This document shows positions 1-64,000 of a stretch of 64,000 nucleotides of DNA, one piece after another. Where the stretch lies: NCBI RefSeq assembly GCF_001746835.1, contig NZ_CP016094.1, positions 1,922,001-1,986,000 on the forward strand. The letters are read 5' to 3'. The DNA comes from Lacunisphaera limnophila. Its GTDB lineage: Bacteria > Verrucomicrobiota > Verrucomicrobiia > Opitutales > Opitutaceae. How positions within the stretch are numbered: position 1 is the first letter of the stretch; every line of letters starts with the position of its first letter. The notes below the pieces were generated by a model. It made no database searches and was not told the DNA's origin. It worked only from the letters and a program-made list of their open reading frames with translations. The position numbers were made by a program, and so were the translations under genes.

Positions 1-1209
1 GAAGAGCGCGGCGGAGGCGTTCGCCGACGCGGGGGCGTCGCGGCGCAGCGGAATCAGAAAAACCGGCAGCAGGGGCAGGCTCCACATCAGGAAACGGCTC
101 ACCCCCGTGAGGGTGGACCATTGGCCCGCATGCCAGACAAAGCAGGCGACCGCGAGCAGCCGGCCCGCCAGCGCCAACCGGCGGGTGAGCTCGCTCACCC
201 GGCCCTGGCTGCGCAGCTCCAAACCCGCGCGGAAGACCAGGCCACCACCCAGGGCCGCGGCCAGCCAGCCGGCGGCGGGCCAGGTCAGACCGACGAGAAA
301 ACTGGCCGGGTGTTGCAACGGGGCGAGCACCACGGCGTGAAACAGTGCGGCCGGCGGCGTCCCACGCAGCGCCATGACGGCGGTCACCGCGGCCACGGTG
401 AGCAGGAAGGCGGTGATGGTCGCGAACCAGAGGCGGACCGGCAGGAGGCCGAGGGCGGAGGGACGTTGCAACCACAGCACCCCGGCGAGCGCGAGGGTCA
501 TGTGCACCGCAAACGTCAGGACCCACGGCTCGCCGAGCCGGGACCCCATCAGGCCCCAGGGGACGGCGAGCAGGCCGGCGGTGGCGGCCAGCCGCGCGAG
601 CCGGCGGATCGGCGCCGGCCACGCCGTTAGGAAGAGCAGGCCGCCCCCGGCGCCGGCCAGGAATAAAAGGCCGATATTGATTTTGGTGAGCAGCAGCAGG
701 GCGCCGGTCAGGCCGAGCACCGCCCCGAGCACATGCCACCGGGCTTGGTGCAGGCTGGTCACGGCGACCAGGGTGGCGAGCGCCAGCATGACGGAGATCA
801 GGCCGCCGGGATGGGAGGGCTCGGCACTCATTTGCCAGAGCAGCCCGAAGGTGATGAGGCCGGTCGCGAGCGCGGCCAGCCGCGAACCGCAGAGCCGGCC
901 GGCGATTAAGCCGCCGGCGAGGGCGCAACCCACCCAGTGCAACGCCGTCAGGCCGCGGCCGAAGTCATGGGACAGCGTACTCGCGCCGATCGTCCCGGCC
1001 AGCCAATGGTACAGGTAGGGCCAGGGGCCGTATTGGGAAAAAATCTCGGTGTACAGCCGGCCGCCGGCGATGAACTGCTGGTAGGTGATGAGCACATAGC
1101 CTTCATCATCGTAGAGCATGAACGTGGTGTTGAGGAGCAGGTAGGCGGCGACGAGGAGCACCGCCCCGAGGGCCGGCCAGAGCAGGCGCCACCACCCCGG
1201 CCGGCTCAT
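1..1209 (-). CDS. GT-C-like multi-pass membrane glycosyltransferase, C-terminus cut by window edge
   Basis: The frame is open from an ATG at 1209 to the left edge (403 codons, no stop), so the C-terminus is missing. The product is a chain of hydrophobic segments. Just after the first predicted membrane helix is an acidic stretch, LYDDEGYVLITYQQF, followed by a second conserved-looking piece, TEIFSQYGPWPYLYHW. An acidic pair in the first extracytoplasmic loop is typical of GT-C enzymes of the ArnT/PMT/RgtA kind, which use polyprenyl-phosphate sugars as donors. The start overlaps the stop of the upstream GT2 gene by four bases (ATGA), so translation is probably coupled. Donor and acceptor cannot be told from sequence. 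Family-level call is fairly secure; exact function is inference. Confidence 0.75.
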   Translation of the reverse strand, partial: MSRPGWWRLLWPALGAVLLVAAYLLLNTTFMLYDDEGYVLITYQQFIAGGRLYTEIFSQYGPWPYLYHWLAGTIGASTLSHDFGRGLTALHWVGCALAGGLIAGRLCGSRLAALATGLITFGLLWQMSAEPSHPGGLISVMLALATLVAVTSLHQARWHVLGAVLGLTGALLLLTKINIGLLFLAGAGGGLLFLTAWPAPIRRLARLAATAGLLAVPWGLMGSRLGEPWVLTFAVHMTLALAGVLWLQRPSALGLLPVRLWFATITAFLLTVAAVTAVMALRGTPPAALFHAVVLAPLQHPASFLVGLTWPAAGWLAAALGGGLVFRAGLELRSQGRVSELTRRLALAGRLLAVACFVWHAGQWSTLTGVSRFLMWSLPLLPVFLIPLRRDAPASANASAALF

Positions 1210-2156
1210 GGCCGGCCGGCGGACCGCCGCACGATGAAGAGCGGGCGTTGCTTCGCCTCGTCGTAGATCCGACCAAGGTATTCGCCGAGGATGCCGATGC
1301 CGATCAGCTGCACGCCCCCGAGGAAAAGCACCAGCGTCACCAGGGTGGTGAAACCGGTTTGGGCGATCTCGATCCCCAGCAGCCGGCGCACGATGAAAAA
1401 CACGCCGATGGAGAAACCGAGCCCGCTGATGATCATGCCGGTGTAGGTGAGCAGGCGCAGGGGCAGGCGGGAGAAGCTGAAGACGCCGTCGAGGGCGTAG
1501 CGCACGAGTTTCGGAAACGTCTGGCCGGGCTCGCCCGCGGCGCGCTCCTGCCGGTCGTAGGTGACGTCACCCGTGGTGAAGCCGACCCAGGTGCGCAGGC
1601 CGGGGAAAAAGCGATGGCGTTCCGGCAGCTGGTTCAGGGCGTCCACCGCATCGCGGCTCATGAGCCCGAAGGTGCCGGTGTTGGCCTCCACGGGAAAATC
1701 ACTCAGCCGGCCGAAGAGTCCGTGAAAGACATCCATGCCGATCCGGCGCAGGCCGGTTTCCTGCCGGGTGCGGCGGACGGCCCGCACGACCTCGGCCCCT
1801 TCGCGCCAGCGGGCGACGAGCGCCGGCAGCAGTTCCGGCGGATCCTGCAGGTCGGCATCCATCGTGATGATCGCATCGCCGGTGGCGTGGGCCAGCCCGG
1901 CGGCGAGCGCCGCCTGGAAGCCGAAGTTGCGGGTCAATTCCAGCAATTCGAAACGCGGGTCCTTCCCCGCCTGTTGCCGCACGAGCTCGGCCGTGCGGTC
2001 GCGGCTGCCATCGTTCACGAGCACGGTGTGCCAGCGGCAGCCGGCATGGCCGTTGAAGACGGCGGTCAGCCGGTCGAACAGTTCCGGCAGGACGGCCTCT
2101 TCATTAAATACCGGGATGATGAGGGTAACGGTGGGGCTGGAGGCGTCCGCGCACAT
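1206..2156 (-). CDS. GT2 family polyprenyl-phosphate sugar synthase-like (GtrB/DPM type)
   Basis: A GT-A domain starts almost at the N-terminus (TVTLIIPVFNEE) and carries the catalytic acidic motif MDADLQDPPE. Two C-terminal membrane helices follow and the protein ends in a basic tail. This is the architecture of GtrB/YfdH and dolichyl-phosphate mannosyltransferase-like enzymes, which move a sugar from a nucleotide donor onto a polyprenyl phosphate at the cytoplasmic face. I prefer the ATG at 2156 (316 aa) because the family begins close to the TVTLIIP strand; an in-frame GTG at 2210 would add 18 residues of uncharacteristic sequence. The gene lies between GT-C membrane proteins, which would use the lipid-linked sugar as donor. 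The sugar is unknown. Confidence 0.85.
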   Translation of the reverse strand: MCADASSPTVTLIIPVFNEEAVLPELFDRLTAVFNGHAGCRWHTVLVNDGSRDRTAELVRQQAGKDPRFELLELTRNFGFQAALAAGLAHATGDAIITMDADLQDPPELLPALVARWREGAEVVRAVRRTRQETGLRRIGMDVFHGLFGRLSDFPVEANTGTFGLMSRDAVDALNQLPERHRFFPGLRTWVGFTTGDVTYDRQERAAGEPGQTFPKLVRYALDGVFSFSRLPLRLLTYTGMIISGLGFSIGVFFIVRRLLGIEIAQTGFTTLVTLVLFLGGVQLIGIGILGEYLGRIYDEAKQRPLFIVRRSAGRP

Positions 2157-2214
2157 GAAAGGATCGGGAAAATGACAAGGGCGCCGGGGATATGCAAGCG
2201 AGGGAAACACCCGG

Positions 2215-3888
2215 TCAGGGGCGCGCCGCGGCGCGCCCGCGCCAGAGGGCCAGGCTGGCGCTGAGGCCGATCAGGGCTCGACCCCAGCTGATCCCGTGGG
2301 GCTGGTCGGCCAGAAAAACGAACCCTAGCTCGAGCTTGTCGTGCCAGTTGACCTGGGCCGCAAGCGGCAGCGTGGTCCACAAGGCCGCCACGTCCGCGGC
2401 CTGCCCCAACCAGGCCGATTGGAGGGCAAAGTGCAGGCCGATGCCGAAGGTCAGGTCGATCGTGAGTCCGGTACCATAGAGCAGCTGGAGCCCGCGGGGC
2501 AGACCACCCGCCTGCGCCGCCAGCCAGGCCAGGCCGAGGAGGACCAGCGGCTGGAGGCTGATGTGGACGAGGCCGAGCCAGTCGGGGTGGGCGTGGGTGA
2601 CGATGCCCAGCACGACGACCGTCGGCACGGCGATCACGCTGAAGCGGAAGCCCGGCCCGCGGGGCGTGTGCCAGAGCAGCCAGACCAGCGCTAGGCCTCC
2701 GGTCACGCCGAAGGCCCACCACAGCCGCAACTGGTAGAGGATGAACCAGCCGTCGCGCCAGCGGCCGGCCGGGCTGCTTTGTTGCAGCAAGGGATGATCC
2801 AGCCCCACGAACGAGACCGGGCTGAGGGTGTTCAGCAGGTTGATGCCGGCGCTCAGGAGCCGTGCCCCGGCGCCCTCCTGCGGGGCGAGGGCCACGGCGG
2901 TGTTCTGGGTGAAGGTCGTGCCCAGGCCATACTGGGCGAGGGCCCATCCGACCCAGGGCAGAAACACCAGCGCGGACAACAGCACGGCGGCGAGAACTTC
3001 CCGCCGCACGCCGGGCCGGAGCAGTTCGGCCCGCCGGGTGGCCAGCCACGCGGCGAGCAACGCGAGAATCCAGGGTCCGGTCGAGTAGTGCGCGAGCATG
3101 CCGCCGGCCAGCGCGAGGGCGGCGGCCACCAGCCGGCCGGGTTCGGCGGCGCCGGGGCGCGGACAGAGTTGCCCCCAGGCCAGCAGCACGAAAAAAGCCG
3201 CGGGGAGTTTGGTCCACGGGAAGGTCGCATTCTGCACCAGCAGCGGACTGGCCATCAGCACGAGCAGCAAACGCCATGAGGTGCGCCGGTCGTCGTGCCA
3301 GGCCTGGGCCAGCACGGCGAGCGGCAGGAAGACGAGACTGCTCAGCAACGTCAGGAAAACCTGGTGGTGATAAAAGGCCCCGCCGCTGCCGCCCAGGAGC
3401 ACCGCCGACCACACGTTCACCAGGGGCGGACGGGCGGGCAGCGGGTAGACGTTGAGGAAAAGGAAATCCTGCGGCCAGCGGGCGAGGAAGAAATGCGCGC
3501 GGTCATAGTGTTCGAACCAGTCGCGTTGCCAGGCCGCGCCCGAGTAGTTGACGACCAGCATCTGCCAACCCAGGCACCAGACCGCGAGCAGCGCCCACTG
3601 GCCGGCGAGCCGGCGCACGGCGGCATCGGCCAGCAAGGCGCGGATGGCCTGGGGCCCGGCGAGGGCCAGCGCGGTGCCGAGGGCCGGCGCGAGCCAGAAC
3701 CACCGCAGCGGGACGCCGGCCGTGTAGAGACCGAAGCCGACCAGCCAGCCGGTCAGCAGCGCGGCGCCCACGGCCAGCGCGAGCCGCTCGGGGGCCGGCC
3801 ACCGGCGGAGCAAGGTCAGCCACGGCACACCGAGGCCGGTGATCGCCGCGAGAAAGAGCAGGTGGTCGCGGATCAGGAGTCCAAGCAC
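2215..3888 (-). CDS. GT-C-like multi-pass membrane protein, putative glycosyltransferase
   Basis: 557 residues with about a dozen hydrophobic segments. A first-loop region rich in aromatic and acidic residues (QRDWFEHYDRAHFF, residues about 120-150) resembles the donor-binding loop of GT-C enzymes. The start is a GTG and is well supported: the message reads AAGGAGGACCCG immediately before it, an almost perfect Shine-Dalgarno sequence, unusual in this window. The start lies inside the end of the upstream gene (16-base overlap), so the strong ribosome site probably secures re-initiation within the operon. The acceptor is unknown. It could also be a polysaccharide flippase or polymerase, but no Wzx or Wzy signature is evident. 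Confidence 0.7.
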   Translation of the reverse strand: MLGLLIRDHLLFLAAITGLGVPWLTLLRRWPAPERLALAVGAALLTGWLVGFGLYTAGVPLRWFWLAPALGTALALAGPQAIRALLADAAVRRLAGQWALLAVWCLGWQMLVVNYSGAAWQRDWFEHYDRAHFFLARWPQDFLFLNVYPLPARPPLVNVWSAVLLGGSGGAFYHHQVFLTLLSSLVFLPLAVLAQAWHDDRRTSWRLLLVLMASPLLVQNATFPWTKLPAAFFVLLAWGQLCPRPGAAEPGRLVAAALALAGGMLAHYSTGPWILALLAAWLATRRAELLRPGVRREVLAAVLLSALVFLPWVGWALAQYGLGTTFTQNTAVALAPQEGAGARLLSAGINLLNTLSPVSFVGLDHPLLQQSSPAGRWRDGWFILYQLRLWWAFGVTGGLALVWLLWHTPRGPGFRFSVIAVPTVVVLGIVTHAHPDWLGLVHISLQPLVLLGLAWLAAQAGGLPRGLQLLYGTGLTIDLTFGIGLHFALQSAWLGQAADVAALWTTLPLAAQVNWHDKLELGFVFLADQPHGISWGRALIGLSASLALWRGRAAARP

Positions 3889-5747
3889 CGGGTCCTCCTT
3901 GATGGGTGGGTGTGAGTGAGCGGTTGAAGGGGGATCGCTCCCGCCGCGCTGATCGGCCCGGGCAGGATGCGGTAGAGCACCAGATCATCACTGATCAGGA
4001 CAATCCTCAGCTGGGACATGGGTTCCCGGAACAACGCGGCTCCGGCCAGGTAGCGGGTGTTGAGTTCACCGCGATAAGACAGCACGTAGGCGAAGCCGGC
4101 GGCGAGAAGGTGCCGGGCCTGATCTTGCGGCCCGATCTGAGGGGAAAATAAATCGCCAACGGCCGGACTCCAGGGAGGGGCGCACCGGACGCCGAGATTC
4201 TGCAACTGGGTCTGTGGCCCGAAAACGATGACCCCCTCGGTCCCGACCGTGCGGGCAATCGTGCGCAGCACCTCGGGGTCGGGGAATTCGTGGATGGCAT
4301 TGCCGGCGCGCAGCCACTGGGACGGGGGCACCCGATATGGATTTGCCGGCAACGTCAGGTTCTTCAGCGCGGCGTCCGCCGCCAACAGGCAGAGGGCCAG
4401 GGTGACCCCCGCGAGGTGGGTGCGGCCGGGCACCCAGCGGGCGAGCGCCGCGCCGCCGCCGACGGCACAGAGGGCGAACGCGGGGTTGAGCAGGCGCAAG
4501 CCATAGAAGTAGCCGCCGGCGGTGTGGCCCAGGGACAGGAGATACAGGCCGAGCATCACGACACAGATGACCAGGGCGGTCCGCAACCGGCGGAAGGCGA
4601 CCAGCGCGCCCGTGAAACCGGCGAACAGAGCGGTGAACCCGTAGGTGAGGAACACGCGGGGTGCCTCGGGCGGCAGCTGTCGCCAGGAAAAATATTCCTG
4701 ATAAAGCGCCATGAGCCGGGCATGGGCCTCGTTCTGGGGAAACCAGCCGGCCAGCGCATGGTTGAAGAGCGGGTGGCCGGTGTGCAGCCAGTTGCGCGCA
4801 TACCATGGCAACACCAGCAGGGCGGCCGTCGCGAAGAAGAGCAGCCGCGCCGAGGGCGAGAGTCTCCGGTGCACCACCAGCAGGAAGCCCAGCAGTGGGA
4901 AGACCAATCCGTATTCCCGGGCCAGCGCCCCCAGGGCGGCGCAGACGGCGGCGGCGCAGACGGCGGCACGGGTTTCCTGGGTCCGGTCGCGCGGCAGGTA
5001 GAGCAGGAGACCCAGGACGGAAAGCGCCGTCAGCCCGGTTTCCTGTCCCATGCCCGCGGCCCAGGGCGCGAGGGGCATGGTGGCCAGCAGCAACCCGGCG
5101 AAGGTGGCCGCCCGCTCGGAAAACTCCCGCCGCGCCAGCGCCCGCGTGGCGGCGAACAACAGCACCACCTGGCAGATCACGAGGGGAGCGGTGGCCACCG
5201 GCCGGATGGCCCCCGCGAGCAAATACACCCCGTGATAAAGCGTGGAGACCAGGGGCGCGATGCCATCCGGCCAGCCATAGATCGCGTAGTCGGCCGCGGT
5301 GACGGGCGGATAAAAGGCAAGACTGGCCTGGGTCCACATCTGGCGCGCCAGATGATCCCAGCGGAAGAGGGTGTCAGCGCCATGCAACGGCTGCGCCACG
5401 GCCCGGTAGGCGACCACGAGAAGCACGGGCAGCAGCGGCAGCCAGCCCAGCGCGCGGTTGAGGCCGGGGGCCGCGCCCGGCTGGGCCGGCGCGGATCCGG
5501 CCGCGGGCAGCCGGCGGGCGAGGAGCACGGCGATGGTCACGACCAGACTCCAGCTGGTGAAAAGCACGGGCCGGTTCAAGCCGAGGGACAAGGCATCAGC
5601 GGCCAGGACCAGCCCCAGCATCACCGCGCCGCCCCCCGCGAATCCGGCCAGCAGTGGCAGCGGCAGACCGGCGCGCCGGGCGAGCCACCAGCCCGGTCCC
5701 ACGAGGAGGGCCAGAGCCAGCAATCCAGTGGCGAGGTCGGTGATCAT
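3873..5747 (-). CDS. GT-C-like multi-pass membrane protein, putative glycosyltransferase
   Basis: 624 residues, beginning with a hydrophobic helix (MITDLATGLLALALLVGPGW) and continuing with many membrane segments. A soluble C-terminal part of about 130 residues contains FPDPEVLRTIARTVGTEG and FGPQTQLQNLGVR. A loop after the early helices contains HGADTLFRWDHLARQMW, an acidic/aromatic stretch resembling the donor-site loop of GT-C families. The start overlaps the previous stop by four bases (ATGA) and the end overlaps the next gene by 16, so it is embedded in one transcription unit of cell-surface glycan genes. The specific sugar transfer is not predictable. Confidence 0.7.
   Translation of the reverse strand: MITDLATGLLALALLVGPGWWLARRAGLPLPLLAGFAGGGAVMLGLVLAADALSLGLNRPVLFTSWSLVVTIAVLLARRLPAAGSAPAQPGAAPGLNRALGWLPLLPVLLVVAYRAVAQPLHGADTLFRWDHLARQMWTQASLAFYPPVTAADYAIYGWPDGIAPLVSTLYHGVYLLAGAIRPVATAPLVICQVVLLFAATRALARREFSERAATFAGLLLATMPLAPWAAGMGQETGLTALSVLGLLLYLPRDRTQETRAAVCAAAVCAALGALAREYGLVFPLLGFLLVVHRRLSPSARLLFFATAALLVLPWYARNWLHTGHPLFNHALAGWFPQNEAHARLMALYQEYFSWRQLPPEAPRVFLTYGFTALFAGFTGALVAFRRLRTALVICVVMLGLYLLSLGHTAGGYFYGLRLLNPAFALCAVGGGAALARWVPGRTHLAGVTLALCLLAADAALKNLTLPANPYRVPPSQWLRAGNAIHEFPDPEVLRTIARTVGTEGVIVFGPQTQLQNLGVRCAPPWSPAVGDLFSPQIGPQDQARHLLAAGFAYVLSYRGELNTRYLAGAALFREPMSQLRIVLISDDLVLYRILPGPISAAGAIPLQPLTHTHPSRRTRCLDS
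3889..3900 (-). promoter_or_regulatory. Strong Shine-Dalgarno site fixing a GTG start
   Basis: On the minus strand the bases before the GTG at 3888 read AAGGAGGACCCG. This places AGGAGG at near-ideal distance inside the coding end of the upstream gene. Most genes of this window lack such a site, so it is a useful anchor for this start. Confidence 0.85.
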
Positions 5748-7369
5748 GGCTGGATACCGGCGCTCACCATTGCGCCCTCCCGACGGGAGAACACGTGATA
5801 GACGGCGTCAAACTGCAGGTATCCCCGGCCCGGCAGAACGGGCACGGAGTCAACTGAGGGGCGGACGTCGAACGTGCGCACGAGCCGGTAGGTTCGGCCC
5901 AGCAAACCCGGGTCGCTCAGTTGCACCGTGCCAACCTGGTCGGGTCGCAACACCAGCCACTGGGGCTCGAGGTGCCGGATGAGCCGGGCATAGCTGGTGT
6001 GGCCATCGCGCCAGGCGGTGACGACCTCGGGTGAGGCGAGCCCCGGAAAATCCAGCATCTTCAGTCCCGAAAAATAGCCGATGTAGCCGAGCGGTTCGAG
6101 AAAGACGCGGTCACCGGGGGCGGCCTGGTCCCGCAACCAAAGGCCCAACTCGCGGCGGTGATCGTGCTCGATCAGCCGCTGTTGGGTGCGCATCTGCCAG
6201 CCGACGGCGACGAGCATCCCGGCCTGGAACACAAAGAGGCTGGCCGCGGTGATCCGGGTGCAGCGCCCGAGCAGGCGCCACGCCGGGGCGGCGGTCGCCG
6301 TGTGGCGCCAGGCCAGGTCGAGGAGCCAGGCCCAGCTCACGCAGGCGAGGGCCTGCCAGACCGGGAAATACCAGGGAGAGCGCGGAATCAGCTCGAGGTA
6401 GAAACCGCCGAGGAACAGGGCCGCCGAGGCGACACGGCCGCCGGGACGCACGCCAGGCAGGACCCAGGCGAGCGCGGCGGGCACGGCCAGCAGGCGGGCC
6501 AGCCAGGGGACGAACGCCGGCCACCCACCCAGATAGTAATACGAGGGCATGAACAGGTCGTGCAACGCGACCTCACCGAACAGCAACCGCCAGGGATAGA
6601 ACAGCAGGGCGACGACCGGGCTGGACTGAACCTCCAATCCGCTCTTCGCCAGAATGGTATGCGGTACCGGTGAGCCGAAGTAGGCCCATGATCCGATCAG
6701 CCAGGGCAGGTAGAACAGGGCCCCGAGCAAGACCGCGCGGGCAAGATAGGTCAGGTCTTCACGCCAGGTGGCATCCTTGCGTTCACGGCCAAAGGTAAAC
6801 CACGCGACGGTCAGCGCCAGGCAGACAATAAAGCCGTCCGGCCGGGTCCATTGCAGGCCGGCGTAGCCCCCGGCGAGGGCGAGGACCGAACGGCGCTGCA
6901 GCAAGGCGCTCCAGGTCAACACGGCGAACAGCACCATCCAGGCGGATTCCATGCCGTTGCCGGAGAAGTCCACGATCTTCGGGTCCAGCACGAGAAACCC
7001 GGCGGCGGCAGCCAGGGCCGGGACGCTCAGGTCGGCCCGCCGGCCTTCCTGCACCAGTCGCGCCACCGCGCCGCCCAGCGCCGCAGCGGAGACGAGCCGG
7101 AAAAGCCAGAGCGCCTGCGCGGCGGGATCGGCGCCGCCACCGAGCGCGAACAGGGCCGGCAGCAGCGTGCCCAGGGGTGAGGTGAAACTATGCACCCGTT
7201 CCCCGGGCTGGAAGACCAGGCCGTCGCCCTGCGCGAGGTGCAGGCTGCTGCGGAAGGTGATGTAGAAATCCTCCCAGACGTGGCCGGTGCCGGCGGCAAA
7301 AAGCAGGACCACCAGCGCGGCGGCCCCGGCGGCCAGCAAGGCAAGGGAGAGGGACGGGCGGACGGACAT
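5744..7369 (-). CDS. GT-C-like multi-pass membrane protein, putative sugar transferase
   Basis: 541 residues. After a first helix the sequence reads HVWEDFYITFRSSLHLAQG and then PGERVHSFTSPLGTLL. This pattern, an acidic residue followed by a conserved Y-tspl-type segment, recurs in ArnT-like and arabinofuranosyltransferase-like GT-C proteins. About ten further hydrophobic segments follow, then a soluble C-terminal domain of some 150 residues. ATG start at 7369; the stop overlaps the next gene by four bases. It lies 15 bases downstream of a Dpm1-like GT2 gene, which could make its lipid-linked donor. Family-level assignment only. Confidence 0.7.
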   Translation of the reverse strand: MSVRPSLSLALLAAGAAALVVLLFAAGTGHVWEDFYITFRSSLHLAQGDGLVFQPGERVHSFTSPLGTLLPALFALGGGADPAAQALWLFRLVSAAALGGAVARLVQEGRRADLSVPALAAAAGFLVLDPKIVDFSGNGMESAWMVLFAVLTWSALLQRRSVLALAGGYAGLQWTRPDGFIVCLALTVAWFTFGRERKDATWREDLTYLARAVLLGALFYLPWLIGSWAYFGSPVPHTILAKSGLEVQSSPVVALLFYPWRLLFGEVALHDLFMPSYYYLGGWPAFVPWLARLLAVPAALAWVLPGVRPGGRVASAALFLGGFYLELIPRSPWYFPVWQALACVSWAWLLDLAWRHTATAAPAWRLLGRCTRITAASLFVFQAGMLVAVGWQMRTQQRLIEHDHRRELGLWLRDQAAPGDRVFLEPLGYIGYFSGLKMLDFPGLASPEVVTAWRDGHTSYARLIRHLEPQWLVLRPDQVGTVQLSDPGLLGRTYRLVRTFDVRPSVDSVPVLPGRGYLQFDAVYHVFSRREGAMVSAGIQP

Positions 7370-7384
7370 GCCTCGTGGGCGAAC

Positions 7385-8077
7385 TCAGCGAAACAGATTG
7401 TATTTCACGATCGCGTAGAGCGCACGGAAGCCGTCGCGCCAGCCGATCTTTTTTCCCTCGGCGTAGGTGCGGCCGTAGTAGCTGATGCCGACCTCGTAGA
7501 CGCGGCAGCCCTCGAGGCGCGCGACCTTGGCCGTGATCTCGGGCTCGAAGCCGAAGCGGTTCTCCTCGACGGTGATCCTCTGCAGCACGTCGCGGCGGAA
7601 GACCTTGTAGCAGGTTTCCATGTCCGTGAGGTTGATGTTCGTCATCATGTTGGAGAACAGCGTGAGGAAGCGGTTGCCCACCATGTGCCAGAAATAGACC
7701 ACGCGGTGCGCGTCGGCGCCCATGAAACGCGAGCCGAAGACGACGTCGGCCTTCCCGTCGAGGATCGGCTTGAGCAGCTTGGGGTATTCCTGCGGGTCGT
7801 ATTCGAGGTCGGCGTCCTGCACGATGACGGCGTCGCCGGTGGCGGCGGCGAAACCCGTGCGCAGGGCCGCGCCCTTGCCGCAGTTCATCGGGTGGTAGAT
7901 GATCTTGGTCACCAGCGGCTCGATCTCGGATTTCAGGATGTCACGCGTGCCGTCGGTCGAGCAGTCGTCCACCACGATGATCTCCTTATTGGCCACGGGG
8001 GCGGCGCGCACGGCGTCCACGATCGCGCGGATGGTGGTGCGCTCGTTGTAGCAGGGGATGACGATGGAGAGTTTCAT
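7385..8077 (-). CDS. GT2 family glycosyltransferase, Dpm1-like
   Basis: A compact 230-residue GT-A protein opening with [20 protein letters not shown]. It carries [12 protein letters not shown] and the metal/nucleotide-sugar motif [16 protein letters not shown], all characteristic of the dolichol-phosphate mannose synthase branch of GT2. It lacks the C-terminal membrane helices of the GtrB branch, so it is probably cytoplasmic or peripheral. The C-terminus contains [18 protein letters not shown], also typical of this branch. It follows the methyltransferase by 18 bases and precedes three GT-C genes, consistent with making a polyprenyl-phosphate sugar for them. Confidence 0.88.
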
Positions 8078-8095
8078 GCGAGAGGCGGGAGCAGC

Positions 8096-8938
8096 CTAGG
8101 CGACGGGGGCCGCGGGGGAAGGATTTTCCCCGGGAGCGGGGCAGCGGGCCAGGGCCAGCAGGTGGAGCGGTCGCACCGCCTCGGTCCCGGTCACGTTCCA
8201 GCCCGTGGCTTCCAGGCTCGCGCGTTGCAGCGGGAGATCGAAGACGTGGTGGTGGAGGCAGCGGTTCTCAGCGTTGCGCCGGGAGCGGGCGGCGAATTCC
8301 GCCGGCGAGCCGGCCCAGGGATCGCGCCGCAGGTCGTGCTGGGCGAGGATCTCGTCCAGATGGGTGAGGTCGTCCTCACCCGTGCCGCGCGCGTCGTCGT
8401 CTTGCAGGTGCGCCAGCGACGTCACGGGGCGGCGGTGATCGAAGGTGTGGGCGCGGTCGGGGAGCAGGAGGACCAGGTGCCCGCCGGGACGGACCACGCG
8501 GCGCCACTCGCGGAGGGCGGCGAGGGGATTGGCGACGTGTTCGAGGCAGTGGGAGGAGAGGACAAAATCGTAGCTGGCGTCGGGGATCCCGTGCAGGGCC
8601 GTGGCCTCGCGCAGGAATTGGCGGCCGGGGGCCTTGCGGGGATCGAAACCGAAGGCGCCGTCATCGCGCAGTCCGGCCTCCCAGGCGGTCTGCGAGGCGA
8701 AGTTCACGTTGTCTACGCGGGCGGCCACCGGATACACCGGCAAAATTTTACCAGCCATAAACACGCGGCTGGGACCGCCGATCTCGAGCCCGACGCGGTC
8801 GCGGGTGGCGGCGAGGATGGCGGAGGCCAGCGCGGCGCGGGCGGGCCAGAGGCGGTTGTACACGGCCGAAGTGAGCGTCCGGGCGTCGGCATGCCGGAGC
8901 CGGCGGAGAAAGGTGAGGGCACGGGCGGAGGCAGCCAC
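8096..8938 (-). CDS. Class I SAM-dependent methyltransferase
   Basis: The frame contains a methyltransferase-11-type core: VGLEIGGPS in the motif I region, DFVLSSHCLEHVANPLAALREW for the post-I/motif II region, and VVRPGGHLVLLLPD for motif III. The frame stays open upstream well past this domain, but that extension is antisense to the neighbouring plus-strand gene. I place the start at the GTG at 8938 (280 aa), followed by a natural basic N-terminus ([17 protein letters not shown]). It heads the minus-strand glycan operon and diverges from the 9065 gene across about 126 bases. It probably methylates a sugar or small molecule of the glycan; the substrate is unknown. Confidence 0.8.
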   Translation of the reverse strand: MAASARALTFLRRLRHADARTLTSAVYNRLWPARAALASAILAATRDRVGLEIGGPSRVFMAGKILPVYPVAARVDNVNFASQTAWEAGLRDDGAFGFDPRKAPGRQFLREATALHGIPDASYDFVLSSHCLEHVANPLAALREWRRVVRPGGHLVLLLPDRAHTFDHRRPVTSLAHLQDDDARGTGEDDLTHLDEILAQHDLRRDPWAGSPAEFAARSRRNAENRCLHHHVFDLPLQRASLEATGWNVTGTEAVRPLHLLALARCPAPGENPSPAAPVA

Positions 8939-9064
8939 GCCGGGTTTATCGCCGCACGGCCGGCGGCGGGCGAGGTTTTTGTCCGGGGCTGGCGTCGCGG
9001 CAGCCTTGGAATCTACTGGCCAGCGGCGACGGGCTTTGGCCTGCTGGGGCCAGCCACTGCACGC

Positions 9065-9886
9065 ATGAATCCCGAGTCTCCAGAGGGTATGGTCACCCCG
9101 CCTGCGACCATGAATCCCTACCGTTTTGCCTGGGCGGTGGCGAAGGACCGGTTGCGCTGGGACCTGAGCCGGGAGTCGTGGCGGTCGCGCTCCCGCCTGC
9201 GGGCCCTGAAAAACACCCAAAGCGGCAGGAAAGCCGTGATCGTTTGCAACGGACCCAGCCTGTTGAAATCGGATCTCTCGCTCCTCGCCGGGGTGTACAC
9301 CTTCGGTCTGAACAAGATCAACCTCCTCTTCGAGCAAAGCGACTTTCGTCCTTCCTGCGTGGTGTCGGTCAATCCTCATGTGATCACGCAGAACGCGGCG
9401 TTTTATGCCGGCACCGAGCTGCCGCTCTTTCTCGACAGCCAGGCCCGGTACCTGATCCCGGCGCGACCGAATGTCACCTTTGTCCACAGTTCCTTGGAAG
9501 CGCGGGTCGTGGCGGATGTGTCGGTCAGCCTGAATCAGGGCTACACCGTCACCTGCGTGGCTATGCAACTGGCGCTGCATCTCGGGTTCGACTCGGTCGC
9601 GCTCATCGGCTGCGATCACAACTTCGCCACCAAGGGACCGGCCAATGCCGAGGTACGGGCCGACGGGGCCGACCGGAGCCACTTTGACCCCCGCTATTTC
9701 TCCGGCGGGCAGAAATGGAATCTGCCCGACTTGGCGGCCAGCGAGTATTATTATTCCCAGGCCGCCACGCTGTATGGTCGGTTGGGACGCAAACTGTGGA
9801 ACTGCACGGAAGGCGGGGCGCTGGAACTGCTCCCCCGGTGCAGGCTCGAAAACTTTGTGCGCGGGGACACCGGCGACGGTTCATGA
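9065..9886 (+). CDS. MptE-like / DUF115 Rossmann-fold protein of a glycan locus
   Basis: After a basic N-terminal stretch the protein has RKAVIVCNGPSLLKSDLSLL, matching the nucleotide-binding start of DUF115/MptE-like proteins and of Campylobacter Cst-like sialyltransferases. Further matching blocks are VALIGCDHNF and, near the C-terminus, CTEGGALELLPRCRLENF. In bacteria such proteins occur in surface-glycan and flagellin-glycosylation loci. Three in-frame ATGs (9065, 9089, 9110) are possible; none has a clear ribosome site, and the conserved domain would be intact from any of them. It heads a run of four GT2 genes and its stop overlaps the next start (ATGA). A glycosyl- or phospho-transfer role is inference. 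Confidence 0.75.
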   Translation: MNPESPEGMVTPPATMNPYRFAWAVAKDRLRWDLSRESWRSRSRLRALKNTQSGRKAVIVCNGPSLLKSDLSLLAGVYTFGLNKINLLFEQSDFRPSCVVSVNPHVITQNAAFYAGTELPLFLDSQARYLIPARPNVTFVHSSLEARVVADVSVSLNQGYTVTCVAMQLALHLGFDSVALIGCDHNFATKGPANAEVRADGADRSHFDPRYFSGGQKWNLPDLAASEYYYSQAATLYGRLGRKLWNCTEGGALELLPRCRLENFVRGDTGDGS

Positions 9887-10614
9887 GTCTGCCCACGCTC
9901 AGTCTCGTCACGATCACCAAGGACGACCCCGCGGCGCTCGCGCGGACCCTGGCGAGCACCGCCGGTTGGCGGCAGCGGCCGGGCGTCCAGCAGATCGTGG
10001 TCTTCGCCGGGGCGGAGCCGGCGGCCTGGCCGGAGGGCGTGTGCGCACTCCGCCAGACCGGCGACGGGATCGCGTCCGCTTTCAACGAAGGCTTGCAGGT
10101 AGCCCAGGGCGAGTGGGTTTGGTTCCTCAATGGCGGCGACGCGATCCACGAGGATCTCGCGCCGGAGTGGCTGGAGACGTTGCTGGCCCGAACCCGCGCC
10201 GATCTGGTGATCGGGAGTATCCAGGGTGACGGCGATGCCGCTCCGCGGGAACTGACCCCGCTGCGCGAGCAATGGCCGCTGTTGCATTCCTGGCCGCCGC
10301 ACCCGGCGACCCTGGTGCGGCGCGAGGTGCTGCGGCGCGCCGGCGGGTTTTCCCCGCGTTACCGGGTGTGCATGGACTTTGATCTTTGGCAGCGGTTGCT
10401 CGGAGCCGGCGCGCGGGCGGATGTCATCGCGGTGCCGCTGGCGCGTTTCGACCTCGGCGGGCTGAGCAGCCGGCCGGAAAATGCCGGCCTGGTGTTTCGG
10501 GAAAACGGTGACGTGCTCTGGCGGCATCAGGGCGCCGTGTGGCGCACGATTGGGCGGGGCGGATGGGGCTTGATGGTTGGCTGGCTGCGCGCGCTGCGCC
10601 ATCGCTTCCTGTGA
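9883..10614 (+). CDS. GT2 family glycosyltransferase
   Basis: 243 residues starting MSLPTLSLVTITKDD, with the GT-A signature of the WcaA-like GT2 group. The acidic catalytic site is WVWFLNGGDAIHEDL and the acceptor-side motif is YRVCMDFDLWQRLL. A frame extending upstream to 9715 is antisense-free but overlaps the previous gene, so the ATG at 9883, which overlaps the previous stop (ATGA), is the sensible start. Cytoplasmic, soluble. Probably adds one residue to a lipid-linked repeat unit; neither donor nor linkage is predictable. Confidence 0.85.
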   Translation: MSLPTLSLVTITKDDPAALARTLASTAGWRQRPGVQQIVVFAGAEPAAWPEGVCALRQTGDGIASAFNEGLQVAQGEWVWFLNGGDAIHEDLAPEWLETLLARTRADLVIGSIQGDGDAAPRELTPLREQWPLLHSWPPHPATLVRREVLRRAGGFSPRYRVCMDFDLWQRLLGAGARADVIAVPLARFDLGGLSSRPENAGLVFRENGDVLWRHQGAVWRTIGRGGWGLMVGWLRALRHRFL

Positions 10615-10616
10615 GC

Positions 10617-11453
10617 ATGGCCATGAGCGCGCAACGGCCGGACATCACCGTGATCGTGCGGACCTCGGGTCGGTCGCGCTGCTACCTGGACCGGGCGCTC
10701 GCGTCGATCCGCGCCCAGACCTGCCGGCCGGCGCAGGTGATCATCTCGGATGATGCGTCTGCCGGGCCGACACCGGACGTGGGTGACCCGGGCATCGTCT
10801 GGGTGACGCGACCGCCGGATGAATCGCCCAACCGGTCGAAAGCCCTGAACCGCGGCATCCAGCACGCCGGCACCGCTTGGCTGGCTTTCTTGGACGATGA
10901 CGATACCTGGCATCCGGAATTTCTGGCCCGCATGCGCACGGCTGTCACCGGACCCACGACAGCGGTTTGCTGCCGCACCCAGGCCCGTTATGAACACGAG
11001 GTGGAGGGACGGTTCCAGCCCCTTGGGGAGGAGCCGTTCAATCCCGGTTTGTACGGGATCACCCTGTCCCGCCTGGCTGCGGCGAATCTTTTCACAAACA
11101 ACGCCGTGCTCTGGCCGCGGGATTTTTTCACGACCCTGGGGGGATACCGCGAGGATCTCACCATGCTGGAGGATTGGGAATTCAACGTGCGGGCGGCGCA
11201 GCGTTTTTCCTTGGCCGTCTTGCCCGAGACACTGGCGTATTATCACCAGCGGCCCCGTCAGGACGGAGGGTTGGCCGCCAATTCGGCCAAGACGCAGCAC
11301 GACCGTGCCCGGGATCAGCTTCTGCAGGAATGGCGCGCCGCTGGCCTGCTGCCGCCGGACCGGGGCTGGCGATGGGTGGCCAACCGCGGTCGCGAGTTGC
11401 GCCACCGCTGGGCCCGCTGGCGCTTTACTACGAGGTGGGGTCCGAACGCATGA
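10617..11453 (+). CDS. GT2 family glycosyltransferase
   Basis: 278 residues. The GT-A fold opens with ITVIVRTSGRSRCYLDRALAS and has the metal-binding motif LAFLDDDDTWHPEFLARM. The C-terminal half has GGYREDLTMLEDWEFNVRAA, a W-x-x-D/E acceptor motif common in this family. The start is chosen at ATG 10617, two bases after the previous stop; ATG 10623 is equally possible. The longer open frame from 10539 lies inside the previous gene. Its stop overlaps the next start by four bases. Confidence 0.85.
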   Translation: MAMSAQRPDITVIVRTSGRSRCYLDRALASIRAQTCRPAQVIISDDASAGPTPDVGDPGIVWVTRPPDESPNRSKALNRGIQHAGTAWLAFLDDDDTWHPEFLARMRTAVTGPTTAVCCRTQARYEHEVEGRFQPLGEEPFNPGLYGITLSRLAAANLFTNNAVLWPRDFFTTLGGYREDLTMLEDWEFNVRAAQRFSLAVLPETLAYYHQRPRQDGGLAANSAKTQHDRARDQLLQEWRAAGLLPPDRGWRWVANRGRELRHRWARWRFTTRWGPNA

Positions 11454-12355
11454 ACCCCGATCATCAGCTTTGCGCGGTGGTCGTGCTCTATCATCCCGAA
11501 CCCGACGTCGGGGAGAACCTCCGCGCGCTCGTCCGCGAGTGTGGGCGGGTGGTGGTGGCGGACAACGGCTGTCCGGTCGATCTGCGCGACCGGCTCGAGG
11601 CGTTGCCGGGAGTGACGTGGCTGCCGATGGACGGCAATGTCGGCGTCGCGACGGCCCTCAACCGCGGACTCGCTTGGGCGCGGTCCCAGGGGCTGGCGTG
11701 GGCGCTCACGTTTGACCAGGACAGCCGGCCCGAGCCGGGCATGGTGGCGGCGTTGTGGCGAACGGCGCAGGCGCAGCCCGCGGCGGCCGTGATCTGTCCG
11801 CGGGTGCACGAGGCAGGCTCGGTGCCGGCGAACTACCGGTGGGTGAGGCGGCATCCGGTGCTGCCGGGATTGTTCCAGCGCGTGGCGTGCACGGGGCCGG
11901 ACCTGCCGGAGGTGACCATGGCGGTCACCTCGGGATCCTTGTTTGACCTGGCGGCGTGGGACCAGCTGGGCCGCTTTGACGACGGATTTTTCATCGACTA
12001 CATCGATACCGACTACTGCCTGCGGGTGATCCGGGCCGGGCGGACGGTGGCGGTGGCGGGCGGCGCGGTGCTGCAACACCGGCTGGGGGCGCGGCAGGCG
12101 CGGGTGGTGCTGGGGCGTGATTTTCGCCCGATGAACCATGCGGCGTTCCGGCACTATTACATGGCGCGCAACCGGGTAGCCGTGTGGCGGCGGCATGCCC
12201 TCGCGGTGCCGCACTGGGCGGTCTTTGATTTCTGTTTCACGTGGTACAATCTCGCGCGCGTGCTGTGCTTCGAGTCGCAGCGGGGCGCCAAGGTGCAGGC
12301 GATCCTGCGGGGCACGTGGCACGGCCTGCAGGGGAGAAGCGGACCGATCGCATGA
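11450..12355 (+). CDS. GT2 family glycosyltransferase, rhamnosyltransferase-like
   Basis: 301 residues, opening CAVVVLYHPEPDVGENLRAL, with ALTFDQDSRPEPGM as the acidic donor motif and DDGFFIDYIDTDYCLRVIR downstream. The D-x-D-S plus FID-x-x-DTD-C-R arrangement is characteristic of the rhamnosyltransferase branch of GT2 (RfbF/WbbL-like). The C-terminal part carries NRVAVWRRHA and a hydrophobic segment that may associate with the membrane. GAGGTGG lies shortly before the ATG at 11450, and the start overlaps the previous stop. Rhamnose as donor is inferred from the branch only; no dTDP-rhamnose genes are in the window. Confidence 0.83.
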   Translation: MNPDHQLCAVVVLYHPEPDVGENLRALVRECGRVVVADNGCPVDLRDRLEALPGVTWLPMDGNVGVATALNRGLAWARSQGLAWALTFDQDSRPEPGMVAALWRTAQAQPAAAVICPRVHEAGSVPANYRWVRRHPVLPGLFQRVACTGPDLPEVTMAVTSGSLFDLAAWDQLGRFDDGFFIDYIDTDYCLRVIRAGRTVAVAGGAVLQHRLGARQARVVLGRDFRPMNHAAFRHYYMARNRVAVWRRHALAVPHWAVFDFCFTWYNLARVLCFESQRGAKVQAILRGTWHGLQGRSGPIA

Positions 12356-13260
12356 GCACCGAGTCCGCACCGATCCTCTCGGTCATCATCGTCGCGTATC
12401 AGTCGCGCGACGAACTGCCGGCCTGCCTTGGCTCGCTGCCGCAGATGCTGCTCGGCCGGCCGGTCGAGATTTGCGTGGTGAACAACTCGCCGGGCGACGG
12501 GGTCGCGGCGTGGATCGCTGGCGCGTTCCCGCGCGTGCGTTGCCTCGAACCGGGCGCGAACCTCGGATTTGGCCGCGCCAACAACGCCGGGTTCCGCGTC
12601 ACGACCGGCGAGTGCGTGCTGTTCCTCAATCCCGACACCATCAGCAACGAGGCCGCGCTGGTCCACTGTGTCGGTCGCGTGCTAGGCGAGCCGCGGCTCG
12701 GGTTGATCTCACCGCGGTTGGTGCAGGCCGACGGCACGATGGATGCGGCCTGCCGGCGCAGCATCCCGACGCTGTGGGATGGATTTTGCCGGGCGAGCGG
12801 GCTGGCGGCGGCGTTTCCAGGCACGGCCTGGTGCGCGGGCTACAACCTCACGCACCTGCCGGTGGACGGGACCTATGCGGTCGGCGCCATCAACGGGGCG
12901 TTCATGCTGGGCCGGCGCGAGGTGCTGGCAGCCGTGGCCGGTCCGTCCGGTGCCGTCTTTGACGAGAGTTTCTTCATGTATGGCGACGATCTGGACCTGT
13001 GCATCCGCGTTGCCCGGGCCGGATTTCAAGTCGTGTACGACGGGCGGGTGTCACTCACGCACCTCAAGGGCCTGAGCGTCGCGAAGGATTACGACCGCAT
13101 GGCCGCGGCGATTTTCGATGCGAACCGCGATGTCTACCTGAAGCATTTCGGTCGTTCGGCCTATGCGCGCGGGAAGTGGCGCACCGCCTTCGGCCTTTGG
13201 AAGCGGCTCGCACTCTGGCGCGCACGGCGGCGGGGCCACCGGGCGGTGCGTCCGGTGTAG
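12352..13260 (+). CDS. GT2 family glycosyltransferase
   Basis: 302 residues. LSVIIVAYQSRDELPACL opens the GT-A domain, VLFLNPDTISNEAAL is the acidic site, and FFMYGDDLDLCIRVARAG is the second conserved block of the WcaE/rhamnosyl-like GT2 branch. The ATG at 12352 overlaps the previous stop (ATGA) and has GGGGAGAAG about ten bases upstream, so the longer frame from 12241 is rejected. It is the last gene of the plus-strand glycan run and faces the minus-strand transferase gene 40 bases away. Confidence 0.85.
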   Translation: MSTESAPILSVIIVAYQSRDELPACLGSLPQMLLGRPVEICVVNNSPGDGVAAWIAGAFPRVRCLEPGANLGFGRANNAGFRVTTGECVLFLNPDTISNEAALVHCVGRVLGEPRLGLISPRLVQADGTMDAACRRSIPTLWDGFCRASGLAAAFPGTAWCAGYNLTHLPVDGTYAVGAINGAFMLGRREVLAAVAGPSGAVFDESFFMYGDDLDLCIRVARAGFQVVYDGRVSLTHLKGLSVAKDYDRMAAAIFDANRDVYLKHFGRSAYARGKWRTAFGLWKRLALWRARRRGHRAVRPV

Positions 13261-13299
13261 GCATACGATTCGGCCCGCGCTCCTCCAAAAGACAGAAGA

Positions 13300-14709
13300 C
13301 TACTCGGGGTTCTTCCAGCGAACGAAAGTCAGGGCGAGGATTTGCAGGTCGAGCCAGGGGGACCAGTTCTCGATGTAATAGATGTCGTACTGGATGCGGC
13401 GGACGAGGTCGCTCTCGCCGCGCAGGCCGTTGATCTGGGCCCAGCCGGTCATGCCGGGTTTCACGAGGTGGCGCGGCAGGTAGTGGGGAATCACGGCGGA
13501 CAACTGCGCGACGTGGTGCGGGCGCTCGGGACGCGGGCCGACGAGGCTCATGTCGCCGCAGAGGACGTTCCAGTATTGCGGGAGCTCGTCGAGGTTCCAG
13601 CGGCGCATCCACGCACCGATGCGGAGCAGGCGGGGATCATGGCGCGGGGTGCTGACCGCCGCCCCGTCGGAGGCCGCGGCATCGGGTAACATGCTGCGGA
13701 GCTTGTAGAGCGTGAACACACGGTGGCCGGCGCCGACGCGCGGCTGGGCGAAGAACACCGGGCCGCCGGGCGACTCGCGCTTGATCAACACCGCCAGCAG
13801 CGCGATCACCGGCGCCGAGGCGAGCAGGCCCACGGTGGCGCCGAGCAGGTCGGCGGCGCGCTTGGCCCCGCGGTGGAAGAGCTGGTTGATCGGGAGGGTC
13901 CCGACCCCCAGCACGGGCAGCCGGCCGATGGTCTGGAGCCGCAGGCCGTTGAGCAGGATCTGGAACGAGGTGGGGATGACCTTCCACTCGACGTAGGTCC
14001 GCTCGCAGGCCTCCACGGCGCGGACCACGATCTCGCGCGGGAGATCGCTGCGGGCGGCGATCAGCACATCGATCTCATGCCGGCGGAGATGGCCCTCGAG
14101 GTCGTCGAAGCCGCCCAGCATGGGCCGGGTGGCCTGGTCATCGGGCAGCGCGATGGCGCCGCAATAACGGTAGGGATGGGCGTCCTGCCCGCCGAGTTCA
14201 TCGGCCAGGGCGCGAGCCTCGTCGTTCCAGCCCAGCACGGCCACGCGCTGGCGCACGCGGTCGCGCCACGGCGAGCGGACCAGGGTCTGGTAGAATAACG
14301 TGCGCCATGCCGCCATGAGCAGGATGACGCAGAAGAAACCGATGATGACGAAGAGGCGGGAGATCGGGGGATCGAATTTCAACACCAGCGAGACGCTGAG
14401 GTAGGCGAGCAGCCAGAAAGTCGCCCCCTTCACAATGAGGCTGATGCCCTGGAAATTCCGGAGCAGCAGGTGGGGTTCGTAGAGGTTAAGCCAGGCAAAG
14501 GCCGCGATCAGGAAGCCCACGCCGAGCAACAGGAGAGGCAGGTAGGTGGCGAAGGAGGCATTGGGCACGTCGAGGCCGAGCGCGCCGAGGGGCGAGGCGT
14601 AGCGCAGCCAGTAGGCTAGGGCCAGGCTCGCGAACGCCACCAGGGTGTCGCCCAGGAGCAGGCCGACGGGGAGGATCACCTTGCGCAGCCGGGTGGAGGA
14701 GGTGGTCAT
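13300..14709 (-). CDS. Polyprenyl-phosphate sugar-1-phosphate transferase (WcaJ/WbaP-like)
   Basis: 469 residues with the full polyisoprenyl-phosphate hexose-1-phosphate transferase layout: about four N-terminal membrane helices, a central Rossmann-like domain (around RVAVLGWNDEARALADEL), and a C-terminal bacterial sugar transferase domain. In the C-terminal domain KRAADLLGATVGLLASAPV is the re-entrant helix, and FTLYKLRSM, WNLDELPQYWNVL and DMSLVGPRPERPHH are catalytic-region motifs. The family starts repeat-unit assembly by loading a hexose-1-phosphate on undecaprenyl phosphate. It overlaps the upstream O-antigen ligase gene by four bases (ATGA), placing initiation and polymerisation in one transcript. 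Confidence 0.92.
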   Translation of the reverse strand: MTTSSTRLRKVILPVGLLLGDTLVAFASLALAYWLRYASPLGALGLDVPNASFATYLPLLLLGVGFLIAAFAWLNLYEPHLLLRNFQGISLIVKGATFWLLAYLSVSLVLKFDPPISRLFVIIGFFCVILLMAAWRTLFYQTLVRSPWRDRVRQRVAVLGWNDEARALADELGGQDAHPYRYCGAIALPDDQATRPMLGGFDDLEGHLRRHEIDVLIAARSDLPREIVVRAVEACERTYVEWKVIPTSFQILLNGLRLQTIGRLPVLGVGTLPINQLFHRGAKRAADLLGATVGLLASAPVIALLAVLIKRESPGGPVFFAQPRVGAGHRVFTLYKLRSMLPDAAASDGAAVSTPRHDPRLLRIGAWMRRWNLDELPQYWNVLCGDMSLVGPRPERPHHVAQLSAVIPHYLPRHLVKPGMTGWAQINGLRGESDLVRRIQYDIYYIENWSPWLDLQILALTFVRWKNPE

Positions 14710-17111
14710 GGGGCGGGCGGCAGGCGGGTGAGCAGGTTCGCTGCCGGGATCCAGCCTTTGGGGGGAAACAGGGTGGAGGCAAATTCCGAAACCAGGCGAT
14801 TTTGCTGACGCACGTAGAGGTCGATGAGGATGGGGCCATCGGGATGCAGCGCGAGCACGCCGTAGCCGGGGCGGTTCGCCCGCTCCGTGGCCAGCAGGGC
14901 GGGTTCCTCGTCGATCCCGGAGGTGAGGAAATCATGCACGGCCGGCGGTGGGTGCCGGGCCGCCCGCCGGGCGAGAGCGGCGGCCAAACCGGGTTGGCGC
15001 GGCGTGAACGGCAGGAAGGCTGCGCCCGGTTCGGGCGCGTGCCAGGCCCGGAGCAGGCGATCCCATGGATCGGGTGCGGCCGCGGCCGGCAAGGGAGAAC
15101 CGTCGAGCACGGCCGCGAGGGTGCGGACGAAGCGGTCGGTCTCCGGGTTGTAGCCCGCGGCCGGAGGCCGTCCTCCGTGCAGCCACCAGCGCCAGAGGTC
15201 GCGGACGTAGGGCGCGGCGGGTTGCCCAGCCGCCAGCTCGTCCAGCATCCGGTTGGCCTCCGCCTCGACCTGCGGGCGCAGCGGGGCGAAAGCAGGCCAG
15301 GCCCAGAGCGGGGCAGTGAGGGCGGCCGGGTCGTTGAGCCACTCCAGGGCGAAGGCCCGGATCGCGTCCGCCTCGCGGCCGGCGGCGCGGAGGGCGAGGC
15401 CCAGGCCGAAGTAGGCGCCGCGGCGATGTGGGGATTCCTGCAGCGTGGCGCGGAAATGGCGGTTCGCGGCCGCCGCGTCTGCGCGTTCCAGGGCGATCCA
15501 ACCCAGATTGAAATGGGCGTATTCGGTGAAGATCCCGGCGGCGAGGGAGGCGGTGAGTTCGGTGGCGGCCTGGTCGAGCAGGACGGCGCGCTCGGCCACC
15601 CCGGGCGTGGCCCCGTGTTGGCTCAGCAGGAGCCCGGCTGCTTGGTGCCGGTAGTAAGGATCGTGCGGGGCGAGCCGGGCTGCGGAAGCGAGGCGGTCCA
15701 GTGCGGGCGCCAGCCGGCCGTTGGCGAGGAGGATCAGCGTCTGGTGGTAGCGATAGCGCCCGGCCAGATCGCGCAGCGTGGGCCAGAGCGGAATGACTCC
15801 GGCCAGCAGGACCGCCCCGGCGGCGACCAACCGGAAGGTCGGCCCGCCGCGCGACGATGAGCCGGCGGAACCGCCCGCCAGCAGCAGTGCGGCGTTGACC
15901 ACGAGCAGCGCGTTCAAGGCGGGGAGATCCAATTGGTGATCGGTCAGGGCGAAGAGACCGTAACCCGCGAGCGCGGCGGCGGCCGCGAGCGCCGGGCTGT
16001 CCGGCACGGTCAGCCGCCACAAGCGCGCCCCGCGACGCGCGGCGGCCCAGAGGAGCAAGGCGAGGGCCGTGAGCCCCGGCAGGCCGAGTGTCGCCCAGAG
16101 CTGGGCGGGAGTGCTGTGCAATTGGAGGACATTGTCCACGCCTGCCGCCAGGCGGTGACGGAGAGTGGGGTAGACCAGCGGCACCGTGCCGGGTCCCCAG
16201 CCAGTGACCGGCCGATCGACGCCCATCAGGCGTCCGGCCTCCAGCATCGCGGATCGCTGGGTGTTGCTCTCGCGGGCGGTTTCGCTCCAGGTGCCGCGGA
16301 CCGCCAGTTCGCGGAGACGCGGGTTGGCGAGCACGGTGACGAGGAGCACGGCGAGCGCGGCCAGCACCAGCAGTCCCTGCTGGCGGCGGGACCAACCGGC
16401 GCGCAGCACCGCCCAAGCGGTGCCCGTCACTGCCACGATCCCGGCGGCCAGGGCCGCGCTGCGGCTGCTGGTGACGAGCAGCACGAGGGTGCCGGTGGCG
16501 GCCGCGGCCAGCCACCCCGCGCGCCGCCAGCCGCGCGTGCCCCACGCGGCGTGCAGCAGCCAGGGCAGCAGCAGGAGCATCGCGCCCGCCAGCTGGATGG
16601 AGTGGCCGAAAGGAAAATCATTCCGAACCGACCAGGAAAAGGCACCGGGACGCGCGATCCAACCTACGAGACTGACCCCGGTGAGCACCGCGCCGATGCC
16701 GGCGAGGGCACGGGTGATCAGGCCGGTCCGTCCGCTGGTTTGGTTTTCCTGGGTGATCCAGTGGTGGAGCCAGAGATAGGCAGCCACACCACCCAAAGTG
16801 GGCCAGACGCGGGGCAGGCTGGCACCGGCGTAGGGGCTAAGGCCGGCGGAGACGAGGGCGGTGACCGCCAGCAGAATCAGCCCGGCCAAAAGCCCGCGCT
16901 CGGGCCGGCGCCAGTTCGGTTGCGTGGCGAGACCGAGGCCCAGTGCCGCCAGCGGAGCCAGCCAGATGCCTTGCAGCACCAGAATCCAAGGCCAGCTAAA
17001 CTGCCGCGTCGAGGAGGGGTGGACCAGCGTGAGCGCCACCGTGCCCACCGCCGCCAGCGACATCAAATATACCGGCCAGGTACGAGGGGGCAAGGTGAGG
17101 GGCTGGGTCAC
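14706..17111 (-). CDS. O-antigen ligase/polymerase family membrane protein with TPR-like C-terminus
   Basis: 801 residues: roughly twelve hydrophobic segments in the first 450, then a soluble region of short helical repeats (ALDRLASAARLAPHDPYYRH; AAANRHFRATLQESPHRRGA) resembling tetratricopeptide units. The large loop holds RPVTGWGPGTVPLVYP and NVLQLHSTPAQLWATLG, matching the Wzy_C region with its conserved H-s/n pattern. Such proteins ligate or polymerise lipid-linked glycan at the outer face of the inner membrane. The start is a GTG at 17111; an ATG at 17063 would remove part of the first helix. Ligase versus polymerase cannot be decided. Confidence 0.82.
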   Translation of the reverse strand: MTQPLTLPPRTWPVYLMSLAAVGTVALTLVHPSSTRQFSWPWILVLQGIWLAPLAALGLGLATQPNWRRPERGLLAGLILLAVTALVSAGLSPYAGASLPRVWPTLGGVAAYLWLHHWITQENQTSGRTGLITRALAGIGAVLTGVSLVGWIARPGAFSWSVRNDFPFGHSIQLAGAMLLLLPWLLHAAWGTRGWRRAGWLAAAATGTLVLLVTSSRSAALAAGIVAVTGTAWAVLRAGWSRRQQGLLVLAALAVLLVTVLANPRLRELAVRGTWSETARESNTQRSAMLEAGRLMGVDRPVTGWGPGTVPLVYPTLRHRLAAGVDNVLQLHSTPAQLWATLGLPGLTALALLLWAAARRGARLWRLTVPDSPALAAAAALAGYGLFALTDHQLDLPALNALLVVNAALLLAGGSAGSSSRGGPTFRLVAAGAVLLAGVIPLWPTLRDLAGRYRYHQTLILLANGRLAPALDRLASAARLAPHDPYYRHQAAGLLLSQHGATPGVAERAVLLDQAATELTASLAAGIFTEYAHFNLGWIALERADAAAANRHFRATLQESPHRRGAYFGLGLALRAAGREADAIRAFALEWLNDPAALTAPLWAWPAFAPLRPQVEAEANRMLDELAAGQPAAPYVRDLWRWWLHGGRPPAAGYNPETDRFVRTLAAVLDGSPLPAAAAPDPWDRLLRAWHAPEPGAAFLPFTPRQPGLAAALARRAARHPPPAVHDFLTSGIDEEPALLATERANRPGYGVLALHPDGPILIDLYVRQQNRLVSEFASTLFPPKGWIPAANLLTRLPPAP

Positions 17112-17244
17112 AGGAGGCGCAGGCTGCGGTCACCATAACGCGGCTCGGCCGGTCCCGGTGCAAGTGCTTATCTGCCCGTGGGCTGACCTTGGGTTGGGTG
17201 TCCACCCTTGACGGCCGGGAAGCGGGACCGGCATCGTCGCAGGC

Positions 17245-17928
17245 ATGGTCGAAACCCGTCCCAAGCCCAACCGGGCCCTGCTCCTCAAGCTGGCCGTGGT
17301 CGCAGTCGTGGGCGGAGCCGGCCTGCTCCTGCTGGCGCGCGGTTATGATATCAAGGGCGGGATCCAGGAAGTGCTGGCCCTGATCCGCGGGGCGGGCGCA
17401 GTCCCGTTTTTCCTGGCCATGGCCTTCCTGCCGGCGGCGGGCATGCCCATGTCGTTTTTCTCGCTCACGGCGGGATCGGTCTTTGCCCCGCAGATCGGCA
17501 TGCCGGCGGTGATCGCGCTCTCGCTCGCGGCCATCACCTTCAGCATGGCCTTCAGTTATTTCCTGGCCACGCGGCTGCTCCGGCCGGTGCTCGAGGCGCT
17601 GCTCGTGCGGCTGGGCTACAAGCTGCCGCAGGTCGACTCCGGGGATGTCACCGACCTCATCATCCTGCTGCGCGTGACGCCCGGGGTCCCGTTTCCGGTG
17701 CAGAATTATCTGCTCGGCCTCGCCCGGGTGCCGTTTGGCAAATACCTCCTGGTGTCCTCCCTGATCCAATGGCCGGCGAACACGGCGTTCATCCTGTTTG
17801 GTGACGCATTGCTGTCGGGCAAGGGCAAGGTTGCCCTGATCTCGCTCAGTTTGATCCTAGCGCTGATGGCCGCCACGCAGCTCGTGCGGAAGCACTACGG
17901 GGCGAAAAAGAAAGCCGGCGGCGCATGA
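17245..17928 (+). CDS. TVP38/TMEM64 family inner-membrane protein
   Basis: 227 residues with five to six hydrophobic segments. The VTT/SNARE-associated domain features are visible: FFLAMAFLPAAGMPMSFFSL, then FSYFLATRLLRPVLE, and the LLRVTPGVPFPVQNYLLGL block with its conserved R-x-x-P-x-x-P-F core. The family, related to DedA, is linked to lipid scrambling and membrane homeostasis. The ATG at 17245 follows a 133-base divergent spacer. Its stop overlaps the xseA start by four bases (ATGA), so the two genes are co-transcribed. Confidence 0.85.
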   Translation: MVETRPKPNRALLLKLAVVAVVGGAGLLLLARGYDIKGGIQEVLALIRGAGAVPFFLAMAFLPAAGMPMSFFSLTAGSVFAPQIGMPAVIALSLAAITFSMAFSYFLATRLLRPVLEALLVRLGYKLPQVDSGDVTDLIILLRVTPGVPFPVQNYLLGLARVPFGKYLLVSSLIQWPANTAFILFGDALLSGKGKVALISLSLILALMAATQLVRKHYGAKKKAGGA

Positions 17929-19205
17929 GACCGGACGACATCACCCCGGACGAAGGCGGGCGGGTGCAGACCGTCACGGAGTTCAACCGCCGGGTGAAGG
18001 AGCTGTTGAAGGGCGGCCTGCCGCCCTGCTGGGTGCAGGGCGAGGTGTCGAACCTGCGGGTGCAGGCCAGCGGGCATGTGTATTTTTCCCTGAAGGATGC
18101 GGGCGCGCAGCTGGGGTGCGTGCTGTTCCGCGGCGACGCGACGCGCCAGAGCGTGAAGTTGCGGGACGGCCTGCAGGTGCTGGCCTACGGGCAGGTGGAT
18201 GTCTATGAGGCGCGCGGGCAGTACCAGCTCATCACCCGCGCGCTCATCGAGCATGGCGCCGGCCGGCTGCAGCAGGAACTCGAACAGCTCAAGCAGCGGC
18301 TCGCGGCCGAGGGTCTTTTCGCCCCCGAGCGAAAAAAACCGCTGCCGCTCCTCCCGCGCACGGTCGGCTTCATCACCTCGCCGACGGGCGCGGCCGTGCA
18401 GGATTTCATCCGCATCCTGCAGCGCCGCGGCTGGACCGGCCGGCTGGTGGTGCTGCCCGCGAAGGTGCAGGGCGAGGGCGCGGCGGCCGAGCTGGTCGCC
18501 ATGCTGCGCACGGCGGAGGCGCTGGGGATCTTTGACCTCCTCGTGATCGGGCGCGGCGGCGGCAGCATCGAGGATCTCTGGGCCTTCAACGAAGAGCCGC
18601 TGGTGCGGGCCATCGCGGCCTGCGGCCTGCCGGTCATCTCGGCCGTTGGCCACGAGATCGATTACACGCTCAGCGATTTCGCCGCGGACGTGCGGGCGGA
18701 GACACCCAGCGGGGCGGCGGAGCTGATCTCCAGCCGGTATCTCGACTGCGTGGAGCGACTCAGCCGGGCGGGCGAGCGGCTGGACGAGTTGGCGCGCACC
18801 CGTTGCGCGCAGGCGCGGCAGCAGCTGGACCACGCACACAGCCGGCTGCGGCTGCTGTCGCCGACCGCGGCCATCGAGCAGAACCACCTCCGGTTGGACG
18901 ACCTGCGCAACCGGCTGGGTTCCGCGCTGCGGGCCTCGTTGCAGGAGGGCCGGCAGTCGCTGGCCGCGGCCCGGTCGCGGCTGGCGGCGACCTCGCCGGA
19001 GAAGCGCGTGCAGCTCGAGTCGCACCGCCTGCTGGCCTTGTGGAAGCGGCTCGAGTCCGCCAGCCCGCAGTCGGTGCTCAAGCGCGGCTATGCCATCGTG
19101 CGGGATGAGGCCGGCCGGCCGGTGGCCCGGGCGCAGGGCCTGGCGCCCGGCCAGCCGCTCGTGAACGAGTTCCTCGACGGCAAAGTGCGCGTGCGGGTGG
19201 AATAA
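17925..19205 (+). CDS. xseA: Exodeoxyribonuclease VII large subunit
   Basis: 426 residues. The N-terminal OB-fold has [20 protein letters not shown] and [10 protein letters not shown]. The catalytic domain contains [15 protein letters not shown] and then [20 protein letters not shown] with [13 protein letters not shown] and [13 protein letters not shown], all diagnostic for XseA. The C-terminal part is a long helical, coiled-coil region ending in [17 protein letters not shown]. With the small subunit XseB the enzyme degrades single-stranded DNA from both ends. No xseB is visible in the window. The start overlaps the preceding TVP38-like gene. Confidence 0.96.
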
Positions 19206-19234
19206 TGGCCGGTTCTGGCTACTCTCATCGCGGT

Positions 19235-19837
19235 ATGAAGACCCGGTCCCTCCTTTTTCTCCTCGTCCTGCTGGCCGGGGTGTTTGTTTCCGCCGCCATG
19301 AAACCCAACTCCACTCCCCCCGCCGCCAAGGATGCCCTCGAGTGCGCCCCCGGCGAAATTTCCGCCTGCGGCCTGCCGTCGAATGTCGTCATCGACCTGA
19401 GCAAGGCGAAGGTGCAGCGCACCGAGGCGCAATGGCGCGCCCGCCTGACGGCGATGCAATACCGCGTGGCCCGCGAGCAGGGCACCGAGCCGCCCTTTCG
19501 CAACGAGTACTGGGATTCCAAGGCGGACGGCGTCTATTTCTGCGTCGGTTGCGACACGCCGCTCTTTGACTCGCGCCACAAGTTCGACTCCGGCACGGGC
19601 TGGCCGAGCTTCTGGCAGCCCCTGGAAAAGGCGTTCCTCGGCGAGGAGCGCGACGTGGGCTTCGGCATGATCCGGATCGAGAGCCACTGTGTGAAGTGCG
19701 GCAGCCACCTCGGGCATGTGTTTGAAGACGGTCCGCGCCCGACCGGCCTGCGCTACTGCATCAATTCCGCCTCGCTGAAGTTCAAACTGCGGGCCGACTA
19801 TGACAAGTGGGTCGCGCAGGGTGGCGCGGCGAATTGA
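19235..19837 (+). CDS. msrB: Peptide-methionine (R)-S-oxide reductase, exported form
   Basis: 200 residues from the ATG at 19235. The start gives a clear signal peptide (basic MKTRS followed by [16 protein letters not shown]), so the enzyme is probably periplasmic. The MsrB domain follows: [19 protein letters not shown] and [15 protein letters not shown] supply the two zinc-binding Cys pairs, [13 protein letters not shown] lines the active site, and [11 protein letters not shown] carries the catalytic Cys. An in-frame ATG at 19205 would hide the signal peptide behind ten residues and overlap the xseA stop. It repairs oxidised methionine in exported proteins; reductant supply is unknown. Confidence 0.93.
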
Positions 19838-19885
19838 GGGCTCGTTGTCAGGGGGAGCGGATTCCGCCCGGCAACCGCGCGCCGC

Positions 19886-21253
19886 TCAATCGTAGAGCCA
19901 GTATTTTTTGCTGTGCAGCTGGTAGACGGCGGCGCGCTCGGACCAGTTTTTCACGAAGGCCGCCACGTCGACCCGCATGCCTTCCTTGCTCAGGGCCTCG
20001 TACCACGCGGTGGAACCGACGTGGATCTGGAAGGTGCGCTGCTGGGCGCCGGTGAGGGAGGCGAAGACCTTCAGCGGCGACCATTTCTCGGCCTGCTTGT
20101 GCATGTAGAAGGACAACTCGGTCGGCCGCCAGGCGGTCCAGTCGACGACCTCGACGAAGACCCCGGCGAGCGGTTTGCCCTCGGCGTTGCGGGTTTCGCG
20201 CTTCACGAGGCGGATGCCGGGAATTTGGAACGCCTCGAGGGCCGCGATGATCTCCTCGGGGGTCTTCTTGGGGTGGCTGATTCCCCGGGTCGGATAATCG
20301 GCGCGGTAGCCCGCCGGGAGCGCGACCTGGCGCCACGCGGTCTGCTCGCAGCCGAGGCCGATCATCGCATAACCGATGACGGCGTCATAGCTGGTGATCA
20401 TCGGCGAAGTCTGGACCCAGGTCAGCTCGGTCTCGGGCCAGCGCATGGCCCGGTGCCAGCCGCGCATGGGCACCACGGTCAGTTTGCCCTTGGCGCGAAC
20501 GCTGTCCTTCACGTGCAGCACGCGCGGCGCCTGCTGGGCCATGGTGGCGAGTTCGCCCATGGTCAGGCCGTGCACGTAGGGTACGCGGAAGGCGCCGACA
20601 TCGCTCATCCACTCGGCGTCGAGCGGCGGGCCGTCGACCTTGAGGCCGCCGAGCGGGTTGGGCCGGTCGAGGATGATGACCTCCACGCCGTTCTCGAAGC
20701 AGGCCTCCATCGTGTAGCGCATCCAGCTGATGAAGGTGTAGGAGCGCACCCCGATGTCCTGCAGGTCGATGACCACCGCATGGAGGTCCTTGAGCTGTTC
20801 CTTGGTCGGGCGCTTGTTTTTGCCGTAGAGGGAGTAGATGGGGAGGCCGGTGGGCGCGTGGATCGCGTCGTCAAAGCGCGTGGCGGATTTCGTCGTGCCA
20901 TCGAGCCCGTTTTCCGGCGCGAAGAGGCAGACGAGCTTCGATTGGGGCGCGCGGCGCAGGACGTTGATGGTGCTCTCGCCGCGGCGGTTGACCCCGGCGC
21001 GGTGGGTGAGGAGGCCGAGGCGCTTCCCCGCGATGGCCTTGAAGCCCTCGGCCTCGAGGACGTCGATGCCGAGCATGACGCGGGGCAGCTTTTCCGGGGG
21101 AGGGGCCGGGGTGGGCGCCGGTTCAGGGCGGGCGACCGGGGCCGCGGGTTTCTTCGGCTCGGGTTTCTTGGCGTCGGACGCGCAGCCGGCCAGCAGGGCC
21201 AGGGCGGCCAGGGCGGAGACAAGGGACGAAAGCGCGATTGACCGGCGGGTCAT
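19886..21253 (-). CDS. DUF1343 / NamZ-like exo-beta-N-acetylmuramidase lipoprotein
   Basis: 455 residues. The start at 21253 gives a lipoprotein signal ending in LALLAGC with the lipidated Cys at residue 24, then a Pro/Lys/Ala-rich linker. The catalytic region matches DUF1343: MLGIDVLEAEGF, LGLLTHRAGVNRRGEST, LFAPENGLDG, VIDLQDIGVRSYTFI and IILDRPNPLGG. This family is GH171, with NamZ removing terminal N-acetylmuramic acid from peptidoglycan fragments. The open frame extends upstream without support and is ignored. Recycling of wall fragments at the inner face of the outer membrane is likely by family. Confidence 0.88.
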   Translation of the reverse strand: MTRRSIALSSLVSALAALALLAGCASDAKKPEPKKPAAPVARPEPAPTPAPPPEKLPRVMLGIDVLEAEGFKAIAGKRLGLLTHRAGVNRRGESTINVLRRAPQSKLVCLFAPENGLDGTTKSATRFDDAIHAPTGLPIYSLYGKNKRPTKEQLKDLHAVVIDLQDIGVRSYTFISWMRYTMEACFENGVEVIILDRPNPLGGLKVDGPPLDAEWMSDVGAFRVPYVHGLTMGELATMAQQAPRVLHVKDSVRAKGKLTVVPMRGWHRAMRWPETELTWVQTSPMITSYDAVIGYAMIGLGCEQTAWRQVALPAGYRADYPTRGISHPKKTPEEIIAALEAFQIPGIRLVKRETRNAEGKPLAGVFVEVVDWTAWRPTELSFYMHKQAEKWSPLKVFASLTGAQQRTFQIHVGSTAWYEALSKEGMRVDVAAFVKNWSERAAVYQLHSKKYWLYD

Positions 21254-21356
21254 TGCTCGAATTTCTGAAAACGCCGGCGCGGCTTGGCGAGGAGATTCGC
21301 GTGACGGCGCGGGTCCGGCCAGTCTTTGTGCGACCTGGGCCGGGCGGAGACCGGCC

Positions 21357-22418
21357 CTACTTGGCGCGCCGGGTGGCCACGGCGGCGGCGAGTTGCTCGA
21401 GCACCGGCACGGTGGCGTCGAACGACAGGCAGGCGTCGGTGATGCTCTGGCCGGGCACGAGGGGCTGGCCGGGCACGTACTTCTGGGCGCCGCCGACGAG
21501 GGCACTTTCGAGCATCACGCCCATGATGGCGCGCGAGCCGCCGGCGACCTGCGCGGCGACATCGGCGGCGACGGCGGGCTGGTGGTCGTGTTTCTTGCCG
21601 CTGTTGCCGTGGCTGCAGTCCACGAGGACGACGGGCCGGGCCTCGGCCTTGCCGAGGAGATCTACGGCCTGACGGATGTGCGGCGCGGAGAAATTCGGCC
21701 CGCTGTGGGTGCCGCCGCGCAGCACCAGGTGGCAGTCGGGGTTGCCGGTGGTGGCCAGAATGGCGGGGGCTCCCTCGCGAGTGAGGGATGGGAAACAGTG
21801 GGCGTGCCGGGCGGACACGATGGCGTCGACCGCCACCTGCAGGTCGCCGTCCGTGCGATTCTTGAAACCGACGGGCATGGAGAGGCCGGAGGCGAGCTCG
21901 CGGTGGATCTGGCTCTCGGTGGTGCGCGCGCCGATGGCGCCCCAGGCGACGAGGTCGGCGTAGTACTGGCCGAGCGTGGTGTCGAGGAACTCGGTGCCGA
22001 TGGGAAGCCCGGCGGCATTCACGTCCAGCATCAGCTGCCGGGCGAGGCGCAGCCCGGCATTGACCTGAAAGGTGCCGTCGAGGTGCGGGTCGTTGATCAG
22101 GCCCTTCCAGCCGACGGTGGTGCGGGGTTTCTCGAAATACACCCGCATGACGACGAGCAGGTCGCGGCTCAGCCGGTCGGCCACGGGTTTCAGTTTCCGC
22201 GCGTAGTCCAGGGCGGCGGCGGGGTCGTGGATGGAGCACGGGCCCACGATGGCCACGAGCCGGTCGTCGCGACCCTGCAGAATCGCGCTGACGGCGCGGC
22301 GGGCGTCATGCACCGCGGCGGCACCCGCCTCGCTGAGCGGCAGATCCTCCTCAAGGATGGCCGGCGAGAGGAGGGGCCGGGTGGTGCGGATGCGGAGATC
22401 GGAAATGGGCTGGCGCAT
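21357..22418 (-). CDS. aroG: 3-deoxy-7-phosphoheptulonate synthase, class I (AroFGH type)
   Basis: 353 residues, the usual length of E. coli-type DAHP synthases. Motifs include VAIVGPCSIHDPAAALDYA with the metal-ligand Cys, VMRVYFEKPRTTVGWKGLIND, IGTEFLD and GARTTESQIHRELASGLSMP, GFKNRTDG, and VDCSHGNSGK. It catalyses condensation of phosphoenolpyruvate and erythrose-4-phosphate, the first step of the shikimate pathway. It stands between a cupin gene and the NamZ-like gene, with no other aromatic gene next to it. A second, unrelated DAHP synthase is encoded at 29885-30940. Which residues set feedback specificity cannot be read confidently. Confidence 0.95.
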   Translation of the reverse strand: MRQPISDLRIRTTRPLLSPAILEEDLPLSEAGAAAVHDARRAVSAILQGRDDRLVAIVGPCSIHDPAAALDYARKLKPVADRLSRDLLVVMRVYFEKPRTTVGWKGLINDPHLDGTFQVNAGLRLARQLMLDVNAAGLPIGTEFLDTTLGQYYADLVAWGAIGARTTESQIHRELASGLSMPVGFKNRTDGDLQVAVDAIVSARHAHCFPSLTREGAPAILATTGNPDCHLVLRGGTHSGPNFSAPHIRQAVDLLGKAEARPVVLVDCSHGNSGKKHDHQPAVAADVAAQVAGGSRAIMGVMLESALVGGAQKYVPGQPLVPGQSITDACLSFDATVPVLEQLAAAVATRRAK

Positions 22419-22477
22419 GACGGTCGGGCAGGAAAGCGGAGTGACCGGGAAAAGGCACGCGGGAATTTCAGGTGAAG

Positions 22478-22494
22478 CCCGCGCTCCGCGCGGG
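22478..22494. repeat. Seven-base-pair GC hairpin between cupin and aroG genes
   Basis: The arms CCCGCGC and GCGCGGG are separated by three bases. The hairpin lies between the stop of the minus-strand cupin gene and the start of minus-strand aroG. There is no T run on either side, so it is a transcript-structure candidate rather than a convincing terminator. Confidence 0.4.
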
Positions 22495-22511
22495 TTCCAC
22501 CGGTAGGACGG

Positions 22512-23096
22512 TCACGGACGGAAGTTCGGGCCGATCAGCTCGCGCAGGGTGGCGGCGGTGGCCCAAGGGGCACGGTCGGTGTACTGCTGGAGGAACTCCT
22601 CGCCCGCGCCGATCTTCACGCGGTCCGGGGTCCACTCGGGGGAGAGCACGTTGACCAACAGGACGTAGCCAGCGCCGGGATGCAGGCGCAGCGCCTTCCA
22701 GCACCCGCCGGGAATGGCGACCACCCGTTGTTGGCCGGCGGCGACATCCGGGCCGAGCGTGACCCGGTCCACCGTGCCCCCGGGGTGGAAGATGAAGTAA
22801 TCGACCGGCCCACCCTCGAGCAGGATGTGGGTGTCGTCCGAGGCCAGCCAGTGCAGGTAGTTGACCGGGGCTTCCGCCGTGAGCAGGTAATGGATGCGGC
22901 TCTGGGCGGCGAGCTGCCGGCCGGCCTGCTCCACGGTCTGGGCGGAGCGGCCAAGCAGGCCGAAGTAGCCCGATTCGCCGGGCAGGTAGTCCAGTTGCAA
23001 GGTGGAGATGAGTTCCCGGGCGCGGGGATCGGCCGGGGTGGGCGGCGCGGCCCGGAGAAGCAGGGCGCCAACGAGGAAGAGCAGCAGGATTTTCAT
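22512..23096 (-). CDS. Exported cupin (DUF985/cupin_5) protein
   Basis: 194 residues from the ATG at 23096. A signal peptide (MKILLLFLVGALLLRAAPP) precedes a DUF985-type cupin: LISTLQLDYLPGESGYFGLL, SRIHYLLTAEAPVNYLHWLASD, HPGGTVDRVTLGPDVAAGQQ, IPGGCWKALRL and GYVLLVNVLSPEWTPD follow the order known for this family. Most members are cytoplasmic, so the signal peptide is notable. Function of the family is poorly known; sugar or small-ligand binding has been suggested from structure. It diverges from rlmM across 76 bases. Confidence 0.8.
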   Translation of the reverse strand: MKILLLFLVGALLLRAAPPTPADPRARELISTLQLDYLPGESGYFGLLGRSAQTVEQAGRQLAAQSRIHYLLTAEAPVNYLHWLASDDTHILLEGGPVDYFIFHPGGTVDRVTLGPDVAAGQQRVVAIPGGCWKALRLHPGAGYVLLVNVLSPEWTPDRVKIGAGEEFLQQYTDRAPWATAATLRELIGPNFRP

Positions 23097-23172
23097 CGCG
23101 AGGTGTCCCGGCAGCCTGGGCCGAGGGGGAATTGTTGTCGACCCCGGGCTTGGTCCGGGCACGTTCGGGCGC

Positions 23173-24168
23173 ATGGTGACCCTCTGCCAGCACGGTTATG
23201 AAGCCCTCCTTGAGCGCGAGCTCGCGGCGGCGGGCCTGGCCGTGAGCGAGAAGGGCCCGGGCTGGGCGCTGGCCGCGGAAGGCGTCGTCGCCGACCTGGC
23301 CTTTCCGCAGGTGACCCTGATGGCGCCGCAGGAATTTACGGGCGAGTCGGTCAACGCGCTGGCCCAACGGCTCGCGGATTTTTTCCTGGAGAGCCTGCGG
23401 GGTGAGCGCATCGACGCGGCGTGGCCGTGTGTGTTCGCGACCGTGCCGGAGGTCGTCGGGCTGGGCCGGCGCGCGAGTGGCGTGGAGAAGGCGTTTGGCG
23501 AGCTGCTGCGCAAGAAACTCAACCGGATCGCCAAGCTCGCGGTGCCGGACCTGCCGCGCGGGGCCGGGAAGACGCGCGGGCTGTTCGTGTTCTTCGCGGA
23601 TTTTGGCCGGGTCTTCGCGGCGCGCGAGGCCTGGCTCGGGGGGCAGCGGCGCATGGCGGACGACGACGCGGCGCCCTCGCGGTCCTACCTGAAGGTCGAG
23701 GAAGCCTATATCGTGCTCGGGCGCGAGCCGCAGCCTGGCGAGACGGTGGTGGACCTGGGGGCGGCACCGGGGGGCTGGAGCTACAGCGCGGCGAAGCGGG
23801 GCGCGCGCGTCATCGCGGTGGACAACGGCCCGTTGAAGGGCGGGGCGCTGAACCATCCGTTGATCGAGCACCGGCTGGAGGACGCGTTCAAGTTCACGCC
23901 CCCGGAAGGCGGCGGCTATGACTGGCTGTTCTGCGATCTCGTCGAAGAACCGCACCATGTGATGCAAAACATCGTGGCGCCCTGGCTGCAGCACGGGTGG
24001 TGCCGGCGGTTCGTGATCAACCTGAAATTCGGCCATGTGGACGCCCTGGCGCTGCTGCGGGAGATCCGCGCGGCGGACTCGGCGCTGGCGCGCCACGGGG
24101 TCAACCTGCACATCAGACACCTTTATCATGACCGCGAGGAATTCACCGTGGTCGGCGAGCGGGGCTGA
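23173..24168 (+). CDS. rlmM: 23S rRNA 2'-O-ribose methyltransferase RlmM-like
   Basis: 331 residues. The N-terminal region holds a THUMP-like RNA-binding part (VTLCQHGYEALLERELAAAG at the start, residues about 1-140). The C-terminal part is an RrmJ/FtsJ-type methyltransferase with SYLKVEEAYIVLG, VVDLGAAPGGWSYSAAKRGA (SAM site), VIAVDNGPLKG, WLFCDLVEEP and FVINLKFGH. The Lys-Asp-Lys-Glu type catalytic set of FtsJ enzymes is consistent with K, D and K residues in these blocks. RlmM modifies C2498 of 23S rRNA in E. coli. The upstream open frame from 23002 is antisense to the cupin gene and is excluded. Confidence 0.88.
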   Translation: MVTLCQHGYEALLERELAAAGLAVSEKGPGWALAAEGVVADLAFPQVTLMAPQEFTGESVNALAQRLADFFLESLRGERIDAAWPCVFATVPEVVGLGRRASGVEKAFGELLRKKLNRIAKLAVPDLPRGAGKTRGLFVFFADFGRVFAAREAWLGGQRRMADDDAAPSRSYLKVEEAYIVLGREPQPGETVVDLGAAPGGWSYSAAKRGARVIAVDNGPLKGGALNHPLIEHRLEDAFKFTPPEGGGYDWLFCDLVEEPHHVMQNIVAPWLQHGWCRRFVINLKFGHVDALALLREIRAADSALARHGVNLHIRHLYHDREEFTVVGERG

Positions 24169-24310
24169 GGTGGACCCCACCGGTGGTGGCCGGGCCGTCC
24201 GGGGCCCACAACCCGTGGGTCCGGGCCGGCGCCCGTCGGCAGAAGCCCCGCATATTTTGTTGCGCATCGATTGAACGGCGCGGGCACGGACATGAGTCGG
24301 GGTCATAAGT

Positions 24311-24402
24311 CGGCGGGGATCCGCCGGTGCGTTTGACGGTGGCGGCGCGAGGAACTTGTAGTGGGGGCACTGCGCACCCGCGCCGCCGGAAAAGGCGGCG
24401 CC
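24311..24402 (+). promoter_or_regulatory. Candidate structured 5' leader of nrdJ with competing hairpins
   Basis: Three hairpins can be drawn in the 262-base spacer. The first pairs 24311-24316 with 24321-24326. The second pairs 24341-24349 (GGCGGCGCG) with 24379-24387 (CGCGCCGCC) over a 29-base loop. The third pairs 24380-24387 with 24394-24401 around a GGAAAA loop. The second and third share the same arm and cannot coexist. No T run follows, so any effect would be on translation or stability. I find none of the conserved cobalamin-riboswitch blocks. Confidence 0.4.
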
Positions 24403-24430
24403 GTTTCGTGCCTCGCTGCCACCCACCGCC

Positions 24431-26509
24431 ATGTCCCCATCCCTGCATCCCAAAGTGCATGCCGCCAACGGCCTGCAAGACTTCATCGCCATCTCCCGCT
24501 ACGCCCGTTACCTGCCCGAGAAACGCCGCCGCGAAACCTGGTCCGAGGCCGTGCGGCGCGTGCGTGACATGCACCTCGCGCATTATCCGGACCGGCCGCT
24601 GGCCTCCGCCATCGCCGGCGCGGTGGCGGCGGGCGAGGTCGAGCCGGGGCAGGTGGCCGCACTCGGCGGGCTGGGCACCCTGCATGAGGCGATCCGTGCG
24701 GCCTTCGCCGCGGTGCAGGCGCGCGAGGTCCTGCCGTCGATGCGCTCCCTGCAGTTCGGCGGCGAGGCCATCCTCAGCAAGCACGCGCGCATCTACAACT
24801 GCGCCTTCACCTACCTCGACCGGATCGAGGCCTTCCGCGAGGCGTTCTACCTCTTGCTGTGCGGCTGTGGCGTGGGTTTTTCGGTGCAGTTGCGCCATGT
24901 GGACCGCCTGCCGGCGCTGGCGCCGCGGCGCGAGGGCAACGTCCCGGTGCGGCACGTGGTCGCGGATACGATCGAGGGCTGGGCGGACGCGCTGCATGTC
25001 CTCATGACCAACGCCGTGGCGGGGCACGCCGTGGATTTCGATTACTCGCGCATCCGCCCGGAGGGCGCGCCGCTGCGCACGACCGGCGGCAAGGCGCCGG
25101 GTCCCGAGCCGCTCTTTCACACGCTGACGCGCATCGAGCGCATCCTGCGCCGCGCGGCGGGGCGGCGGCTCAAGACCGTCGAGGCCTACGACATCCTGTG
25201 CTGGGCCGCCAAGGCCGTGCTCTCGGGCGGCGTGCGCCGCTCGGCGACGATCTGCCTATTCTCGGTGGATGACGCCGACATGGCCGCGGCCAAGACTGGC
25301 AACTGGTTCGCCGACCACCCGCAACGCGTGGCGAGCAACAATTCCGCCGTGATCATCCGCCGGACGGCGACCCGCGAGCAGTTCATGTCGCTCTTCGAGG
25401 CGCAGAAGCAGTTCGGGGAGCCGGGCTTCTACTTTGTGGAGGATCCCGACTATGGCGCAAATCCCTGTGTGGAGATCGGCCTGCATCCGCGCCTGAAGCT
25501 CGATGCCGCCGCCATCGCGCGGTTGCGCGAGCTCGGCCACACGGGTCCGCTGCAGGAGGGCGAGGTGCTCACGGGCGTGCAGTTCTGCAACCTGGCGACA
25601 GTCTCGGCCGCGGCGGCGGACAGCCGGCCGGCGTTTCACCGCTTGTGTGCGCTGGCTGCGCTCATCGGCACGCTGCAGGCGGGCTACACGGATTTCCGGT
25701 ACCTGTCCCCGGTCTCGCAGGTGATCACGGAGCGGGAGGCGCTGCTGGGAGTCTCGCTTTGCGGCATTCTGGACCGGCCCGAGTTGCTGCTGGATCCCGC
25801 GGTGCTGCAGGACGGGGCGGCGGTGGTGAAGGGGATCAACGCGCTCTTCGCCCGCGTGCTGGGCATCCGGCCCGCGGCGCGCACGACCTGCGTGAAGCCG
25901 GAGGGCACGGCGAGCCTCCTCCTCGGGACCAGCAGCGGGCTGCACCCGCACCATGCCCGGCGGTATTTCCGGCGCGTGCAGGCCAATGTCTACGATCCGG
26001 TCTACCGGCATTTCCGCCGGGCGAACCCGCACATGGTCGAGCCGAGCGTGTATGATGTGAACGGCCGCACCGAGGTGATTACGTTCCCCGTCGAGGGCCC
26101 GGTCTTTGGCGTGTACCGCGACGAGCTGTCGGCCACCAAGCACCTGCACTACATCCGGCTCGTGCAGGAAAACTGGGTGCAGGCGGGGCGCCGGCACGAG
26201 GAACATTCGCCGGGCCTGCATCACAACGTGTCCTGCACGGTCTCGGTGAAACCCGACGAGTGGGCCGCCGTGGCGGAGTACATCTGGACGCACCGGCACA
26301 GTTTCACCGGGGTCGCGCTGCTGCAGGACTGCGGCGACAAGGTCTACCAGCAGGCCCCGCGCGAGGGGCTGGCGACGCATGCCGACATCGAGAAATGGAA
26401 TTCGCTCGGCTATGTGCCGGTGGATTTCACGACCCTCGAGGAATCGGAGGACATCACCGAGTTGAAGCAGGTGGCCGCCTGCGCCGGCGGGGCCTGCGAG
26501 CTGGTGTGA
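24431..26509 (+). CDS. nrdJ: Adenosylcobalamin-dependent (class II) ribonucleotide reductase, monomeric type
   Basis: 692 residues. The class II layout is clear: NCAFTYLDRIEAFREAF with the Cys that pairs with a later Cys, GGVRRSATICLF, the NPCVEIGLH block with the Asn, radical Cys and Glu of the active site, VQFCNLATVSA with the partner Cys, and TTCVKPEGTASLLLGTSSG as the phosphate/dNTP loop. It ends ACAGGACELV, a Cys-x4-Cys tail that re-reduces the active site. The enzyme makes deoxyribonucleotides using vitamin B12 coenzyme and needs no oxygen. No ribosome site precedes the ATG. Confidence 0.94.
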   Translation: MSPSLHPKVHAANGLQDFIAISRYARYLPEKRRRETWSEAVRRVRDMHLAHYPDRPLASAIAGAVAAGEVEPGQVAALGGLGTLHEAIRAAFAAVQAREVLPSMRSLQFGGEAILSKHARIYNCAFTYLDRIEAFREAFYLLLCGCGVGFSVQLRHVDRLPALAPRREGNVPVRHVVADTIEGWADALHVLMTNAVAGHAVDFDYSRIRPEGAPLRTTGGKAPGPEPLFHTLTRIERILRRAAGRRLKTVEAYDILCWAAKAVLSGGVRRSATICLFSVDDADMAAAKTGNWFADHPQRVASNNSAVIIRRTATREQFMSLFEAQKQFGEPGFYFVEDPDYGANPCVEIGLHPRLKLDAAAIARLRELGHTGPLQEGEVLTGVQFCNLATVSAAAADSRPAFHRLCALAALIGTLQAGYTDFRYLSPVSQVITEREALLGVSLCGILDRPELLLDPAVLQDGAAVVKGINALFARVLGIRPAARTTCVKPEGTASLLLGTSSGLHPHHARRYFRRVQANVYDPVYRHFRRANPHMVEPSVYDVNGRTEVITFPVEGPVFGVYRDELSATKHLHYIRLVQENWVQAGRRHEEHSPGLHHNVSCTVSVKPDEWAAVAEYIWTHRHSFTGVALLQDCGDKVYQQAPREGLATHADIEKWNSLGYVPVDFTTLEESEDITELKQVAACAGGACELV

Positions 26510-26565
26510 GGGGCGGGGATTCCCTTGAACCGCGCCCGGCGGCCCCCCACGCTGCCGGCCGGTTC

Positions 26566-27339
26566 ATGAAAACTCCCTTCGTCCCCAAGCAAAAGGAAAT
26601 CAACATCTGCGGCTGGCAGGCGGTCTCGACGCTGTTTGCCCGCCACCCGGCGGAGGTGCGACGGTTGTTTTTTGACGCCCCCACGGGGAAGCGCGCGGGG
26701 GATCTCTGCCGCCTGCTGGCGCAGCACAAGAAGGTCTACCGACAGGTGGAGCCAGCCGAGCTGGAGAAAGTCGCCGGCACCGTGCACCACGGCGGCATCG
26801 TTGCGGTCATTGGCGAGCGCCCGCTCAAGAAGGTCACCCGCGAAGTGCTGGCGGACTGGGCCCGGACGAAGGCCCCGCTACTGCTGCTCGACCGCGTGAG
26901 CAACGCGAACAACGTCGGCGCCATCGTGCGCACAGCGGCGTTCTTCGGCGTGCGGGCGGTGATCGTGCCGGACCACCCGGCGCAGGCCCTGCCGGGCGAG
27001 GCCGCCCACCGGGTCGCGGAAGGCGGCATGGAGTTTGTCGATTTCTACCGCGTGCCGGCGCTGCCGGAATTCTGCGCGGAGCTGAAGCGGACGCATTTCC
27101 TCCTCGGGACGAGCCTGACCGGCAACCAGCTGTCGCCCGCGCAGGTCAAGGAGCGCGGGCTGCCGCGTCCGCCCGCGATCATCCTCGGCAACGAGGAGAA
27201 GGGCATCGCCCCCAACGTGGCGACGCAGTGCGACCGCCTGGTGAAGATTCCGGGAGCCGATACGGTCGAGTCGCTCAATGTCTCGGCGGCCGCGGCGGTG
27301 CTGTGCTGGGAGTTTGTCGGGGCCATGGCGACCAAGTAG
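26566..27339 (+). CDS. TrmH/SpoU family RNA 2'-O-methyltransferase
   Basis: 257 residues from the ATG at 26566. An N-terminal substrate-binding part (INICGWQAVSTLFARHPAEVRRLFF, residues 10-35) precedes the knotted SPOUT domain. The three family motifs are visible: LLLLDRVSNANNVGAIVRTA, ILGNEEKGIAP and VKIPGADTVESLNVSAAAAV. Such enzymes methylate ribose 2'-OH groups in rRNA or tRNA; the target nucleotide cannot be predicted. The gene lies 56 bases after nrdJ and could share its transcript. The longer open frame from 26260 overlaps nrdJ and is excluded. Confidence 0.9.
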   Translation: MKTPFVPKQKEINICGWQAVSTLFARHPAEVRRLFFDAPTGKRAGDLCRLLAQHKKVYRQVEPAELEKVAGTVHHGGIVAVIGERPLKKVTREVLADWARTKAPLLLLDRVSNANNVGAIVRTAAFFGVRAVIVPDHPAQALPGEAAHRVAEGGMEFVDFYRVPALPEFCAELKRTHFLLGTSLTGNQLSPAQVKERGLPRPPAIILGNEEKGIAPNVATQCDRLVKIPGADTVESLNVSAAAAVLCWEFVGAMATK

Positions 27340-27448
27340 TTCTAGTTGGTATTTAGGCGTGGGCCGCAAAGCATCCGGTCACGCCGGGCGCGGCGGAGCC
27401 AGCGAGGTGCTGGTGATTCAGTCCAAATTACCAGCCACCGACCACCAA

Positions 27449-28318
27449 CTACTTCCCCTCGGTCCCGCCCAGCAATTTCCGCCAGCGATCCAGCACCCCG
27501 GCCGAGCGGGGTTTGACGATTTCCGGCTGCACGTTGATCTCCGGCACGCCGAGGATGGGTTCAAAGTGCCCGGCCTTCTTGTAGAGGATGACCACATCCT
27601 GCATGCCCCAGGCTTCCTCGAGGTAGGCGCGCATGATGATGTCGGGATACCGCTGGAGGGTGCGCATCACCCACTCGGGCGAGGTGAGGGCCAGGCCGTA
27701 GTCCTCCTCGGCGTTGCTTTCGAAATAGCGCTGGTAGGCGAAACCGGTGCGGGCGTACTCCTCCAGCAGGGCGGGCTTGTCGATGTTCTCGGCGACGTTG
27801 CGCCGGCCGCGGGCGAGCAGGCTGGAGACGGTGCGACCCTGGGTGGTGAAGACGATCACGCCGCACTCCTTGGTCCACTTCACGAGGCAGTCGAGGGTGG
27901 CGAGCCACCGGTCGCGGCGCAGGTGGGTCACCAGCGAGCCGACCCAGATCAGGTCAAACTGGGACTGGAAGGGCAGCTGGTGCAGGTCGGGCAGGGAATA
28001 AACCGGCTTCGCCCCGAACTGGTTGGCGCAAAAATCCACGCCATCGCGGTCAAGGTCACAGGCCGTGATATCGGCGTACGGGTAATGGGCGCGCAGCCAG
28101 CGCAAGACGCGGCCGTGGCCGCAGGGCAGGTCGAGGATATTGGGATAGTGCGGCTTGTCGCAGAGCTCGGAGGAAAAATGGATCAGTTCGAGCGCGCGGC
28201 GGCCGAGGTCGAAATATTGCTCGGTCAGGGTGGCGTCCGCCTCCTTGGCCAGCATGCCGTCGCGCGGGGCGAGGGCGCGGTCGACGGCCAGGCGGGAAAA
28301 ATCGTAGAGGGTTTTCAT
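27449..28318 (-). CDS. Class I SAM-dependent methyltransferase
   Basis: 289 residues from the ATG at 28318. The motif I region is PNILDLPCGHGRVLRWLRAH, followed by YADITACDLDRDGVDFCANQ and QFDLIWVGSLVTHLRRDRW, a methyltransferase-25-like core. A C-terminal extension of about 90 residues (GRTVSSLLARGRRNVAENID through QDVVILYKKAGHFEPILGVP) resembles proteins found near polysaccharide genes, but no glycan gene adjoins here. It converges with the SpoU gene and diverges from the FAD oxidoreductase. Substrate unknown. Confidence 0.82.
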   Translation of the reverse strand: MKTLYDFSRLAVDRALAPRDGMLAKEADATLTEQYFDLGRRALELIHFSSELCDKPHYPNILDLPCGHGRVLRWLRAHYPYADITACDLDRDGVDFCANQFGAKPVYSLPDLHQLPFQSQFDLIWVGSLVTHLRRDRWLATLDCLVKWTKECGVIVFTTQGRTVSSLLARGRRNVAENIDKPALLEEYARTGFAYQRYFESNAEEDYGLALTSPEWVMRTLQRYPDIIMRAYLEEAWGMQDVVILYKKAGHFEPILGVPEINVQPEIVKPRSAGVLDRWRKLLGGTEGK

Positions 28319-28409
28319 GCGAGGGGACCGGCGCATCAAGGCGGGCGGGCGGGCGGGCGTCAATCGCGGGCAACCTTGCATCCGCGCGGCGCCCGGCAAG
28401 GATGGGGCC

Positions 28410-29546
28410 ATGAACACCCCGATCTGGGATGATCGCGACTGGCGGCCCCTGCCGACGCTCGTCGGGCCGGTACGGGCGGATGTGTGTGTGGTCGGGTTGG
28501 GTGCGTCGGGTCTGGCCGCGATCGAGGAGCTCGTGGACCAGGGCGTCGCCGTGGTGGGGGTGGAGGGGCAGGCCGTCGGGGCGGGCGCGGCGGGTCGCAA
28601 CGGCGGCTTTGTGCTCGCGGGTCTGGCGAAGTTTTTCAACGAGACCGTGGTGCAATGCGGCGAGGCGGCCGCCGGGGCGATCTACCGGCAGACCGCGAGG
28701 GAGATCGCGCGGCAGGCCCAGGACATGCCGGCGATCGTGCGCCAGTCGGGCGCGCTGCGCATCGCGGCGGATGCGGCGGAACTGGCCGACTGTGCGCAGC
28801 ACCTGGCCGCGCTCCGCTACTGTGGTTTTCCCGCCGCCGCTTACACCGGACCCGAGGGCGAGGGTCTGCTGCTGCCGGAGGACGGGGTGACGCAGCCCCT
28901 GCACCGCGTGCGGGCGGTGGCGCAGCGGTTGCGCCAGCGGGAGACCCGGCTCTACGAAAATTCGCCCGCCCGCAAGCTGGTGGCGGGGGCGGTCGTGACG
29001 GACCAAGGCACGGTGCATTGCGACAGCGTGATCGTGGCCGTCGACGGCCGGCTGGAGCGGATCTTGCCTGAATTGGCCGGGCGGGTGCGCACCGCGCGGC
29101 TGCAGATGCTGGCGACGGCCCCCGCGCCGGAGGTACAATTTTCCCGGCCGGTCTATTATCGCCAGGGCTATGAATATTGGCAGCAGCTGCCAGACCGAAG
29201 CATTGCGCTGGGCGGGTTCCGCGACCAGGCCGGGGACGAGGAATGGACAGGGGACGACGCCCCGACAGAGCGGGTCCAGGGCTTGCTTGAGAAATTCCTG
29301 CGCCAGCACCTCAAGGTGCGTGCGCCGGTCACGCACCGCTGGGCGGCGTCCGTGGGTTACACACCGGACGGCCTGCCGATCCTGGAGGAGGTACGGCCGA
29401 AGACCTGGGCCGTGGGCGGCTACAACGGCACGGGCAACATCGCGGGGGTGCTGGGCGCCCGCGCGGCGGCGCGGCTGGTCTGTGGGCAAGGTTCGGAATG
29501 GGCGGCCGCGCTGGCGGGGGCACGGGCGCATGCCGGCCGGCGGTAG
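28410..29546 (+). CDS. FAD-dependent oxidoreductase (DAO/PuuB-like)
   Basis: 378 residues from the ATG at 28410. An FAD-binding Rossmann motif near the N-terminus (VCVVGLGASGLAAIEELVDQ) is followed by GAGAAGRNGGFVLAG, the R-NGG motif seen in gamma-glutamylputrescine oxidase-type and other D-amino-acid-oxidase-fold enzymes. The C-terminal block is GYTPDGLPILEEVRPKTW followed by VGGYNGTGNIAGVLGARAAA, also typical of the family. It probably oxidises an amine or amino acid; the substrate is unknown. The upstream extension to 28317 is antisense to the neighbouring methyltransferase gene. Confidence 0.85.
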   Translation: MNTPIWDDRDWRPLPTLVGPVRADVCVVGLGASGLAAIEELVDQGVAVVGVEGQAVGAGAAGRNGGFVLAGLAKFFNETVVQCGEAAAGAIYRQTAREIARQAQDMPAIVRQSGALRIAADAAELADCAQHLAALRYCGFPAAAYTGPEGEGLLLPEDGVTQPLHRVRAVAQRLRQRETRLYENSPARKLVAGAVVTDQGTVHCDSVIVAVDGRLERILPELAGRVRTARLQMLATAPAPEVQFSRPVYYRQGYEYWQQLPDRSIALGGFRDQAGDEEWTGDDAPTERVQGLLEKFLRQHLKVRAPVTHRWAASVGYTPDGLPILEEVRPKTWAVGGYNGTGNIAGVLGARAAARLVCGQGSEWAAALAGARAHAGRR

Positions 29547-29575
29547 GCGGGACGGGGCAGCTCCGCCCTAGAGAT

Positions 29576-29581
29576 TTGACA
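29576..29581 (+). promoter_or_regulatory. Candidate -35 element before the Phe leader
   Basis: A perfect TTGACA lies 31 bases before the leader ATG. The region 16 to 18 bases downstream has no good -10 match (CAGCAC is the best-placed hexamer). If it is used at normal spacing, transcription would begin within a few bases of the leader start codon and the leader mRNA would be nearly leaderless. This fits the absence of a ribosome site. Prediction only. Confidence 0.4.
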
Positions 29582-29612
29582 ACCGGCGGCCGGACCGTCA
29601 GCACTCTGCGCG

Positions 29613-29702
29613 ATGATCTTCACCGCCGGCTTCTTCAGCTTTACGTTTGCGGGCTATTTTGCCCCGCAGAGCCGAGGCGGCGTTTCCCCAAGCAACCCCT
29701 GA
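29613..29702 (+). CDS. Phe-rich leader peptide of the DAHP synthase-pheA operon
   Basis: A 29-codon frame encodes MIFTAGFFSFTFAGYFAP, continuing QSRGGVSPSNP. Six Phe codons and one Tyr codon fall in the first 16 positions, including adjacent Phe codons 7 and 8. The frame is followed 22 bases later by an intrinsic terminator and then by the genes for a DAHP synthase and chorismate mutase/prephenate dehydratase, the committed route to phenylalanine. This is the arrangement of amino-acid attenuators such as pheL-pheA. No Shine-Dalgarno sequence precedes the ATG. It would act in cis as a ribosome-position sensor, not as a functional protein. Evidence is composition, position and RNA pairing; no homologue search was possible. 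Confidence 0.8.
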   Translation: MIFTAGFFSFTFAGYFAPQSRGGVSPSNP

Positions 29703-29724
29703 TCACAGGAAAATATTGCCAAGG

Positions 29725-29757
29725 AGCCGCCCAAACCCAGGGCGGCTTTTTTATTTT
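29725..29757 (+). terminator. Intrinsic terminator of the Phe attenuator
   Basis: The stem AGCCGCCC (29725-29732) pairs perfectly with GGGCGGCT (29740-29747) over a seven-base loop and is followed directly by a run of six T, then A and four T. It stands 127 bases before the DAHP synthase start and about 180 bases after the previous gene, so it fits leader control better than simple end-of-gene termination. Confidence 0.9.
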
Positions 29758-29783
29758 AACCACCAAACCCAAGAATATTTCCC

Positions 29784-29810
29784 GCGGATGACGCGGATAA
29801 ACGCGGATAA
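29784..29810 (+). repeat. Three short direct repeats of GCGGAT
   Basis: GCGGAT occurs at 29784, 29793 and 29803, the last two inside identical ACGCGGATAA decamers. It lies in the leader between the attenuator and the DAHP synthase gene. Units of this type look like dispersed intergenic repeats; only this copy is in the window, so that idea is untested. Confidence 0.5.
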
Positions 29811-29884
29811 AGAAACCCAATTCTGATGCCGTAGGTGCCTCATCCACGCGGCGTTGATCGACTCCCTCCCCAACCCCTTCCCCC

Positions 29885-30940
29885 ATGATCCTCCCCAAAA
29901 ACAACCGCCTGACCGAGACCGAAGTCGCCCAGCTCACCGTGATCGTCGGTGAGTTTGGCTGCCGCATCCAGCCGATCGTCGGCGACCTGCGGACCATCTA
30001 CGCCATCGTCGGCGACGAGCGGCACGAGCTGATGATCAACCGCATTGAGGGCCTGTCGTTCGTGGACCGCGTGGACACGATCCAGTCGCCGCACAAGCTG
30101 ATGGACATCAAGTCGGACCTCGCCCGCCACCGGGTGAAGGTCGGCGGGGTCACGCTGGGGGAGGAACTGCTCATCATGGCGGGCCACTGCACGATCGACC
30201 CGAAGAACCCGAATCTCTTCTACGAGACGGCCCAGGCGGTGAAGGAGGCCGGCGCGCACGCTATCCGCGGCGGCGTGTGGAAGCCGCGCACGAATCCCTA
30301 CGCCTTCCAGGGCGACAACAAGTCCCTCGACATCCTGATGGAGGGCTCGCGCCGCACCGGCCTGCCGGTGGACACGGAGGTGATGGATGAGGAGCAGCTA
30401 AAGCTCGCCCTCGCCGCCGGCGTGCACGTGCTGCAGATCGGGGCGCGCAACGCCCTCAATTACTCGCTGCTCCGGCAGGTGGGCGCCGCCATCGCGGGCA
30501 AACCCGTCGCCGTGCTGCTCAAGCGCGGCATGCACACGGGCACGCTCAACGAGTTCATCTCCGCCGCGGAGTACATCGTGAACTTCGGCAACCCCAATGT
30601 CATCCTCTGCCCGCGCGGTACGCAGCCGGGGCTCGACGGCTACCGCAACCAGCCGGATGAGTCCATCACCCCCCTGCTCAAGGAGCGGACCTGGGCCCCG
30701 GTCGTGGTGGATCCCTCCCATTCCGTCGGCCGGGCCACCTACGTGCCGGCCTGCGCGCTCGCGGCCGTGGCCTACGGGGCGGACGGCCTGTGCATCGAGG
30801 CTCATGTCAGCCCCGCCCACGGGCTGGGTGACGACCCGAAGCAGGCGGTCACCCCCGCCGCGCTTGCGGGGTTGATCCGGGAGGCCAAGGCCCTCCATGC
30901 TCTGCGTCGCTCCCCCCGTTCCCCCGCCGCCACGTCATGA
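29885..30940 (+). CDS. aroF: 3-deoxy-7-phosphoheptulonate synthase, Thermotoga-type (I-beta) with N-terminal regulatory domain
   Basis: 351 residues. An N-terminal ferredoxin-like regulatory domain (about residues 1-70) precedes the barrel, as in Thermotoga maritima DAHP synthase. Barrel motifs include GGVWKPRTNPYAFQG, VLQIGARNALNYSLL, VLLKRGMHTGTLNEF and VVVDPSHSVGRATYV; Cys102, His279 and Glu305 stand where the metal ligands are expected. The usual G-P-C-S motif reads G-H-C-T here, so Pro is replaced by His101. It is preceded by the Phe attenuator and overlaps pheA by four bases (ATGA), so the product should be tied to Phe supply. No ribosome site: the upstream bases are pyrimidine-rich. 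Confidence 0.93.
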   Translation: MILPKNNRLTETEVAQLTVIVGEFGCRIQPIVGDLRTIYAIVGDERHELMINRIEGLSFVDRVDTIQSPHKLMDIKSDLARHRVKVGGVTLGEELLIMAGHCTIDPKNPNLFYETAQAVKEAGAHAIRGGVWKPRTNPYAFQGDNKSLDILMEGSRRTGLPVDTEVMDEEQLKLALAAGVHVLQIGARNALNYSLLRQVGAAIAGKPVAVLLKRGMHTGTLNEFISAAEYIVNFGNPNVILCPRGTQPGLDGYRNQPDESITPLLKERTWAPVVVDPSHSVGRATYVPACALAAVAYGADGLCIEAHVSPAHGLGDDPKQAVTPAALAGLIREAKALHALRRSPRSPAATS

Positions 30941-32013
30941 AAAAGCAACTCGCCCAGGTCCGTGCCCAAATCGACGCCCTCGACCAGAAGGTCGTGCGGA
31001 TCCTCAACACCCGCCTGAAGTGCGCGCAGCGCATCGGCGAGCTCAAGCGCGGCGCGAAGACCCGCATCTACGTGGCTGAGCGCGAAGCCGACGTCCTGCG
31101 CCGGGTCGCCTCGGCCAACACCGGCCCGCTCAAGCCCGCCGCCCTGCAGGCCATCTACCGCGAGATCATGTCCGCGGCGATCTCCCTCGAGAAGCCGCTG
31201 TGCGTGGCCTACCTCGGGCCCGAGGCCACCAACACGCATGCCGCCGCGTTGCGCAAGTTCGGCTCCAGCGTGGACTACCGCCCGATGGCGACCATCGCCG
31301 ACATCTTCACCGCGGTGGAGAAGGGCGAGGCGGACTACGGGGTCGTCCCGGTGGAGAATTCCACCGAGGGCTCCGTGCGCGACTCGCTCGACCTGTTCGT
31401 GGAGACGCCGCTGAAGATCGTCGCCGAGCTGCACCAGGAGATCGAGCACACGCTGCTTTCCCGCGAGCCGCTCGCGAAGATCAAGAAGGTCTACTCGAAG
31501 GACCAGGCGCTGGCGCAGTGCCGCCGCTGGCTGCAGCGGCACCTGCCGCACGCGCAGCTGGTGGACGTGGACAGCACGGCCTACGGCGTGCAGATCGCGG
31601 CGAAGGAGAAGGGCGCCGCCGCCATCGCGCCGCGGCTGGCCGGTGAGCGTTACGGCGTGCCGGTCGCGGCCACGCATATCCAGGACCTGAAGAACAACAC
31701 CTCACGCTTCGTCTTCCTCGGCCGCGAGGCCTCGGGCTCGGCCGGCAGCGGGCACGACAAGACCAGCCTGCTGGTGTCGTTGCACCACGAGTCCGGGGCG
31801 CTCCTGCGCGCGCTGCAGCCCTTCAACCGCCGCAAGCTGAACCTGACGCGCATCGAGTCGCGGCCGAGCAAGCTCAAGCCGTGGGACTACATCTTCTTCC
31901 TCGATGTCACCGGCCACTATGACGATCCGGCCATGCAGGCCGCGCTGAAGGAGCTGAGCCGGAAATGCCCGCTGGTGAAATGGCTGGGGAGTTATCCGGT
32001 GGCGAAGCGCTGA
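30937..32013 (+). CDS. pheA: Bifunctional chorismate mutase / prephenate dehydratase
   Basis: 358 residues in three domains: an AroQ-type helical chorismate mutase (residues about 1-85, with VRAQIDALDQKVVRILNTR and AQRIGELK), a prephenate dehydratase domain (from VAYLGPEATNTHAAALRKFG, with VPVENSTEGSVRDSLDLF and NNTSRFVFLGRE), and a C-terminal ACT domain (TSLLVSLHHESGALLRALQP, then LTRIESRPSKLKPWDYIFFL). The ESRPSK motif is the Phe-binding signature, so the enzyme is probably feedback-inhibited by Phe in addition to attenuation. It converts chorismate to phenylpyruvate. It is the last gene of the attenuated operon. Confidence 0.96.
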   Translation: MKKQLAQVRAQIDALDQKVVRILNTRLKCAQRIGELKRGAKTRIYVAEREADVLRRVASANTGPLKPAALQAIYREIMSAAISLEKPLCVAYLGPEATNTHAAALRKFGSSVDYRPMATIADIFTAVEKGEADYGVVPVENSTEGSVRDSLDLFVETPLKIVAELHQEIEHTLLSREPLAKIKKVYSKDQALAQCRRWLQRHLPHAQLVDVDSTAYGVQIAAKEKGAAAIAPRLAGERYGVPVAATHIQDLKNNTSRFVFLGREASGSAGSGHDKTSLLVSLHHESGALLRALQPFNRRKLNLTRIESRPSKLKPWDYIFFLDVTGHYDDPAMQAALKELSRKCPLVKWLGSYPVAKR

Positions 32014-32038
32014 TTCCCGATTGGGCGGGCGTGGGGAC

Positions 32039-32060
32039 TGTAGGGCGATCTCGCCCTACA
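32039..32060. terminator. Palindromic hairpin between convergent genes
   Basis: TGTAGGGCG and CGCCCTACA form a perfect nine-base-pair stem with a four-base loop, between the pheA stop and the stop of the convergent PEP-CTERM gene. No strong T run follows on either strand. It could act as a bidirectional terminator or be a REP-like intergenic palindrome. Confidence 0.5.
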
Positions 32061-32102
32061 ACAGATCCGACCAAGCCAATAGCGACGGAACCGTCGGCCG
32101 CC

Positions 32103-32954
32103 TCAGGCGCGCCGGCGGCGCGCGGCCAGCAGGAGCAGGCCGCCGCCGAGGGCCAGCAGCGCGTAGGTCGAGGGCTCCGGGATGGCGACGACAGGGGCCA
32201 CGGAGAGAAAGGTGCCGCCGCGGGCGGACAGGAGGAAATCGCCGGCGCCGCCGGTGTTGGTGAACGTGGTCAGGGCGTTGGGCCCGCTGTTGAGGAAGGC
32301 GCCCTCGGTCATCGATCCGGGCACCTGGTAGTACAGCGGGGTCGTGGCCGCCGCGCCGGTGTGGAAACCGGCGACCGCGTTGCCGTGATCCCAGGTGATG
32401 GTCTCGTAGTTCAGGAAAATGTCGAAATTGCCGACGCCCGTGTCGGCACGGCTGACCAGGACGAGCTCGAAGGTGTTCGGGCTGGTGCCGTTGGAAAATT
32501 CGCCGACCCCGTTCCATTTGACCGCGAAGGCCGCATGGCTGTCCACCAGGCCGGTGCCCCACGTCACGGTGCCGACGGCGGAGGTGTCCACATCGGAGAA
32601 AAACGCCGCGATGATGGGCAGGGTGAGGGACTCGTTGGTGGCGTAGGTCGCATCCAGGGGGACCGGCACGTAAACGCCGCTGCCCTCCCCGAAGCTGATG
32701 TAGCCGTTGTTGCTGACAAAAGTCTTGGAGTAGGTCGTGCCGCCGAAGTTGATCGAAAAGCCCAGGTCCTCGCCGAGGGGGTTGCCATTGCTTCCGGCGG
32801 TGGCCCCCAGGTTCCCGCTGTGGTTGTCATCGTTGGCGTAGAGGCTGCCCGTCTGGACGTAGGACTGGATCACGACCTGGGCGGGCAGGGCGCCGGCGCT
32901 CAAGCCGGCAAGCAGGCAAAGAATAGGATATAAACGATGACGTGAGATGAACAT
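32103..32954 (-). CDS. PEP-CTERM sorting-signal protein with nidogen-like domain
   Basis: 283 residues. A signal peptide ends near ALPAQ. The mature part resembles an extracellular NIDO-type domain (FSINFGGTTYSKTFVSNNGY; TVTWGTGLVDSHAAFAVKWN; TFELVLVSRADTGVGNFDIF). The C-terminus is a textbook PEP-CTERM tail: the Pro-Glu-Pro motif in VAIPEPSTYALLALGGGLLL followed by a basic end. Such proteins are processed by an exosortase and usually linked to exopolysaccharide. No exosortase gene lies in the window. Binding partner unknown. Confidence 0.9.
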   Translation of the reverse strand: MFISRHRLYPILCLLAGLSAGALPAQVVIQSYVQTGSLYANDDNHSGNLGATAGSNGNPLGEDLGFSINFGGTTYSKTFVSNNGYISFGEGSGVYVPVPLDATYATNESLTLPIIAAFFSDVDTSAVGTVTWGTGLVDSHAAFAVKWNGVGEFSNGTSPNTFELVLVSRADTGVGNFDIFLNYETITWDHGNAVAGFHTGAAATTPLYYQVPGSMTEGAFLNSGPNALTTFTNTGGAGDFLLSARGGTFLSVAPVVAIPEPSTYALLALGGGLLLLAARRRRA

Positions 32955-32980
32955 GGGCCCGGTGTTCCGCGAAAGGACTA

Positions 32981-32995
32981 AGCACTAACTGTGCT
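32981..32995. promoter_or_regulatory. Dyad between divergent PEP-CTERM and glgA genes
   Basis: AGCAC-TAACT-GTGCT is a perfect five-base inverted repeat about 27 bases upstream of the PEP-CTERM start and 85 bases upstream of glgA. Its size and place suit a protein-binding operator, but only one copy is seen. Confidence 0.3.
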
Positions 32996-33079
32996 ATCGC
33001 CAGTGCAATTCTTGCGCTGACCTCCCGTATTTTGGCTCGGCACCGGGCGATGGTTGGGGTTTATTTGGGTGTGGCCGCC

Positions 33080-34543
33080 ATGAAAATACTTTTCGTCACT
33101 CCTGAGGTTGAACCATTTGTGAAAGTCGGCGGGCTGGCCGATATGACCGGGGCGCTGCCAAAGGACCTGGTGCGGCAAGGGCATGACGTCCGGGTGGTTT
33201 GCCCCGCCTATGGGTCCGTGCGACGGGTGGGTGACTGGCAGGCGAGGCCGGAGCCATTGGGCGTGGACGTGGGCGGGGCCAGCCAATGGGCGCGGGTGTG
33301 GGAGACGGTGCTGCCGGGATCCCGGGTGCCTGCTTATTTTCTCGAGAATCACGATCACTTCGCGCGTCCGGAGGTCTACACGGGCCCCTGGGGGGCGCAT
33401 GCGGACAACGACCTGCGGTTCGCTTTTTTCTGCCGCGGCGCGCTCGCGCTCTGCCAGCAGCTCGACTGGGTGCCGGATGTCATCCACTGCCATGATTGGA
33501 CGACCGGCCTGCTGCCGCTGATGTTGAACACGACGCTGCGCGACACGCCGTTGGCGCGCACGGCGACGGTGTTCACGATCCACAATCTCGAGCACCAGGG
33601 GTGGTCGCCGGCGCGCGTGGTGGACTTCGCGCGGCTGCCCTGGGGCGAGTTTCACCGGGACGGGCTTGTGTCGAACGGCATGGTGAACCTGATGAAGGTC
33701 GGCCTGCTGCACGCGACGAAGATCACCACGGTCAGCCCGACCTACGCCGGGGAGATTCGCACGCCGGACGGCGGGTTCGGGCTGGATGGCGTGCTCAACT
33801 TCCGGGCGGCGGATCTGTTGGGCATCCTCAACGGCATCGATGACGAGTCGTGGGACCCCGCGCGCGACCGGTCGCTGCCGGCCCACTACTCGGCCGCCGA
33901 TCTGGCGGGCAAGGCCGTGTGCAAGGCGCGGCTGCAGCAGCAGCTGGGCCTGGACGTGAAGCCGGGTGTGCCGCTCTTCGGCGTGGTGTCGCGCCTGGCC
34001 GCGCAGAAGGGGCTCGACCTGCTGGCGGAGGCGCTGCCGCGCATCCTGGACCGCATGGACGTGCAGTTCGTGCTGCTCGGCAACGGCGAGGCGAAGCTCG
34101 AGAACGATTTCCGGTGGGCGGCCGACGCCTACCGCGGGCGGTTTGGGGCGCACCTCGGATTCGACGGCGGGCTGGCACGCCTGATCCAGGCGGGCAGCGA
34201 TTTCTTCGTGATGCCCAGCCGCTCCGAGCCGTGCGGACTCACGCAGATGTACGCGATGCGTTACGGCACGCCGCCCGTCGTGCGGGCCACGGGCGGATTG
34301 GTCGACACCGTGCAAAATTTCGTGGAGGGGCAGCCGGTGGGCACGGGCTTCGTGTTCGGCGATGCGACGGTGGCCGCGCTGACCGACACGATCGGCTGGG
34401 CCTGTGCGACGTACTACGACCGCCCCGCCGAGCTGGCCGCACTGCGGCTGCGTGGCATGGCGCAGGATTTTTCGTGGCGGTCCAGCGCCAAGCACTACGT
34501 GGACCTGTATCGCTGGGCGGTGGCGGCGCGGGTGGGCGGGTAG
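33080..34543 (+). CDS. glgA: Glycogen synthase (ADP-glucose type)
   Basis: 487 residues, the usual length of bacterial GlgA. It opens KILFVTPEVEPFVKVGGLAD with the K-V-G-G-L ADP-glucose-binding motif, then DVIHCHDWTTGLLPLML and TVFTIHNLEHQGW. The GT5 C-terminal half contains FGVVSRLAAQKGLDLLAEAL and MPSRSEPCGLTQMYAMRYGT with the conserved Glu. It elongates alpha-1,4-glucan chains. The start is the ATG at 33080, beginning directly with the first strand; the TTG at 33032 would add unrelated residues. No other glg genes adjoin. Confidence 0.95.
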   Translation: MKILFVTPEVEPFVKVGGLADMTGALPKDLVRQGHDVRVVCPAYGSVRRVGDWQARPEPLGVDVGGASQWARVWETVLPGSRVPAYFLENHDHFARPEVYTGPWGAHADNDLRFAFFCRGALALCQQLDWVPDVIHCHDWTTGLLPLMLNTTLRDTPLARTATVFTIHNLEHQGWSPARVVDFARLPWGEFHRDGLVSNGMVNLMKVGLLHATKITTVSPTYAGEIRTPDGGFGLDGVLNFRAADLLGILNGIDDESWDPARDRSLPAHYSAADLAGKAVCKARLQQQLGLDVKPGVPLFGVVSRLAAQKGLDLLAEALPRILDRMDVQFVLLGNGEAKLENDFRWAADAYRGRFGAHLGFDGGLARLIQAGSDFFVMPSRSEPCGLTQMYAMRYGTPPVVRATGGLVDTVQNFVEGQPVGTGFVFGDATVAALTDTIGWACATYYDRPAELAALRLRGMAQDFSWRSSAKHYVDLYRWAVAARVGG

Positions 34544-34592
34544 ACGGTGCCTTGCAGTTGGCGCCCGGCGACCGGGGAACCCCGGCCCCGGG

Positions 34593-35069
34593 TTACGTCA
34601 GCCATTTTTCCATCACGGCATTGGGCAAGTCGACGCCCCGGGTTGGAACGATCTGGTGCCGGACCACCCGGAATCCCTGGCGCAGGAAAAAGGGCTGGGC
34701 GGTGACGCTGGCCTGGGTGTGGACGCGCGTCGCGCCGTGATCGCGGAGGGATTTTTCCGCGGCCTGGTAAAGGGTCGTCGCCACTCCACGCCGCCCGTGG
34801 GCCGGATCCACAAAAAGCAGATCCAGGTAGCCCTCGACCGTCCACGAGCAGAATCCCGCGAGGACGCCGGCGGATTCCGCCAGCAGCACTTGCTGCCGGG
34901 CCAGCCGCTCCCGCCAGCGGGTCAGATCGGGCGAGGGCGGGGACCAGGCGGCTCGCTGCTCCAGCGTGTAGTGCGCGCCAGCCGTCTGATGTACCGCATC
35001 GTGGAAGAGCCGGGCCAGCTGCGGCACGTCCGCGGGTTGGTGGGATCGCAAAACTATCGCCGCGCTCAT
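34593..35069 (-). CDS. GNAT family N-acetyltransferase
   Basis: 158 residues from the ATG at 35069. The acetyl-CoA-binding segment is LDLLFVDPAHGRRGVATTLY, the Q/R-x-x-G-x-G/A pattern of GNAT enzymes, followed by VHTQASVTAQPFFLRQGFRV typical of the yafP-like group. The start at 35105 is disfavoured because it would overlap the preceding gene. The acyl acceptor is unknown. It follows the small membrane protein gene by 12 bases and probably shares its transcript. Confidence 0.85.
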   Translation of the reverse strand: MSAAIVLRSHQPADVPQLARLFHDAVHQTAGAHYTLEQRAAWSPPSPDLTRWRERLARQQVLLAESAGVLAGFCSWTVEGYLDLLFVDPAHGRRGVATTLYQAAEKSLRDHGATRVHTQASVTAQPFFLRQGFRVVRHQIVPTRGVDLPNAVMEKWLT

Positions 35070-35080
35070 GTCGCGTAGAT

Positions 35081-35548
35081 CTAGTATTTGTCCATCACCT
35101 GCCACATGACCCAGCTCAGGCCGAGGCTGAAGATGATGAGGCCGGCGAGGCCGAAGACCACGGTGATGACGTTGATGCCGCTGAGAAACACGCCGCCGAG
35201 AATGGCGACATTGCCACCGACGATCAGCAGCCAGAATTCGCGTTTCCGGCGGGATTTCACCGCCTTGATCTCGATTTCGCCCAGGCCGTGCTGCTGGGCG
35301 GCCCGGCGGTTCGCCTGCAGGACGGCGTAGACATCGTTCGGGTCATCAGCCTTCGCCGGGCCTACGGCTGACAGGTCCGCCTTGGGGGCGGCTGGCCGGG
35401 CCGCGGGATTCGGCCGGGTGCCGGCGGCGATCGCCAGATCCTTGGTCGTGGGCAGCGGCGCCGCGCCCGGCGTGATCACGTTGTCGCGCTTGAACTCGCG
35501 CTCCTTGAAGCCGTAGTGCTTGCGGGGAGGATCGAGTTCGTCGGGCAC
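35081..35548 (-). CDS. Small membrane protein of unknown function
   Basis: I do not recognise this protein. From the GTG at 35548 it has 155 residues: a charged N-terminus (PDELDPPRKHYGFKEREFKR), an Ala/Pro-rich middle, a basic helical stretch (GLGEIEIKAVKSRRKREF), and two C-terminal membrane helices (LLIVGGNVAILGGVFLSGIN and VVFGLAGLIIFSLGLSWVMW). An in-frame TTG at 35620 would run through an intrinsic terminator and a palindrome and is unlikely. The topology suggests a cytoplasmic N-terminus on a membrane hairpin. Confidence 0.65.
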   Translation of the reverse strand: MPDELDPPRKHYGFKEREFKRDNVITPGAAPLPTTKDLAIAAGTRPNPAARPAAPKADLSAVGPAKADDPNDVYAVLQANRRAAQQHGLGEIEIKAVKSRRKREFWLLIVGGNVAILGGVFLSGINVITVVFGLAGLIIFSLGLSWVMWQVMDKY

Positions 35549-35561
35549 GGCATCAGAAATG

Positions 35562-35591
35562 AAAAAAGCGCGCCGGAGTCGACGCGCTTTT
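35562..35591 (-). terminator. Intrinsic terminator after the PL22-like gene
   Basis: AAAAGCGCG (35564-35572) pairs with CGCGCTTTT (35583-35591); read on the minus strand the hairpin is followed by a run of six T. It should end transcription of the 35622-37019 gene. It lies only 13 bases before the GTG of the next gene in the same direction. Confidence 0.85.
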
Positions 35592-35592
35592 G

Positions 35593-35619
35593 TGTCGGGG
35601 GCGGAGACCCCGCCCGACA
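35593..35619. repeat. REP-like palindrome
   Basis: Outer arms TGTCGGG and CCCGACA are perfect seven-base complements around a GC-rich centre containing GCGGAGACCCCGC. It sits directly beside the intrinsic terminator, immediately past the stop of the PL22-like gene. It resembles the palindrome at 32039-32060 in size and in its TGT...ACA ends. Confidence 0.5.
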
Positions 35620-35621
35620 AT

Positions 35622-37019
35622 TTACGGTCTCCCGCCGTCGGACTTGGAGGGATGGACCTTCTCGTCGTAGGTGCGCGCGAGCCAGGCCGGCGGGACGGGG
35701 ACGATGCAGATGTTCAGGGAACGGTTATCCTCGGAGAGCATGGCCGATTGGATCTGGATGCGGGTGCCGTCGGGGTGGAAGGTCGGGTGGATGTGGTCGG
35801 CTGCGGTTTCCTTGTGGCCGGTGGTGAGGAGCATCATTTCATTCGTGCGGCGGTCGATGAGGTAGAGGCTGCGGGCGAAGTCGTCGCCCACGGCCCAGCG
35901 GCCGTCGGGCGAGCCGTGGACGTGCCACAGGCCGCTGCCACTCTTGGTCTGGCCTGCGATATAGAAATGGTCCGTGCGGAGATTGATGATGCCCAGGCCG
36001 GTCGGGTGGACACGCGTGCCGCTCGGGCCCCAGGCGTCGTCGGTGCCGGGTGCGCGATGGCCCATGAGGGCGATGGCGACCTCGTCGGGCCCGATCACCG
36101 CCTCGTGTGTGACCCAATCATAGGGCGCCTCGGGGTAGAGTTTGCGCAGGCCGGTGCCGTCGGCCCGGACGGTCCAGGTGCGTTGCGGGGATTTGCCACC
36201 GGTTTCCCAGCAGAAGACGATCTCGCCGGCTTTCCAGGGGTTGGACTGAATGTGGCCGACCTGGAAGGGGACGGCGACGACGGGGGTGACCTCGCCGGTG
36301 GCGAGATTCATCTTGGCGACGCCGGACGGGCCGGCGCCCATGTTGCGTGGGCCGAAGGTGGCTTCGATCTTGGTGTCGGCCGGGAGGAGCTTCGTGGCGC
36401 CGTCCTTATGCAGACGGAAGTAGGCGAAGTCCTCGTTGGCATCGATGGCGAGTTCGCCGCCGCCGCCAATGTCCAGGGGGATGGTGCCGAAGACCTGTTC
36501 ATAGGCCGCGGCCGGCTGCATCGTACCGGCGGCGCTGTCGGCGAACACGCGGGCCAGGTCGATCGCCACCACCTGCAGCGGCACGCGCGGGCGCTCGACG
36601 CGCGGCTGGCCGGGTTGCGGGGGGCGGGGATAGGCGTCGGGGCTGGTGTGGTTTTCGGGGCGGGTGAAAAAGAGCCGCATCGATTTCTGCGCGACGCAGA
36701 GGGCGCCCTGGTAGCCGGTCTCGGTCACCTGCACGATGTCGCCGGTCGTCTCGTGCACGGCCATGGCCTGGCCGCGCACGCGGTTGGAACGGAAGACCAC
36801 CCATTGGCCGTCGGCGGTCCATTGCGGGTGGGTCGGGTAGATCTTGGAGTCGCCGGCCGGCGTGCTGGTGAGGAAGGTGAGCGGCGTGCCGGTGATGGGG
36901 TCGGTCACAATTTTTCGCTCGGACGGGAAGCGGCGGCCGAGCTGGGCCGCGGCCGGGAGGGCCAGGGTTTGCGCGAAGACCAGGGTGACGACGAGAGTGA
37001 GGAGGAAGCGGGGACGCAT
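35622..37019 (-). CDS. Oligogalacturonate lyase-like (PL22) exported beta-propeller protein
   Basis: 465 residues with a signal peptide (MRPRFLLTLVVTLVFAQTLA...). The mature protein begins GRRFPSERKIVTDPITGTPL and has propeller blades such as YPTHPQWTADGQWVVFRS and LWHVHGSPDGRWAVGDD. The blocks YDWVTHEAVIGPDEV and TAADHIHPTFHPDGTRIQIQ carry the His residues and the HPxFxPDG motif that recur in family PL22 oligogalacturonate lyases, which bind Mn at the propeller centre. A TolB-like non-enzymatic propeller is the main alternative. Export would be unusual for an enzyme acting on di-galacturonides. An intrinsic terminator follows directly. Confidence 0.72.
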   Translation of the reverse strand: MRPRFLLTLVVTLVFAQTLALPAAAQLGRRFPSERKIVTDPITGTPLTFLTSTPAGDSKIYPTHPQWTADGQWVVFRSNRVRGQAMAVHETTGDIVQVTETGYQGALCVAQKSMRLFFTRPENHTSPDAYPRPPQPGQPRVERPRVPLQVVAIDLARVFADSAAGTMQPAAAYEQVFGTIPLDIGGGGELAIDANEDFAYFRLHKDGATKLLPADTKIEATFGPRNMGAGPSGVAKMNLATGEVTPVVAVPFQVGHIQSNPWKAGEIVFCWETGGKSPQRTWTVRADGTGLRKLYPEAPYDWVTHEAVIGPDEVAIALMGHRAPGTDDAWGPSGTRVHPTGLGIINLRTDHFYIAGQTKSGSGLWHVHGSPDGRWAVGDDFARSLYLIDRRTNEMMLLTTGHKETAADHIHPTFHPDGTRIQIQSAMLSEDNRSLNICIVPVPPAWLARTYDEKVHPSKSDGGRP

Positions 37020-37191
37020 GGGGTTTCGGGGTGAAGGGCGGGGCGGCCGCCGGGAAGGCGGGAAGGCATGGGAAGGTGACCGGGACGCTTATCCCGGATC
37101 AGGGGTGACCGAACATGCACCGAAATACCGCCGGCGCGGACGGGAAGTTGGGTTTACAGTCAGATTTCAGGCCGGGCTGGCCGGACGGGGC

Positions 37192-38145
37192 TCAGGCCCG
37201 GGTGCCGCGCTGCTTCAGCCGGTCGAAGCCGACGGCGGCGAGGAGGATCAGGCCGGAGGCGATGTATTGGTAGAACGTGGGCACGTTGAGCAGGTTCATG
37301 GCGTTGCGCACGGTGCCCATGATCAGGACGCCGGCGATGACGTAGCTCATCTTGCCGATGCCGCCATTCAGCGACACGCCGCCGAGCACGCAGGCGGAGA
37401 TGACGTCGAGTTCCAGTCCTTGGGCGACCATGGGCTGGCCGCTGGTCATGCGGGAGGCGAGGACGATGCCGGCCACGGCCGAGAGGAGGCCCTGCAGGGT
37501 GAAGATCGTGATGCGAAGGCGGTCGATGCCGATGCCGGCGAGGCGGGCGGCCTCGGCGTTGCCGCCGAGGGCGAGGGTGTTGCGGCCGAAGGTGGTGCGC
37601 TCGATCAGGAAGCCGAACAGCGCGAAACACCCCAGGCAGATCCAGACCGGTGTGGGCAGGCCGGCGAAGGCGGAGTTGCCGAGGGTGAAGAATTCCTCGC
37701 GCACGACGCCGACGGCGCGGCCGTCGGAGACAAGGTAGCCGAGGCCGCGGACGATCTGCATGGTCGCGAGCGTGGCGATGAGGGCGTTGATGCCGGCCTT
37801 GGCGATGAGCACGCCGTTGACCAGGCCGACGAGGGCGCCGGTGCCGAGGCCGGCGGCGAGACCGAGGGCCACGCTGTCGGTGCGGTTGGTGATGACGGCG
37901 GTGACGACGCCCACGCAGGCGACAATGGAGCCGACGGAGAGGTCGAAGGCCCCCGCGGCGAGACAGAACAGCATCGTGCAGGCGATGATGCCGATGGTGG
38001 AGACGGAGAGGAGCAGGCCCTCCATGTTGGCGGCGGAGCGGAAGCCGGGCACCGCGACGGAGCAGGTGGCGAAGAGCGCGGCGAAGACGACGAGCATACC
38101 GGCGCGATCCCAGAAGATCTTAAAGGGGGAGACTTGGTGACTCAT
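37192..38145 (-). CDS. araH: L-arabinose ABC transporter permease
   Basis: 317 residues with about ten hydrophobic segments. It resembles E. coli AraH over its whole length, for example GMLVVFAALFATC, TMLFCLAAGAFDLSVGSI, INALIATLATMQIVRGLGYL, TTFGRNTLALGGNAEAARLA and LASRMTSGQPMVAQGLELDV. It forms the membrane channel of a high-affinity pentose importer. It lies 48 bases downstream of araG in the same direction. Arabinose specificity is inferred from similarity to AraH rather than RbsC; the binding protein that decides specificity is not in the window. Confidence 0.88.
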   Translation of the reverse strand: MSHQVSPFKIFWDRAGMLVVFAALFATCSVAVPGFRSAANMEGLLLSVSTIGIIACTMLFCLAAGAFDLSVGSIVACVGVVTAVITNRTDSVALGLAAGLGTGALVGLVNGVLIAKAGINALIATLATMQIVRGLGYLVSDGRAVGVVREEFFTLGNSAFAGLPTPVWICLGCFALFGFLIERTTFGRNTLALGGNAEAARLAGIGIDRLRITIFTLQGLLSAVAGIVLASRMTSGQPMVAQGLELDVISACVLGGVSLNGGIGKMSYVIAGVLIMGTVRNAMNLLNVPTFYQYIASGLILLAAVGFDRLKQRGTRA

Positions 38146-38193
38146 GAAAGGGGAGGGGGTTGGCCACGAATAGGCAGGAAGGACATACCTCGG

Positions 38194-39687
38194 TCAGGAA
38201 GCGGCGGGGAGGGCGGCCTTGAGGACGGATTCCTCGGTGGCGGCAGCGCGGGGGAACTCGCCGGCCAGCGCGCCGCCGCGCATCACGAGGATGCGGTCGG
38301 CCAGGCCGAGGACCTCGGGGAGCTCGCTCGAGACGAAGAGCACGCCGACCCCGCGCGCCGCGAGTTGCTGCACGAGGGCATAGATCTCGCTCTTGGCCCC
38401 CACGTCGATGCCGCGCGTGGGTTCGTCGAGGAGGATGACCTTCACGTCCTCCGAGAGCCAGCGGGCGAGGATGACCTTCTGCTGGTTGCCGCCGGAAAGG
38501 TGGACGATGGCGGTTTCCGCCGAGGCGGTCTTCACGCCCAGGGTGGCGATGTGCGTGGCGGCGTTGGTCCGCTCCCAGGCCTGGTTCAGAATGAAGCCGC
38601 CGAACGCATGGTGGCGGCGGGCGCTGAGGTTGATGTTCTCGTGGACCGGGCGCACGGGCAGGATGCCGTCCCGCTTGCGGTCTTCGGGGCAGTAGACGAG
38701 GCCGGCGGCAATGGCGTCCGCGGGGCGGGCCAGCGCTACCGTTTCGCCGGCGAGCCGGAGCACGCCGCCGGTGCGGGTGGTGGCGCCGTAAACCAGGCGA
38801 AGCAACTCGCTGCGGCCGGCCCCGACTAGCCCGAAGAGGCCGACAATCTCCCCTTGTGTCACGCTGAGGCTCACGGGGGCGCTCAGGCCGGGGCCGGTGA
38901 AGTCCTGGATCTCCAGCGCCGGCGCGCCCAGCGGACGCGGCGCGTAGTTGAAGACGTTGCCCAGGTCGCGGCCGACCATGAGGCGGATGATGTCATCCAC
39001 GGCGAGCCCGGCCAGGGTGTCGCAGGTGCGAATGTGGCGGCCGTCGCGCAGCACGGTGACGGCATCGCAGAGGGCGAAGACCTCATCCATGCGGTGCGTG
39101 ACGTAAAGGACCACGTGGCCGCGGGCCTTGAGGTCGCGGATGACGGCGAAGAGGCGATCGACCTCGCGGGAGGAAAGGCTGCTCGTGGGTTCGTCAAAGG
39201 CGATGACGCGGGCGCCGTGCGTGAGGGCCTTGGCGATCTCCACCAGCTGGCGCTGCGCGATGGGCAGGTGGCCGACCGGGGTGTCGGGGTCGATCTCCTC
39301 GCCCACCCAGGCGAGGGCGCGGCGGGCGTCGGCCCGGAGCTGCCGGCGGTCGATGAGGCCGCTGCGGGCGGGGAGGTGGCCGAGGAATAGGTTCTCGGCG
39401 ACGCTCATCCCGGCCACGAGGTGCAGTTCCTGGTAGATGACGGCGACGCCGGCCGCGAGGGCGGCGGCGGTGTCCGGGAAGCGCTGGCGCACCCCGTCAA
39501 TCACCAGCGCGCCGGTGGTGGGGGTGTAGGCGCCGCTGAGGATCTTGAGCAGGGTGGATTTGCCCGCGCCGTTTTCACCCATGAGGGCGTGGATGCGGCC
39601 GCCTTCCGCGGTGAAGGAAACGCCGTCCAGCGCGCGGACGCCGGGGAAGTCTTTGGCGACGGAATCGAAGGAAAGGCAGGTGGCCAT
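38194..39687 (-). CDS. araG: L-arabinose ABC transporter ATP-binding protein
   Basis: 497 residues with two ABC domains in tandem, as in AraG/RbsA. Domain 1 has Walker A GENGAGKSTLLKILSG, signature LPIAQRQLVEIAKAL and Walker B VIAFDEPTSSLSSREVD. Domain 2 has FGLVGAGRSELLRL, VHLSGGNQQKVILARWL and VILLDEPTRGIDVGAKSEIY. Similarity to E. coli AraG runs end to end, including YQELHLVAGMSVAENLFLGH. The start is the ATG at 39687; the longer open frame to 40593 is antisense to the divergent permease gene. No araF (binding protein) neighbours it. Confidence 0.9.
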   Translation of the reverse strand: MATCLSFDSVAKDFPGVRALDGVSFTAEGGRIHALMGENGAGKSTLLKILSGAYTPTTGALVIDGVRQRFPDTAAALAAGVAVIYQELHLVAGMSVAENLFLGHLPARSGLIDRRQLRADARRALAWVGEEIDPDTPVGHLPIAQRQLVEIAKALTHGARVIAFDEPTSSLSSREVDRLFAVIRDLKARGHVVLYVTHRMDEVFALCDAVTVLRDGRHIRTCDTLAGLAVDDIIRLMVGRDLGNVFNYAPRPLGAPALEIQDFTGPGLSAPVSLSVTQGEIVGLFGLVGAGRSELLRLVYGATTRTGGVLRLAGETVALARPADAIAAGLVYCPEDRKRDGILPVRPVHENINLSARRHHAFGGFILNQAWERTNAATHIATLGVKTASAETAIVHLSGGNQQKVILARWLSEDVKVILLDEPTRGIDVGAKSEIYALVQQLAARGVGVLFVSSELPEVLGLADRILVMRGGALAGEFPRAAATEESVLKAALPAAS

Positions 39688-39849
39688 GCGGCGAACAGCG
39701 GGGTGGGGCGGAGACGGGGGCAGGCGAGCATCCGCGGGGAAGTCGCGGGTGTGAATCCTAATTGCGCGGCCGGGCGGAAAAGCGACTGGTGGGGGCGGGG
39801 ATGGATTTCCTGTAACCTCGCGGGGCGGGCCGGGTTCTTGAGGGGACTC

Positions 39850-42258
39850 ATGATCTCGCACCTGCGCCTCGCCCTGCGCTCGCTCGCCCGCTCGCGGGGG
39901 TTCGCCCTCATCGCCGTGTTCACGCTCGCGGTGGGCATCGGCAGCACCACCGCCATCTTCAGCACGCTCCAGGCGCTGGTGATCGCGCCCTTTTCCTACC
40001 CCGCCTCCGACCGGCTCGTCCATGTCTGGTCGGGCGACGGCTGGCCGCTGTCGCCGGCAGACTCGCACGACCTGCGGACGGAATCGGCGAGTTTCACCGC
40101 CTTCGGCATCTACCAGCCCCAAAACTTCAACATCGGCCAGGAGAGCAGCGCGCAGTCGGTCTCCGGCGCCGTCGCCACGGCCGACGTGCTGAAGGCCTTC
40201 GGTGTGGCCCCGCTGCTCGGGCGCGGGCTCGAGCCGGCCGACGAGGTCCCCGGGGCGCCCTATGTCGTGATCCTCAGCCACGCCCTCTGGCGGCAGCTCC
40301 ACGGCGACGACCGCACGGTGATCGGCCGCAAGGTGCGCGTGAACGGCGGCGAGGCCGAGATCATCGGCGTGATGCCCGCCGGCTTCGAGTTTGCCAGCCC
40401 GTGGATGCGCACCGAGGACTGCCAGCTGTGGGCGCCGCGGCGGATGGACGAGGACGAGAAGAAACAGCGCGACAGCCATTACCTGCTCGGCGTTGCCCGG
40501 CTCAAGGAGGGCGTCACGGTCGAGGCGGCGGACGCAGAGATCAAGACGATCGGCCGGCGCCTGACCCAGCTTTACCCGAATTCCAACACCCATAAGGAAT
40601 TCCTCGTGCGGACGCTACACGACGAGATGACCCGCGAGGTGGCGAAGCAGGTGTGGCTGCTTTTCGGGGCGGTCGTGCTGGTGCTGCTGGTCGCCTGCGG
40701 CAATGTGGCCTCGATGCTGCTCGCGCGCAGCGCCCGCCGGCAGGGTGAGTTCGGCGTGCGCGTGGCCCTGGGCGCCTCCCGCGGCGACCTGCTGAAGCTG
40801 GCGCTGACGGAGAGCGCCGTGCTTGCGCTGGCCGGCGCCGCGCTCGGCGTGGCCCTGGCCGCGGGCGGGGTCGAGGTGCTGCGGGCCATCGCGCCCGTGA
40901 GCGAGGCGCGGCGGGCGGCGATGGCCCTGAACGGCCCCGCGCTCGGTTTCGGCCTGCTGGCCACGGCCCTGACCGCGCTGCTGGCCGGCCTGCCGCCGGC
41001 GCTGGCGGCCATGCGCACCTCCGTCGCCGGCGTGCTGCGCGCCGACGCGCGAGGCGCGGTCGGCTCGGCCTCGCGGCACCGCATGCTGCGCGGGTTGGTC
41101 ATCGCCCAGGTGGCGGTGGCGTTCGTGCTGGCGAACGGCGCCGTGCTGTTCTCCCAGGCCTACCTGAAGATTGTGGCGGAAAACCGGCTGCTGGCCACCG
41201 ACGCCGTGGTCACGGCGCGCGTGACGCTGAATGGCGATCGCTATGCGGAGGACGCCGAGCGCGTGCGGTTCTGGCAGGCCCTCGTGGAGCGGGTGCGCGC
41301 GTTGCCGGGGGTGACGCATGCCGCCGTCACCTCGAAGCTGCCGCTCCAGGGGGGCAGCAACACCAACGCCCTCGTCAACGACCAGACCTACGACCCGACG
41401 ATCCAGCGGATGCAGGTCGAGCGCTCGTCGGTCACCGAGGACTACTTCGCCGCCATGGGGCTGCGCCTGTTGCGGGGCCGCCTCCTCCAGGCGGAGGACC
41501 GCACGGGTGAGATCCGCGGCGTGGTCGTCAACCAGGCCTGCGTGGATCAGGCCTGGCCGGGCAAGGACCCATTGGGTGAGATCATGCGCGCCAACCAGCC
41601 CGAGAATCCGTGGTTTGTGGTGCGGGTGGTGGGCGTGGTGGAAAACGTGAAGCAGTGGAGCGCCACCCAGCGGGAGGTGCGGCCCGAGATGTACACGGCC
41701 CCGGAGGGCCATTGGGGCCGCTCCGTCCACCTCGTGCTCCGCTCGCCGCTGCCGGCCGGGCAGCTGGCCCCCCTGCTGCGCCGCGAACTGGCCGCGCTCG
41801 ACGGCGAACTGGCGCTGCGGGACGTGCGCACGATGCGCCAGGTGGTCGAGCGCGCCACCCAGGGGGAGCGCGCGGTGGCGGTTCTGGTGAACTTTTTCAT
41901 GGCGACGGCGCTGGGCCTCGTTGCGGTCGGGCTCTACGGCACGCTCTCCTACTCGGTGCAGCAGCGCACCCGGGAGATCGGCGTCCGCGTGGCCGTCGGC
42001 GCGCTGAAGGGCGACATCGTGAGGCTGGTTTTCACGCAGGGCGGCCGCTGGGTCGTCGTCGGCCTGGCGCTCGGACTCGCCGGCAGCGTGGCGCTTTCAT
42101 CCGCCTTGCAATCGCTCGTCTACGGGATGGACGGGCTGACGGTCCTGCCGCTGGCGCTTGCGATGCTCGCCGTCGGCGTGGCCGCGCTCCTGGCCTGCTG
42201 GTTGCCCGCGCGCCGCGCGGCCATGCTCGACCCGCTCGAGGCGTTGCGGGCGGACTGA
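39850..42258 (+). CDS. ADOP-type ABC transporter permease (MacB/FtsX superfamily)
   Basis: 802 residues. The short helix-rich start (MISHLRLALRSLARSRGFAL) and GIGSTTAIFSTLQALVIAPF identify the ADOP family of large permeases, which carry duplicated MacB_PCD and FtsX units. Two FtsX parts are visible (from LLFGAVVLVLLVACGNVASM and from ALGLVAVGLYGTLSYSVQQR), each ending with the RR/R-x-A-x-x-x-DPxxALR-type tail (MLDPLEALRAD at the C-terminus). The periplasmic domains lie between. GAGGGGACTC precedes the ATG at 39850. No ATPase gene adjoins, which is normal for these orphan permeases. Substrate unknown. Confidence 0.88.
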   Translation: MISHLRLALRSLARSRGFALIAVFTLAVGIGSTTAIFSTLQALVIAPFSYPASDRLVHVWSGDGWPLSPADSHDLRTESASFTAFGIYQPQNFNIGQESSAQSVSGAVATADVLKAFGVAPLLGRGLEPADEVPGAPYVVILSHALWRQLHGDDRTVIGRKVRVNGGEAEIIGVMPAGFEFASPWMRTEDCQLWAPRRMDEDEKKQRDSHYLLGVARLKEGVTVEAADAEIKTIGRRLTQLYPNSNTHKEFLVRTLHDEMTREVAKQVWLLFGAVVLVLLVACGNVASMLLARSARRQGEFGVRVALGASRGDLLKLALTESAVLALAGAALGVALAAGGVEVLRAIAPVSEARRAAMALNGPALGFGLLATALTALLAGLPPALAAMRTSVAGVLRADARGAVGSASRHRMLRGLVIAQVAVAFVLANGAVLFSQAYLKIVAENRLLATDAVVTARVTLNGDRYAEDAERVRFWQALVERVRALPGVTHAAVTSKLPLQGGSNTNALVNDQTYDPTIQRMQVERSSVTEDYFAAMGLRLLRGRLLQAEDRTGEIRGVVVNQACVDQAWPGKDPLGEIMRANQPENPWFVVRVVGVVENVKQWSATQREVRPEMYTAPEGHWGRSVHLVLRSPLPAGQLAPLLRRELAALDGELALRDVRTMRQVVERATQGERAVAVLVNFFMATALGLVAVGLYGTLSYSVQQRTREIGVRVAVGALKGDIVRLVFTQGGRWVVVGLALGLAGSVALSSALQSLVYGMDGLTVLPLALAMLAVGVAALLACWLPARRAAMLDPLEALRAD

Positions 42259-42395
42259 GGCAAGGCAGGGACCGGAAACTTCAGACCGGAAACCGGAAAA
42301 TTATTTGTGGCCGCATCCTCCGGGGCGGTGGTGATTCATTCCTCAGGTTTGAGGTTTCATCTTTCAGGTCTTGGTTTTTGCAGTAGCCTCCAAGC

Positions 42396-42812
42396 ATGGC
42401 CGTACACCAGACCACGCTGACGATCCGCACGAAGGGGGCGGGGACTTACGAGTTCACGGACGAAGTGGCGCGGGCCCTGCGGGCGAGCGGGTTGGCGCAA
42501 GGGGTGGCGACCGTCTTTTGCCCGCACACCAGCTGCAGCCTCGTGCTGATGGAGAATGCCGATCCCTCGGCCCGGCGCGACCTGGAGGCGTGGCTCGACC
42601 GGCTCGTGCCGCCGACGGACCCGCATTTCACGCACACCCTCGAGGGGCCGGACGACATGCCCAGTCACATCAAGATGGCGCTGACCCGCACCAGCGAGAC
42701 GATCCCCTTTGCCGACGGCGAGTTGCTGCTCGGCACGTGGCAGGGGATCTTCCTGTGGGAGCACCGGCGCGCCGCGCACACGCGGAACATCGTGCTCAGT
42801 TTCCTGGGTTGA
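42396..42812 (+). CDS. YjbQ/UPF0047 family protein
   Basis: 138 residues, full length for the family. Conserved blocks are VFCPHTSCSLVLMENADPS, HTLEGPDDMPSHIKMALTRT and LLLGTWQGIFLWEHR, which place the His and Glu residues of the putative active site. Some members can replace thiamine-phosphate synthase when overproduced, but the physiological role is uncertain. It follows a 137-base spacer with imperfect ACCGGAAA repeats. Cytoplasmic. Confidence 0.92.
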   Translation: MAVHQTTLTIRTKGAGTYEFTDEVARALRASGLAQGVATVFCPHTSCSLVLMENADPSARRDLEAWLDRLVPPTDPHFTHTLEGPDDMPSHIKMALTRTSETIPFADGELLLGTWQGIFLWEHRRAAHTRNIVLSFLG

Positions 42813-42875
42813 GGGGACAAGGGCGGGCTTGTCCGGGTCCGGGCCGGGCGCGAAACCAGACCCGTTGGAGGCGGC

Positions 42876-44096
42876 TCAGGGCGCCGCGACCGGCAGGATT
42901 TCCGCCAATGTCAGCTCGAGGGTGATCACCCTTAACGGCCAGCGTGGTTCCTCCACCCGTTGGAGTTGTCCATACACAGTCACGGTTGCGCCCTTGGCCG
43001 GGACGGCGTTCGACGTTTTATCGGCGCGGGCTCCGGGGGTGAGCTGCGCCACGACGCGGTACCGGGACAGTTCGCCCTTGTCGTCCGTGAACTCGATCTC
43101 GGCCGTCTTCGCGTCGTAGGATTTGACCGTGCCGGTGTAGCGGTAGCGCTGGTCCAGCCAGTTGTCGTGGAGCTTCTGGCGGTTGAGGTTCTTCACGACG
43201 CCGTTTTTCGGGGCGTAGCGGCCGGTCGCATCGAAACTGGAGGTGAGCCGTCCCGGATTGTCGGGCACCCACACGGCGCGCAGGAGGGCCGCGGGATCGA
43301 GCAGGGGTAAGCCGGAGGCGAGGGCCAGGTTGATCTTGGCTTCGCCGCGGTCCTCCACGGTGACCGCCGCCACCAGCGTGGGGAAATTCGGGGCCGAGAG
43401 CCTGATCTTCTTGGGTCCCACCGGGACCTCCGCGAGGGTAAGGGGCGTTTGTCCGATGGCCTTGCCGTCGAGTTGGACCGCCGCGCCGGCGGGGATGGTC
43501 TCGATGATCAGTTTGCCGTGGGGCAGGCGGGCGGTCGCGGTGGCTTCCACGTTCTCGGTGATGGTGATGGGGAAGATGAGCGTGGGCCAGGCGGGGTATT
43601 CGAGGGTGAGTTTGCTTTCACCGACCGGCAACTCGAGCAGGAGCAGGGGTGTCTGGCCGAGCACGGCCGGGCCGAGTTTGACGGTGGCCCCGCTGGGTTC
43701 GGATTCCAGGTGCAGCGCCCCGCTCTTGAAATTCATGACCACCTCGGTGGTGCGGCCGGCGACCACGTCCACCGCCCCAGCCAGCTGAGGCCAGCCCTCG
43801 GAGCGGACAACGACGGCGTAATGGCCCGGGGGCAGGCCGGTGAGCTCGCGGTTGACGGGACCGCTGATCCCGGCGGTGGCGGCATCGCCGGTGGCGGTGA
43901 GGTGGGTGGCCTCGACGGACGCGTCGGGGCGGTTGGATTGCACGAGGAGCCGGCCGGTGGCCTGGGCCTGGGCGGCGACGGCGGCGGCGCGTTCCGCCTC
44001 GGGCGATTTGCCGCAACCGCCGGCCAGCAAGGTGAGGGCGGCCAGGGCGAGCGGAACCAGTCGCCGCCGGCACTCATGTCCCCGTGACGTCGGCAC
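42876..44096 (-). CDS. PEGA-domain lipoprotein
   Basis: A lipoprotein signal ends in LTLLAGGC. From the GTG at 44096 the lipidated Cys is residue 28; ATG starts at 44156 or 44171 give an implausibly long n-region but cannot be excluded. Three PEGA-like repeats follow (ELTGLPPGHYAVVVRSEGWP; LHLESEPSGATVKLGPAVLG; LIIETIPAGAAVQLDGKAIG), each a small beta domain common in surface and S-layer-associated proteins. The C-terminal 130 residues (RYRYTGTVKSYDAKTAEIEF) form another beta-rich region that I do not recognise. Probably anchored in a periplasm-facing membrane leaflet; function unknown. Confidence 0.8.
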   Translation of the reverse strand: MPTSRGHECRRRLVPLALAALTLLAGGCGKSPEAERAAAVAAQAQATGRLLVQSNRPDASVEATHLTATGDAATAGISGPVNRELTGLPPGHYAVVVRSEGWPQLAGAVDVVAGRTTEVVMNFKSGALHLESEPSGATVKLGPAVLGQTPLLLLELPVGESKLTLEYPAWPTLIFPITITENVEATATARLPHGKLIIETIPAGAAVQLDGKAIGQTPLTLAEVPVGPKKIRLSAPNFPTLVAAVTVEDRGEAKINLALASGLPLLDPAALLRAVWVPDNPGRLTSSFDATGRYAPKNGVVKNLNRQKLHDNWLDQRYRYTGTVKSYDAKTAEIEFTDDKGELSRYRVVAQLTPGARADKTSNAVPAKGATVTVYGQLQRVEEPRWPLRVITLELTLAEILPVAAP

Positions 44097-44286
44097 AGGG
44101 CGAACCGAGGCGTGGGTCGCCCGTGGAGGCGTCGGGTTGCATGCAGTGGAATCCATGGAGAGTCGGCCCATCGCATTGACGCCGTTGTGCTGCTCCGGGG
44201 CAATGGGTTTCTGGTGAAAAACCTATCAAGCCCGGGTGGGGGCGGCGGTGTCCCGGGTGCGCTCCCGCATTGTCTTCTGCGCCGGG

Positions 44287-45111
44287 ATGGCCAGCAAGGA
44301 GGCCATGCCCTTGTCGCTTCCGGAATTGTTTCCCGACCAAGACTATCGCTTCCACCTGACGTTGCGGAAGGGGGATCTGGCCGGGTTTTTCCGCCAGCCG
44401 GATCCGGTGGTGCTCGCGGAACGTCAGCGCTGGTTCGGGGAGGATCCGGGCCGCTATGTCGTGGGTGAGGCCGACGCGGAGCCGCTGGTGGCGGAGGCCG
44501 AGGCGCTGGCGACCGGCTGGGTGGGTGGGGCGGCGACTCCGGCGGGTGACGTGACCCGGCGCCTGGCCCGGCTGGGCGGGCGGTTGGAACCTGATCTCGT
44601 GTTGATGGCCCGGGAAGCCGACGGGGTTTTCCGCCTGCGGGCCGGGGCAGTGTGTTTTCCCTCGGCGTGGGTGCCGGCCGAGAAACACGGCCTGACACTC
44701 GATGAAATCCATGGCGTGGTGCCGGGGCTCAATCCGGCGCTCGCACCCGCGATCGGCCAGTTTCTCCAGCGGTTGCGGCCCGGCGCGCCGTACGAGCGCG
44801 CCAATTGGGGGCTGGCGGCAACGCCGGAACTCAACCTGCATCCGGCGCTCGGCCGGCCGCGGCTCAGCGCGGGCCTGGGGCCCGCGCAGCTTTGGGTGCG
44901 CATCGAGGACCAGATCCTCGCGGCGCTGCCGGTGACGGGAGGCATCCTCTTTGGCATCCGCGTGCGGGTGGTGGAGCTGGCGCAGTTGCTCGCCGAGCCG
45001 GCGCTGCGCGCGGGCCTGCACCGTGCGCTGGTGACGATGCCGTCGGAGTTGGCGGCCTACAAAGGGCTCGTATCCGTGCGGGACGAACTGATCCGGATGT
45101 CCCGGGGCTGA
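44287..45111 (+). CDS. Heme-dependent oxidative N-demethylase-like (DUF3445) protein
   Basis: 274 residues from the ATG at 44287. The family hallmark AGAVCFPSAWVPAEKHGLTL and DEIHGVVPGLNPAL is clear, with LHPALGRPRLSAG and ELNLH further on. DUF3445 includes the alpha subunit of heme-dependent oxidative N-demethylase, a PAS-fold heme protein that demethylates dimethylamine. An ATG at 44305, with AAGGAGG two bases upstream, is an alternative start. The other enzyme subunits are not nearby, so this is a stand-alone homologue. Its 3' end overlaps a convergent small gene by 55 bases. Confidence 0.82.
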   Translation: MASKEAMPLSLPELFPDQDYRFHLTLRKGDLAGFFRQPDPVVLAERQRWFGEDPGRYVVGEADAEPLVAEAEALATGWVGGAATPAGDVTRRLARLGGRLEPDLVLMAREADGVFRLRAGAVCFPSAWVPAEKHGLTLDEIHGVVPGLNPALAPAIGQFLQRLRPGAPYERANWGLAATPELNLHPALGRPRLSAGLGPAQLWVRIEDQILAALPVTGGILFGIRVRVVELAQLLAEPALRAGLHRALVTMPSELAAYKGLVSVRDELIRMSRG

Positions 45112-45245
45112 TCGGGCGTGGCGCCGCAGGAACCGCGGGCGTGGCAGCAGGCGGGGCAAAGTATTTCATCGCCGACCGTCACGGCGTCCGGCTGACCGCA
45201 TTCATGGCACGTGGCCGGAGGATCTGGGGGTGAGAGGTCGGACAT
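45057..45245 (-). CDS. Small zinc-ribbon protein
   Basis: 62 residues with a dense Cys array: CHECGQPDAVTVGDEILC is followed by PACCHARGSCG, giving C-x2-C ... C-x2-CC pairs suited to one zinc site. The N-terminus is Pro-rich (MSDLSPPDPPATC) and the C-terminus is polar. The gene converges on the DUF3445 gene with a 55-base overlap of coding ends and follows the hypothetical membrane protein gene by 27 bases. I do not recognise a named family. The conserved-looking Cys spacing argues for a real gene despite the overlap. Confidence 0.6.
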   Translation of the reverse strand: MSDLSPPDPPATCHECGQPDAVTVGDEILCPACCHARGSCGATPDQPRDIRISSSRTDTSPL

Positions 45246-45272
45246 AAGGGCGGGCCAAGGACGAGCGACCGG

Positions 45273-46034
45273 TCAAAGCCCTTCGTATTCTGCCGGCACC
45301 GCCTGGAGTGGGGAGAAGCCGATGAAGTCGGCGAGCCCGACAGGCGGCCAGATTTCCGGGGCCTGGATCCGGGCGGTGGAGTCGTAGGCGAGAAAATACG
45401 TCACCCGGGTGCCGGCCGGGCCGGGTTCGGCGGGCAGCGAGCCGGCGGGGAAATAGTAGGTGCGGGGCTCATCCTTCGTTTCCCAGCCACCCGCGAAAAG
45501 GCGGCCCCGATTCCAGGGTTTGCGATGCTGCAAAATGGGGCGCTGCCGGATGAGGACGGCGTCGAGCACCCGGCCGCGGTCGGCGGCCAGGGCGTCCCGC
45601 ATCTGTTGTTCCCATCCCGCGCGGGGCGCCGCCCAGGTGACGGTGGCGATGCGCTTCTGCCAGTCGGCCACGACCTCGGCGGTGACGGCCGCGGCCGGCC
45701 GGGTGCCGCGGATTTCCAGCTCGAGCACATAGCCCCGGGTCGCCGGCTCGGGTTGCACATACAACAGGGTGGCGAGCGCGACCGCCGTGGCGACGGTGGC
45801 GAGCAGGACCCATTGCCCGCGGGCGGGCAGGGGCAGAAAACGGAACACGACATACAGCAGCAGGCCGAGCCCGAGTCCGGCCGGGCCGCTGAAGAGGATG
45901 CCGACCACCGGTCCAAGGTTGGACTCGGGGATGAAGACCATCGGCCCGAAGAAGCCGGCGGCAAAGCCGGTCACGCCGAGGATGATGATCCAGAGAAATC
46001 CCGGTGGTTTGGGCGCGGCGTGATCCAGGTCCAC
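45273..46034 (-). CDS. Membrane protein of unknown function
   Basis: I do not recognise this protein. About 253 residues from a GTG at 46034 (a TTG at 46055 is possible). The N-terminal third has three hydrophobic segments (GFLWIIILGVTGFAAGFFGP; PVVGILFSGPAGLGLGLLLY; WVLLATVATAVALATLLYV). The remainder is a soluble domain with RGYVLELEIRGTRPAAAVTA, KDEPRTYYFPAGSLPAE and RVTYFLAYDSTARIQAPEIW. It probably shares a transcript with the downstream zinc-ribbon gene. Confidence 0.65.
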   Translation of the reverse strand: MDLDHAAPKPPGFLWIIILGVTGFAAGFFGPMVFIPESNLGPVVGILFSGPAGLGLGLLLYVVFRFLPLPARGQWVLLATVATAVALATLLYVQPEPATRGYVLELEIRGTRPAAAVTAEVVADWQKRIATVTWAAPRAGWEQQMRDALAADRGRVLDAVLIRQRPILQHRKPWNRGRLFAGGWETKDEPRTYYFPAGSLPAEPGPAGTRVTYFLAYDSTARIQAPEIWPPVGLADFIGFSPLQAVPAEYEGL

Positions 46035-46138
46035 GGGCTGATGTTTCCGGATCAATCCGTGTGATCAAGGCTGATTGTAATCGTGCGAGCTGCCATGGGG
46101 CGCCTCGCACGGGCTGGATCTGGCTGGGCCGGATCCCC

Positions 46139-46573
46139 TCACACTCTGGCCGGCTTAGGGTGGGGAGAAGCCGCGGCGGCGGCGGCGCGGGGCGTGACCG
46201 CATGGATTTTCAGGCGGCGGATGCCACCGGGGGTGGGCCATTCGACAATGTCGCCGGTGCGATAGCCGATGAGTGCGGTGCCGACGGGCGTGAGGATGGA
46301 GAGCCGGCCCGCGCCGATGTCGGCCTGCTCGGGCAGGGTGAGCTGATATTCCTCGATCTCGCCCGTGTAGAGATCCTCGATTTTCACGTGGGCCCCCAGG
46401 CTAACGATGTCTGCGGGCAGGGCGGCGGGATCGATGACCGTGGCGCGGTCGAGTTCGCCGCGGAGCCGGTCGATCGTGGCGGAGCCACCCGACGGAGAGA
46501 GCGCACTCACGAGGAGGCGTAGCTGGGTATGATCATTGCGGGTGATATAGAGGGGGGAGAGGGTGGTGGGCAT
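46139..46573 (-). CDS. rnk: Rnk-like GreA-family regulator
   Basis: 144 residues. A short N-terminal helical segment (ITRNDHTQLRLLVSALSP ... IDRLRGELDRATVI) precedes a GreA/GreB C-terminal domain (VSLGAHVKIEDLYTGEIEEY; YQLTLPEQADIGAGRLSILT; PVGTALIGYRTGDIVEWPTP). The short helical part, instead of the long Gre coiled coil, matches Rnk, which binds RNA polymerase but lacks the transcript-cleavage tip. The end is an Ala-rich tail. It follows the small cupin gene by 117 bases in the same direction. Confidence 0.85.
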   Translation of the reverse strand: MPTTLSPLYITRNDHTQLRLLVSALSPSGGSATIDRLRGELDRATVIDPAALPADIVSLGAHVKIEDLYTGEIEEYQLTLPEQADIGAGRLSILTPVGTALIGYRTGDIVEWPTPGGIRRLKIHAVTPRAAAAAASPHPKPARV

Positions 46574-46690
46574 GGGGGAGGAGGGTGGAGGTGATTCGGG
46601 TCTGGTTGTTGGTTGCTCGGCGGGTGAACGCGCGCGGGCCCGGGGGATGCGGGAGCATCCGGCGGGCGGGATCGGGCGGTCTGGCGCTGG

Positions 46691-47041
46691 TCAGGCGCGC
46701 GGCGTGATGATCTGCGGGGTGATGACCTGACGCGGCGGGATCTCCACGCGCAGCACGCGCGACGGCGCGCCCGCGCGGGCGGAGAGCACCGGCGAGGCCA
46801 CGGGCTTGAGGAGGCAGGCGCCGCCTTGGTTCACGATGGTGGTCAGGCCCTCGGCGTGGATCGCGATGTCACCGGTGATGACAAAGAGCAGCTGGTCGTC
46901 GGGCGACGGGCTGGCCGGCAGTCTCGTTTCGGTGTCGGGAGCGAGCGTGAGGAGGCTGCAGGTGAAACCGCGTTGCTTGAGCACGGGGCTGATCTGGAGG
47001 AGGTCGGAGGGGAGTTCGAGGGTGGTGAGGGAGGAGTTCAT
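46691..47041 (-). CDS. Small cupin-domain protein
   Basis: 116 residues forming one cupin barrel: TRLPASPSPDDQLLFVITGD corresponds to the first cupin motif (with a reduced His set) and EGLTTIVNQGGACLLKPVAS to the second. The few His residues raise doubt about metal binding. The gene has a long upstream region (47042-47535) with a structured RNA candidate and a dyad. It precedes rnk; whether they share a transcript is open. Function unknown. Confidence 0.7.
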   Translation of the reverse strand: MNSSLTTLELPSDLLQISPVLKQRGFTCSLLTLAPDTETRLPASPSPDDQLLFVITGDIAIHAEGLTTIVNQGGACLLKPVASPVLSARAGAPSRVLRVEIPPRQVITPQIITPRA

Positions 47042-47147
47042 GGTGATGAATGGCTGGAGGGTTGGGACACGGCAAAATCCGGACGCGGCTGCGCCCGGGT
47101 GGAAAAAGCGAATGCACGCACTCGCGACGGGTGGACGGGCCCGATGG

Positions 47148-47201
47148 GGCTCTCGCAGGCGGGACGAAACAGCCGGTGCCGGCGGCTCAGCCTGCGAGGC
47201 C
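47148..47201 (-). ncRNA. Candidate structured leader RNA upstream of the cupin gene
   Basis: A long stem pairs 47148-47160 with 47190-47201: twelve base pairs with one bulged base. It encloses a five-base-pair hairpin (47171-47175 with 47183-47187) and an asymmetric ten-base internal strand (47161-47170). On the minus strand it would lie about 107 bases before the cupin ATG. It matches no riboswitch class that I can recall. Structure is read by eye; expression and conservation are unknown. Confidence 0.35.
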
Positions 47202-47298
47202 GGCCGCGCCAGGGAAGATGGCAGGCATCATGTTACCGCGGAGATGGAGATGACGTTTCATTTTTTCGCGGCAGCAGGTGCTTGAGGCACCATTGGCC

Positions 47299-47316
47299 AC
47301 AAACGGCGTTTGTCAA
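47299..47316 (-). promoter_or_regulatory. Dyad overlapping a TTGACA -35 element
   Basis: ACAAAC-GGC-GTTTGT is a perfect six-base dyad at 47299-47313. The minus-strand hexamer TTGACA at 47311-47316 overlaps its edge. No good -10 is found at 16-18 bases. If real, it would drive the long leader of the cupin gene under control of a DNA-binding protein at the dyad. Confidence 0.3.
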
Positions 47317-47425
47317 ATGTGGCGGACCTCACGCGGGAATGTTGGCCCGCGAGATGCGCAGCATCTGGTTCTAAACACTGTCGCCGGCGTCGCCGATACG
47401 GATCCATGCGGTCCGCTATGGGCCA

Positions 47426-47439
47426 GCGAGCTTGCTCGC
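47426..47439. repeat. REP-like palindrome GCGAGC-TT-GCTCGC
   Basis: A perfect six-base-pair inverted repeat with a two-base centre lies downstream of the beta-galactosidase gene. It resembles REP-type intergenic palindromes and may act at the 3' end of that message. Only one copy is seen. Confidence 0.4.
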
Positions 47440-47535
47440 GCCCTGGGAAGCGCCCGCCAGCTGGCTGCGTAAACCAAGCATTATTCAGTTTCGTTGGTTC
47501 AGCGCAGGCGCGGGGCTTGACTGCATCGCTCCGGC

Positions 47536-50313
47536 TCAGTTGGCCGTCACGTCGGTGACGGCCGCCGGGAGGTGGGCGCTGGCCGCTCGGAGCGTGATCA
47601 CGCCCGGTTCGCCGGTTGACTGGACGATGACTTGGGCGAGACCGTTGAACGCGGCGCGCTGCCACGGTGGCGCGGCCTGTTGGATGCGGAGGGACAAGGG
47701 ATGGAACTGCGCCAGGCCCTCGCGGTCGCGCCATTCCGGGTAGACAGGCGATACCAGCCTGAGCTTGTTTCCGGCGGGCTTGAGCTTGCCCCCGGTGTTG
47801 GCCAGCTCGACCCGGGAGTGCGCGGGATCCGCGTCGCGGTAGAGGATTTCGCCATTTAACTCGGCCGTTTGCCGCGGTCCGAGCGTGTTCAGGAGCAGGG
47901 AATATGTCTCGCCGTCCGCGGGTGGCGGCAGGTCGAATGTCGTCTCGAAAGTCACCTCGCCGGTATTCACCGCGGGATTGGGGGCGGCCCATTCCCCGAG
48001 GGTAACGCTGCGACTGGAGCCCACGAATTGATCGGCCTCGAGCGACGAGGGATCTCCATTGCCGACCCCGATGATCCGTCCCGGTCCGCTGATGGTGAAA
48101 CCGACCAGGTCTCCTGCGGTCGGCACGAGGCGGCCGGCCGCGTCGCGGATTTCGACCGTGACCACGGCAACGTCCCGCCCGTCGGCCTTGATCGCGGGGC
48201 GATCGGGAACCAGGACCACGGCGGCGGCGGGGCCGGTCGTCTCGACCTTGGTTGTGAGCGTTTCCTGGCCGGGGCGATACCCCTGGGCCACAAGCATTCC
48301 CGGGGCGTAGCGGACCGGCCAGGCGAGGTGGCCATTCGGCTCCATCTTCTTACGGCCGAGGGTTGCCCCGTTGAGGAAGAGTTCCACCTCCTCGCAATTA
48401 CTGTGGGCGCGCACCTCGATCTCCTGACCCTCGCGGCCGGACCAGTTCCAGTGCGGGAAGATATGCAGGACAGGTTCGTCCGTCCACCACGCCTTCAGGT
48501 AGGAGGTGCCGTCCTTGGGGAAGCCACAGGTGTCGAGGATGCCGAACTGCGACGAGACCGCGGGGAAGCCAAAAGGCGTCGGTTCGCCGCGGTAGTCGAA
48601 GCCCGTCCAGAAAAACACACCGGCGGCCCACGGCCGCGCCGCGTAGTGCTTCCAGCCCAGTTCCGCGTTGCCGCCGGAGGTACCATCCTCCTGCGGCGCC
48701 AGATGGCCGCGGGCCTGGTCGGTGACGTAGATGCCGCGGGTCTGCTGGTTGGTCGTTTCCTCGGTGCCGAGAATGATCTGCCCGGGAAACCCGGTATGCT
48801 GCCGGTCGGTGTCGCCCTGCCGGATGTAGTTCACGCCCAGGGCCTGGACGGTGCGGGAGATGCCGCCCCAGCCGCCGCTGATCGCGGCGCTGACCGGGCG
48901 GGTGGGATCGAGGCGGTGCGCGAAGTTCTGCATCGGCAAGGTGATACGCGCGCCCTTGATGTTGCCCTCGATGGCCCATTCCTCGTTGCCGATTGACCAC
49001 ATGATGACGCTCGGATGGTTCCGGTCGCGGCGGATCAGGCGCTCAAGCGGGTGGAGGTGCCAGGCGTTGATGCCCATGAGCCGGTTCTCGTCGATCACGA
49101 GCAGGCCGAGTCGGTCGCAGGCGTCGAGCAACTCGGGGGTGGGTGGATTGTGCGAGCAGCGATAGGCGTTGCTGCCGAATTCCTTCAGCTTCCGGAGGCG
49201 GAACTCCTGCAGAGCATCGGGGATCGCGGCACCGACGCCGGCGTGGTCCTGGTGGTTGTTGGTGCCCTTGAGCTCCACCCGCCGTCCGTTGAGGAAGAAG
49301 CCGGCGTTGGGATCGAAGCGAAGTGTGCGGATGCCGAAGGGCGTCTCGTAACGGTCCACGATCTGGTCTGCCCGGCGCAGGGTCGTGACAAGGGTGTGTC
49401 GCACGGGAGTTTCAAGCGACCAGAGTTGGGGCGAAGCGACCGCGATCGCGTCGGTGAGGGTCGTGGTTTCGCCCGCCGCGAGTTGCAGTGGGCGGCGGTT
49501 GGTTGCGAGCACGCGGCCGTCGGGCGCGACGACCTCCTGTTCCAACGTGCCGCTGGCGGCCTCGTGACCCTCATTGACGACCTGGGTGTCGACGGTGACG
49601 GTCGCCTCCGGGCCTGCGACGTCAGTGCGCACGAAGGTGCCTTCACGGGCCACGTGCCACGGCGCGGTCTTGGTCAGCCAGACGTGGCGGTAGATGCCCG
49701 CGCCCTCGTAGAACCAGCCCTCCTCGATGGTGGCGTCCGCGCGCACGGCGATGACGTTGTCGCCACCGTAGTTGAGGTATTCGCTGACATCGTAGCTGGT
49801 GCCGAGGTAACCGCTGGGTTCCTCGCCGACGAGGAAACCGTTCACAAACACACGGGCATTGCGGTAGATGCCGTCGAACTCGAGCGAGATCCGGCGACCC
49901 AGGTCGGAGGCCGCGATGGGAAACGTGCGGCGATACCAACCCACGCTAGTTTCCGGGAAGGCGGCGCCGATCGGCCGGTAGCCGTGGCTGGCCTTGCCGC
50001 GGCGGTCGAAGGGCAGTTCGACCGCCCAGTCGTGCGGGAGGTCGATTTGGCGCCAGCCACGGTCGTCAAAGGCTATGCTCGCCGGGCCGTCGCCAAAACC
50101 GGTCTTGGCGAGATAGGAAAAGTAGCCCGTGCCATGGCCGAAATCGCGTGCTGGGTCACTGGCGTGGCCGAGGGCGAAACGCCAGCCGGCGTCGAGCCGG
50201 ATCTTTTCGCGGGGGGGCGCGGCGGGCTCCGCCTGCATTGAGGCCAAGGCCAGGGCGAACAGGAGGCACGTGGCGATGAACAGGCGGTATGGGGCGGGGG
50301 ACAGGAAGATCAT
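47536..50313 (-). CDS. GH2 family beta-galactosidase-like enzyme, exported
   Basis: 925 residues from the ATG at 50313. A signal peptide (MIFLSPAPYRLFIATCLLFA...) directs export. The N-terminal sugar-binding jelly roll (SVGWYRRTFPIAASDLGRRI; NARVFVNGFLVGEEPSGYLG) is followed by immunoglobulin-like and TIM-barrel domains. The general acid/base Glu is in SIGNEEW near residue 443 and the nucleophile Glu in ILGTEETTN near residue 515. KGTNNHQDHAGVGAAIPDAL and YRCSHNPPTPELLDACDRLG are typical GH2 blocks. C-terminal DUF4982-like and Ig-like domains complete it. Substrate may be a galactoside, but GH2 also covers mannosidases and glucuronidases. Confidence 0.88.
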   Translation of the reverse strand: MIFLSPAPYRLFIATCLLFALALASMQAEPAAPPREKIRLDAGWRFALGHASDPARDFGHGTGYFSYLAKTGFGDGPASIAFDDRGWRQIDLPHDWAVELPFDRRGKASHGYRPIGAAFPETSVGWYRRTFPIAASDLGRRISLEFDGIYRNARVFVNGFLVGEEPSGYLGTSYDVSEYLNYGGDNVIAVRADATIEEGWFYEGAGIYRHVWLTKTAPWHVAREGTFVRTDVAGPEATVTVDTQVVNEGHEAASGTLEQEVVAPDGRVLATNRRPLQLAAGETTTLTDAIAVASPQLWSLETPVRHTLVTTLRRADQIVDRYETPFGIRTLRFDPNAGFFLNGRRVELKGTNNHQDHAGVGAAIPDALQEFRLRKLKEFGSNAYRCSHNPPTPELLDACDRLGLLVIDENRLMGINAWHLHPLERLIRRDRNHPSVIMWSIGNEEWAIEGNIKGARITLPMQNFAHRLDPTRPVSAAISGGWGGISRTVQALGVNYIRQGDTDRQHTGFPGQIILGTEETTNQQTRGIYVTDQARGHLAPQEDGTSGGNAELGWKHYAARPWAAGVFFWTGFDYRGEPTPFGFPAVSSQFGILDTCGFPKDGTSYLKAWWTDEPVLHIFPHWNWSGREGQEIEVRAHSNCEEVELFLNGATLGRKKMEPNGHLAWPVRYAPGMLVAQGYRPGQETLTTKVETTGPAAAVVLVPDRPAIKADGRDVAVVTVEIRDAAGRLVPTAGDLVGFTISGPGRIIGVGNGDPSSLEADQFVGSSRSVTLGEWAAPNPAVNTGEVTFETTFDLPPPADGETYSLLLNTLGPRQTAELNGEILYRDADPAHSRVELANTGGKLKPAGNKLRLVSPVYPEWRDREGLAQFHPLSLRIQQAAPPWQRAAFNGLAQVIVQSTGEPGVITLRAASAHLPAAVTDVTAN

Positions 50314-50334
50314 GCAGATAAGGGGAGAGCTTGC

Positions 50335-50340
50335 ATTGTA
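50335..50340 (-). promoter_or_regulatory. Candidate -10 element of the GH2 gene, within a GTATAC palindrome
   Basis: Read on the minus strand the bases are TACAAT, five of six matches to TATAAT, about 22 bases before the GH2 ATG. It overlaps TTGTATAC (50336-50343), which resembles half-sites bound by GntR-family regulators. The -35 region is poor (TAGCTG). Prediction only. Confidence 0.35.
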
Positions 50341-50532
50341 TACCTGCACGACCGGACCAGCTATCTGAAAGACGGGCGAGGAATGCGCGTATCTTGCTTT
50401 TTAGTGGAGCATGCGAAGGTACAGGCAGGTGGAGGCGGATACCGTGACCCTCCCTGACGCCAGCGGGCGAGTATTGCATCATCCCTTGACCGGGCGGGGA
50501 CCCGCGGTAACTTCTGGGAAAGGAATCCATTT

Positions 50533-51624
50533 ATGAACACGCGCAGAAGGTTTCTGACCCAATTGGCGGTGGGAGCGGCGGGGATGACGATGGCGACGCG
50601 CTCGTGGGCGTCGGTCATCGTGCCGAAAAAGAAGGACCGGCTTGGCGTGGCACTCGTGGGGCTCGGCTACTACAGCACGGATCTCCTCGCACCGGCCCTG
50701 CAGCTCACGACCCAGTGCCGGCTCGCGGGCGTCGTGTCCGGCACGCCGGCGAAGCTGGCGATGTGGCAGCAGCGGCACGGGCTGCCGGAGGCGAATCTCT
50801 ACAACTACGACAACTTTGACACGATCGCCAACAACACGGACATCGACGTGGTCTACATCGTGTTGCCGCCGTCGATGCACGCGGAGTACACGATCCGCGC
50901 CGCGCGGGCGGGGAAGCACGTGTGGTGTGAGAAGCCGATGGCGCCTTCGGTCAAGGAGTGCGAGGCCATGATCAAGGCGTGCCGGGACCATGGGGTGACG
51001 CTCGCGATCGGCTACCGGCTGCACCACGAGCCGAACACCCAGCGGATCATGCAATTTCGCCGCGAGCAGAAATATGGGCCGGCGGTCCGCGCCACGGCCG
51101 AGGCCGGTTATGTCGACCCGCGGAAGGATCACTGGAAGCAGAAGAAGGCGATGGGCGGCGGCGTGATGGGCGACATGGGCGTCTATCCGCTCAACGCGAT
51201 CCGGTACGGGGTTGGGCTCGAGCCCATCGCGGTCACGGCGCAGGCCTCGACCACCCGGCCGGAGATCTACACCGAGGTGGAAGAGACCATGGCATTTCAG
51301 CTGGAATTTCCGGGCGGAGCCACGGCCGCCGGCGAGGCGAGCTTCGGCAAACGCATGAACCGGCTGCGGGTGGGGAACACGCAGGGTTGGTATGAGCTGT
51401 CGCCGTTCCAGAATTACAGCGGCATCAAGGGCACGACCAGCGACGGCGTCGCGCTCGACGCCGTGGTGCCGAACCAGCAGGCGAAGCAGATGGACGACGA
51501 TGCCGCCGCCATCATGCACGGCACGCCGCTGCTCGCCCCCGGCGAGGAGGGGTTGAAGGACACGATCGTCGTGGAGGCGATCTATCGCGCCGCCTCCTCG
51601 GGACAGAAGGAGAAGGTCGGGTAA
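50533..51624 (+). CDS. Gfo/Idh/MocA family oxidoreductase with Tat signal
   Basis: 363 residues. The N-terminus has a twin-arginine signal (NTRRRFLTQLAVGAAGMTMA), so it should be folded with NAD(P) before export. The Rossmann motif is LGVALVGLGYYS; CEKPMAP carries the catalytic Lys of the family, and GGGVMGDMGVYPLNAIRYGV is the C-terminal signature seen in glucose-fructose oxidoreductase-like members. AAAGGA lies seven bases before the ATG at 50533. It diverges from the GH2 gene, suggesting joint use in sugar processing. The substrate is unknown. Confidence 0.88.
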   Translation: MNTRRRFLTQLAVGAAGMTMATRSWASVIVPKKKDRLGVALVGLGYYSTDLLAPALQLTTQCRLAGVVSGTPAKLAMWQQRHGLPEANLYNYDNFDTIANNTDIDVVYIVLPPSMHAEYTIRAARAGKHVWCEKPMAPSVKECEAMIKACRDHGVTLAIGYRLHHEPNTQRIMQFRREQKYGPAVRATAEAGYVDPRKDHWKQKKAMGGGVMGDMGVYPLNAIRYGVGLEPIAVTAQASTTRPEIYTEVEETMAFQLEFPGGATAAGEASFGKRMNRLRVGNTQGWYELSPFQNYSGIKGTTSDGVALDAVVPNQQAKQMDDDAAAIMHGTPLLAPGEEGLKDTIVVEAIYRAASSGQKEKVG

Positions 51625-51724
51625 GGGGAGGGGCGGCCAGCGGCCTCGGTTACAGCTCCAGACGCCGGTCGGGGGAACATAGTCCCGGTTGACAGACTCC
51701 AAGGTCGGCATCGTGCTTACGCCT

Positions 51725-53599
51725 ATGAAGCTCAAAACCAATTTTGCCGCGACGCTGGGTTTGTCCGGCCTTTTGTTCCTGCTGATCGCCGGGGTGGCTC
51801 GGGCCCAGAACCTGCCGGGGGACGCGGAGCTCATCGTGTCGCCGACGCCGATGCACCTGACGGCCGAGGGCGAGGGCGTGAGCGGGCAGCTGCCCGTCGC
51901 CCCGGAAATCTACAACGCCGAGACGACCGGGGATCTGGTCTACGCGATCACGGTCGAGCCGCTGTTTGGGCGGGTCGGTCTGGCCGGCGGCGACCAGGAG
52001 GATTTTTTCCTGAACAAGGGCGGGCGGTCCGGCTATTTCGCCTACCAGCCGCGCGAGGATTTCGTGGGGGAGGATTCCTTCACCTACACCGTGCGCAACG
52101 AGAGCACCGGCCTGGTTTTCCAAAACAAGGTGGTGATCGAGGTGAAGCCCGCGGCGCCGCTCGTGCTGGACAAGCTGGTGATCACCGCCCCGCGCGAGCG
52201 GGCCAACGCCGAGCATGCCGTGGTCCTGCTGACCCGGCCCAACCAGGCCGTGTCCAAGAAGATTCCCAGCCACGAGGATTTCATGCCGCCGGCGGAGCGG
52301 GCCAACCTCGTTGCCCCGCAGGTGGCGTATGCCTTGGATGAGGAGGTCCGGCCGCAGCACGGCACGGCCAAGCTGGACCGGGCCAGCGGCCAGCTTACCT
52401 ATGCGCCCGACCCCGGGTTCATCGGCGAGGACCGCTTCCACTACTACACCTTTGACGAGAACCATCCCCGGCTGGGCGTGGAGAACATCGTGATCGTGAC
52501 CGTCGAGCCGATCCGCGACCCGAAGCACCTCGTCGCCGACCGCACCAAGAGCCGCGAGGTGGACCTGGTGTTCGTGATCAACAACTCGCCCTCGATGGCG
52601 TCGCACCAGGGACGCATCGCCGACAACCTGCGTCGTTTCCGCAAGCTCTTCGACGAGCGCCAGCTCGACTACCGGATCGCGGTGCTGACGACCGACTTTG
52701 TCAACGTGGGCGGCAGCCGTCGGGCCGGCGACAAGGGTCCCTTCAAGAAAGTCCGTTCGGTGGAGCTCGACGCCGCGGGCAACCCGGTGCTCGACCGCAA
52801 GCAGCGGCCGAAAGCGCTCACCAAGCAGGTGGCGAGCAACGGCGGCCTCGTGACGCTGCCCGTGCTGCCCCAGCCATGGGTGACGCCCACGACGCCCGAC
52901 GGCGTATTTGCCGAGCTCGTGAAGGTGGGCACCAACGGCTCCAGCAACCGCACGGCTTTTACGGCGGTCTATAACTTCGTTTCGAACTACCAGCACCAGC
53001 AGCACGCGTTGCTGCGGCCGGACGCGACCACGATCGTGGTCTACTTCATGGACGAGGAGGAGACGCGCATGGCGGTGTGGAAGGATCTGAAAAACGGGGA
53101 GCGCGAGGCCGAGTGGATCGAGAACGGCAAGCTGCCGGAGCTGCTGACGCAGTTCAACAAGCGCAACTCCGGCAAGCGCCAGACCCTCGACAGCTATATC
53201 AACTTCTGGGTGCTGCGTCCCTTCATCATCGTGAAGGGCAACAAGCGCGGAAAGATCGAGATGCACGCCGTCGTGTCACCCGGCAACGTGTCGCATCGCC
53301 GCGCCGCCGAACTCACGGGTGGCACGGTTCTGAACATTGACAGCGACTTCTCCGGCCCGCTGGCCGCGCTCGGCGACCGCATCGCCGACACCGTGGCCGT
53401 GGCACTCGAACCCGTTGGTCCCGGGGCCACGCTCTACAAGAAGAGCCTTCGCGTGCTGGTGGATGGGGTGGAGGTGAAGGCCGATCCGGTGGACGGTTGG
53501 GTCTACGACGAGCTGACGCACAGCATCCGCTTCCAAGGCGCGGCCAAGAAGCTGGCCTTTGCCGCGAAGGTGGACGTTAGCTACGAGGAGCATCGCTGA
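51725..53599 (+). CDS. Exported protein with tandem Ig-like repeats and a von Willebrand A-like domain
   Basis: 624 residues from the ATG at 51725, with a signal peptide ending near VARAQ. Two tandem-95-type (cadherin-like) repeats are visible, ending YFAYQPREDFVGEDSFTYTV and QLTYAPDPGFIGEDRFHYYT. A vWA-like domain follows (VDLVFVINNSPSMASHQGRI through TTIVVYFMDEEETRM). The metal-site motif DxSxS reads N-N-S-P-S-M, with the first Asp replaced by Asn. The C-terminal region carries LYKKSLRVLVDGVEVKADPV and YDELTHSIRFQG, as in other vWA exoproteins. Probably an extracellular or periplasmic binding protein; function unknown. Confidence 0.75.
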   Translation: MKLKTNFAATLGLSGLLFLLIAGVARAQNLPGDAELIVSPTPMHLTAEGEGVSGQLPVAPEIYNAETTGDLVYAITVEPLFGRVGLAGGDQEDFFLNKGGRSGYFAYQPREDFVGEDSFTYTVRNESTGLVFQNKVVIEVKPAAPLVLDKLVITAPRERANAEHAVVLLTRPNQAVSKKIPSHEDFMPPAERANLVAPQVAYALDEEVRPQHGTAKLDRASGQLTYAPDPGFIGEDRFHYYTFDENHPRLGVENIVIVTVEPIRDPKHLVADRTKSREVDLVFVINNSPSMASHQGRIADNLRRFRKLFDERQLDYRIAVLTTDFVNVGGSRRAGDKGPFKKVRSVELDAAGNPVLDRKQRPKALTKQVASNGGLVTLPVLPQPWVTPTTPDGVFAELVKVGTNGSSNRTAFTAVYNFVSNYQHQQHALLRPDATTIVVYFMDEEETRMAVWKDLKNGEREAEWIENGKLPELLTQFNKRNSGKRQTLDSYINFWVLRPFIIVKGNKRGKIEMHAVVSPGNVSHRRAAELTGGTVLNIDSDFSGPLAALGDRIADTVAVALEPVGPGATLYKKSLRVLVDGVEVKADPVDGWVYDELTHSIRFQGAAKKLAFAAKVDVSYEEHR

Positions 53600-53618
53600 G
53601 GGGGCGGGGGAAGATGTC

Positions 53619-53648
53619 CGCCGGCACGAGGCTTTCTTCGTGCCGGCG
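53619..53648 (+). terminator. Eleven-base-pair hairpin after the vWA gene
   Basis: CGCCGGCACGA (53619-53629) and TCGTGCCGGCG (53638-53648) are perfect complements over an eight-base loop, 20 bases past the stop codon. No T run follows, so it is either a factor-assisted terminator or a 3'-end stabilising structure. Confidence 0.55.
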
Positions 53649-53734
53649 CCGCGGCGAACCTGTTTGCTATGGGCCGGGGTTGACTAAAACATGGCGGCAA
53701 CCCCGCGTTCAGCCCTCTCTCCCCTGTTTTTGCC

Positions 53735-56074
53735 ATGCCTGCTTGTCGCGCTTTGTTTCGTTTGCTCTCGCTCGTTTCCCTGCTGCCGGCCACCGCCGTC
53801 TCCTTGCCCGGGGCCCCGGGTCCGCAGAGGACTTTTGAACCCACGTGGTCCTCGTTGCACGCGTACGAGGCGCCCGCATGGTTTCGTGACGCCAAGTTTG
53901 GTATCTTCATGCACTGGGGGGTGCAGAGCCTGCCGGCGGCGGCCAATGACGGTTGGTACGCGCGCCACCTGTATCTGCAGGAGGGTGCTCCCTGGGGTAA
54001 CGCCTACGCCCACCATCTGAAGACCTACGGGCATCCGTCCCAGTTCGGTTTCAAGGATATGATTCCCCTGTGGAAAGCGGAACGTTGGGATCCGGATGCC
54101 CTGGTGAAGTTTTATAAGGAAATCGGGGCCCGCTACATCGTGCCGGTGGCGGTGCATCACGACAACTTCGACCTCTATGACTCGAAGTTCCAGCCGTGGA
54201 ATTCCGTCAACCTCGGGCCCAAGCGCGACATCCTGCGCGGCTGGAAGGACGCGGCGGACCGCCATGGCCTGCGGTTCGGTGCGTCCTCGCACTCGGACCG
54301 CTCGTGGGATTGGTTCCATGTCGCGCATGGCGCCGACACCCACGGACCGCTCAAGGGGGTGCCGTATGATGGCAACCTGACCAAGGCCGATGGCACGGGC
54401 CGGTGGTGGGAAGGCTTGGATCCCGCCGATCTGTACGGCCCGCCCCACGCCGGCGGCTTTACCAACCCGCCTCACCCCGACGACGCGAAACCGGATCAAG
54501 CCTACAAGGACAAGTGGTTCGCCCGCACGCAGCAGCTCATCGATGACTACCAGCCCGATCTCCTCTACTTCGATTCACCGATGCCGCTGGGGGAGCACGG
54601 ACTGCGCTTGGCTGCCTCGCTCTACAACCGTACCGCGGCTCCCGTGCTCACCATCAAGTCGTGGGGGCCGGGGACGGTGCCGGATGAAGGCGCCGTCGTA
54701 TTGGACATCGAGAAAGGCCAGAGCGACCGGTTGCGGTACTTCGCGTGGCAGACCGACACCTCGCTGAACAACAACTGGTTCATCGACGAAAAGCCGATGG
54801 AACTCACGGACGAGGTGGTCGTGCACAACCTGGTCGATATCGTGAGCAAGAACGGCAACCTGCTGCTCAACGTGGCGCTGCGGGCCGACGGCACCCTGCC
54901 GGATGACCAACGTGCGGCCCTGACCAGCGTGGGCACCTGGCTGGCGCAAAACGGCGAGGCAATCTACGGCACGCGTCCGTGGAAGCTTTTCGGCGAGGGC
55001 CCCACGATCGTCGCCGGCGGGCACTTCCAGCAACAGACCCAGCCGTTCACGTCGGCCGACATCCGCTTCACGACCAAGGGCGACACGCTCTATGCCATCC
55101 TGCTCGGTTGGCCGGCCGACCAGCGCGTGCGGCTCAAGTCGCTGACCGCGGCCCGGCGCATCACTCTCCTCGGCTCCAGCGCGGCGCTCACGTGGGAGAA
55201 CTCGACGGAGGGCGTGACCGTGCGGCTGCCGGCGGAAGCACCCGGTCGGTTTGCCTACGTCCTGCGCATTGAAGGGCCGGAGTCGCTCTTCGCTTCGACC
55301 AACCTCTTGGCCTGGTGCATCGTGCCATACGACAGCCAGAAACGCACCCCGGCCGAGCGCATCGCCATGCTCCAGCGCCTCGGTTTCACGCAGTATGTGT
55401 GGGATTGGCGCCCGGAGCACCTGAAGGATCTGCCGGAGGAGATCAAGCGGTCGCGCGCGGCCGGCGTGAACCTGCGGGCCATCTGGCTCTGGATCGACGG
55501 GACGCAGGACCAGGTGGGCGCGCTGGGCGCGAGTAACCGCGCCGTGTTCGACGCGGTCGCGCAGGCGCACCTGCCCGTGGAATTCTGGGTGGGATTCCAC
55601 GACAATTATTTCGCCGGTCTGGATGACGAGGCCCGCCTGCTCAAGGCGCGGGCCATGGTCGCTCACCTGCGGGACCGCGCGGCCGAGACGGGAGGCACGG
55701 TGGCGCTCTACAACCACGGCGGCTGGTTTGGCGAACCGGAGAACCAGCTCAAGATTCTGGCGGCAGTCGGCGACGACTCCGTCGGTCTGGTCTACAATTT
55801 TCATCACGCGCACGATCAGCTGGATCGTTATGCCGACATTCTGCACCGGCTCGTGCCGCACCTGCGGGCGGTAAACCTGAACGGCATGCGGCCGGAGGGC
55901 CCCAAGATCCTGCCGCTTGGCCAGGGCACCCGGGAAGGGGAAATGTTGCGCCAACTGCAGGCCGCCGGCTATGTCGGCCCGCTGGGCATACTGGGCCACG
56001 TGGAGGACGTCGATGTCGAAGGCGTCCTGCGGGCGAATCTGGACGGCCTGCGGACCCTGACGAAGCAGCCATAG
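53735..56074 (+). CDS. GH29 alpha-L-fucosidase-like enzyme fused to a sugar-isomerase-like TIM barrel
   Basis: 779 residues. A signal peptide (LLSLVSLLPATAVSLPGAPG) leads a GH29 domain of about 480 residues: WFRDAKFGIFMHWGVQSLPA, YIVPVAVHHDNFDLYDSKFQ, GLRFGASSHSDRSWDWF and PDLLYFDSPMP, where Asp280 is the likely nucleophile. A beta-sandwich follows to about residue 512. From about residue 520 a second domain begins (LAWCIVPYDSQKRTPAERIA) and ends GPLGILGHVEDVDVEGVLRA, resembling the xylose-isomerase-like/AP-endonuclease-2 barrels. The fusion runs through one open frame without a frameshift sign. The second barrel may be a catalytic or a sugar-binding module. Confidence 0.85.
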   Translation: MPACRALFRLLSLVSLLPATAVSLPGAPGPQRTFEPTWSSLHAYEAPAWFRDAKFGIFMHWGVQSLPAAANDGWYARHLYLQEGAPWGNAYAHHLKTYGHPSQFGFKDMIPLWKAERWDPDALVKFYKEIGARYIVPVAVHHDNFDLYDSKFQPWNSVNLGPKRDILRGWKDAADRHGLRFGASSHSDRSWDWFHVAHGADTHGPLKGVPYDGNLTKADGTGRWWEGLDPADLYGPPHAGGFTNPPHPDDAKPDQAYKDKWFARTQQLIDDYQPDLLYFDSPMPLGEHGLRLAASLYNRTAAPVLTIKSWGPGTVPDEGAVVLDIEKGQSDRLRYFAWQTDTSLNNNWFIDEKPMELTDEVVVHNLVDIVSKNGNLLLNVALRADGTLPDDQRAALTSVGTWLAQNGEAIYGTRPWKLFGEGPTIVAGGHFQQQTQPFTSADIRFTTKGDTLYAILLGWPADQRVRLKSLTAARRITLLGSSAALTWENSTEGVTVRLPAEAPGRFAYVLRIEGPESLFASTNLLAWCIVPYDSQKRTPAERIAMLQRLGFTQYVWDWRPEHLKDLPEEIKRSRAAGVNLRAIWLWIDGTQDQVGALGASNRAVFDAVAQAHLPVEFWVGFHDNYFAGLDDEARLLKARAMVAHLRDRAAETGGTVALYNHGGWFGEPENQLKILAAVGDDSVGLVYNFHHAHDQLDRYADILHRLVPHLRAVNLNGMRPEGPKILPLGQGTREGEMLRQLQAAGYVGPLGILGHVEDVDVEGVLRANLDGLRTLTKQP

Positions 56075-56172
56075 ACGAAGCCCGGCGGGCGAAATCACGC
56101 GCGGTTTGGCAGCGCGCCCGGCGCGCAGGCGGCGGTTAGCGGGAAGGCGTGAGCGGCGGGAAACGTTGTCTC

Positions 56173-56189
56173 ACGCAAAGACGCAGAGG
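56173..56189 (+). repeat. Short direct repeat ACGCAAAG/ACGCAGAG
   Basis: Two adjacent near-identical octamers (ACGCAAAG, ACGCAGAG) lie in the 247-base convergent spacer after the fucosidase gene. The same spacer holds a perfect nine-base-pair hairpin at 56198-56230 (AGGCCGAGG/CCTCGGCCT). Confidence 0.4.
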
Positions 56190-56271
56190 GTGAAGCTAGG
56201 CCGAGGAACTTTCTCCCTGAGCCTCGGCCTGAAATTTCGCCTCGTCGGTCGACGCGGAGGGCAGGTAAAGC

Positions 56272-56297
56272 AAAACGCCCGGCGGTGGGCCGGGCGT
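56272..56297 (-). terminator. Intrinsic terminator after the RRM gene
   Basis: ACGCCCGGC and GCCGGGCGT (56275-56283, 56289-56297) form a perfect nine-base-pair stem over five bases; on the minus strand it is followed by TTTTG. It lies 25 bases past the RRM gene stop. Confidence 0.75.
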
Positions 56298-56321
56298 GGG
56301 GGAGGAGGGGTGGGTGCTGGT

Positions 56322-56681
56322 TCAGCGTGGGAGCTGGCCGCTTGGGGCGGTGGGGCGGGGGCCGAAGCCGGGGCGACCGCCGGGGCTGGGGCGGCGCGGC
56401 GGCGGCGCGGCGACGCGGCGGACCGGCACCGGCTCGGGCTCGCGGGCAATGCTGACGGTGAGGGCGCGCCCGTTCAGGTCGGCACCGCTCATGGCGGCGA
56501 CGGCGGCGTCGGCTTCCTGCCTTGTGCCATACGTGACAAAGGCAAAGCCCTTCGGCGTCGCGGTGGCGTGGTCCATGGCGATGAAGCAGTTGGCGATGGT
56601 CCCGAAAGGTGCAAATGCCGCCTGCAGTTGGGCTTCGGTGATCGTGACGGGAAGGTTGGCGATATAGATGCGAGGGTTCAT
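56322..56681 (-). CDS. Single-RRM RNA-binding protein
   Basis: 119 residues. The RRM occupies residues 1-80, with RNP2 IYIANLP near the start and RNP1 KGFAFVTY near residue 45. The C-terminal 40 residues are rich in Arg, Pro and Gly (RRVAAPPPRRPSPGGRPGFG). This matches the small bacterial Rbp family known in cyanobacteria and other groups, often cold-induced, which binds single-stranded RNA. It is followed by an intrinsic terminator and preceded by a 296-base spacer in which I see no gene. Confidence 0.9.
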   Translation of the reverse strand: MNPRIYIANLPVTITEAQLQAAFAPFGTIANCFIAMDHATATPKGFAFVTYGTRQEADAAVAAMSGADLNGRALTVSIAREPEPVPVRRVAAPPPRRPSPGGRPGFGPRPTAPSGQLPR

Positions 56682-56977
56682 GGTAGGGCGGACGAGGTTG
56701 CGCAGTGTCCAAAACAGTCCGTCCCCGACTGTCGGGGCTCAAATCGTCAGGTGAACCAGGTTCAGCCGTTGATCCTACAGTCACTGTGGCGCGACGTATC
56801 CAGCTCTACCATTCACGCCTCGCGGCGATTAGCCAGTCTATCGTTGGGTTAGTGAAATACAGGCCGGAGGAGGAAAATTACCCTAGCCACCCAGCCAGAC
56901 CTCGTCCAGCTGCCCCGCGCGCCGAGAATCGACCAACAACGGGGCCGCCCCCCTCGGTCGATCCCCGGCCGTTCCTC

Positions 56978-59380
56978 CTACCAAGCGTAATCCAGCCGCA
57001 GGCCGATAAGCGGCTCGGCTTCGCTTTCGTCCTCCACGGGAACGCCTCGGCGGTAGTCAAACTCGGAGCCGTCGCTCGACGATGCGGCCGTTACGTTGAT
57101 GACATCAATAAAGGTTGTGACGTCGATGGGGCCAAAGGAACGCCGATAATCTACGCGAACGTTCAACAAGCCGTAACCGCTGTTGCGACCCACATTGCGC
57201 GCCGTGATCTCCTTCGAGTAACGCAGCGGTTGTCCCGGTCCCAGCACGTCGGAGTGAATCACAAAGTCGTCGTAGGGACGGCCGGAAAGATATTTGTAGC
57301 GCGCGCCGACCTTCCAGCGGTCGCTGATTTCCCAGGTAAGGCCGAGAGTACCCACATGCTCGCGGCTGAAGTCGGCAACGACGTCACCGCGACCGTCCTT
57401 CCGGTCGATCACGGAATCGTTGTACGAGTAGGTTGCGGTGGCGTAGAGGCCTTCGAGAATCGTGCCGTTGACCACGAGGTCGACGCCGTACGATGTGCCG
57501 TCACCGATGTTGGAAAACGTGCCGCGGACGCGATCAAGGTTTACCACCAGGTTGTCGAGGTTTTGATAATAGGCTTCCGCCAAAACCGACCAGCGTTTGT
57601 TCGGATAATACTGAAAGCCGATACTACCGTGCGTGATTTCCTCGTTCTTAAGTGAGTTTGCGGCGTTGGCGGCCAGTTGCAAAAACCGGGGCGACTGATG
57701 AAAGAGCCCGGCGGTGGCAAAGTACCTGATCGTGTCGCCCGGCCGCCAATTGACGCCGAACCGGGGCGACGCGAGGCTTTCGTTGGCAAAGCCGTCCCGT
57801 TCGAACCGCAGCCCGGTGCGAACATCCCAATCGCCGCGCTCGAAAACCTGGTCCACGTAGCCGGCATAGCTGGTCTCTTTCCGATTGAGGGCGGAGTTGG
57901 TCCTGGCGGGGGTCAGCACAATATAACGCTGACCGGGGTTGGCGCGGAGGTCGTTGCCGTCGTAGATAAATCGATTCCAATCGCCCGCCAAGACCGTGGA
58001 GTAGTCCAGGTCAAGTTGCGTGGCGTGAATCCCGGCGCTGAACACGCCCCAGTGATTCACCGTCTTGAAGTCGCTGCGCCAGCCGAGCTCGGTCTCGCCT
58101 TCGCCGATGGTAATGATGTTCTCCCGCACGGGAAAACTGGACGCGGGTGATCCCGGCGGCACGAGATCGGGAAAAGCTTCACCCTCCGAGCTGAGCTTGT
58201 CGCTTTTGCGGTAGTAAACCTTGTTGGTCCAAACCGCTTCGTCCCCGACCAATGAGCGCAAGGTCAGGCCGTACAGATCACTGTCTTGCTTGAAATCCAG
58301 CAGCGCCGCGTCCTCAAAATTGGGCGACGCAAAAACGTGCGTCACGTCGCGAACATAGTCCTCGTGGGTATCAATCAGCAGGATTTCAAACGTGTGGCGC
58401 TGGTTGATGGGGATGACCGACTTGACGAGGACGTCCCTTAAGACCGGATCGCCAATGTCCAGTTCTTCGATCGTTTCAAAAAACGCGCCAAAATCCAGTT
58501 GTCGGGCAGAAACGAGCACGGTGGAGCCATCCGTGATCCCGGCCGGGCCTTCGTAACCCACTTCAAAGCCCGCCAGGTCAATGCGCACGCTGGCGGAGGG
58601 GCTGGGATCGCCCCCGGCGACTTCCAGCTTGAGGAGCGAGGCCGCCCGGCCGCCATATGCGGGACCCCAGCCACCGGGTGAGAACTCTGCTCCGCTGATC
58701 ACGTTCGGGGCGAAAATCGAGAAACGGCCGCCGCCACCGATATCTTCGTCTTCGCCCAGGGTCGCGTCGAAGTGCACCGCTTTATCAAAGGGAAATTCAT
58801 CCACGAAAAACAAATTATCCCTCGGGCCGCGGCCGCGGACGCTGAAGCTCGCAAATTCACCGGTGGAGGCCAGGCCGGGCAAACCGTCCAGCGACAGCAG
58901 CGGATCGGCGCCACCGCCCACGGCGCCGGTCAATTCCTCCCGATTGCGATAGGTGCTGGAAGCGGAAGCATAGACATCAGCGGGGCGGGCGCGCACCACG
59001 ACTTTCTCCAGAATCACCGGTTGGCGCAGCAGCTCGAAATCAATCTGGATGTTTTTGCGCGTGATCACGCGGACGCTTGGCTCAGACGAAGAAGCGAACC
59101 CGCTTTTGGCGACGTTCACCGCGTAGAGGCCGGGGTCGAGCGCTTCAACGACGATGCGCCCTTGGGCGTCGGTTTCAACGGATCGCGTGGTGTTAGTCTC
59201 CCGTTCCGTGATCGTGATCTGCACGTTTGGGAGCGGCCGGTCGGTGACCTCATCTTTTACCAGAATGGTCATCCCACCGGGCGCCTCGGCTGATTGGGCC
59301 AGAATCGGCAAACCCATGAGAAGCACCACCAGGGTAAACCATGATTTATTGAATCTCCTGTCGCAAATTTGGAAGTCCAT
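56978..59380 (-). CDS. TonB-dependent receptor with N-terminal carboxypeptidase-regulatory-like domain
   Basis: 800 residues. A signal peptide ends near AQSAEA. Then comes a CarboxypepD_reg-like beta domain (GMTILVKDEVTDRPLPNVQI; GQGRI-type turn; LDPGLYAVNVAKSGFASSSE), a plug domain (LLSLDGLPGLASTGEFASFS; RDNLFFVDEFPFDKAVHF; GPAYGGRAASLLKLEVAGG) and a long beta-barrel ending in the aromatic residue of GLRLDYAW. It imports a siderophore, vitamin or glycan at the outer membrane. Sampled lines have 57 and 55 percent G+C against 70 percent in a sampled line of the fucosidase gene, suggesting different origin. It diverges from the two-component genes. Confidence 0.9.
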   Translation of the reverse strand: MDFQICDRRFNKSWFTLVVLLMGLPILAQSAEAPGGMTILVKDEVTDRPLPNVQITITERETNTTRSVETDAQGRIVVEALDPGLYAVNVAKSGFASSSEPSVRVITRKNIQIDFELLRQPVILEKVVVRARPADVYASASSTYRNREELTGAVGGGADPLLSLDGLPGLASTGEFASFSVRGRGPRDNLFFVDEFPFDKAVHFDATLGEDEDIGGGGRFSIFAPNVISGAEFSPGGWGPAYGGRAASLLKLEVAGGDPSPSASVRIDLAGFEVGYEGPAGITDGSTVLVSARQLDFGAFFETIEELDIGDPVLRDVLVKSVIPINQRHTFEILLIDTHEDYVRDVTHVFASPNFEDAALLDFKQDSDLYGLTLRSLVGDEAVWTNKVYYRKSDKLSSEGEAFPDLVPPGSPASSFPVRENIITIGEGETELGWRSDFKTVNHWGVFSAGIHATQLDLDYSTVLAGDWNRFIYDGNDLRANPGQRYIVLTPARTNSALNRKETSYAGYVDQVFERGDWDVRTGLRFERDGFANESLASPRFGVNWRPGDTIRYFATAGLFHQSPRFLQLAANAANSLKNEEITHGSIGFQYYPNKRWSVLAEAYYQNLDNLVVNLDRVRGTFSNIGDGTSYGVDLVVNGTILEGLYATATYSYNDSVIDRKDGRGDVVADFSREHVGTLGLTWEISDRWKVGARYKYLSGRPYDDFVIHSDVLGPGQPLRYSKEITARNVGRNSGYGLLNVRVDYRRSFGPIDVTTFIDVINVTAASSSDGSEFDYRRGVPVEDESEAEPLIGLRLDYAW

Positions 59381-59623
59381 GAGACCAGAGACTACGCGAG
59401 CGCGCGTGAATAGGCCGTGAGGCGAACGTTAAAGAAACGCCAAATCACGCCGTCGTCAGCGTCGCCAGCGACAGAGCGGTGAACGGGGAGACCGAATTCC
59501 AGTCTGCGGGCCTCGGGTATCGACGATTGCTCAACAAACAGATTGAAATGGTCGCGGGTTCCGACCAGCAAGTTCGGGCATCGCGCGGACGACGGCCCGG
59601 TTCGGCCACGTGCGCTTCCCAGG

Positions 59624-60337
59624 ATGATCGACGCCCCCAACAAACCCGTTCTCCTCGTGGAGGACAATTTCGACCTCGCCGGCAATATTCAGGACTACCT
59701 CGAGCAACGGGGGTGGAGTGTCGACTATGTGCCCAACGGAGCCCTCGCCCTGCACCGCGTGAGTGAGCAGTCGCACGCGGCGGTGATTTTGGATCTTCGC
59801 CTTCCGGTGATCGACGGGTTGGAGGTCTGCCGTCGGTTGCGGCACAGCATCGCGCCCCGGATTCCCGTGCTGATGTTGACCGCCGCGGATTTGCTCGACG
59901 ACCGACTGACGGGATTCGCGGCCGGGGCGGACGACTACATGGTCAAGCCCTTTGCGTTACCCGAATTGCTCGCGCGATTGCGGGCGCTGGTGCGGCGCAG
60001 TTCAGCGCTGTCTCCTTCCCCGGTGATCCGTCTGCACGACCTGGAATTGAATTCTTCGACGCGGGAGGTCCGCCGGGGCGACCGCCGGCTCGTGCTCACC
60101 CGCATGGGCTACTCCATCCTAGAATTCCTGATGGCGCGATCCCCGGCCGTCGTCCTCCGCCAGGAATTGGAACATCATCTGTGGGCGGATCACCCGCCCG
60201 GGAGCGACGCGTTGCGCACGCACATCGCGACCCTGCGTGCGGCCGTGGATCGGGCGGAGCGCACCGCGCTGCTGCATACGCAACGCGGAGTCGGTTATCA
60301 GCTGGCCGTGATCGAGCCTGGGCGCCGACATGAATGA
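59624..60337 (+). CDS. OmpR/PhoB-family response regulator
   Basis: 237 residues from the ATG at 59624. The receiver domain opens PVLLVEDNFDLAGNIQDYL; the phospho-acceptor is Asp57 in AVILDLRLPVIDG, with the conserved Thr in VLMLTAAD and Lys in DDYMVKPFALPELLARL. The C-terminal winged helix (DLELNSSTREVRRGDRRLVL through HTQRGVGYQL) is the DNA-binding part. It overlaps the sensor-kinase gene by eight bases and diverges from the TonB receptor across 243 bases, which it may regulate. The open frame from 59543 would add 27 residues without support. Confidence 0.93.
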   Translation: MIDAPNKPVLLVEDNFDLAGNIQDYLEQRGWSVDYVPNGALALHRVSEQSHAAVILDLRLPVIDGLEVCRRLRHSIAPRIPVLMLTAADLLDDRLTGFAAGADDYMVKPFALPELLARLRALVRRSSALSPSPVIRLHDLELNSSTREVRRGDRRLVLTRMGYSILEFLMARSPAVVLRQELEHHLWADHPPGSDALRTHIATLRAAVDRAERTALLHTQRGVGYQLAVIEPGRRHE

Positions 60338-61673
60338 CGCGAAAAAACGGCCGCCGGGCCGCCTGGCCTCGCGGATTCGCTGGCTGCTCGTGGGCCTGGC
60401 GGTTTTGCAGGCCGCTTTGACCGCGTGGGTGGGATGGATGCTGTTGCTCACCGCCGAAGAGCGCCTCAAGAACCAGTACTATGCGCACCTGCTCGAATAC
60501 GCGGCGCAGGCCGGGCCGACGGCACCGCTGCCGGCCGGGGTGATCCGCTATACTTCCCGCGAAGCAATCAGCGAGGCGCTGGGACTCGCGGCTCCGCCCA
60601 CGGAACGCGGTCTGTATCCTGCATTCCGCGACCCCGCGCAGCATCGGACCGAAGTGATGCACGGATTCCTCGATTACATGTACTGGTCGGACTGGGATGA
60701 GGAATATGTGATCTGGGTCGACTCGCCGGGGACGGGAGCAGCGGTGACCTGGCTCGTCAGTCCGGTCGACGAGTACTCCGACGCGATTGTCGGCTCGTTT
60801 CAAGTCGCGCTCCTGATCGCGGCGCTCGTCGTCATGGTGGTGTCGCTTACCGGAGCTTCGCTGATCGTCCAGTGGGCCTTGAAGCCGATCGTCGCTCTCG
60901 CCGAGCGGGTGCAGCAACGAAATCCCGACATCAAGGTCGCCGCGCTTGCCCCGGGACGGGCGGCGCGCGTCAACCCCGACGAAGTGGGTTTTCTCGAGGG
61001 AGCGTTGGAAGCCTACGAGGTGCGCCTGCGCGAGTCGTTCGCCCGGGAGCACGATTTCCTGGCGGATTGCAGTCACGAGTTGCGCACGCCGGTGGCCACC
61101 CTGAAAGGAGCGGTCGCGTTGCTGCAGACCAGCACGGATGACACGGCGCGGGAACGCTATTTCGGGCGGATCGAACGTTCCGTGCATCGCATGGAACGTT
61201 TGATCGAGATCTTTTTGATGGTCGCCCGGGAAGGCCGCCACCGGACGCCGACCCAGCCGGTAGACGCGGCCGGGGTGGTGGCGGAAGTGGTGGATGAAAT
61301 TCGCGCGCTCTATCCCACGCACCCGCTGCGGATTCAATTCTGTGCCGACCAAGCGGTGACGATCGAGTGCCACCGCGAAGTACTGGCCGTGTTGTGCCAC
61401 AACCTGATCGGCAACGCCTTCACCCATCTCCCGGGTGGCGAGTTGGGCGTGCGGGTGGATTCGATTGATGGCGAGGTGCGCTTGCGGGTTGAGGACGACG
61501 GTCCGGGACTGCCCGAGTTCAGGGATATCGCCGTGACACCGGCGCCGGGGCATGGGCATGGTTTGACACTCGTGGAACGCCTCTGCCGCACCCATGGCTG
61601 GCGGCTGACCAAGGTGCCGCGAGAGCAGGGAGGCACCTGCATCGAAGTGATCTTCCCCCGTGCGCACACCTGA
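60330..61673 (+). CDS. Two-component sensor histidine kinase
   Basis: 447 residues. One membrane helix lies near residues 17-40 and a second near 150-175, flanking a periplasmic domain of about 110 residues with the unusual acidic/aromatic stretch YMYWSDWDEEYVIWVDSPG. A HAMP-like region follows. The dimerisation domain has DCSHELRTP with phospho-acceptor His249; the ATPase domain has HNLIGNAFTH, EDDGPGLP and GHGHGLTLVERL. It should phosphorylate the adjacent OmpR-type regulator in response to a signal bound in the periplasm. The ligand is unknown. Confidence 0.93.
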   Translation: MNDAKKRPPGRLASRIRWLLVGLAVLQAALTAWVGWMLLLTAEERLKNQYYAHLLEYAAQAGPTAPLPAGVIRYTSREAISEALGLAAPPTERGLYPAFRDPAQHRTEVMHGFLDYMYWSDWDEEYVIWVDSPGTGAAVTWLVSPVDEYSDAIVGSFQVALLIAALVVMVVSLTGASLIVQWALKPIVALAERVQQRNPDIKVAALAPGRAARVNPDEVGFLEGALEAYEVRLRESFAREHDFLADCSHELRTPVATLKGAVALLQTSTDDTARERYFGRIERSVHRMERLIEIFLMVAREGRHRTPTQPVDAAGVVAEVVDEIRALYPTHPLRIQFCADQAVTIECHREVLAVLCHNLIGNAFTHLPGGELGVRVDSIDGEVRLRVEDDGPGLPEFRDIAVTPAPGHGHGLTLVERLCRTHGWRLTKVPREQGGTCIEVIFPRAHT

Positions 61674-61792
61674 GCGGACGTAGTGCGACAGGATTCGGCT
61701 ACAAACTACAAAGACTGACCGCGTCCGACTGCCTTCTTCGGCACATCCCGCCAGGCGACTCACTCAGCGGTTGTGCGCGACCGCAAGGCACG

Positions 61793-61812
61793 GCCCAGCT
61801 GGAGCTGGGCCC
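61793..61812. repeat. REP-like palindrome
   Basis: GGCCCAGC-TGGA-GCTGGGCC is a perfect eight-base-pair hairpin in the convergent spacer between the kinase and RNase E/G genes. No T run follows. It may end the two-component transcript or be an intergenic repeat. Confidence 0.45.
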
Positions 61813-61815
61813 TCC

Positions 61816-61847
61816 AAAAGAAAAGCGCCGGTCGGGTGACCGGCGCT
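61816..61847 (-). terminator. Intrinsic terminator of the RNase E/G gene
   Basis: AGCGCCGGTC (61824-61833) pairs perfectly with GACCGGCGCT (61838-61847); on the minus strand the hairpin is followed by TTTTCTTTT. It stands 48 bases past the stop codon of the RNase gene. Confidence 0.88.
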
Positions 61848-61895
61848 GAAAATAGCCCAACAACCAACAACGCTTAACCAAGAACCGAGTATCGC

Positions 61896-63638
61896 TCAGC
61901 GATACTCCTCATTCGTGTTCGCGTTGATGATCTTGAAGTTCTCCACGTGGTAGTTCGGGTCGGCCCGGAAGGCCAACTTCACGCCGAAGAGCTTCTCCAT
62001 GCGGACCAGGAGGTCGGAGTCCTCGGAGCGGAGGCGCTCGAGGATGCCGGGGTGGACGTGGACGCGGAGGCTGTACTCCTTGCCGTCCTTGCGCGCCTGG
62101 AGGCGGCGGGCGACGGAGCTGAGGCGGCGCTGGAGCTCGACGGACATCGTCGTGGCGCTCTTCACCGTGCCGCGGCCGTGGCAGTACGGGCAGGGCGTGT
62201 ACAAGTTGGCGCTCAGGCTCTCCTGCTGGCGCTGGCGCGTCATCTGCATGATGCCGAGCTGCGAGATGGGGAGGATGTGCGTCTTCGCCTTATCCTCGGC
62301 CATGAGCTCGACCATCTTGTCGTACACGGCGTTGCGGTGGCGCCGCTCCTTCATGTCGATGTAATCCATGATCACGAGGCCGCCGATGTTGCGGAGCCGG
62401 ATCTGGCGCGCGATCTCGACCGCGGCCTCCATGTTGACCTGGAAGATGGTGTTCTTCTCGTCGCCCGAGCGGCTCTTGTGGGAGCCGGTGTTGACGTCAA
62501 TGGAGATGAGGGCCTCGGTCTCGTCGATCACGATCTGGCCGCCGGAGGGCAGGGTGACCTTGCGCTGGAAGGTCTGCTCGATCTGGCGCTCGATGTTGTA
62601 GCGCTCGAAGACCGGGATGCTGTCCTTGTAGTAGGCGATCTTGCCGCGGGAGCGGGAGGAGATCTGGGAGACGAACTCCTGGGTGCGCTTGAAGTCGCTC
62701 TCGTCGTCGATCAGCACGCGGTCGATGTCCTCAGTAAGGAAGTCGCGGACGGTGCGCTCGACGATGTCGGGTTCCTGGTAGAGGTTGGACGGGGCGCGGT
62801 CGTGCTCCATCTTGTACATGATGGTCTCCCACTTCTTGAGCAGGAGGTGCAGGTCGCGGACGAAGTAGCGGGACTTCTTGCCCTCGCCCGCGGTGCGGAC
62901 GATGACGCCCATGCCCTCGGGGATGGTGAGCTCGTTGATGAGGGTCTTGAGGCGCTTGCGCTCCTGGGGATCCTCGATCTTGCGGGAAATGCCGCAGCCG
63001 TCGGAGAACGGGGTGAGGATGAGGTAGCGGCCGGGGAGAGAGAGGTTCGTCGTGGTGCGCGGGCCCTTGGTGCCGATGGGGCCCTTGGTGACCTGGATGA
63101 CGATCTCGGAGCCGGGGGGGTAGAGGCCGGGGATGTCCTTGACGGTGGGCTCGGCCTTGCGCTCGACGGCGCCCTTCTTCTTGTTCACGCGCACGACCTC
63201 GACGGAGGAGTCGGTGGCGGCGGGGAGCATGTCCCAGTAGTGGAGGAAGGCGTTCTTGGCGTAGCCGATGTCGACGAAGGCGGCCTTGAGGCCGGGGTCG
63301 AGGTTCTTGACGCGGCCCTTGTAGATGCCGCCGACCATGCGGTCGTCGGATTCGCGCTCGATCTCGAAGCGGTCGAGCTGGCCGTCAACGAGGAGCGCGA
63401 CGCGCTTCTCGAGGGGCTCGGAGTTGATGACGAGCTCGCGGAAGATGGCCTTTTCCTTGCGGAAAATGCCGAGGATCTTCTGAAGGATGGGCCGCTGGGC
63501 GGCGCGTTCCTTGGATTCGGCCTTCAGCTGGCCGGCCGTGAGGGGGTCGACTTGCTGGGCGCGGGGCGGTTGCGTGAGTTCCTCTTCACGTGAGGCGGCG
63601 TCCTGGGGGGCGCCGGAGGGGGCTGACTGATCGTTCAT
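61896..63638 (-). CDS. rng: Ribonuclease E/G family endoribonuclease
   Basis: 580 residues from the ATG at 63638. A charged N-terminal extension of about 50 residues leads an S1 domain ([37 protein letters not shown]). The 5'-sensor and RNase-H-like regions follow, with [20 protein letters not shown] and [17 protein letters not shown] containing the two magnesium-binding Asp residues. The Zn-link is [15 protein letters not shown]. It processes rRNA and mRNA from monophosphorylated ends. No long disordered C-terminal half is present, which favours RNase G over RNase E. It follows rodA in the same direction; an intrinsic terminator follows it. Confidence 0.94.
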
Positions 63639-63745
63639 GGTGGGGGTGGTCCCTTTGGGTGTTGTCGGCAGGGCACCAGGTGCGGGCATGCGGCGCGCAG
63701 GAGATTCCGGCAGAGCGGTCAATATCGCGGGGTGGGCAGCACATG

Positions 63746-64000
63746 TCAGGTGTCCCTCCGGAAACGATAGACGCTTTGGACCAGTCCTTGCAGCAAGCAG
63801 CAGCTGAGCACGAAGGTGCCGCCGTAGCTGATAAATGGAAGCGGTATACCTTTCACCGGCACCAGCCCGATGGTCATGGCGATGTTCACGAACACGTGCA
63901 CGGCCAGGAGCGCCGTGACGCCCAGCGCCAGTAAGGCGCCGAAGCGGTCGCGGGCGAGGCCGGCGATCCGCAGTCCGTTCCACAACACCACGCCAAACAG
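63746..64000 (-). CDS. rodA: RodA (MrdB) peptidoglycan glycosyltransferase, C-terminal part only
   Basis: The frame is open from the right window edge to the stop at 63746 (84 residues seen, the N-terminal four fifths lie outside). The block [20 protein letters not shown] followed by [20 protein letters not shown] is the C-terminal SEDS signature, with the G-x-P-x-P-F-x-SYGG motif. V-P-V-K-G-I-P-L and the neighbouring RNase gene favour RodA over FtsW. It polymerises side-wall peptidoglycan in the elongasome. The spacer to the RNase gene is 107 bases. Confidence 0.88.

Follow-up and report, generated by a model that had tools for sequence, protein, structure and literature searches.

Among the closest described systems is the attenuator of the enterobacterial pheA gene (pheL), in which a Phe-rich leader peptide, a terminator and a competing antiterminator are found before pheA. 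Leaders of a similar kind have been described ahead of DAHP synthase genes. In Corynebacterium glutamicum, the aroF gene, which encodes DAHP synthase, has a leader peptide that contains Phe-Tyr-Phe (PMC4046766). The uORFC-13-1 motif of Acholeplasma consists of a Phe-coding upstream ORF and a terminator located upstream of aroF, an arrangement for which attenuation has been predicted (PMC8632094); in that report, the motif is recorded from Acholeplasma and from unassigned environmental sequences only. Leader peptides encoded at the very beginning of a transcript are also on record: the trpL transcript of Sinorhizobium meliloti begins at the leader ATG (PMC7298713), and several leader peptides of Streptomyces lividans are transcribed leaderless (PMC8079986).

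The locus described here lies in a 64-kb stretch of DNA that was analysed as a whole, henceforth the window, and its features are listed in Table 1. Judging from the nucleotide sequence, it is very probably a classical ribosome-mediated attenuator, responding to charged tRNA-Phe and probably to tRNA-Tyr as well, and controlling an operon made of a DAHP synthase gene and pheA. An earlier note on this DNA had assigned these two functions to the downstream genes, and the Pfam domains agree with the assignment; the genes overlap by 4 nt. The locus shares with the enterobacterial pheL attenuator the Phe-rich leader, the terminator/antiterminator pair and the presence of pheA downstream, but it differs in that DAHP synthase is the first gene and in that the leader is predicted to be leaderless. 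The C. glutamicum aroF attenuator, compared by its description, also has an aromatic leader before a DAHP synthase gene; however, its phylum is different and its aromatic run is shorter. The uORFC-13-1 model, in its published form, includes a ribosome binding site, whereas none is seen in the Opitutaceae leader. As to the leaderless leaders reported in S. meliloti and S. lividans, they involve other amino acids (Trp, Leu, Ile and more), and their start was determined while that of the Opitutaceae leader is predicted.

No family reached threshold in an Rfam scan of the window. A permissive scan of positions 29500-29900 returned seven sub-threshold matches, including one to Phe_leader (RF01859) on the terminator. 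Membership in this family was rejected, as the match involves the terminator part and scores 17.8 bits (E 1.9) against a gathering score of 55. A survey of the open-access literature found no relevant title on leader peptides, attenuation or phenylalanine in Verrucomicrobia, Opitut- or Lacunisphaera. The earlier note had considered that attenuators of this kind are little described in Verrucomicrobiota. This view holds insofar as no example from the phylum was found in the open-access literature, and must be narrowed insofar as DAHP synthase attenuators and leaderless leader peptides have been published elsewhere. Hence, the novelty lies in the leader family and its little-studied host group, while the kind of attenuator is already known and mechanistically ordinary. 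The family is well supported and absent from Rfam, and its variants suffice to test the rules of attenuation outside Proteobacteria and Actinobacteria, among them the stall distance of 18 nt, the bias towards TTT codons and the use of GTG to start leaders whose mRNAs are predicted to be leaderless. If the attenuator is confirmed, transcription-translation coupling would serve regulation in Verrucomicrobiota.

Table 1. Features of the Phe leader, the genes around it and a second leader of the same genome.
Feature	Position	Strand	Details
FAD oxidoreductase gene, upstream neighbour	28317-29546		same direction as the operon
TTGACA, promoter -35 element	29576..29581	+	read from the sequence
CAGCACT, weak -10-like element	29599..29605	+	putative; 17 nt after the -35 element
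Predicted transcription start	29611..29613	+	from the conserved promoter-to-start spacing
Leader ORF	29613..29702	+	29 residues, MIFTAGFFSFTFAGYFAPQSRGGVSPSNP; ATG 29613, TGA 29700-29702
Segment 1	29623..29632	+	partner is segment 2 with its 5' flank, unless a ribosome is in between
ORF hairpin over the last Phe/Tyr codons	29646..29670	+	TTTGCGGGC...CCCGCAG
Phe codon 16, predicted stall codon	29658..29660	+	18 nt 5' of segment 2
Segment 2, GGCGGC (Gly-Gly codons)	29676..29681	+	5' arm of the antiterminator
Intrinsic terminator and T run	29725..29752	+	arms AGCCGCCC (29725-29732) / GGGCGGCT (29740-29747); T run from 29747
Segment 3, GCCGCC	29726..29731	+	in the antiterminator, pairs with segment 2; in the terminator, with segment 4
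DAHP synthase gene	29885..30940	+	Pfam DAHP_synth_1 PF00793 and ferredoxin-like domain PF18152
pheA (chorismate mutase, prephenate dehydratase, ACT domain)	30937..32013	+	PF01817, PF00800, PF01842
ilvD leader, locus L172	G000:C1:4060010-4060163	-	same switch segments and TTGACA

The six Phe codons and single Tyr codon previously noticed among the first 16 codons of the leader ORF were read directly in the sequence, with Phe at codons 3, 7, 8, 10, 12 and 16 and Tyr at codon 15. For statistical analysis, an ORF was considered to qualify if it started with ATG or GTG, was 15-45 codons long and had at least 6 Phe and Tyr codons among its first 17. The leader ORF was the sole one that passed the aromatic filter on either strand of the window. 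When the region 29547-29884 was shuffled 5000 times with preservation of dinucleotides, a terminator appeared in 24 shuffles and a qualifying ORF in none, so that the combination of both was never obtained (0/5000). A chance origin of the Phe-rich ORF was thus rejected.

Relatives were sought in several samples. A relative of the DAHP synthase was detected at E≤1e-30 in 170 of 200 genomes of the same family, from which 29 fresh loci were taken (L033-L061), and the best 80 of 102 DAHP synthase loci were taken from named genomes. Selection of leaders required only a TTGACA element and, downstream, a GGCGG-type stem with a T run. After this selection, 45 loci remained, in which 33 distinct leaders could be told apart, counting that of the window; each of them precedes the same DAHP gene. 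Copies with identical sequence probably come from one genome represented twice. A filter for Phe-rich ORFs also picked unrelated ORFs (e.g., those of L104, L110 and L116), which were left out of the counts. All 33 leaders turned out to have both the Phe content and segment 2, though neither was required. Loss of the Phe codons or of the pairings in close relatives had been set beforehand as a refutation of the attenuator; this refutation failed, as aromatic codons, the alternative pairings and the terminator persist across the 33 leaders.

The leader was found in 14 of the 29 loci from family genomes, and a covariance model built from the 33 leaders had no match in the other 15. On the 80 named loci, the model gave 27 full matches (E≤1.5e-18) and one match cut by a contig end (L091); no match was obtained in the remaining 52, not all of which belong to this family and some of which have little upstream DNA. 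Labels of the named loci with a leader include Opitutaceae, Lacunisphaera, Didemnitutus, Cephaloticoccus, Opitutus or just Verrucomicrobia. Matches at E≤0.01, weak and chance ones included, were detected in 86 of the 200 family genomes, and 44 genomes had a match at E≤1e-6, which in G255 and G349 is an ilvD leader. Within a genus sample of 11 genomes, the leader lies upstream of DAHP synthase in all 8 genomes that have the gene and is missing in the 3 that lack this DAHP synthase. A sample of the order, searched with stricter filters, comprised 149 genomes, and the four that gave a match at E≤1e-5 all belong to Opitutaceae. The leader is thus frequent among Opitutaceae without being universal. 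Near unlinked pheA genes (27 loci), two weak matches were seen (E about 7e-4).

The peptides encoded by the 33 leaders follow the approximate pattern M-N-R-F-A-A-Y-F-x-F-x-F-A-G-Y-F-x-P-x-x-x-G-G. With 2-7 Phe codons among the first 17, the leaders can be described as rich in the amino acid that would be regulated. An aromatic codon is located 18 nt ahead of GGYGGC in 33/33 leaders (Phe in 29, Tyr in 4); in a separate count, the last Phe codon sits exactly 18 nt before segment 2 in 28 of 33. The stop codon is found 0, 9, 12 or 18 nt 3' of GGYGGC, and 12 of the 33 leaders start with GTG. Codon choice is also peculiar: the TTT share of Phe codons is higher in the leader than in its own DAHP gene in every one of the 33 cases (114/165 leader codons vs. 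43/201 in the DAHP genes, which favour TTC). This bias could slow decoding or serve the fold of the RNA.

A TTGACA element is located 36-38 nt 5' of the start codon in 33/33 leaders, a count in which TTGACA was required and the start codon was sought at a distance of 30-45 nt. The same spacing was obtained for TTGAC, without requiring it, in 31/31 loci found with the covariance model; the model itself begins at the start codon, 8 of the 31 leaders were absent from its alignment, and one of the 31 (L150) admits a second, longer reading with a spacing of 28 nt. The -10-like element of the window is a poor match to TATAAT. Its counterpart in relatives is mostly CACNN[CA]T, and CA is found at this offset in 31 of 33 leaders. 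The spacing of 36-38 nt, together with a 17-nt spacer and a -10-like element, places the predicted RNA start near the start codon. Hence, the transcript is predicted to be leaderless or to have its 5' end no more than some 2 nt away from the first codon of the leader. Inspection by eye revealed no AGGAGG-like Shine-Dalgarno sequence just 5' of the start in the 33 leaders. The near-leaderless spacing had been proposed for the window, and is now seen to be maintained across 33 distinct leaders.

The pairing elements of the switch were examined by folding. The perfect eight-base-pair terminator with its T run and the complementarity between 29676-29681 and 29726-29731, both pointed out before, were verified in the sequence, and the pairing earlier proposed between segments 1 and 2 is the minimum-energy fold of 29613-29681 (-25.2 kcal/mol). 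The region 29715-29755, which contains the terminator, folds with -20.1 kcal/mol (z -4.2), and none of 200 shuffles was equally stable. Upstream pieces are unremarkable when compared with dinucleotide shuffles (29613-29712, z -1.3; 29640-29690, z -1.3; 29672-29745, z -1.2). Left to fold freely, 29672-29733 forms the antiterminator, which at -20.1 kcal/mol, including a nested hairpin, equals the terminator alone. When the 3' arm is present (29672-29755), the terminator wins with -28.8 kcal/mol. Structure choice is kinetic in known attenuators, and the choice is presumed to be kinetic here as well, since the two structures are alike in energy and the terminator prevails once its 3' arm exists.

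Segment 3 is invariant (GCCGCC, 33/33), and segment 2 is GGCGGC in 31 leaders and GGTGGC in 2. The antiterminator, which shares the 5' arm of the terminator, is complementary in 33/33 leaders and is the free minimum before segment 4 is made. It can pair in 100% of 198 cells of the alignment, compared with 28-75% when the partners are slid. The core pairing between segments 1 and 2 is possible in 90.9% of 198 cells (31-59% with slid partners), and its helix shows two double-changed cells. Terminator pairs are found in 99.2% of cells of the 33-leader alignment, a figure partly built in by the selection of leaders on a T-run terminator. The 132-nt gap between terminator and gene seen in the window is not part of the conserved element and is far shorter in many relatives. 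Within this gap, positions 29782-29810 hold three tandem ACGCGGATAA-like decamers, and similar DNA seems, by eye, to lengthen the gap in L004 and L068.

An additional hairpin is predicted inside the ORF in each of the 33 leaders, with variable sequence and register. In the window, its energy is -13.0 kcal/mol, compared with a mean of -7.1 in synonymous redraws of the ORF (p 0.01). At p≤0.05, 22 of the 33 hairpins are more stable than their synonymous redraws, with a mean of -10.9 vs. -5.9 kcal/mol; the other 11 are not. On fixed alignment columns, 75.3% of the cells of its helix pair. Compensatory changes are seen at two column pairs, both of which also include unpaired sequences: 40-58 (GC 17, UA 9, CG 2, other 5) and 39-59, which is UA in 12 leaders, CG in 6 and unpaired in 15 of 33. 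Hairpin and terminator together have a covariation score of 0.136, compared with 0.101 in shuffles (0/500 as high); their pair types are no more numerous than in shuffles (11 vs. a mean of 12.1). The RNAalifold consensus keeps the helix of segments 1 and 2 and the terminator and omits the hairpin inside the ORF; its covariation term is only -0.44. In the antiterminator, covariation is lacking because segments 2-4 are nearly invariant. Altogether, the comparison of relatives suggested in the earlier note showed that codons and pairings are kept; the covariation expected along with them is limited, as there is little variation in segments 2, 3 and 4.

The leader RNA or its peptide might act mainly in trans, as a small RNA or a small protein, with cis attenuation playing a secondary role. 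Such an activity would suit a small, conserved transcript, terminated by prediction, with a conserved peptide pattern, and has a precedent in the rnTrpL/peTrpL pair of Sinorhizobium (PMC7298713). We regard this explanation as improbable, however, because conservation falls on the aromatic codons, the pairing segments and their spacing, and because the element is upstream of the DAHP gene, so that attenuation in cis suffices. Hardly probable either is that a metabolite riboswitch, a T-box or an RNA-binding protein, and not the translating ribosome, governs the terminator. In agreement with such control, the fold of region 29613-29755 surpasses that of most shuffles even with no ribosome on the RNA (z -2.7; 3/200 as stable). 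However, the absence of any Rfam family at threshold within the window argues against it (the library used presumably includes the T-box), and so does the nature of the conserved features, namely codons in frame and a stop codon that follows segment 2 at a distance of 0-18 nt. Lastly, it is barely conceivable that the terminator merely serves to insulate the operon against the FAD oxidoreductase gene ahead of it and that the Phe-rich ORF is a chance product or a decayed gene end: the terminator is strong by itself and the upstream gene is co-directional, but the ORF did not arise in the shuffles, the ORF pattern, promoter spacing and GGYGGC are maintained in 33 distinct leaders, and the conserved aromatic codons refute insulation plus a chance ORF as a full account.

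For ribosome-mediated attenuation, we infer the start of transcription, ribosome stalling and Phe-dependent read-through as follows. Transcription would begin at the leader start codon or right beside it, in which case ribosomes would load directly on the uncovered 5' end of the RNA. Under Phe shortage, translation would halt at codon 16 or at an earlier Phe codon, and the stalled ribosome would open the ORF hairpin and separate segment 1 from segment 2, leaving GGCGGC free. When codon 16 occupies the A site, the ribosome would shield the RNA, we assume, up to about 29671, so that GGCGGC at 29676-29681 stays free; the 18-nt distance found in 33/33 leaders fits this placement, given such a footprint. 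The free GGCGGC would then capture GCCGCC before the 3' arm of the terminator exists, and the polymerase would read through. If Phe is ample, the ribosome would get to the stop codon, GGCGGC would be either covered or retaken by segment 1, and the terminator would form. In the window and in other leaders with 18 nt between segment 2 and the stop codon, a ribosome at the stop would barely reach GGCGGC, assuming the same footprint, and protection would thus come from segment 1. Without a ribosome, segments 1 and 2 would pair, leaving segment 3 to the terminator.

Some leaders also carry Trp codons. Trp was found within the first 18 codons in 0/25 leaders that have pheA beside the DAHP gene and in 8/13 that do not (Fisher 2.6e-5), a count that includes 38 leaders after 6 of 44 were dropped for having less than 900 nt downstream, five of those six carrying Trp. 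The Trp-carrying leaders at DAHP-alone loci are L048, L049, L096, L098, L103, L111, L192 and L194. On the DAHP tree, a single change is enough to separate the groups, so the Trp/pheA split amounts to one event and proves little.

A second leader with the same GGGCGGCT/AGCCGCCC/GGGCGGCT plan is found in the same genome before ilvD; its peptide, MFPVVAIALITVVLALVAVDTLTHGRLAKVSNS, is rich in Ile, Val and Leu. TTGACA is 47 nt ahead of the ilvD leader start, which predicts a short 5' UTR instead of none. Leaders of the ilvD type similar to L172 were also seen in L179, L180, L182, L183 and L185. The GCCGCC-type terminator pattern has nine matches in the genome, two of which follow such leaders (DAHP and ilvD), and by eye no attenuator was seen directly upstream of trpE or leuA. 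A tentative and rather doubtful interpretation is that Opitutaceae possess several attenuators, covering at least aromatic and branched-chain amino acids, built on one reusable plan. In this plan, the distance from promoter to start codon would be fixed such that the leader mRNA has no 5' UTR or almost none, the start codon would often be GTG, and the switch would alternate as GCCGCC/GGCGGC/GCCGCC/GGCGGC. If this were true, amino-acid sensing would rely on leaderless initiation, and whatever favours or suppresses leaderless translation would adjust these operons regardless of how much amino acid is available.

Other short ORFs were observed during the searches. Upstream of DAHP synthase in three SAR324 MAGs (L136, L137 and L138), there are aromatic-rich short ORFs that end in LPG-stop (MDKAAFTTGRPGAFYYYWWRFTRLPG in L136); by eye, they lie near a CCTGCCC/GGGCAGG-type pairing with no evident T run, and these upstream regions had no Rfam match. 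Loci L187-L191 have leader-like ORFs rich in Ser and Thr, with one Trp (e.g., MIQVRSNVSLMLTPWYNTTSKAITRTLPGAL), together with a terminator and TTGAC 41 nt upstream. These leaders precede a protein of about 105 residues, seen in four of five translations, which, as a guess, might be an integrase arm.
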